Positions 1 through 20,360 of a stretch of 20,360 bases of DNA are shown one piece after another. The notes under the pieces were generated by a model. It had not been told where the DNA came from and did no database searches. It saw only the letters and a list, made by a program, of their open reading frames with translations. The stretch comes from a virus. Location of the stretch: IMG/VR virus record IMGVR_UViG_3300027741_003780, positions 1-20,360 of that record. One strand, given 5' to 3'. Position 1 is the first letter of the stretch. Every line of letters starts with the position of its first letter. The position numbers and the translations under genes are program-made.

Positions 1-1
1 A

Positions 2-502
2 AAGCCGCCAGCAGGATCACGTAGCGAGCGTGAAGCAAAATTAAAAGACAAAGCAGGCATGGTTATTTCTGTATTTGCGTTGTTATTAGCAGTTAACGCA
101 TGGTATGGTGGTAAGTTAAGTTCAACGGTGTTAAACAACACACTTGGTGCTAATAACACATGGGCACAATATCAAGCCAAAGCGGGACGCGGCGTTAGTT
201 ACGAAATTGCGGCCAAGACCACAGCTGATCCAAAAATTAAAGCACAGTTCATGGCTGAAAAAGAGCGTATGGATGCTGATAAAAAAGAAATTGCTGTTAA
301 AGCAAGAGAAATGGAAGCCGTCCGTGAAGAAGCTAAGAAGTCCAGTCCATGGATTGGCTATGCCTCAACAGCTTACCAGTTAGCCATTGTTGTACTATCA
401 GCAAGTATTCTTGCAGTTAGCATGGCTATGTTTTGGGGAAGTTTTGCAGTAGCAGGTATTGGGGTGATACTGAGCCTCAACGGATTATTTTTATGGTTTT
501 AA
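2..502 (+). CDS. DUF4337-like membrane protein, 5' end cut by the window
   Basis: The frame is open from the first base of the window, so the true start lies upstream. The first ATG inside the window, at 59, is probably internal, because the preceding residues (SEREAKLKDKAG) read as normal protein. A hydrophobic segment follows immediately (VISVFALLLAVNAWYGG), then a region containing NNTWAQYQAK, a charged, probably coiled-coil stretch rich in K, E and A, and two closely spaced hydrophobic segments at the C terminus. This order (membrane helix, W-x-x-Y-Q-A-K block, helical linker, two membrane helices) matches my recollection of DUF4337, a family of unknown function found in bacteria and phages. 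It lies 17 bases before the holin gene, so it may be expressed with it. The function is unknown and a role at the host membrane is inference. Confidence 0.6.
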   Translation, partial: KPPAGSRSEREAKLKDKAGMVISVFALLLAVNAWYGGKLSSTVLNNTLGANNTWAQYQAKAGRGVSYEIAAKTTADPKIKAQFMAEKERMDADKKEIAVKAREMEAVREEAKKSSPWIGYASTAYQLAIVVLSASILAVSMAMFWGSFAVAGIGVILSLNGLFLWF

Positions 503-519
503 AATTAAAGGAGTAAACC

Positions 520-1017
520 ATGTCTGATGAAAAAACAATGAGTGCCAGTGAACAAAAAAAAGAAGATTGGATGAATAGCAAATGGAGACCAGCCATGGGC
601 TGGATGTATATGCTGGTCTGTACCATGGATTTTGTAGGGTTTCCTGTGCTATGGAGTTTGCTACAATCAATGAGCCACGGAGCTGTGAATGTTCAATGGC
701 AACCGTTAACACTACAAGGTGCAGGGCTATTTCATATTGCCATGGGTGCAGTATTGGGGCTGGCAGCTTACGGTCGTACTCAGGAGAAATTGAATGGAGC
801 AAACAACGGAGGTCTCTCCCTGCCATCAAATGCCGGAACATCATATACCCCTCCCGCGCCAATTGCAGGATCGGGATTTGGAAACTCCCCTGCAACACCA
901 GCAACAAGTGGCTTTAGTGGTAGTTCAGGATTTGGAGCGCCAGAGACTGCAAACACAGTATCAACAGGATTTGGCGGGAAAAAAGTAGTCCCAGAATTCT
1001 CACAGCCAGCAATATAA
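520..1017 (+). CDS. Holin of the 3TM / gene-transfer-release type
   Basis: Predicted holin, which forms inner-membrane lesions that allow lysis. Residues 17-48 contain W-x-x-S-K-W-R-P-A-M-G-W followed by a membrane helix and the polar pair M-D-F, then F-P-V-L-W-S-L-L-Q. Residues 58-85 contain the block QWQPLTLQGAGLFHIAMGA, a second helix and A-A-Y-G-R, then T-Q-E-K. These blocks are typical of the 3TM holins of T4-like cyanophages and related phages (PF11351 as I recall it). The C-terminal 70 residues are rich in Gly, Ser, Thr and Pro and contain three FG repeats (GSGFGN, SSGFGA, STGFGG), probably a disordered cytoplasmic tail. The start is supported by a perfect AAAGGAG at 507-513. The family match is strong. 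No endolysin gene is visible in this window. Confidence 0.8.
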   Translation: MSDEKTMSASEQKKEDWMNSKWRPAMGWMYMLVCTMDFVGFPVLWSLLQSMSHGAVNVQWQPLTLQGAGLFHIAMGAVLGLAAYGRTQEKLNGANNGGLSLPSNAGTSYTPPAPIAGSGFGNSPATPATSGFSGSSGFGAPETANTVSTGFGGKKVVPEFSQPAI

Positions 1018-1027
1018 AGGAAACAAT

Positions 1028-1171
1028 ATGTTAGAAACATTATTTTGGATAGCAGTAGGTGCATTTGTGGGCTGGAATTTTCCACAACCACAATATGCCA
1101 AAGACATACAAGCCAAGTATCTTCAAAAATACATTGATAGATTAAAAGCTATATTGTTTTTTTGGAAATAA
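1028..1171 (+). CDS. Small membrane protein, 47 residues
   Basis: A short frame of 47 codons starts 10 bases after the holin stop and is preceded by AAAGGAAACAAT, a good ribosome-binding site. The product has one N-terminal hydrophobic segment (LETLFWIAVGAFVGWNF), then P-Q-P-Q-Y-A-K and an amphipathic basic helix ending in L-F-F-W-K. It may be a single-pass membrane peptide with a positively charged cytoplasmic tail. Its place between the holin and an exported protein suggests a role at the cell envelope, perhaps in lysis, but no family is recognised. Confidence that it is a real gene rests on spacing, the ribosome-binding site and sensible composition. Confidence 0.6.
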   Translation: MLETLFWIAVGAFVGWNFPQPQYAKDIQAKYLQKYIDRLKAILFFWK

Positions 1172-1198
1172 AATTTTATTAACTAAAAGGAAATTAAG

Positions 1199-1429
1199 AT
1201 GAAAACATTAAAACAATTATTTTGGGGAGCCTGTGTAATAGCAGGTCTTTCATTCCTATCTTGGAATAACGCAGTTTATGCAGGTGGCGTAGAAAAAAAG
1301 GTGTGCTCAGATAAAAAAGATTCCAAAGGTGTCTTGGTAAAAGGCAAAGATGGCAAACCTGTGCAAACCTGCAAAACTATCAAAGTACATAAAAAATTAG
1401 AAGGGACTGAAGTTCCCACTAAAAAATAA
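1199..1429 (+). CDS. Small exported protein with signal peptide and two cysteines
   Basis: The 76-residue product starts M-K-T-L-K, then has a hydrophobic core (LFWGACVIAGLSFLSW) and a likely signal-peptidase site after N-A-V-Y-A, giving a mature protein that begins G-G-V-E-K-K. The mature part is about 47 residues, very basic, with two cysteines (K-V-C-S-D and V-Q-T-C-K) about 23 residues apart that could form a disulfide in the periplasm. The ribosome-binding site AAAAGGAAATTAAG precedes the ATG. It is the last gene before the hairpin at 1451-1473. No known family is recognised. A role in the envelope, in lysis or in superinfection exclusion is possible but unsupported. Another cysteine sits inside the signal peptide; there is no clear lipobox. 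Confidence 0.65.
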   Translation: MKTLKQLFWGACVIAGLSFLSWNNAVYAGGVEKKVCSDKKDSKGVLVKGKDGKPVQTCKTIKVHKKLEGTEVPTKK

Positions 1430-1434
1430 AAAAC

Positions 1435-1463
1435 TTGACAGTTTTTGAAAGGTATAGTATATT
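1435..1463 (+). promoter_or_regulatory. Sigma70-like promoter for the chaperone operon
   Basis: A perfect -35 hexamer TTGACA (1435-1440) is followed after exactly 17 bases by TATATT (1458-1463), a 5/6 match to the -10 consensus. Transcription would start near 1469-1471, about 27 bases before the dnaJ-like ATG. The -10 box lies inside the left arm and loop of the hairpin at 1451-1473. This is the best promoter by consensus in the window. T4-like phages use host sigma70 for early genes, so it suggests early expression of the dnaJ-def-clpA group. Confidence 0.65.
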
Positions 1464-1480
1464 TTACTATACCTTTTTCT
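1451..1480 (+). terminator. Terminator-like hairpin overlapping the promoter
   Basis: GGTATAGTA (1451-1459) and TACTATACC (1465-1473) form a perfect 9-bp stem with a 5-base loop, followed by TTTTTCT (1474-1480). This is the shape of a rho-independent terminator, but the stem is AT-rich, so it may be weak or leaky. It lies 21 bases after the stop of the exported-protein gene and would end transcripts arriving from the holin side. Transcripts from the overlapping promoter would start within the right arm and so would not contain the full hairpin. Confidence 0.6.
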
Positions 1481-1496
1481 ATTATAGGATAACAAC

Positions 1497-2348
1497 ATGT
1501 CAGATCATTATTCAACATTGGGCGTAGATCGAAACGCCTCCCAAGAAGATATAAAACGAGCCTACAGAAAAATGGCAGCGCAACATCATCCAGATCGTGG
1601 TGGCAATACTGCCAAATTTCAAGATGTTCAGGCAGCTTACGAAACACTGAGCGACCCTGGTAAAAAATCACAATATGATAATCCTCAACCACAGGGGTTT
1701 GGGTTTCCTGGAGGCGGATTTCACTTCCATACTGGGGGTGGTTTTCCACAAGGATTTGAAGATATTTTTTCACAGTTTGGTCAGGGAAATGCATTTGGTG
1801 ACATGTTTGGCCATAGAAATCAACCTCGAAGAAACAGAACTATCAATATTCAAACTTCCATTACACTAGAAGAAGCATTTCATGGCAAAGACATGATTGC
1901 AAATTTACAACTGCCCAGTGGCCAAAACCGAACTTTAGAAGTTAAAATACCCGCAGGTATTAATGATGGCATGACCATTCGATTGAATCAAATGGGAGAT
2001 GACAGTATTGCCAATGCACCCAAAGGTGATATCCATTTAACTGTACAAGTACAACCTCATCCAGTTTTTCAAAGGCAAGGAGACGATTTAATTAAATCTG
2101 TGGATATTAATTGCATAGATGCAATATTGGGAAAAACAATACAAGTTACTACTATTGATAATAAAATTTTGGACATTACCATTCCGGCAGGCACACAACA
2201 CGGTCAAATAATGGCTGCTGCTGATTACGGAATGCCCAAGGTCAATGATAATAGGTTTAAAGGTAGATTACTGATAAGCATAAATGTTGTTGTGCCAAAA
2301 AATATCACAGAGAATCAAAAAAATATTTTAAAACAACTGCAATTTTAA
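1497..2348 (+). CDS. DnaJ/CbpA-type J-domain co-chaperone
   Basis: A complete 283-residue class B J protein that would stimulate host DnaK (Hsp70). The J domain (about residues 1-65) starts D-H-Y-S-T-L-G-V and carries the essential H31-P32-D33 motif. A Gly/Phe-rich linker (about 68-110) follows, then two C-terminal substrate-binding subdomains (about 115-283), with R-T-L-E-V-K-I-P-A-G-I-N-D-G-M-T-I-R-L in the first and ITIPAGTQHGQIM in the second. The four CxxCxGxG zinc repeats of true DnaJ are absent, so it resembles CbpA (about 306 residues) more than DnaJ. It is the first gene after the promoter at 1435 and is followed 2 bases later by def. The ribosome-binding site is weak (AGGA at 1486-1489). 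Domain assignment is firm. The role is inferred to be folding of phage proteins or redirecting host DnaK. Confidence 0.92.
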   Translation: MSDHYSTLGVDRNASQEDIKRAYRKMAAQHHPDRGGNTAKFQDVQAAYETLSDPGKKSQYDNPQPQGFGFPGGGFHFHTGGGFPQGFEDIFSQFGQGNAFGDMFGHRNQPRRNRTINIQTSITLEEAFHGKDMIANLQLPSGQNRTLEVKIPAGINDGMTIRLNQMGDDSIANAPKGDIHLTVQVQPHPVFQRQGDDLIKSVDINCIDAILGKTIQVTTIDNKILDITIPAGTQHGQIMAAADYGMPKVNDNRFKGRLLISINVVVPKNITENQKNILKQLQF

Positions 2349-2350
2349 TC

Positions 2351-2863
2351 ATGCTTGATATAATCAAATTTCCTGATAAAATATTAAGAGAAAAAATGCC
2401 CGAGTTTGATTTTTCCAATCCCATAATGCACCCAGAGGAATTGGAAAAATCGTTAATTGAAACCATGATGTCCAATAGGGGAATTGGGCTTAGTGCCAAT
2501 CAAGTTGGCATACGCACGAGGGTTTTTGTCATGGGGTATAGTGGAGATCCAGAAACAGCACAGGCCTTTTTCAATCCCATGGTTGTGTCTGTGGTGGACA
2601 CTGTTGATGACCTAGAGGAAGGATGTTTAAGTTTCCCAGGTATCTATGCTAACATAAAACGTCCTAGAAAAATTTTGGCTAGATGGCAAGACAAACTGGG
2701 AGGTTGGCAGCAATCAGAATTTGATGGCTACAACTGCAAATGCTATCTACATGAACTAGATCATTTGGAGGGTATAGTATTTCAAGATAGAATTAGTCCA
2801 CTAAAGTGGGCAATGGCAGTAAAAAAAACAAAAAAGGTTAAAAAACATGGTCGAACCAAGTAA
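2351..2863 (+). CDS. def: Peptide deformylase
   Basis: A 170-residue peptide deformylase, which removes the formyl group from N-terminal formyl-methionine of new proteins. All three family motifs are intact: motif 1 GIGLSANQVG (Gly44 to Gln51 core), motif 2 EEGCLSFPG with metal ligand Cys92, and motif 3 C-Y-L-HELDH with metal ligands His134 and His138 and catalytic Glu135. The C terminus is a short lysine-rich tail. The length is typical. The ATG lies 2 bases after the dnaJ-like stop, and the 3' end overlaps clpA by 17 bases, so the three genes are probably cotranslated. Marine cyanophages also carry deformylases. There they are thought to favour host or photosystem protein turnover, but no photosynthesis gene is seen here. 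Confidence 0.95.
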   Translation: MLDIIKFPDKILREKMPEFDFSNPIMHPEELEKSLIETMMSNRGIGLSANQVGIRTRVFVMGYSGDPETAQAFFNPMVVSVVDTVDDLEEGCLSFPGIYANIKRPRKILARWQDKLGGWQQSEFDGYNCKCYLHELDHLEGIVFQDRISPLKWAMAVKKTKKVKKHGRTK

Positions 2864-5117
2864 AGATTTAGAAAATATCTTTCATTATGCTGTAAAATTA
2901 GCTGCAGATAATCATCACGAATACATCACATTGGAGCACTTTTTATGCGGACTGCTCAACAATGAAAATTTTACAGAAATCCTAAAATCGTTTGGCACAG
3001 ATGTTGAATCATTCAAAAACAATGTTGAGAACTATATTGAAAAAGAATTGAGTAACATAGTTGATGTCACGCTGGATAAACCCAAAAAAACAGGCACTTT
3101 GGAAAAAATGTTGTACATGTCGTCTTCCAATGTGGTAAAAAGCGGGAGGTTTATCATTGAACCAGTGGATTGTTTTATGGTAATGTTTTCTGAGAAAAAA
3201 AGTCATGCAAATTACTTTATCAACAAGGCCAACATCGACAAAGACAAATTCATAGATTTTATCAATGAAGAAACTAACATTGAAAATAGCGATGATGGCT
3301 CAAATAAATCTAGTAGTCAATCAGAAAAAGCCATTCAACAGTATTGTGTTAATCTAAGTGATCTAGCCAAATCAAAAAAAATTGATCCTGTAATTGGTCG
3401 AGAAAAAGAATTGGAAGAACTGTCGTTGATTTTGGCTAGACGGACCAAATCAAATGCTATCTTGATTGGTGACCCTGGAGTTGGTAAAACTGCAATTGCT
3501 GAGGGGTTGGCCAAAAACATTCATGATGATTTGGTACCCAACTTTATCAAAGGACACACCGTGCTCAGTTTGGATATTAGTGCCATGTTGGCTGGTAGCA
3601 GATATCGTGGAGACTTTGAAGAAAGATTGAAAGCAGTATTGAAGGGCATGGAAAAAAAGAGCAAATGCATTTTGTTCATTGACGAAGCACACATGATGAA
3701 CGGAGCAGGTGCAGGCTCAGGCAGCAGTAGCAATGACATGAGCAACATGTTGAAATCTGCATTGAGCAAGGGCAAAATAAAAGTAATTGCATCCACTACA
3801 TGGGAAGAATATAGAAAACATTTTGAAAAAGATCGAGCCCTCATGCGCAGATTTCAAAAAGTAGTAGTGGATGAACCCAATGAATCAACTGCTATCAAAA
3901 TTCTAAAGGGATTAAAAAAATATTACGAAAATCATCATGGTGTCAAAATTACCAATCAAGCCATTGAAGACGCAGTCACTTACAGTGTCAAATATATCAG
4001 TGACAAGAAATTGCCCGATAAAGCCATTGATTTGATTGATTGCGCCTGTGCTAGATTCAAAATTAAAAATGAGGAAAATGGCATTGTGGATCATGATGAA
4101 ATACTTTATGAAATCAGTAAAATCACAAGCATTTCCCTTGAACAAATCAGCAACAAAGAAAGTGCCAATTTGTCTACCCTTGATAAAAAAATGAAGGCAG
4201 CAGTTTACGGTCAAGAAAAAGCCATTGAAAGCCTGCTGGACAAGGTATTTATTGCACAAGCTGGTTTAAAAAATCTCAACAAGCCTGTAGGCAGTTTCTT
4301 ATTTGTGGGTCCAACCGGAGTTGGAAAAACAGAAGCTGCAAAACAGTTGGCACAACATATGGGAGTAAAATTGGTAAGATTTGACATGAGTGAGTATCAA
4401 GAACAACACAGTGTTGCAAAATTCATAGGCAGCCCTCCTGGATATGTGGGATTTGAAGACAACGCTGGTCAGCTGATCACACAATTGCAGGAAAATCCTA
4501 ATTGTGTGCTGTTGTTGGATGAAGTTGAAAAAGCTCATCCTGGCGTACTCACAGTATTGTTACAAATAATGGACAATGGATTTGTCACGGGCAGTAATGG
4601 AAAAAAAGCAGATGCTAGAAATGCCATTATTATCATGACCAGCAATTTGGGTGCCAGTGATGCTGAAAAAAATTCAGTGGGATTTGGCAGTTTGGAAAGG
4701 GACGGCGATCCCAAAGATGCCGTCAACAAGTTTTTTGCTCCAGAATTTAGAAATAGACTGGATGGTGTTGTGCGGTTTGGCAAACTGAATTCCACTAACA
4801 TGATCATGATTGTCAAGAAGTTTATATCCGAATTGAATTTCCTGATCAAAGACAAGGGTATACAAATCAAACTGACTGCCAATGCATTGGATTTTATAGT
4901 CAAAAAAGGATTTGATAGCAAGATGGGGGCAAGACCATTGCAACGTGTTATTGATGATTTGATCAAACGTCCCTTGAGTAAGGAAATACTTTTTGGTCAA
5001 TTGATTAACGGTGGGTTGGTTGAAATTGATTCAATAAAAGATGAACTCAAATTAAAATTTATCGACCCTTTGGCAATCAAAGACAAAAAAAATGAAATTG
5101 CAACTGAAAACATTTAA
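2847..5117 (+). CDS. clpA: ClpA-type AAA+ unfoldase
   Basis: A 756-residue HSP100 unfoldase, almost the length of E. coli ClpA. The N domain (about 1-145) contains H-H-E-Y-I-T-L-E-H-F-L-C-G-L-L. AAA module 1 has Walker A GDPGVGKT (208-215) and Walker B C-I-L-F-I-D279-E280-A-H. AAA module 2 has Walker A GPTGVGKT (488-495) and Walker B V-L-L-L-D558-E559. FAPEFRNRLD and GARPLQRVI mark the arginine-finger and sensor-2 regions. There is no long coiled-coil middle domain, which argues against ClpB. N-S-V611-G612-F613-G614 lies where ClpA and ClpX carry the IGL/IGF ClpP-docking loop, so it may feed substrates to host ClpP. It overlaps def by 17 bases and the next gene by 26 bases. No phage clpP is seen in this window. 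Confidence 0.93.
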   Translation: MVEPSKDLENIFHYAVKLAADNHHEYITLEHFLCGLLNNENFTEILKSFGTDVESFKNNVENYIEKELSNIVDVTLDKPKKTGTLEKMLYMSSSNVVKSGRFIIEPVDCFMVMFSEKKSHANYFINKANIDKDKFIDFINEETNIENSDDGSNKSSSQSEKAIQQYCVNLSDLAKSKKIDPVIGREKELEELSLILARRTKSNAILIGDPGVGKTAIAEGLAKNIHDDLVPNFIKGHTVLSLDISAMLAGSRYRGDFEERLKAVLKGMEKKSKCILFIDEAHMMNGAGAGSGSSSNDMSNMLKSALSKGKIKVIASTTWEEYRKHFEKDRALMRRFQKVVVDEPNESTAIKILKGLKKYYENHHGVKITNQAIEDAVTYSVKYISDKKLPDKAIDLIDCACARFKIKNEENGIVDHDEILYEISKITSISLEQISNKESANLSTLDKKMKAAVYGQEKAIESLLDKVFIAQAGLKNLNKPVGSFLFVGPTGVGKTEAAKQLAQHMGVKLVRFDMSEYQEQHSVAKFIGSPPGYVGFEDNAGQLITQLQENPNCVLLLDEVEKAHPGVLTVLLQIMDNGFVTGSNGKKADARNAIIIMTSNLGASDAEKNSVGFGSLERDGDPKDAVNKFFAPEFRNRLDGVVRFGKLNSTNMIMIVKKFISELNFLIKDKGIQIKLTANALDFIVKKGFDSKMGARPLQRVIDDLIKRPLSKEILFGQLINGGLVEIDSIKDELKLKFIDPLAIKDKKNEIATENI

Positions 5118-5757
5118 AACTAATCGATTGTTTTGGAACAAGTGGCTGTACAAGCTGGTATTGAACTATACTGGACCAATACGTCAAATTGATGTTTCGT
5201 ATCGAAAAAAGCATTACTTATTGGTCGAGTTTGATAGCAATTTGTTAACTATAGCAGATTTAGATGTCAAAATTAGACGCGAGCACACCTTTGTCAGTAT
5301 TTTCTTCAATGATTTTGAAATTTTTGATAAAATAGAAAATCTTATGTCTGAGTGGATTAAGGAACTTCATGCTCCTTCATCCAGAGAAGAAATAAACTTT
5401 TTGACTGACAATGGCTCTAAAAAAATACTATGCAATGCACTGCCCCACAAAAAGTATCAATACAAGGTCGCAATCAAAAGCACCATGGACCCTAATTTGA
5501 GACACAGCTTCGGAACATGGGCTCAAAAATATGATGGCAAAATTAAATTTGCGGACCACACCCTTGATTGGATAGCCAAAGGCTCCCATGGCTATGGCTG
5601 GAATCCCATGGTATTGATTTCAGACTCAGCAATTTTGTCAATGGTACTGTTGTTCCTAGGCGGCAGTGTTGGAAAAGTGTATGAGTACGTTCCCAGAAAT
5701 AGCATAAATAATTGCAATGATCAGGAACATTCATGCCAGCACTCAGTCAAAATCTAA
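5092..5757 (+). CDS. Unknown phage protein, 221 residues
   Basis: I cannot assign a family with confidence. The frame overlaps the end of clpA by 26 bases and the next gene by 25 bases, which supports it as a real, coupled gene. The N terminus is basic and aromatic (TNRLFWNKWLYKLVLNYTGP). The middle has Y-K-V-A-I-K-S-T-M-D-P-N-L-R-H-S-F-G-T-W-A-Q-K-Y, and the C-terminal third contains D-S-A-I-L-S-M-V-L-L-F-L-G-G and K-V-Y-E-Y-V. The leucine-rich stretch is short and more like a buried helix than a membrane anchor. There is no clear ribosome-binding site, in line with translational coupling. It sits between the chaperone genes and virion genes, so it could belong to either group. Confidence 0.6.
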   Translation: MKLQLKTFKTNRLFWNKWLYKLVLNYTGPIRQIDVSYRKKHYLLVEFDSNLLTIADLDVKIRREHTFVSIFFNDFEIFDKIENLMSEWIKELHAPSSREEINFLTDNGSKKILCNALPHKKYQYKVAIKSTMDPNLRHSFGTWAQKYDGKIKFADHTLDWIAKGSHGYGWNPMVLISDSAILSMVLLFLGGSVGKVYEYVPRNSINNCNDQEHSCQHSVKI

Positions 5758-6185
5758 TATTTAAAGTTACGAACGGCAATACAACCACAAACACTGTACA
5801 GGTTGTCTATCCAGCAAATACCTCATCTGCGCTAACTCTTGTCAGTGAACCAGTCAAGGGCAACGGGTATTTTAGTAACAGCGACGGTTTGCATACTGTT
5901 TTTTGGAAAATTACACAGTTTGTGGGTAGTATTGAAGTTCAATCAACTCTTGAATCAAATCCAACTGATAGCGATTGGTTCACTGTAAAACTTAACAATA
6001 CAAATGTTAATTATACAGTTGATACCACTGGATTGATTCCTGCATCCAGCATCGACAAGATTCAATACTTTTCCCCAAACAGCATATCAAAATCCTATAA
6101 TTTTACTGGAAATTTTGTTTGGATTAGAGGAAAAATCAGTAATTGGACCCAAGGTACTGTCAATGCTATTAGTGTAAACAGGTAA
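5733..6185 (+). CDS. Probable virion (tail or baseplate) protein
   Basis: A 150-residue protein with virion-like composition: rich in Asn, Thr, Ser and Val, no cysteine and few charged residues, and alternating hydrophobic residues that suggest beta structure (N-L-I-F-K-V-T-N-G-N-T and V-F-W-K-I-T-Q-F-V-G-S-I-E-V-Q). It starts with M-P-A-L-S-Q and has AGGAA seven bases before the ATG. The 25-base overlap with the upstream gene and 10-base gap to the fibre-like gene place it in the same transcription unit. It may be a small decoration, collar or fibre-attachment protein. No named family is recognised, so the structural call rests on composition and neighbours. Confidence 0.55.
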   Translation: MPALSQNLIFKVTNGNTTTNTVQVVYPANTSSALTLVSEPVKGNGYFSNSDGLHTVFWKITQFVGSIEVQSTLESNPTDSDWFTVKLNNTNVNYTVDTTGLIPASSIDKIQYFSPNSISKSYNFTGNFVWIRGKISNWTQGTVNAISVNR

Positions 6186-6195
6186 ATATATCACT

Positions 6196-7404
6196 ATGGC
6201 AAAACAAAATATCAATGTGGGAACTGCAGAACTAGCCGGTGATGGTGAAAGTATTAGAAATGCGTTCACTAAAATAAATGCAAATTTCACTGAACTGTAT
6301 GCTGGAGCTGGAAATGGGTTGACTAATGGTGCGTATACTGTTACCCTAGGATCCGATGGTGTGTTGACATTGCCTGCATCTGTTGGCGACATCAAGCGTG
6401 ACGGCGTTGGGTTGTTTGCGTCGTTAGTTTTTACTACAAACAACATGTGGAACGTTGACCCAAGTAGAACTGACACATACACTGCTAACGGGAGTGTGCT
6501 CAAACCTTTTAAAACTATTGCGGCAGCATTGGCCTATATTGAAGCAAAGATTGCCGACACTAGTTTGACAATTAGCATATCGGGTGCTGTTGTTGATAAT
6601 CCACAGTTTATTTTCCTAAAGACTTCTATCACAGAAAATGTAACACTGACTCGTGGAAATATTTTTATTGTGGGCGATACACCAGATGCTGGACACGTAC
6701 CTATTTGGATCAACGGATACATTAATATTGTTCCGGCAGACTCCGGCGGCAACGCCATAAACGTCAATAGATTTGGTCTATTTCATGTTGCTGTCAACCC
6801 CAACAGTACAAATCATGCTATTCAAGTGACTGGCGCCAATCCATCAAAACTTTTCCTAGAAGATGTATACTGCTATCAAGGCAATGCTACCAAGAGTTGT
6901 GTTTATGCCAATAATACTGGCACTGGCAGCAGAGTGGAAATGTACAATTGTACCATGGCTAGAGCCAGTGGCTCTACATATCTAATAGACATTCAACGTG
7001 GATTTTGTAGCATAAACAATCTGGAAACCAACGGCATAGGACAAGTACTTAACATGGCAAATGATTCCACCGGCAACATGCTGAGATGTGGAATAGAAGC
7101 CAACACTGGTTCTGTTGTTACTCTAAGTGGCACAGTACAATGGGGCATGGGTGTATGTATTCTTACCAACACTGGCACTGGTGCTAATACTCACGGTGTT
7201 AGCATGAGTGGCATGGCATCCATGCAGTTTGGCGTGTGTACATTTAACATACCGGCCGCGCAGGCAACCAATCGTGCTATCAACGGTACTGATACTAATG
7301 TGGTATTATACTCTGGTCCAATATTCCAATATGGTTCAAATAATAAGATATCCTCAGCGATTACGTTATTACCGTTAACAACAACATTCACAACGGCGAC
7401 ATAG
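6196..7404 (+). CDS. Tail fibre-like beta-helix protein
   Basis: A 402-residue protein likely exposed on the virion and involved in host recognition. Residues 1-40 carry the module N-I-N-V-G-T-A-E...G-D-G-E-S-I-R-N-A-F-T-K-I-N-A-N-F-T-E-L-Y, common at the start of fibre and baseplate-associated proteins of T4-like and other phages. From about residue 75 it reads as a right-handed parallel beta-helix: the entry motif G-S-V-L-K-P-F-K-T-I-A-A-A-L is followed by repeated short strands rich in Asn, Gly, Thr and Val. I see no catalytic triad typical of a tailspike depolymerase, though this cannot be excluded by eye. It is short for a fibre, so it may be one subunit or a tip. It is the last gene before the 180-base gap. 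Confidence 0.7.
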   Translation: MAKQNINVGTAELAGDGESIRNAFTKINANFTELYAGAGNGLTNGAYTVTLGSDGVLTLPASVGDIKRDGVGLFASLVFTTNNMWNVDPSRTDTYTANGSVLKPFKTIAAALAYIEAKIADTSLTISISGAVVDNPQFIFLKTSITENVTLTRGNIFIVGDTPDAGHVPIWINGYINIVPADSGGNAINVNRFGLFHVAVNPNSTNHAIQVTGANPSKLFLEDVYCYQGNATKSCVYANNTGTGSRVEMYNCTMARASGSTYLIDIQRGFCSINNLETNGIGQVLNMANDSTGNMLRCGIEANTGSVVTLSGTVQWGMGVCILTNTGTGANTHGVSMSGMASMQFGVCTFNIPAAQATNRAINGTDTNVVLYSGPIFQYGSNNKISSAITLLPLTTTFTTAT

Positions 7405-7584
7405 GTTTATTTAATACCCTGCTCAGGCAGTTTCACACAAGTATCCCAATTTAGACAAGATGTGATATTTTTCACTATATCAGGGCTAGGTATCTGCAAC
7501 CGCTAATTTTTCAATTGGGTAATATTGGATAAATATTTAGTAGAGAATCTATTGTGATTCACCACGATCAAAAGGAAACAATAT
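7405..7584 (+). other. Non-coding gap between the virion and accessory genes
   Basis: This is the longest stretch without a gene in the window. It contains a weak inverted repeat TGATAT/ATATCA (7463-7468 and 7477-7482, 8-base loop), a CTGC/GCAG pair near the start, the late-promoter-like GATAAATA at 7528-7535, and a GAATC/GATTC hairpin at 7545-7549 and 7556-7560 that would lie at the 5' end of a transcript from that promoter. A ribosome-binding site AAAAGGAAAC precedes the next ATG. I see no T-tract terminator and no tRNA-like fold. Confidence 0.5.
7528..7535 (+). promoter_or_regulatory. T4-late-type promoter box GATAAATA
   Basis: The octamer fits the NATAAATA -10 element used by the phage late sigma factor (gp55) in T4-like phages. 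It lies in non-coding DNA 50 bases before the ATG at 7585, which would give a leader of about 40 bases. This is the only NATAAATA box seen in a proper intergenic position. It suggests that the long coupled run starting at 7585 is expressed late, when heads are assembled. Confidence 0.5.
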
Positions 7585-7959
7585 ATGTTGTTAGTAGAAT
7601 TTTTTGGACAAACAATGAATGTAAACAAGCATCTTCAAAAAAATCGTCAGGACAGCAACATTGATAACGAAGTGTTTTGGTTTTTGATTGACAACGACAG
7701 ATTGCACAAGCAGTATTTTCACTCTTTGGCAAAATATATTTTTAATCAACTGCAACATAAAGATATAGACAAAGCAGCTGATGTCAAAAAATTCATGCCC
7801 ATGGTTAAGAGTGGCTGTTTGGAGTACTACAATGAAAAAAAATTACCTGGGCATTTTGAAGACAATTTTGATAAAGAGGCTATGAAAGATCTATGTGACA
7901 AATTGTATGATCATTACATTGAAGATATCAAAAACAAACAATACCAAATAGACTTATGA
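7585..7959 (+). CDS. Unknown phage protein opening the accessory run, 124 residues
   Basis: No known family is recognised with confidence. The protein is soluble, charged and probably helical, with D-N-E-V-F-W-F-L-I-D-N-D-R-L-H-K-Q-Y, a K-F-M-P-M-V-K-S-G-C-L-E-Y-Y block and a C-terminal helix containing D-L-C-D-K-L-Y-D-H-Y. It starts M-L-L-V-E-F-F, with Glu5-Phe6 in the same position as in three downstream genes of this run (11095, 11981, 14130). A good ribosome-binding site (AAAAGGAAAC) and the late-promoter box at 7528 precede it. The stop overlaps the start of the 949-residue gene as ATGA, so the two are translationally coupled. Confidence 0.65.
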   Translation: MLLVEFFGQTMNVNKHLQKNRQDSNIDNEVFWFLIDNDRLHKQYFHSLAKYIFNQLQHKDIDKAADVKKFMPMVKSGCLEYYNEKKLPGHFEDNFDKEAMKDLCDKLYDHYIEDIKNKQYQIDL

Positions 7960-10805
7960 ACCTGTATGATTTGATCAAAAAAACGCCACTAAAAGAGGGA
8001 GGTAACGTATCCAGTCAAAGTCCTGGCTGGCAAGGAGTACCAGGCAAACATCAAGCACAAGAATTGGATCTACATGTTCATGATCGTAGTTATGTACAAG
8101 ATGTAGTAAGTCAGATGCTACATCTAATTAATGATGCATTTGCTCGGCAATTCAAAGAACCGCTATGGCATGAAAATTCTGTAGAGACTCAAAAGTTTTT
8201 AAGTGGCAGTACTTTTCAATTCATGGATAAGAAAATTTCTGATGAAGATTTTATTCGTGTTAAACCAAAAGTTGGAGATATTGATACCCAAGCCCCAGAC
8301 AAACATGCCAATACCATCAAACAATTTTTACAAAATAATTTAGGCAAAACACTTGGTACAGCAAAATTATTGGGCTACACTCCAGGTAATAGTCAATGGG
8401 TCAGTTTATGGGAAATTCAATTAAAAGATTTACCTGTAAAGATACAGATAGATTTTGAATATGGCGCACATGATGAAAAAACTGGATTACCAACAGAATG
8501 GCAATCATATAGCCATAGTAGCTCTTGGGATGATTTATCTCAAAATATCAAAGGGGTATTTCATAAATATTTAGATCGTGCATTGCCATATACGCATACT
8601 AGTACAAAATATGTAGCCAGAGTTCTTAAAAGAAGTACAAAAATTAGTGATGACCCAATTACTGATAGTGATTATAGTTTTGCTGTCAGCGGACCGGGCG
8701 GTGGTGGACTAAGTCAAAAATATGTTCCTTATGTAGATCCTGCTACTGGCAAACCTATGGAACGTGATGGCGTACCGGTCATGCAATTATTGGAACCATC
8801 TTCAAGAAAGTATGTACAAAATCTTAAACAGCAATTTGAAATTTTCTTTGGTGCCAAACCCAATGCTAAAGATCAACAGTTAAAAAATAGTTTTGTTGGT
8901 ACTGTGAGTTTGGCCAACAAATATTTAAATGATCAAGAAAAAGTTGAACTGTTCAATAGATTTCTTGGCATCTGTTTTGAGCCTGGTAGTCAAATGATCA
9001 GCAGAGACGACCCTGCCAAAGACAGAGATATCAAATTTGCTGCCATAGATTGGATGCTTGAACACATTAACTTACCCAATTCACCTGCATTAAGACAAAA
9101 AGCCATAGACACGGCCATGGCTTATGAAAAAGCCTTTATGGATAAAAAAACTACCAAAACTTCATCCTCGGTGACTGAAGCTGGTGAAGAATCCAATCAA
9201 GTTAAAGCACAACTGCGTAAAGGCATGCCGCATTTGAGAGATTTGAAACCAGCAGATTTTTTGGATCTGGTGGACGAGCTGCGTAGCGAAGGTGGTCGTT
9301 TCAAATTGCAAAATATACCCCTCAATGTCAAAATTGATGGGTTTGGTGGAAGATTTGGAAAAAATGCCGATGGTAAACCTTTTATGGGTACCAGTCGGAC
9401 TGAACCAAAATATGAAGCAGGGTTTGTAAAATATCATCAAGAAAAAGGCACAACAGATCCAGAAATTTTAAATCGTGCTGCTAACTTTGACAAGTTGTTT
9501 GATGAAATGATGAAGGCTATCAAAGTAGCTGATGCTAAACTAGGCTCTGACTTTTTAAATGATCGCCAAGTTACTTGTGAAGTATTGTTTTTACCTTTTG
9601 CTACCAAAACAGAAGAAGGGCAATTGAAATTTGTAGGTATTGAATATGATCAATTACCTAAAGGAGTAGATCTTGTACTAGTACCATTCCGTGTGGTCAA
9701 AGCCAGTACTGGTGAAGATGTTGATAACGCCGATGAAGTTATTGATAAATTAACTGGACTAGGTCAGAACGGTAGTGTCATGTTCATGAGCAACAGGTTA
9801 GCACAACAAGAAGCCTTGGATGTTACTGAGATTATCAATGTGCTAGATAACCTTGACGAATTAAAAAATATTGTAAGTGATACTGCAGGTAAACGAGATC
9901 GAACAAGTGTACAGTTACGTAGAGAAGTTGAAGAAAAATTAAAACCAGTTCAAATTGAATTGGAGCAAGCCATTGACAATGATCCAAATATTATTGGTAA
10001 GGATATGCTTGGGCAGGACTACGAAGGCATTGTTATTAACAGTCGGTTGGGCCCTATTAAAATTACCAGTCAAAGACAAAAAGATATCATCACAGCTAAA
10101 AACGCAGCCAAAAAAGCAGCTCGATCTGAACATAGTAGAGAAAATATTAATAAAACTGCGGTAGTGGCTATTGGAAGTTTTGTAGGCCATATAGGTCACG
10201 AAGAACTTTGGGACTATACTGTTAAGAAAGCAGAACAAGTTGGTGGCGACCCTTATCTGTTTATTGGAAATGCAGAAGGCAAAGACGATCCTATTCCTCC
10301 TTCAGTTAAAGTACAGACATGGCATAAACTATATCCAGAATACGCTAAGAATATCAGCACAGTACAAGAAGGCGGACAGCTAATACAAAAGATCAAACAC
10401 GAATTAATTAATCCACTACCAGGTAAACCTCCACGCTATGATAATATTATTATCATGGTTGGCGAAGATAGAGCAGGTATTAACATGCCTAATGCTTTAA
10501 TGAAAGCTGTGAACAAATTCCAAGGATATGAACACGTTAAAGTAACGCTTGATGTTACTCCACGTGGAACTGGAATCAGCGGAACTGCATTACGTAATAG
10601 TCTAAAAAATGATCCTCCAGAGGAAGCATTAGCCACATGGTCCAATGCCTTTGATGTAAACAAACTAGGTGTTGATTGGATCAAACACTTAATGGATTTG
10701 ACTCGTAAGGGCATGGGAATTAAAACAGATTTGGTTATTAGAGAAAATTGGGAACATGAAATGGCCTCTGCAATTCTGAAATTAATTGAAAATCAATTAA
10801 GATGA
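7956..10805 (+). CDS. 949-residue protein with three nucleotidyltransferase-like domains
   Basis: Large multidomain protein. Domain 1 (about 30-260) resembles a Pol-beta-type nucleotidyltransferase: S83-G84-S85-T86, then G-D108-I-D110, and a third acidic residue in I-Q-I-D166-F-E. Residues about 260-400 are unassigned. Domain 2 (about 410-720) resembles the covalent ligase/capping fold: motif I K459-I-D461-G462, a downstream C-E542-V-L-F like motif III, E690-G-I-V-I like motif IV, and I-K702-I like motif V. Domain 3 (about 732-900) resembles HxGH adenylyl- or cytidylyltransferases: G740-S-F-V-G-H745-I-G-H748 and ISGTALR (874-880), as in NMN adenylyltransferases. Substrates are unknown; NAD or RNA-end chemistry is possible. 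The N terminus, M-N-L-Y-D-L-I-K-K-T-P-L-K-E-G, contains a possible prohead-protease site (L-K-E). Coupled to both neighbours by ATGA. Domains 2 and 3 are better supported than domain 1. Confidence 0.7.
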   Translation: MNLYDLIKKTPLKEGGNVSSQSPGWQGVPGKHQAQELDLHVHDRSYVQDVVSQMLHLINDAFARQFKEPLWHENSVETQKFLSGSTFQFMDKKISDEDFIRVKPKVGDIDTQAPDKHANTIKQFLQNNLGKTLGTAKLLGYTPGNSQWVSLWEIQLKDLPVKIQIDFEYGAHDEKTGLPTEWQSYSHSSSWDDLSQNIKGVFHKYLDRALPYTHTSTKYVARVLKRSTKISDDPITDSDYSFAVSGPGGGGLSQKYVPYVDPATGKPMERDGVPVMQLLEPSSRKYVQNLKQQFEIFFGAKPNAKDQQLKNSFVGTVSLANKYLNDQEKVELFNRFLGICFEPGSQMISRDDPAKDRDIKFAAIDWMLEHINLPNSPALRQKAIDTAMAYEKAFMDKKTTKTSSSVTEAGEESNQVKAQLRKGMPHLRDLKPADFLDLVDELRSEGGRFKLQNIPLNVKIDGFGGRFGKNADGKPFMGTSRTEPKYEAGFVKYHQEKGTTDPEILNRAANFDKLFDEMMKAIKVADAKLGSDFLNDRQVTCEVLFLPFATKTEEGQLKFVGIEYDQLPKGVDLVLVPFRVVKASTGEDVDNADEVIDKLTGLGQNGSVMFMSNRLAQQEALDVTEIINVLDNLDELKNIVSDTAGKRDRTSVQLRREVEEKLKPVQIELEQAIDNDPNIIGKDMLGQDYEGIVINSRLGPIKITSQRQKDIITAKNAAKKAARSEHSRENINKTAVVAIGSFVGHIGHEELWDYTVKKAEQVGGDPYLFIGNAEGKDDPIPPSVKVQTWHKLYPEYAKNISTVQEGGQLIQKIKHELINPLPGKPPRYDNIIIMVGEDRAGINMPNALMKAVNKFQGYEHVKVTLDVTPRGTGISGTALRNSLKNDPPEEALATWSNAFDVNKLGVDWIKHLMDLTRKGMGIKTDLVIRENWEHEMASAILKLIENQLR

Positions 10806-11098
10806 AACAATACAAAATAACTTCAGAAAATATCAGTCAAAATAGTCCTGATGATTGTTATATCACACCCGAAGATCCTATCAATGAATTAAAAATTGCC
10901 AGTTACATGGACGGATTAGGATCACAGGTTAAACTAGCTGAATATCGTCAAAAAACTTTGGAACAAAAAAAGTTAAATAATATAGACAGGTATGGTATGA
11001 CCGGCAGTGAAAAAAGCGAATATATGAAAAAAAATAATATTCGTCCAGGTACACCCGCTTGGTTTGAACTATGGAGAGGTACGCCTACTAAATTATGA
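10802..11098 (+). CDS. Unknown small phage protein, 98 residues
   Basis: A charged, mostly helical 98-residue protein without a recognisable catalytic motif. The first 40 residues are polar (SENISQNSPDDCYITPEDP), then comes a helical segment (V-K-L-A-E-Y-R-Q-K-T-L-E-Q-K-K) and a C-terminal block R-P-G-T-P-A-W-F-E-L-W-R. I recall similar G-T-P-x-W-F endings in proteins of uncultured aquatic phages, but cannot name a family. Both ends overlap neighbours by ATGA (10802-10805 and 11095-11098), strong support for a real, coupled gene. Confidence 0.6.
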   Translation: MKQYKITSENISQNSPDDCYITPEDPINELKIASYMDGLGSQVKLAEYRQKTLEQKKLNNIDRYGMTGSEKSEYMKKNNIRPGTPAWFELWRGTPTKL

Positions 11099-11529
11099 GA
11101 GCAATAGAATTTATTATTGAAGATACAGTTTTACAAAATCAATTTGATATGATTGAAAACATGGTCAACTACTGGGCTGAATATCATGGAGTTGATAGCG
11201 ATGAGATATGGGAAGATTTGGAAAATGTGAATGACGAAGAATTGTTGAGCGAAGCAGAAGCATGGCAAAAATCATCTGGAAAAAATAAAAATGGTGGACT
11301 TAATAAAAAGGGTGTAGCTAGTTATAGGCGTAGCCATCCTGGTAGCAAACTACAAACTGCTGTTACTACCAAACCCAGCAAGCTCAAACCAGGATCAAAA
11401 GCAGCCAAACGTAGAAAAAGTTTTTGTGCTAGAATGAAGGGTATGAAAAAGCATAGAGCTGGCGCCAAAACCCGTCGAGATCCTAACAGCCGTATAAACA
11501 AAAGCCTACGCAAGTGGCATTGCGAATAA
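11095..11529 (+). CDS. Two-module basic protein with capsid-targeting-like N terminus
   Basis: The 144-residue protein has three parts. Residues 1-9 (MRAIEFIIE) resemble the T4 capsid-targeting peptide MKTYQEFIAE and end in an I-x-E site of the type cut by the gp21 prohead protease. Residues 10-60 form an acidic helical segment (N-Y-W-A-E-Y-H-G-V-D-S-D-E-I-W-E). Residues 62-144 form a very basic module: G-G-L-N-K-K-G-V-A-S-Y-R-R, then T-K-P-S-K-L-K-P-G-S-K, R-R-K-S-F-C-A-R-M-K-G-M and S-R-I-N-K-S-L-R-K-W-H-C. I recognise the last module from other aquatic phages and large DNA viruses as a conserved domain of unknown function with paired cysteines, possibly nucleic-acid binding. Start by ATGA overlap with the previous gene. 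Confidence 0.65.
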   Translation: MRAIEFIIEDTVLQNQFDMIENMVNYWAEYHGVDSDEIWEDLENVNDEELLSEAEAWQKSSGKNKNGGLNKKGVASYRRSHPGSKLQTAVTTKPSKLKPGSKAAKRRKSFCARMKGMKKHRAGAKTRRDPNSRINKSLRKWHCE

Positions 11530-11537
11530 ATATTGAT

Positions 11538-11978
11538 ATGGAAAAACTACACCAACTTGCTCGAATCGCATTTGCCAGCGAGTTTTCATTCTACATGAAA
11601 ACCCACGCATTTCACTGGAATGTAGAGGGCCAAGATTTTTACGAATATCACACATTGTTTGAAACCATTTATCAAGAAGTATTAGATAATATTGATGATT
11701 TTGCAGAAAAACTACGTAGTCTTGCAATCTATACACCTTATACACATCAAACACTTAGCATGTTGAGCAAGGTAGAAGATGAAAATTATGTGCCATCCAA
11801 GAATCAAATGGTGCAGGAACTGTTGATGGACAACGAAAAAATGGTCATCATACTGAAAAAATGCTATGATGCAGCTGAAGAAGCTGGTGAACATGGATTT
11901 AGTAATTTTTTAGCTGAACGTATGGATGCACACCGTAAACATGGTTGGTTTCTTAGGGCCAGCACCAAACAGGACTAA
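11538..11978 (+). CDS. dps: Dps-type ferritin-like DNA-protection protein
   Basis: A 146-residue Dps homologue. Dps forms a 12-subunit shell that oxidises Fe(II) with peroxide and protects DNA. The block A-F-H-W-N-V-E-G-Q-D-F-Y-E-Y-H-T-L-F-E is diagnostic. The ferroxidase ligands are present with the spacing of E. coli Dps (His51, His63, Asp67, Asp78, Glu82): His26, His38, Glu42 (conservative replacement), Asp53 and Glu57. The C terminus (S-T-K-Q-D) is short and there is no long basic N-terminal DNA-binding tail, so DNA binding is uncertain. ATG at 11538 is preferred because it gives a typical Dps N terminus. A GTG at 11514 would add eight residues and overlap the previous gene. Neither start has a clear ribosome-binding site. 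A late-promoter-like AATAAATA lies at 11525-11532. Confidence 0.88.
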   Translation: MEKLHQLARIAFASEFSFYMKTHAFHWNVEGQDFYEYHTLFETIYQEVLDNIDDFAEKLRSLAIYTPYTHQTLSMLSKVEDENYVPSKNQMVQELLMDNEKMVIILKKCYDAAEEAGEHGFSNFLAERMDAHRKHGWFLRASTKQD

Positions 11979-11980
11979 AC

Positions 11981-12364
11981 ATGAGAGCAAAAGAATTCGT
12001 AATTAACGAAGGTGCAAAAGCACACGGTACATTCAAAGGTATTGGTGCAAGTGCAGATCTAGCATTGCCAGGTGTATGGGTGCAAAGACAATTACGCAAT
12101 ACTGATCCGTATATGCAATATCGTTATGGGTTGGCCATGGCAGCGAGTCGTGCTGACGCAGCTGGGCATATTGAGTTTGAACAAGAAAGTGGATGGGCTG
12201 AAAATTTAACCATTGTGGGATACACAGCCCAAGATGAGGAAGTAATTAAAATGGCTGATAAGCTAATGGGTGTTACAGGCACTCAAGTTGCAGATAGCGC
12301 CAGCAGAGAATCACCAGGTGTAAACTCAACAAGCCCTGTGTCCAATTGGAACAACAAAAAATGA
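11981..12364 (+). CDS. Conserved phage protein with capsid-targeting-like N terminus
   Basis: A 127-residue protein beginning M-R-A-K-E-F-V-I-N-E-G, which aligns with the T4 capsid-targeting peptide and ends in I-N-E, a possible prohead-protease site. The first 18 bases of the gene differ from those of the gene at 11095 at only two positions. The rest has A-L-P-G-V-W-V, then L-R-N-T-D-P-Y-M-Q-Y-R-Y-G-L-A-M-A, and ends S-P-V-S-N-W-N-N. I have seen the N-T-D-P-Y-x-Q-Y-R pattern in proteins of uncultured aquatic phages, but no function is known to me. It starts 2 bases after the dps stop and overlaps the next start as ATGA. Head packaging is inference. Confidence 0.62.
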   Translation: MRAKEFVINEGAKAHGTFKGIGASADLALPGVWVQRQLRNTDPYMQYRYGLAMAASRADAAGHIEFEQESGWAENLTIVGYTAQDEEVIKMADKLMGVTGTQVADSASRESPGVNSTSPVSNWNNKK

Positions 12365-14133
12365 ACAACGAATTCAAAGCCAAACAATTCAAAGACACTA
12401 CAGTCTATACATTGGAAAGCGTCACAAGTGGCGTCACCAGTGCAGGTGTTGTGGCCAGTAATAGTGTAGCAATAGGAGGCGTTCAACAACGTCGCTCCAA
12501 GGATAGCATCATTGTTCAAGACTACGAAAAAAAAATTGAACCTACAAAACCAAGAAATTTTGTTGCTAAGAATGCTAAGATGGGCGGAGCCGGACAACAT
12601 AAAGATAAAAAGAAAGCTGAGAAACAAGGCGATGTAAAACACAAGAACAAACAATTTTCAATAGACGAGGATCATAGCACAGTTGGTATGAATGGTAACC
12701 CATTTGGCATGCACAGTTATGCCACTGCTGGAAAAAACACCAGTCGTTGGAGTGGTCAGGGTCGTGATGATTCTGTGCATGAGACTCCCATAGAGATGGA
12801 TCCCTCAGATCCAATGAACCCCATGATTTATGGTCATGGCGCCAACCCTGCTACACTAAAATATCGCATGATGAGAGCTACAGGTCAATTGAAAGACCTA
12901 ACACAACGAGCACAAACAGCCAGTGCTGTAGAATGGGAAATGATTGCCAAACAGTTTGATGAATTGACCATGAACATTGAACAAATACGTCATGGCATTG
13001 ATGAACTGGCCAAAAAACGCAAAAAAGGTGGCATTGGTTCAAGAGGTATTGATGCCCATATTGGTGAAGAAGTTGATGAAGGCTGGAAGTCAGCACTAGG
13101 TGGCGCGGCCCTTGCAGGCGCAATGGCACTAGGTGGTGGCGCTCGTGCTCAGTCATCGGGAGAAGACTTTTTACCAGATATTGTTGCTCATGTTACTTTT
13201 AAAGTCAATGGTAATACAGTTACCAAAGATATTAATCTAGGAACCAGTTTTAAGTCTCCAGGTGACGCATCAGCTGCACTAGAAAAATTTTTGAAATCTA
13301 AAGGTATTAAATTCTACGAGTTTAGCCTTGAACGCAAGGCCAACAAAGATTCTGACTATATAGAAAAAACTCCTGTATCAGCCACGGGATCAGGTTCCAT
13401 GGATAGCAGTCCAGCAAAAGCAGTTCCAGTCGGCGGTGATTACATGGCTAAAGAAGGTGTGGCGGAAGAGTGGAGCCAAAAGTACAAGAGCAGTATCAAT
13501 TGCAGTCACCCAAAAGGCTTCTCACAAAAGGCTCACTGTGCTGGTAAGAAGAAGCACACGGAAAGTATGATGACCATGGAAGCGACTTGTCCAGATTGCG
13601 GCATGTGTCAAACGCACGGCAACTTGAATGAAATCAAGAAAGGTGCTAAAGATTCAAATGGGTTTACAAAATGCTGGCCAGGACATCATGCTGCTGGTAC
13701 CAAAAAAGGTAAAAATGGCGGGCAAGTTCGTAACTGTGTGCCCAATGAAGGTGTCGTGGAAGGCCTGCTTGATTATACAAGAAGACAACAATTAATTCAG
13801 TACTTGGCAAAGAAACTGGATTGGGAAGTGAATTATTTGGAACTTGCCAGTGATCCTGAACTTATCAAATGGTATAAAGCTGCACAAGCAGGCAAAGATC
13901 CAATGAAAGCAGAACATGCAGATCACTATATCGAATCGCTATGCACAGAACTATCAGAAAAAATTCATGCCAATGCTCCAGTTAGCGCATATATTGATGA
14001 TTTCATGAAGGCAGCAAAGACTCCAAATGCCAAAGGTCATCATCAGTTTAAAAATAAAAGTGCAGAAAAAATAAGACAAATGGCTGTAGCAGCCAGTTAT
14101 AGTGCCAAAAATCCCAGCAAAAAGAAAAAATGA
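12361..14133 (+). CDS. 590-residue multi-module protein with Cys-rich segments
   Basis: ATG at 12361 is chosen because it overlaps the previous stop as ATGA; the frame also opens at a TTG at 12346. Modules in order: a basic N-terminal region, with M-N-N-E-F-K-A-K-Q-F at the start; a helical segment (about 155-225); E-V-D-E240-G-W followed by an Ala/Gly-rich hydrophobic stretch ending A-R-A-Q and a small domain with F-K-V-N-G-N-T-V-T-K and G-I-K-F-Y-E-F (about 270-330); GVAEE at 366-370; a basic Cys module (C-S-H-P-K-G-F-S-Q-K-A-H-C); C410-P-D-C413-G-M-C416-Q-T-H419, perhaps zinc-binding; T-K-C438-W-P-G-H-H; GVVEG at 464-468; and a C-terminal helical module ending H-H-Q-F-K-N-K and A-S-Y-S-A-K-N-P-S-K-K-K-K. 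No enzyme motif is seen. The G-V-x-E junctions look like prohead-protease sites. Confidence 0.65.
   Translation: MNNEFKAKQFKDTTVYTLESVTSGVTSAGVVASNSVAIGGVQQRRSKDSIIVQDYEKKIEPTKPRNFVAKNAKMGGAGQHKDKKKAEKQGDVKHKNKQFSIDEDHSTVGMNGNPFGMHSYATAGKNTSRWSGQGRDDSVHETPIEMDPSDPMNPMIYGHGANPATLKYRMMRATGQLKDLTQRAQTASAVEWEMIAKQFDELTMNIEQIRHGIDELAKKRKKGGIGSRGIDAHIGEEVDEGWKSALGGAALAGAMALGGGARAQSSGEDFLPDIVAHVTFKVNGNTVTKDINLGTSFKSPGDASAALEKFLKSKGIKFYEFSLERKANKDSDYIEKTPVSATGSGSMDSSPAKAVPVGGDYMAKEGVAEEWSQKYKSSINCSHPKGFSQKAHCAGKKKHTESMMTMEATCPDCGMCQTHGNLNEIKKGAKDSNGFTKCWPGHHAAGTKKGKNGGQVRNCVPNEGVVEGLLDYTRRQQLIQYLAKKLDWEVNYLELASDPELIKWYKAAQAGKDPMKAEHADHYIESLCTELSEKIHANAPVSAYIDDFMKAAKTPNAKGHHQFKNKSAEKIRQMAVAASYSAKNPSKKKK
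13454..13468 (+). repeat. 15-base linker repeat, copy 1
   Basis: AAGGTGTGGCGGAAG encodes part of E-G-V-A-E-E at a module boundary in the 590-residue protein. The identical 15 bases occur at 14956-14970 in the next gene, in the same reading frame. The GTG-GCG codons are GC-rich compared with the surrounding DNA. Confidence 0.7.
13748..13762 (+). repeat. 15-base linker repeat, diverged copy
   Basis: AAGGTGTCGTGGAAG differs from the copies at 13454 and 14956 at two positions (13/15). It encodes G-V-V-E at another module boundary of the same protein and lies in the same reading frame. Confidence 0.55.
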
Positions 14134-15677
14134 GATTACTAGAGTTCTCAGATAGTGATTATGAAATTCATAATCGAACCAAACTGGATCAAATTCTAGT
14201 TGAACTCTGTCACCAAATTATCAAAGGAAAACAGCATGATCCTATAAAATATGGGATGGTTGCGGCCTGTGTCTTAGACCCCAAAAACCGCACTGTATTC
14301 GGCATTAACGAGGCAGCCGAAAATAATAAAAGACGCCACGCAGAGAGAGTTGCCATGGATCGATATGTTGAACAACATGGAGAAATTCCCAAAGGCAGTA
14401 TTATCATAACCACATTAAGTCCGTGTAATGAATACAACACACATATGGCCGACGAACGTTATGGAGAAAGTTGCACTGATATCATCAACAACAGCATGGT
14501 CAGAAAAGTATACTGCGGATACCAAGACCCCAGTCAGGACAACGAGCATAATGAATACACTTTGGAACAAACCAGTAATAGTGATGTTAAAGAACTTTGT
14601 AAAAAATTTGCTGATACATTTTTGGATAATGCACACAAAAACTTATCAGAAAACACTGCGGCAGGTATCACCAAGGCGTTCAACAACCTAGGCGATCCTG
14701 TGTTTGCCAATCTGCAACGTGTGGCATTGTTGGCTATGCAAGGTAGACAAAGCGAAGCCGCTGGTCGACTGCAAACAGTTATCAAGGATGCTGATCCTGC
14801 TGTGCAGAAGAAAATTACGGATGCTGTGAACAACATCAAGCCTGTGACCATAAACGGTCGTGTGGCAGATTCCAGCACACTAGACAAAAGCAAACAGCAC
14901 AATGACTGGATCATAAACACATTCATTCCATGGGTGCAATCTTTATTGGGTCAGCAAGGTGTGGCGGAAGGAAAACAAACTGTTACTGAGTATAGAGATA
15001 GGATGTATCAATATCTCAAGAGCGTTGTTCCAACATGGCCAGACTATATTGTAAAAGATTGGCTATATGCTAACTATGCAAAAGGCGAAACATATAACAA
15101 AGAAAAAGGTTGGAGTTTTGCAAATGTTGGAAAAGATATTCCAATGATACTAAAGGACATGGGATTGAGTGTTGATACCAGGTGGCAGCTTGTTCCTAAT
15201 GTGAAGTTTACAATGGACATGTGGGGACCAAAAACCCTAAAACGCTTGCAAGCCAGGGCAGGCGGCAATGCTAAAAGCGCAGATCCAGCAGTACATATAC
15301 CTGCTAGAGATGCCGAACGTCATGCTACTCAAGCCGCACTTGCAAAGCAACAAGGTGGTGTAAGAAAAGAACCTGTTATTTTGATGAAAACAGCCGATGG
15401 GTATGAACTGTTAGAAGGGTGGCATAGAACAATACAACACTTTGCTATGTACCCAGATGGTTATATAGGTCCGGCTTATATAGCAGTGGCAGGCACTGTG
15501 CAAGAAAACTTCCACGACGGCAAGAATCCTGAGCGCAAAGGTCTAGCCAAACGTGTAGGCGTCAACACCAAAGCGTCAGTGAGCAGTCTACGCAACACAG
15601 CCAAACATTCATCAGGTGAGAAACAACGTATGGCTCACTGGTTAGCCAACATGAAAGCTGGAAGAGCAAAAAAATAA
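14130..15677 (+). CDS. Deaminase-like and ParB-like multi-module protein
   Basis: A 515-residue fusion. Residues about 15-165 form a cytidine-deaminase-like domain with R-R-H70-A-E72 (zinc ligand and proton-shuttle glutamate), T-L-S-P98-C99 and a downstream G-E-S-C115, then K-V-Y-C-G-Y. The two cysteines are 15 residues apart, instead of two in the common PCxxC form. Residues about 175-275 form a helical module, closed by Q-G277-V-A-E-G281. Residues about 285-460 hold a region with E-P-V-I-L and the ParB-like signature D-G-Y-E426-L-L-E-G-W-H-R433-T. The last 55 residues are a basic module (G-L-A-K-R-V-G-V-N, then S-S-G-E-K-Q-R-M-A-H-W-L) that I recall from cyanophage-like proteins. The start M-R-L-L-E-F resembles other packaged-protein candidates here. 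ATGA overlap with the previous gene. Free-nucleotide or nucleic-acid deamination is unproven. Confidence 0.68.
   Translation: MRLLEFSDSDYEIHNRTKLDQILVELCHQIIKGKQHDPIKYGMVAACVLDPKNRTVFGINEAAENNKRRHAERVAMDRYVEQHGEIPKGSIIITTLSPCNEYNTHMADERYGESCTDIINNSMVRKVYCGYQDPSQDNEHNEYTLEQTSNSDVKELCKKFADTFLDNAHKNLSENTAAGITKAFNNLGDPVFANLQRVALLAMQGRQSEAAGRLQTVIKDADPAVQKKITDAVNNIKPVTINGRVADSSTLDKSKQHNDWIINTFIPWVQSLLGQQGVAEGKQTVTEYRDRMYQYLKSVVPTWPDYIVKDWLYANYAKGETYNKEKGWSFANVGKDIPMILKDMGLSVDTRWQLVPNVKFTMDMWGPKTLKRLQARAGGNAKSADPAVHIPARDAERHATQAALAKQQGGVRKEPVILMKTADGYELLEGWHRTIQHFAMYPDGYIGPAYIAVAGTVQENFHDGKNPERKGLAKRVGVNTKASVSSLRNTAKHSSGEKQRMAHWLANMKAGRAKK
14956..14970 (+). repeat. 15-base linker repeat, copy 2
   Basis: AAGGTGTGGCGGAAG is identical to 13454-13468 and in the same frame (here Q-G-V-A-E-G). 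It lies between the helical module and the ParB-like region of the deaminase-like protein, again at a module boundary. Confidence 0.7.
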
Positions 15678-15687
15678 CCAATAATTG

Positions 15688-15716
15688 TTGACTTACACCT
15701 ATATATCCTTTACTAT
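15688..15716 (+). promoter_or_regulatory. Sigma70-like promoter with TTGACTTAC box
   Basis: TTGACT (15688-15693) is followed after 17 bases by TACTAT (15711-15716), a 4/6 match. TATAAG at 15714-15719 is a closer -10 hexamer but with a 20-base spacer. The first nine bases, TTGACTTAC, are repeated at 19716 before gp45. It lies in the 59-base gap before the DsbA-like gene and probably starts the replication block. Confidence 0.5.
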
Positions 15717-15723
15717 AAGTGAT

Positions 15724-15730
15724 AAAGGAG
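15724..15730 (+). promoter_or_regulatory. Ribosome-binding site that fixes the start at 15737
   Basis: AAAGGAG lies six bases before ATG 15737. The reading frame also contains an upstream GTG at 15719, but that start would place this perfect Shine-Dalgarno sequence inside the gene, so 15737 is the likely start. Confidence 0.8.
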
Positions 15731-15736
15731 ATAGAT

Positions 15737-16012
15737 ATGAGTAAAGCATTTGGTGCTCCCGAACAAGCAAAGATCAAACAGATTGTGGCCGAAGGCGTCA
15801 CAGTCATGCAGGAAATTCAGGATCTTACTGAAGGTTTGAACGAAACTATTAAAGCAGTGGCTGAAGAATTAGAAGTCAAACCCAGCGTAATCAAAAAAGC
15901 AATTCGTATTGCACAAAAAGATCAGTGGGATCAGGTATTCCGAGAGTTTGATGATCTTGAAACCATTGTGGACATCAGCGGTCATGCTCACATAAGAAAA
16001 GACGAGCAATGA
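15737..16012 (+). CDS. DsbA-like dsDNA-binding protein (T4 late-transcription accessory type)
   Basis: A 91-residue, mostly helical protein. K-I-K-Q-I-V-A-E-G-V is followed by I-Q-D-L-T-E-G-L-N-E-T-I-K-A-V-A-E-E-L, then K-P-S-V-I-K-K-A-I-R-I-A-Q-K-D and F-D-D-L-E-T-I. The helix pattern (dimer-like helix, K-x-x-x-E-E-L, K-x-x-x-K-K-A hinge, short acidic end) and size match T4 DsbA (89 residues), a double-stranded-DNA-binding protein near late promoters, and its cyanophage relatives. The match is by pattern, not residue-by-residue, so the assignment is moderate. The gene follows the TTGACTTAC promoter at 15688 and couples to the next gene by ATGA. Confidence 0.6.
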   Translation: MSKAFGAPEQAKIKQIVAEGVTVMQEIQDLTEGLNETIKAVAEELEVKPSVIKKAIRIAQKDQWDQVFREFDDLETIVDISGHAHIRKDEQ

Positions 16013-16308
16013 ATATATTTTTCAATGCAGCCAATGATGTGTATCAGTGGATCAAAGATGACTACAAAACATATCCTTTTAGATTTTTTATTGAATTCAT
16101 AGCATGGGCGATTTCCATTGGTTGTGCAATAACCATGGCAGTCACTGTGCCCAATCCACCATTATTAACTTTGTATCCAATTTGGATTGTTGGATGCACA
16201 TTGTATGCGTGGGCTGCCTATACTAGAAAAAGTTTTGGCATGCTGGCCAATTACGCTTTGATTGTTTGCATAGATACCACTGGTCTTGTTAGAATGTTGC
16301 TTTCATGA
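16009..16308 (+). CDS. Phage membrane protein, 99 residues
   Basis: Three likely membrane helices: F-I-E-F-I-A-W-A-I-S-I-G-C-A-I-T-M-A-V (about 28-46), L-T-L-Y-P-I-W-I-V-G-C-T-L-Y-A-W-A-A-Y (about 53-71) and F-G-M-L-A-N-Y-A-L-I-V-C-I-D-T-T-G (about 76-92). The loop V-P-N-P-P lies between the first two. I recall similar small membrane proteins near replication genes of T4-like cyanophages, but no function is known to me; it is too short to be a PnuC transporter. Both ends overlap neighbours by ATGA (16009-16012 and 16305-16308). Confidence 0.65.
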   Translation: MNIFFNAANDVYQWIKDDYKTYPFRFFIEFIAWAISIGCAITMAVTVPNPPLLTLYPIWIVGCTLYAWAAYTRKSFGMLANYALIVCIDTTGLVRMLLS

Positions 16309-16952
16309 AAACAATAAAACAAACATTCACCCCTATTTGGTTTCCTAATTTTCCTTTGTGGCAAACCAAACTATCTGATAAAATTTTAGATACCGTAAAA
16401 TTAGAAATAGAGAAGATACAATCAGACTTTGATAACTCAGTAAATTACAATCGAAATTTAGTAGGAAATTTAAATCATTCTTATGAACTGATAACCAGTA
16501 AACAAAGACTTAAAGAAATAGCTGTACCCTTAGTCAAAGAATATATTCATGCCTACAGCTACAGAATGCTTAATAAACAATCAATTTTTGAATTAGAATT
16601 GGACCCAACCTGGGTAAACTTTCAAAAACGCCATGAATTTAATCCACCGCACTCCCACAGTGGTGATTTTAGTTTTATAATTTGGATTGATATACCTTAT
16701 CATATTGAGGAGGAGTATGCTGTTGCTCCAGGTTCAAAATCTGCTGACTTTGTGCCAGGGCATGTGTGTTTTCAATTTTTAAACACACTAGGGCATATAA
16801 CAAGCTTTTACATCCCAGCTGATAAAACTTTTAATAATACCATGCTGATATTTCCAGCAAGTTTTACACATTACGTGACTCCATTTTATAGCACAGACAG
16901 CTACAGGATTTCAGTGTCGGGAAATATAGATATTGTTCAGGAAGTTTCATAA
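16305..16952 (+). CDS. Putative 2OG-Fe(II) oxygenase
   Basis: A 215-residue protein that resembles the compact 2-oxoglutarate- and iron-dependent oxygenases common in T4-like marine phages (PF13759-like as I recall). The metal site is suggested by N-P-P-H116-S-H118-S-G-D121-F-S-F-I-I-W-I and by H189 in A-S-F-T-H-Y-V-T-P-F, followed by R201 in Y-R-I-S-V-S-G-N, the usual 2OG carboxylate-binding position. The strand pattern between them (G-H-V-C-F-Q-F, then T-M-L-I-F-P-A) fits a double-stranded beta-helix. Substrate unknown: protein, nucleic acid or small-molecule hydroxylation are all possible. Coupled by ATGA to the membrane protein; 82 bases before gp43. Confidence 0.75.
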   Translation: MKTIKQTFTPIWFPNFPLWQTKLSDKILDTVKLEIEKIQSDFDNSVNYNRNLVGNLNHSYELITSKQRLKEIAVPLVKEYIHAYSYRMLNKQSIFELELDPTWVNFQKRHEFNPPHSHSGDFSFIIWIDIPYHIEEEYAVAPGSKSADFVPGHVCFQFLNTLGHITSFYIPADKTFNNTMLIFPASFTHYVTPFYSTDSYRISVSGNIDIVQEVS

Positions 16953-17000
16953 ATAAATCTGAGAAAGGTTGTATCAGCCATAAATGATAACCAAGGTATT

Positions 17001-17018
17001 TGGGAACCAAAAATCCCA
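17001..17018 (+). promoter_or_regulatory. Candidate gp43 translational operator hairpin
   Basis: TGGGA (17001-17005) and TCCCA (17014-17018) pair as a 5-bp stem with the 8-base loop ACCAAAAA. It ends just before the AAAGGA ribosome-binding site, and 16 bases before the gp43 ATG. T4 gp43 represses its own mRNA by binding a hairpin of the same size and place, with loop AAUAACUC. Loop positions 1, 4 and 5 are A in both, and also in the known SELEX variant AGCAACCU. Function here is inference. Confidence 0.55.
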
Positions 17019-17034
17019 TAAAGGAAAAGAATAA

Positions 17035-19707
17035 ATGAGCTATTGCGATGCCATCTGGAACCGTGAAACAGACATAGTCAATGTTGTTGAACGAGACCCT
17101 ATCAAGGGTAGAGTCTACAAAGAATATTCCGCCCGGTATGTATTTTATTATCCAGATGCCCGAGGAAAATACAAAAGTATTTTTGGTGAAAGTCTTGCCA
17201 AAGTTTCTACTAGGACTTTCAAAGAATACATAAAAGAACAGCGAATCCACAGCAACCACAGACTGTATGAAAGTGACATCAACCCTGTATTTAGGTGTCT
17301 AGAGGAAAATTATCTTGGCAAAGATACTCCCAATTTGAATGTGGCGTTTTTTGACATTGAAGTGGATTTTGATCCAGAGCGCGGCTATGCAAGTCCTGAT
17401 GATGCATTTATGCCAATCACTGCTATATCAGTACATCTGCAATGGTTAGACACGTTGATATGCCTAGCCGTACCCCCAAAAACACTCGCCATGGCACAGG
17501 CACAAGAACAGATTAAAGAATTTCCCAACACTATATTGTTTGAAACAGAACATGAAATGTTAGACACATTTCTTAATTTAATTGAAGATGCAGATGTGTT
17601 AAGTGGATGGAATAGTGAGGGTTTCGATATTCCGTATACTGTAAATAGAGTTATCAAAGTGTTAAGTAAAGAAGATACACGCAGATTTTGTTTATGGAAT
17701 CAATATCCTAAAAAAAGAGAATACGAAAAATACGGAAAGAAAGCAGTCACTTATGATTTGATTGGTCGCGTACACTTGGATAGCCTTGAACTATATAGAA
17801 AATATACTTACGAAGAACGTCATACCTATCGACTAGATGCAATTGGCGAGATGGAAATTGGTGAAAACAAAACAGTGTATGAAGGAACGTTAGATCAGTT
17901 ATATAATAATGATTTTAAAAAGTTCATTGAGTATAACAGACAAGATACTGCATTGTTGAATAAGTTAGATAAAAAATTAAAATTTATCAGTTTAGCCAAT
18001 ACTGTAGCCCATGAAAATACGGTATTGTTACAAACTACTATGGGGGCTGTGGCTGTTACTGAACAGGCCATTGTTAATGAAGCTCACCATCGAGGCATGA
18101 TGGTGCCCAGTCGTCCTAAAAGAGATCCTAATGTCAATAATCAAGCCGCAGGTGCCTATGTTGCTGTTCCTAAAAAAGGACTTCATGATTGGATTGGTAG
18201 TATGGACATTAACAGTTTGTATCCCAGTGTAATTCGTGCATTGAATATGGGCCCAGAAACTATTGTTGGTCAATTACGTCAAGATTATACTCGAGAAGAA
18301 ATTGAAACCAAAATGGCTAAAAACGGAGGCAAGTTTGCTGAAGCATGGGAAGGTAAGTTTGGTAGTAACGAATATGAATTTGTCATGAATCAGGATCGAG
18401 TCAATGACATTATTATTGATTGGGAAGACGGACGTACTGATGTCATGAGTGGTGCTCAAATTTATGAATTAATTTTTGAAAGTAATAATCCATGGATGAT
18501 CAGTGCCAACGGCACAATCTTCACTTATGAAAAAGAAGGGATTATTCCAGGATTATTAAAGCGATGGTATTCGGAGAGAAAGGACATGCAGGCCAAACTC
18601 AAAGAAGCAATCAAAGCAGAAAATAAAATTGAAGAAGAATATTGGGATAAGCGACAACTGGTAAAGAAGATTAACCTAAACAGTTTGTATGGTGCAATTT
18701 TGAATTCAGGGTGCCGATTTTTTGATAATAGAATTGGACAATCAACTACACTGACTGGTCGAGGTATTGCCAAGCATATGGCTGCTAAAATAAATGAAGT
18801 AATTACTGGGGATTATAACCATACTGGTAAGGCCGTTATATATGGAGATACTGACAGTGCCTATTTTAGCGCATATACATCATTGAAAAATGAAATTATC
18901 AAAGGTGAAATTCCATGGTCTAAAGATAGTATCGTTCAACTTTATGATACCATTGCTGAAGAAGTCAATACAACATTTCCACAGTTTATGCTGGATGCAC
19001 ATCATTGTCCAAAAACTCGAGGAGATGTTATTCGAGCTGGTCGAGAAGTTGTTGCTATCAAAGGTTTATTCATTACCAAAAAAAGGTATGCAGTTCTTTA
19101 TTATGATAAAGAAGGTAAACGCAGTGATATAGATGGAAAACCTGGAAAAATTAAAGCCATGGGGTTAGATCTTAAACGCAGTGATACTCCCGAATTTATG
19201 CAACAATTTTTGGAAGAAGTATTAACTCGAGTACTAAACGGCGCTGAAGAACAGGAAATTCTAGATATGATTACTACTTTTAGAACAGAATTCAAATCAC
19301 GACCTGGCTGGGAGAAAGGTAGTCCCAAACGTGCTAATAATATTGCCGCTTATCAAGCCAAAGAAGAAAAAATGGGCAAGGCCAATATGCCTGGACATGT
19401 CCGAGCAGCTATTAACTGGAATACGCTAAAACGCATGAATGGAGACAAGTACAGTCAACAAATTGTAGATGGCATGAAGGTAATTGTATGCAAAGTTAGA
19501 CCCAATGCACTAGGCTATACCAGTATTGCGTATCCAGTGGATGAATTAAGATTGCCCAAATGGTTCCAGGAATTGCCTTTTGATCATGCAGAGATGGAAG
19601 CTGTAATTATCAATAACAAAATTAAAAATCTCATCGGAGTACTGGAATGGCGACTGGAAGATACTTTGGATACCAACACATTCTCATCATTATTCTCATT
19701 TGATTAA
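17035..19707 (+). CDS. gp43: DNA polymerase, T4 gp43 type (family B)
   Basis: Complete 890-residue replicative polymerase with 3'-5' exonuclease; T4 gp43 has 898 residues. Exo I is F-F-D107-I-E109, Exo II L-S-G-W-N-S-E-G-F-D198, Exo III Y300-N-R-Q-D304. Polymerase motif A is S-M-D391-I-N-S-L-Y-P-S, motif B K545-I-N-L-N549-S-L-Y552-G, and motif C Y-G-D605-T-D607-S. K-K-R-Y follows. All catalytic residues are intact and correspond to RB69 Asp114/Glu116, Asp222, Asp327, Asp411, Lys560/Asn564/Tyr567 and Asp621/Asp623. The C terminus ends T-F-S-S-L-F-S-F-D, like the clamp-binding tail of T4 gp43. No intein or split is present. A good ribosome-binding site (AAAGGAAAAG) follows the candidate operator hairpin. 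gp45 lies 58 bases downstream. Confidence 0.97.
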   Translation: MSYCDAIWNRETDIVNVVERDPIKGRVYKEYSARYVFYYPDARGKYKSIFGESLAKVSTRTFKEYIKEQRIHSNHRLYESDINPVFRCLEENYLGKDTPNLNVAFFDIEVDFDPERGYASPDDAFMPITAISVHLQWLDTLICLAVPPKTLAMAQAQEQIKEFPNTILFETEHEMLDTFLNLIEDADVLSGWNSEGFDIPYTVNRVIKVLSKEDTRRFCLWNQYPKKREYEKYGKKAVTYDLIGRVHLDSLELYRKYTYEERHTYRLDAIGEMEIGENKTVYEGTLDQLYNNDFKKFIEYNRQDTALLNKLDKKLKFISLANTVAHENTVLLQTTMGAVAVTEQAIVNEAHHRGMMVPSRPKRDPNVNNQAAGAYVAVPKKGLHDWIGSMDINSLYPSVIRALNMGPETIVGQLRQDYTREEIETKMAKNGGKFAEAWEGKFGSNEYEFVMNQDRVNDIIIDWEDGRTDVMSGAQIYELIFESNNPWMISANGTIFTYEKEGIIPGLLKRWYSERKDMQAKLKEAIKAENKIEEEYWDKRQLVKKINLNSLYGAILNSGCRFFDNRIGQSTTLTGRGIAKHMAAKINEVITGDYNHTGKAVIYGDTDSAYFSAYTSLKNEIIKGEIPWSKDSIVQLYDTIAEEVNTTFPQFMLDAHHCPKTRGDVIRAGREVVAIKGLFITKKRYAVLYYDKEGKRSDIDGKPGKIKAMGLDLKRSDTPEFMQQFLEEVLTRVLNGAEEQEILDMITTFRTEFKSRPGWEKGSPKRANNIAAYQAKEEKMGKANMPGHVRAAINWNTLKRMNGDKYSQQIVDGMKVIVCKVRPNALGYTSIAYPVDELRLPKWFQELPFDHAEMEAVIINNKIKNLIGVLEWRLEDTLDTNTFSSLFSFD

Positions 19708-19715
19708 AATAATCA

Positions 19716-19744
19716 TTGACTTACCATGCAGATCTAAATAAACT
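19716..19744 (+). promoter_or_regulatory. Promoter-like region before gp45
   Basis: TTGACT (19716-19721), part of the nonamer TTGACTTAC also found at 15688, is followed after 17 bases by TAAACT (19739-19744), a 4/6 match to the -10 box. A CTAAATA at 19734-19740 overlaps it and resembles the late-type box with one mismatch, so the clamp gene may be read both early and late. The -10 match is weak, so confidence is moderate. Confidence 0.45.
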
Positions 19745-19765
19745 AACTTATAAAGGAAAAATATC

Positions 19766-20360
19766 ATGCAATCTCTACTGAAAGACATCGTCGCACACAC
19801 AAATAAATTGGGTTTTCTCAATATTGTGAAAATCACAGGTGACAAAGACAAAACTTTGATCGACAGCATGGCTGAAGATCGTACTGTTATCATGTACGCC
19901 GAAACAACAAAACCATATCCTGAAATGGCTGGAGTATTTGGCATGCCACAACTGGATAAACTAAGATACTTGGTTGAGGGTAAAGAGTATCAAGAAGAAG
20001 CCAAAATTGAATTGACCACAGGTCAACGTAACGGTGTTGATGTACCTACAGGTTTGCACTTTGAAAATGCAGATGGCGATTTTAAAAACGACTACAGATT
20101 CATGAATCAGGACATTATCAATGAAAAATTGAAGACTGTCAAATTCCGTGGCGCCAATTGGCATGTGGAAGTAAACCCCAGCATTGTTGCAATCAACAGA
20201 TTTCAATTCCAGGCAGGCGCTAATACTGAACATACATCATTTTTGGCAAAGACTGATGGCGATAAGCTAATTTTTAGTTTTGGTGATGCCAGTAGCCATG
20301 CAGGCGAATTTATATTTGCCACAGGTGTGACTGGTAAAATTACCAAAGCATGGACATACC
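19766..20360 (+). CDS. gp45: Sliding clamp, T4 gp45 type, 3' end cut by the window
   Basis: The frame is open from ATG 19766 to the end of the window, giving 198 residues of a protein that in T4 has 228, so about 30 residues are missing. T4 gp45 is a trimeric clamp that tethers gp43 and also activates late transcription. The N terminus is S-L-L-K-D-I-V-A-H-T-N-K-L-G-F-L, then V-F-G-M-P-Q-L-D-K-L-R-Y-L, K-Y-like strands, and W-H-V-E-V-N-P-S-I-V-A-I-N-R-F, typical of the gp45 family in cyanophage-like viruses. The start has AAAGGAAAAATATC before it. Position directly after gp43 supports the call. Confidence 0.85.
   Translation, partial: MQSLLKDIVAHTNKLGFLNIVKITGDKDKTLIDSMAEDRTVIMYAETTKPYPEMAGVFGMPQLDKLRYLVEGKEYQEEAKIELTTGQRNGVDVPTGLHFENADGDFKNDYRFMNQDIINEKLKTVKFRGANWHVEVNPSIVAINRFQFQAGANTEHTSFLAKTDGDKLIFSFGDASSHAGEFIFATGVTGKITKAWTY

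What the first reader, a model, noticed from the sequence alone, without database searches (positions are those of the whole stretch)
7956..10805. One protein with signatures of three different nucleotidyltransferase superfamilies
The 949-residue product carries a Pol-beta-like G-S-T...D-x-D plus a third acidic residue (G84, D108/D110, D166), ligase/capping-like motifs (K459-x-D-G, E690-G-I-V, K702) and an HxGH fold (H745-I-G-H748 with ISGTALR at 874-880). These folds are unrelated and each transfers a nucleotide in a different way. Their fusion suggests a single processing activity, such as end repair, tagging or capping of nucleic acid, or NAD-related modification of proteins or RNA. I know of phage NMN adenylyltransferases in NAD-salvage pathways, but not of this triple fusion as a characterised enzyme.
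Basis: partly seen in the sequence, partly recalled or inferred. Interest (0 to 1): 0.78.

Follow-up and report, generated by a model that had tools for sequence, protein, structure and literature searches.

The report
Phage head cargo of three nucleotidyltransferases
A T4-like phage from an environmental sample appears to make a chain of three nucleic-acid-type enzymes that is cut by its own head-building protease and packed inside the virus particle, so that the enzymes could enter the bacterium together with the viral DNA.

Summary
The 949-aa protein has three domains whose catalytic residues are invariant in up to 62 relatives and whose predicted folds match Pol-beta-type (moderately), ligase-type (moderately) and HIGH-type (strongly) nucleotidyltransferases.

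The "single fused enzyme" reading is probably wrong. The N-terminal domain is preceded by a short leader ending in [LIV]-x-E|GGN, the cleavage motif of the T4 gp21 prohead protease. A second site (VTE408|A) lies in the disordered linker before the ligase. Distant relatives begin either with M|GGN (24) or with a T4-internal-protein-like leader plus [LIV]xE|GGN (42), so both routes can give the same mature N-terminus. Most separate ligase genes carry their own leaders. Relatives' contigs encode gp21- and gp23-type proteins. Related HIGH proteins of cyanophages have such leaders and were detected in purified virions by mass spectrometry (literature).

Best explanation: a capsid-targeted polyprotein, cut into POLB and LIG-HIGH enzymes in the prohead and ejected with the DNA, acting on nucleic-acid ends. 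Packaging and processing are well supported by inference but unproven for this protein. The substrate (DNA or RNA) is unresolved.

It is a new variant of a known kind (T4 internal head proteins).

The parts
7956..7997 (+). leader peptide, residues 1-14 (MNLYDLIKKTPLKE), capsid-targeting-type; predicted prohead protease cut after E14, before G15-G16-N17
   Evidence: [LIV]xE|GGN in 52/52 EGGN-containing fused representatives and in 42 of 68 distinct sequences of a wider set, where another 24 start M|GGN; residues 1-12 pLDDT<50
7998..9179 (+). POLB: Pol-beta-superfamily nucleotidyltransferase domain, residues 15-408 (G84-S85, D108, D110, D166, E168)
   Evidence: motif conservation; AF2 pLDDT 91; pol mu Z 8.8; phrog_19290 E 2.7e-29
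9171..9200 (+). disordered linker (residues 406-415) with second predicted prohead protease site VTE408|A409
   Evidence: site present in 54/61 linkers, shuffled mean 6.6, max 15 in 1000 shuffles; pLDDT<50 at 406-415
9201..10115 (+). LIG: ligase-type covalent nucleotidyltransferase domain, residues 416-720 (K459xDG, E542, E690G, K702); no OB-fold domain
   Evidence: motifs 62/62; Foldseek to DNA/RNA ligases; standalone LIG genes mostly end shortly after motif V
10152..10760 (+). HIGH: HxGH nucleotidyltransferase domain, residues 733-935 (H745-I-G-H748; ISGTALR 874-880)
   Evidence: PPAT Z 12.9, NadM 12.2, NMNAT 12.0; phrog_3041 cytidyltransferase E 3.6e-10
10740..10802 (+). C-terminal tail ending MASAILKLIENQLR; relatives have longer tails with further VAE|-type sites and similar last residues
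   Evidence: tails 114 [LIV]xE[AGS] sites vs 47.6 shuffled
11095..11529 (+). neighbouring small protein with a similar leader (MRAIEFIIE|D), DUF6321 C-terminus; candidate co-packaged protein
11981..12364 (+). neighbouring small protein with a similar leader (MRAKEFVINE|G); candidate co-packaged protein

Best explanation
The gene encodes a head-internal (virion-packaged) polyprotein of a T4-like phage. Inferred steps: (1) the N-terminal leader (residues 1-14) targets the precursor into the assembling prohead, as the capsid-targeting sequences of T4 internal proteins do; (2) the phage's gp21-type prohead protease cuts after E14 and after E408, releasing a Pol-beta-type nucleotidyltransferase that starts Gly-Gly-Asn, and a ligase-HIGH two-domain enzyme; (3) both stay in the capsid and are ejected with the DNA; (4) in the host they act together at once on nucleic-acid ends: the Pol-beta domain adds nucleotides, the ligase domain forms a lysyl-NMP intermediate at K459 and activates or joins ends, and the HIGH domain makes or uses an adenylylated cofactor such as NAD. 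Repair of breaks or gaps in the incoming genome is slightly favoured over repair of host-cleaved tRNA (my estimate: DNA 0.5, RNA 0.35, other 0.15). Shown here: domains, conserved catalytic residues, the position and conservation of the cleavage motifs, and the presence of gp21-type protease genes in relatives' contigs. Inferred: packaging, cutting, ejection and substrate.
For: (a) 52/52 EGGN leaders in fused representatives have L/I/V at P3 before E|GGN. In a wider, more diverse set of 68 distinct sequences, 24 begin M|GGN and 42 end a leader with [LIV]xE|GGN; 2 differ. Both routes would leave GGN as the mature N-terminus, Met removal before Gly being established knowledge. (b) Leaders resemble T4 internal-protein capsid-targeting sequences (MKTFKEYLVE|, MRAREFLIE|); gp21 cuts after L/I-X-E, and the first 10 residues of IPIII were the only ones required for packaging (PMC9026906). 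(c) The POLB/LIG linker has a site in 54/61 (shuffled mean 6.6); the LIG/HIGH junction in 0/61. Site density per 100 aa: 2.64 in the linker, 0.04/0.12/0.03 inside POLB/LIG/HIGH. The two disordered segments of the N-domain model, 1-12 and 406-415, lie at the two sites. (d) Most separate LIG genes have their own leader just before the same start (MKSFKEYLKE|D, MISFKEFIAE|S, MTTFKEYLVE|S). (e) Peptidase_S77 (gp21) and Gp23 are in the same 9 of 14 long contigs with the fused gene; gp23 there has L[AS]E|[SA] in its N-terminal region. (f) HIGH relatives of S-SM1 (PMC3037559), S-SZBM1 (PMC9146016), S-SCSM1 (PMC9602691) and S-CREM2 (PMC10665884) were found in purified virions; three were read here and begin MKKFSAFLNE|A, MRFRQFIIE|A, MKNFSSFLTE|A (homology). 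(g) Gene order and fusion states link the domains.
Against: No mass spectrometry exists for this phage, and I found no report of POLB or LIG in any virion. The virion HIGH relatives are distant from the window's HIGH domain (hhalign probability 59-92%). In S-CREM2, leader-type sites versus virion detection over 32 genes was not significant (Fisher p 0.15). About a third of the wider POLB set has no leader (M|GGN) and may act from the cytoplasm; several separate HIGH genes lack a leader too. The ligase domain has no OB-fold, so it is not an ordinary DNA ligase and may not ligate alone. The Pol-beta fold match is moderate (Z 8.8). The window fragment itself holds no recognised gp21 gene in its 20 kb.
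Confidence: 0.66

Rival explanations
1. Cytoplasmic trifunctional enzyme: the three domains work as one intact polypeptide on one substrate.
For: Fused in 163 of the 174 loci that held a hit (loci overlap and include redundant contigs), all catalytic residues conserved.
Against: Leader and linker carry prohead-protease sites at exactly the domain borders; POLB often stands alone or is split from LIG; the linker is disordered.
Confidence: 0.12
2. RNA (tRNA) repair kit: POLB restores lost nucleotides and LIG re-joins tRNAs cut by host anticodon nucleases, with the HIGH domain supplying NAD for end clean-up; packaged or not. This differs from the best explanation in substrate only and is not exclusive with packaging.
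For: Pol-beta NTase plus RNA ligase pairing is the described RlaP/RNA-ligase theme in large phages (PMC7824862); absence of an OB-fold is unlike classical DNA ligases; Foldseek also lists an archaeal RNA ligase and viral RNA ligases.
Against: No RlaP or RNA_ligase Pfam hit in any of 58/62 members at E<=0.05; best structural neighbours of POLB are DNA polymerase mu/lambda/beta and TdT; I know of no report that such phage RNA-repair enzymes are packaged.
Confidence: 0.3
3. NAD metabolism cargo: the HIGH domain is an NMN adenylyltransferase that restores NAD after host NADase defence, and POLB/LIG are accessory.
For: Fold closest to PPAT, NadM and NMNAT; cyanophage virion relatives have been called NMNAT-like (PMC9602691).
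Against: Does not explain invariant POLB and ligase catalytic residues; NMNAT-specific residues not established; Pfam gives only a weak FAD_syn N-terminal match (best 4e-5).
Confidence: 0.15
4. Degenerate enzymes kept as structural or scaffold-binding head proteins.
For: Many T4-like internal proteins have no known activity (general knowledge).
Against: Catalytic motifs of all three domains are invariant across sequences as low as about 25-40% identical.
Confidence: 0.04

Closest known systems
T4 internal head proteins (IPI-III, Alt) with capsid-targeting sequences cut by gp21
   Same: short N-terminal leader, cut after L/I-x-E, carried in phages with gp21/gp23-type heads
   Different: T4 cargoes are small internal proteins or an ADP-ribosyltransferase; here the cargo is a multi-enzyme polyprotein with an internal site between enzymes, and its packaging is unproven
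T4-like cyanophage cytidylyltransferase (T4-GC190, phrog_3041), a virion protein
   Same: HIGH domain related to the window's, near gp41 in most genomes read, leader with [LIV]xE|A in those detected in virions and read here
   Different: separate gene, often next to a DUF6267 gene instead of POLB-LIG
Xanthomonas phage X1 and Stenotrophomonas phage YB07 gene clusters
   Same: POLB, LIG and a HIGH-type gene in the same order near gp41 and a baseplate hub gene
   Different: separate genes, leaderless POLB (M|GGN), an extra gene of unknown function between POLB and LIG; their HIGH genes are only superfamily-level matches
RlaP Pol-beta NTase with RNA ligase in large phages (PMC7824862)
   Same: Pol-beta NTase associated with a ligase
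   Different: no Pfam match to RlaP or RNA_ligase families (absence is inconclusive); no reported packaging
Polyvalent proteins injected by phages (Iyer et al. 2017, PMC5512222)
   Same: several enzymatic domains in one phage polypeptide thought to enter the host
   Different: here domain borders coincide with prohead-protease sites; paper known from its abstract only

Membership tests
T4-type capsid-targeted internal head protein | N-terminal leader ending in the gp21 motif L/I-x-E (V also seen here) | tested here: met
   PLKE|GGN in the window; 52/52 and 42/42 leader-bearing relatives with a hydrophobic L/I/V-type residue at P3
T4-type capsid-targeted internal head protein | phage encodes a gp21-type (Peptidase_S77) protease and gp23-type capsid | tested here: inconclusive
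   met in 9 of 14 long contigs of relatives; the window record is a 20-kb fragment
T4-type capsid-targeted internal head protein | present and cleaved in the virion | not testable with these tools
   no proteomics for this phage; HIGH relatives are in virions (PMC3037559, PMC9146016, PMC9602691, PMC10665884)
Pol-beta superfamily nucleotidyltransferase | G-S, D-x-D and third acidic residue | tested here: met
   G84, S85, D108, D110, D166 invariant
Pol-beta superfamily nucleotidyltransferase | palm fold | tested here: met
   pol mu Z 8.8, rmsd 3.9 over 182 residues; moderate
RlaP (PF10127) NTase | match to the family profile | tested here: inconclusive
   no match in 58 members at E<=0.05; remote kinship not excluded
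Ligase/capping covalent nucleotidyltransferase superfamily | motifs I (KxDG), III, IV (EG), V (K) | tested here: met
   K459, E542, E690-G691, K702 62/62
Ligase/capping covalent nucleotidyltransferase superfamily | NTase-domain fold | tested here: met
   Foldseek to DNA ligase IV 1.9e-4, archaeal DNA ligase 8.6e-4, RNA ligase 5.6e-3, ASFV ligase 5.6e-3; moderate
Classical DNA ligase or mRNA-capping enzyme | C-terminal OB-fold with motif VI | tested here: not met
   about 30 residues separate K702 from the HIGH domain; 10 of 11 standalone LIG genes read end shortly after motif V
HIGH-superfamily nucleotidyltransferase | HxGH and IS-x-T-x-x-R motifs, Rossmann-type fold | tested here: met
   H745, H748, R880 62/62; Z 12-13 to PPAT, NadM, NMNAT
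NMN adenylyltransferase | NMN specificity | not testable with these tools
   PPAT, NMNAT and FAD synthetase are all near in fold

The most novel reading that the evidence does not exclude
T4-like phages of fresh and marine waters use the prohead protease to process a cargo polyprotein: one precursor brings a Pol-beta polymerase, a minimal OB-less ligase and a HIGH nucleotidyltransferase (plus, in relatives, long tails with further VAE|G-type sites) into the head, is cut into separate enzymes there and is injected as a ready-made nucleic-acid repair kit at time zero of infection.
Probability: 0.5. Interest if true: 0.85.

Novelty: new variant of a known kind. Interest (0 to 1): 0.72.

Why it matters
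It gives a testable function class to a large virus family (236 Pol-beta relatives confirmed in one scan of IMG/VR; none by tblastn among the bacterial and archaeal contigs that matched the patterns) that databases list as unknown. If right, some phages deliver polymerase, ligase and adenylyltransferase activities with their DNA, before any gene is expressed, which bears on how incoming genomes survive nucleases and other early defences. It would also show the prohead protease acting as a polyprotein-processing enzyme for enzymatic cargo, and it offers a sequence rule (leader ending in [LIV]xE|) for finding other packaged enzymes.

Tried and rejected
Pfam on the whole protein and on 58/62 members: nothing above the curated cut-off for POLB or LIG; weak FAD_syn for HIGH. 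PDB sequence searches with single protein and profiles: nothing useful. Cellular homologues: 64 pattern matches in genome contigs, none a relative by tblastn. RlaP membership: no profile match, left inconclusive. DUF6267 (ligase-type motifs, next to the cyanophage HIGH gene) as a direct homologue of LIG: hhalign probability 0.2%, not supported. The X1 HIGH-type gene is not a close homologue of the window's HIGH domain (hhalign 0.5%), though Pfam puts it in CTP_transf_like. Idea that only phages without gp21 have M|GGN forms: rejected, both kinds have Peptidase_S77. Leader versus virion detection over a block of S-CREM2 genes: not significant. Supplementary virion tables for Campylobacter phage IBB_35, a relative of the leader-bearing Campylobacter POLB phages, could not be read.

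Full report
What is in the sequence. ORF 7956-10805 encodes 949 aa. The window is a 20,360-base IMG/VR virus record with T4-like genes such as a gp43-type DNA polymerase (17035-19707, named from its sequence). PHROG profiles split the protein into phrog_19290 (53-374, unknown), phrog_12709 (422-604, unknown) and phrog_3041 (728-885, cytidyltransferase). Pfam has no significant match.

Conservation. Ten relatives were found with the whole protein and many more with the ligase and Pol-beta alignments. Of 174 loci with a hit, 163 hold POLB, LIG and HIGH in one ORF (many loci come from the same contigs, and there are 61 representatives at 90% identity).

Structure. AlphaFold2 models have mean pLDDT 91 (residues 1-415) and 89.5 (416-949). 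The N-domain matches family-X DNA polymerases and TUTases moderately (Z 8.8 and 8.3). The ligase region matches DNA and RNA ligases. The C-terminal region matches PPAT, NadM and NMNAT clearly (Z 12-13). All three assigned folds are therefore supported, the first two moderately.

It looks like a processed polyprotein. Every representative with an EGGN sequence has L, I or V two residues before the E (52/52). T4 gp21 cuts after L/I-x-E, and only the first ten residues of T4 IPIII were required for packaging (PMC9026906). The POLB/LIG linker contains a [LIV]xE[AGS] site in 54 of 61 representatives against 6.6 expected from shuffled linkers, while the LIG/HIGH junction has none. Such sites are rare inside the domains. 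In the window they are K13-E14|G15 and T407-E408|A409, and the only stretches of the N-domain model with pLDDT under 50 are 1-12 and 406-415.

The strongest single argument is the N-terminus of distant relatives, most of them unfused. Of 68 distinct sequences, 24 start M|GGN (all unfused), 42 have a leader ending [LIV]xE|GGN (23 unfused, 19 fused) and 2 differ. Many leaders look like T4 internal-protein leaders (MKTFKEYLVE, MKSFKQYILE, MRAREFLIE). Removal of Met before Gly and cutting after Glu would give the same mature protein. Most separate LIG genes carry their own leader directly before the position where the fused linker would be cut.

The machinery is present. Peptidase_S77 and Gp23 were found in the same 9 of 14 long contigs with the fused gene. 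In these contigs gp23 has a L[AS]E|[SA] sequence in its N-terminal region and gp21 has VLE|S near its own N-terminus. Among contigs with leader-type POLB, 9 of 15 have Peptidase_S77, as do 12 of 15 of the other set (mostly M|GGN), so the protease does not separate the two forms.

Related virion evidence from the literature. T4-GC190, the cyanophage cytidylyltransferase related to the HIGH domain, was detected in S-SM1 virions (PMC3037559), and related proteins in S-SZBM1 (PMC9146016), S-SCSM1 (PMC9602691) and S-CREM2 (PMC10665884). Three of these read here begin with a leader: MKKFSAFLNE|A, MRFRQFIIE|A and MKNFSSFLTE|A. The authors of two of those papers note that carry-over into the preparation is also possible. 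In S-SZBM1 the neighbouring DUF6267 protein has no leader and is not mentioned in the part of the paper searched.

Genomic context. In Xanthomonas phage X1 and Stenotrophomonas phage YB07, POLB, LIG and a HIGH-type gene are separate and in the same order near gp41. In Melnitz, Pelagibacter phage HTVC008M and Stenotrophomonas phage DLP_6, a DUF6267 gene, with K-x-D-G and E-G-[FY]-V motifs, has a leader and sits near a HIGH gene. Intermediate fusion states exist in IMG/VR. The trio is therefore a functional unit whose fusion is one of several forms.

Mechanism. I propose packaging, cutting, ejection and immediate action on nucleic-acid ends. Only the sequence and predicted-structure facts are shown; the steps are inferred. 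The absence of an OB-fold makes LIG unlike classical DNA ligases, so it may need POLB or HIGH as a partner, or may be an RNA-type enzyme. DNA is slightly favoured because the cargo would travel with the genome and POLB is nearest family-X polymerases; RNA repair remains a serious rival because Pol-beta NTases are described partners of phage RNA ligases (PMC7824862).

Verdict. Real, conserved and more interesting than a triple fusion: a probable head-cargo polyprotein. It is a new variant of a known kind, not categorically new, because T4 internal proteins define the delivery route.

Noticed in passing
window 14130-15677: 515-aa protein with a cytidine/dCMP deaminase zinc-binding domain (PF00383, E 2.6e-11), an N-terminus MRLLEF resembling the leaders, and an internal GVAE|G site at residue 277; possibly another packaged enzyme.
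   Followed up: partly
window 12346-14133: 595-aa protein of unknown function with two GVAE/GVVE sites (residues 371, 469), resembling the long tails of the fused relatives.
   Followed up: partly
window 11095-11529 and 11981-12364: Small ORFs starting MRAIEFIIE|D and MRAKEFVINE|G, typical of capsid-targeting leaders; the first ends in DUF6321.
   Followed up: partly
window 11514-11978: Ferritin-like/Dps protein (PF00210 E 2.8e-18) inside the cargo-rich region.
   Followed up: no
L003, L007, L008, L009, L010 (C-terminal 300-700 aa): Relatives carry long, variable tails, several with repeated QGVAEG spacers, and a conserved last stretch like MA..I..LIEN; tails have 114 [LIV]xE[AGS] sites against 47.6 shuffled.
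   Followed up: partly
L196:3329-4576, L202:3998-5230, L203:4001-5236: DUF6267 (PF19782) has K-[WY]-D-G, E-G-[FY]-V and K-[LF]-V motifs and looks like an unrecognised ligase-type nucleotidyltransferase, with matches in 410 phage records, beside or near the cytidyltransferase in those read; leader present in Melnitz, HTVC008M and DLP_6 but not in the cyanophages read.
   Followed up: partly
L196:2251-3336, L202:2947-4005, L204:3047-3880: Genes next to DUF6267 with a P-K-T-D...(S)-x-K pattern that by eye suggests a PD-(D/E)xK nuclease; the first two have leaders (MQGFKTFLSE|A, MLSFTGYSNLSE|A).
   Followed up: no
L202:5742-6404: P-loop kinase-like gene (GGPGSGKT) with leader MIPFILKE|G in the HTVC008M cluster.
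   Followed up: no
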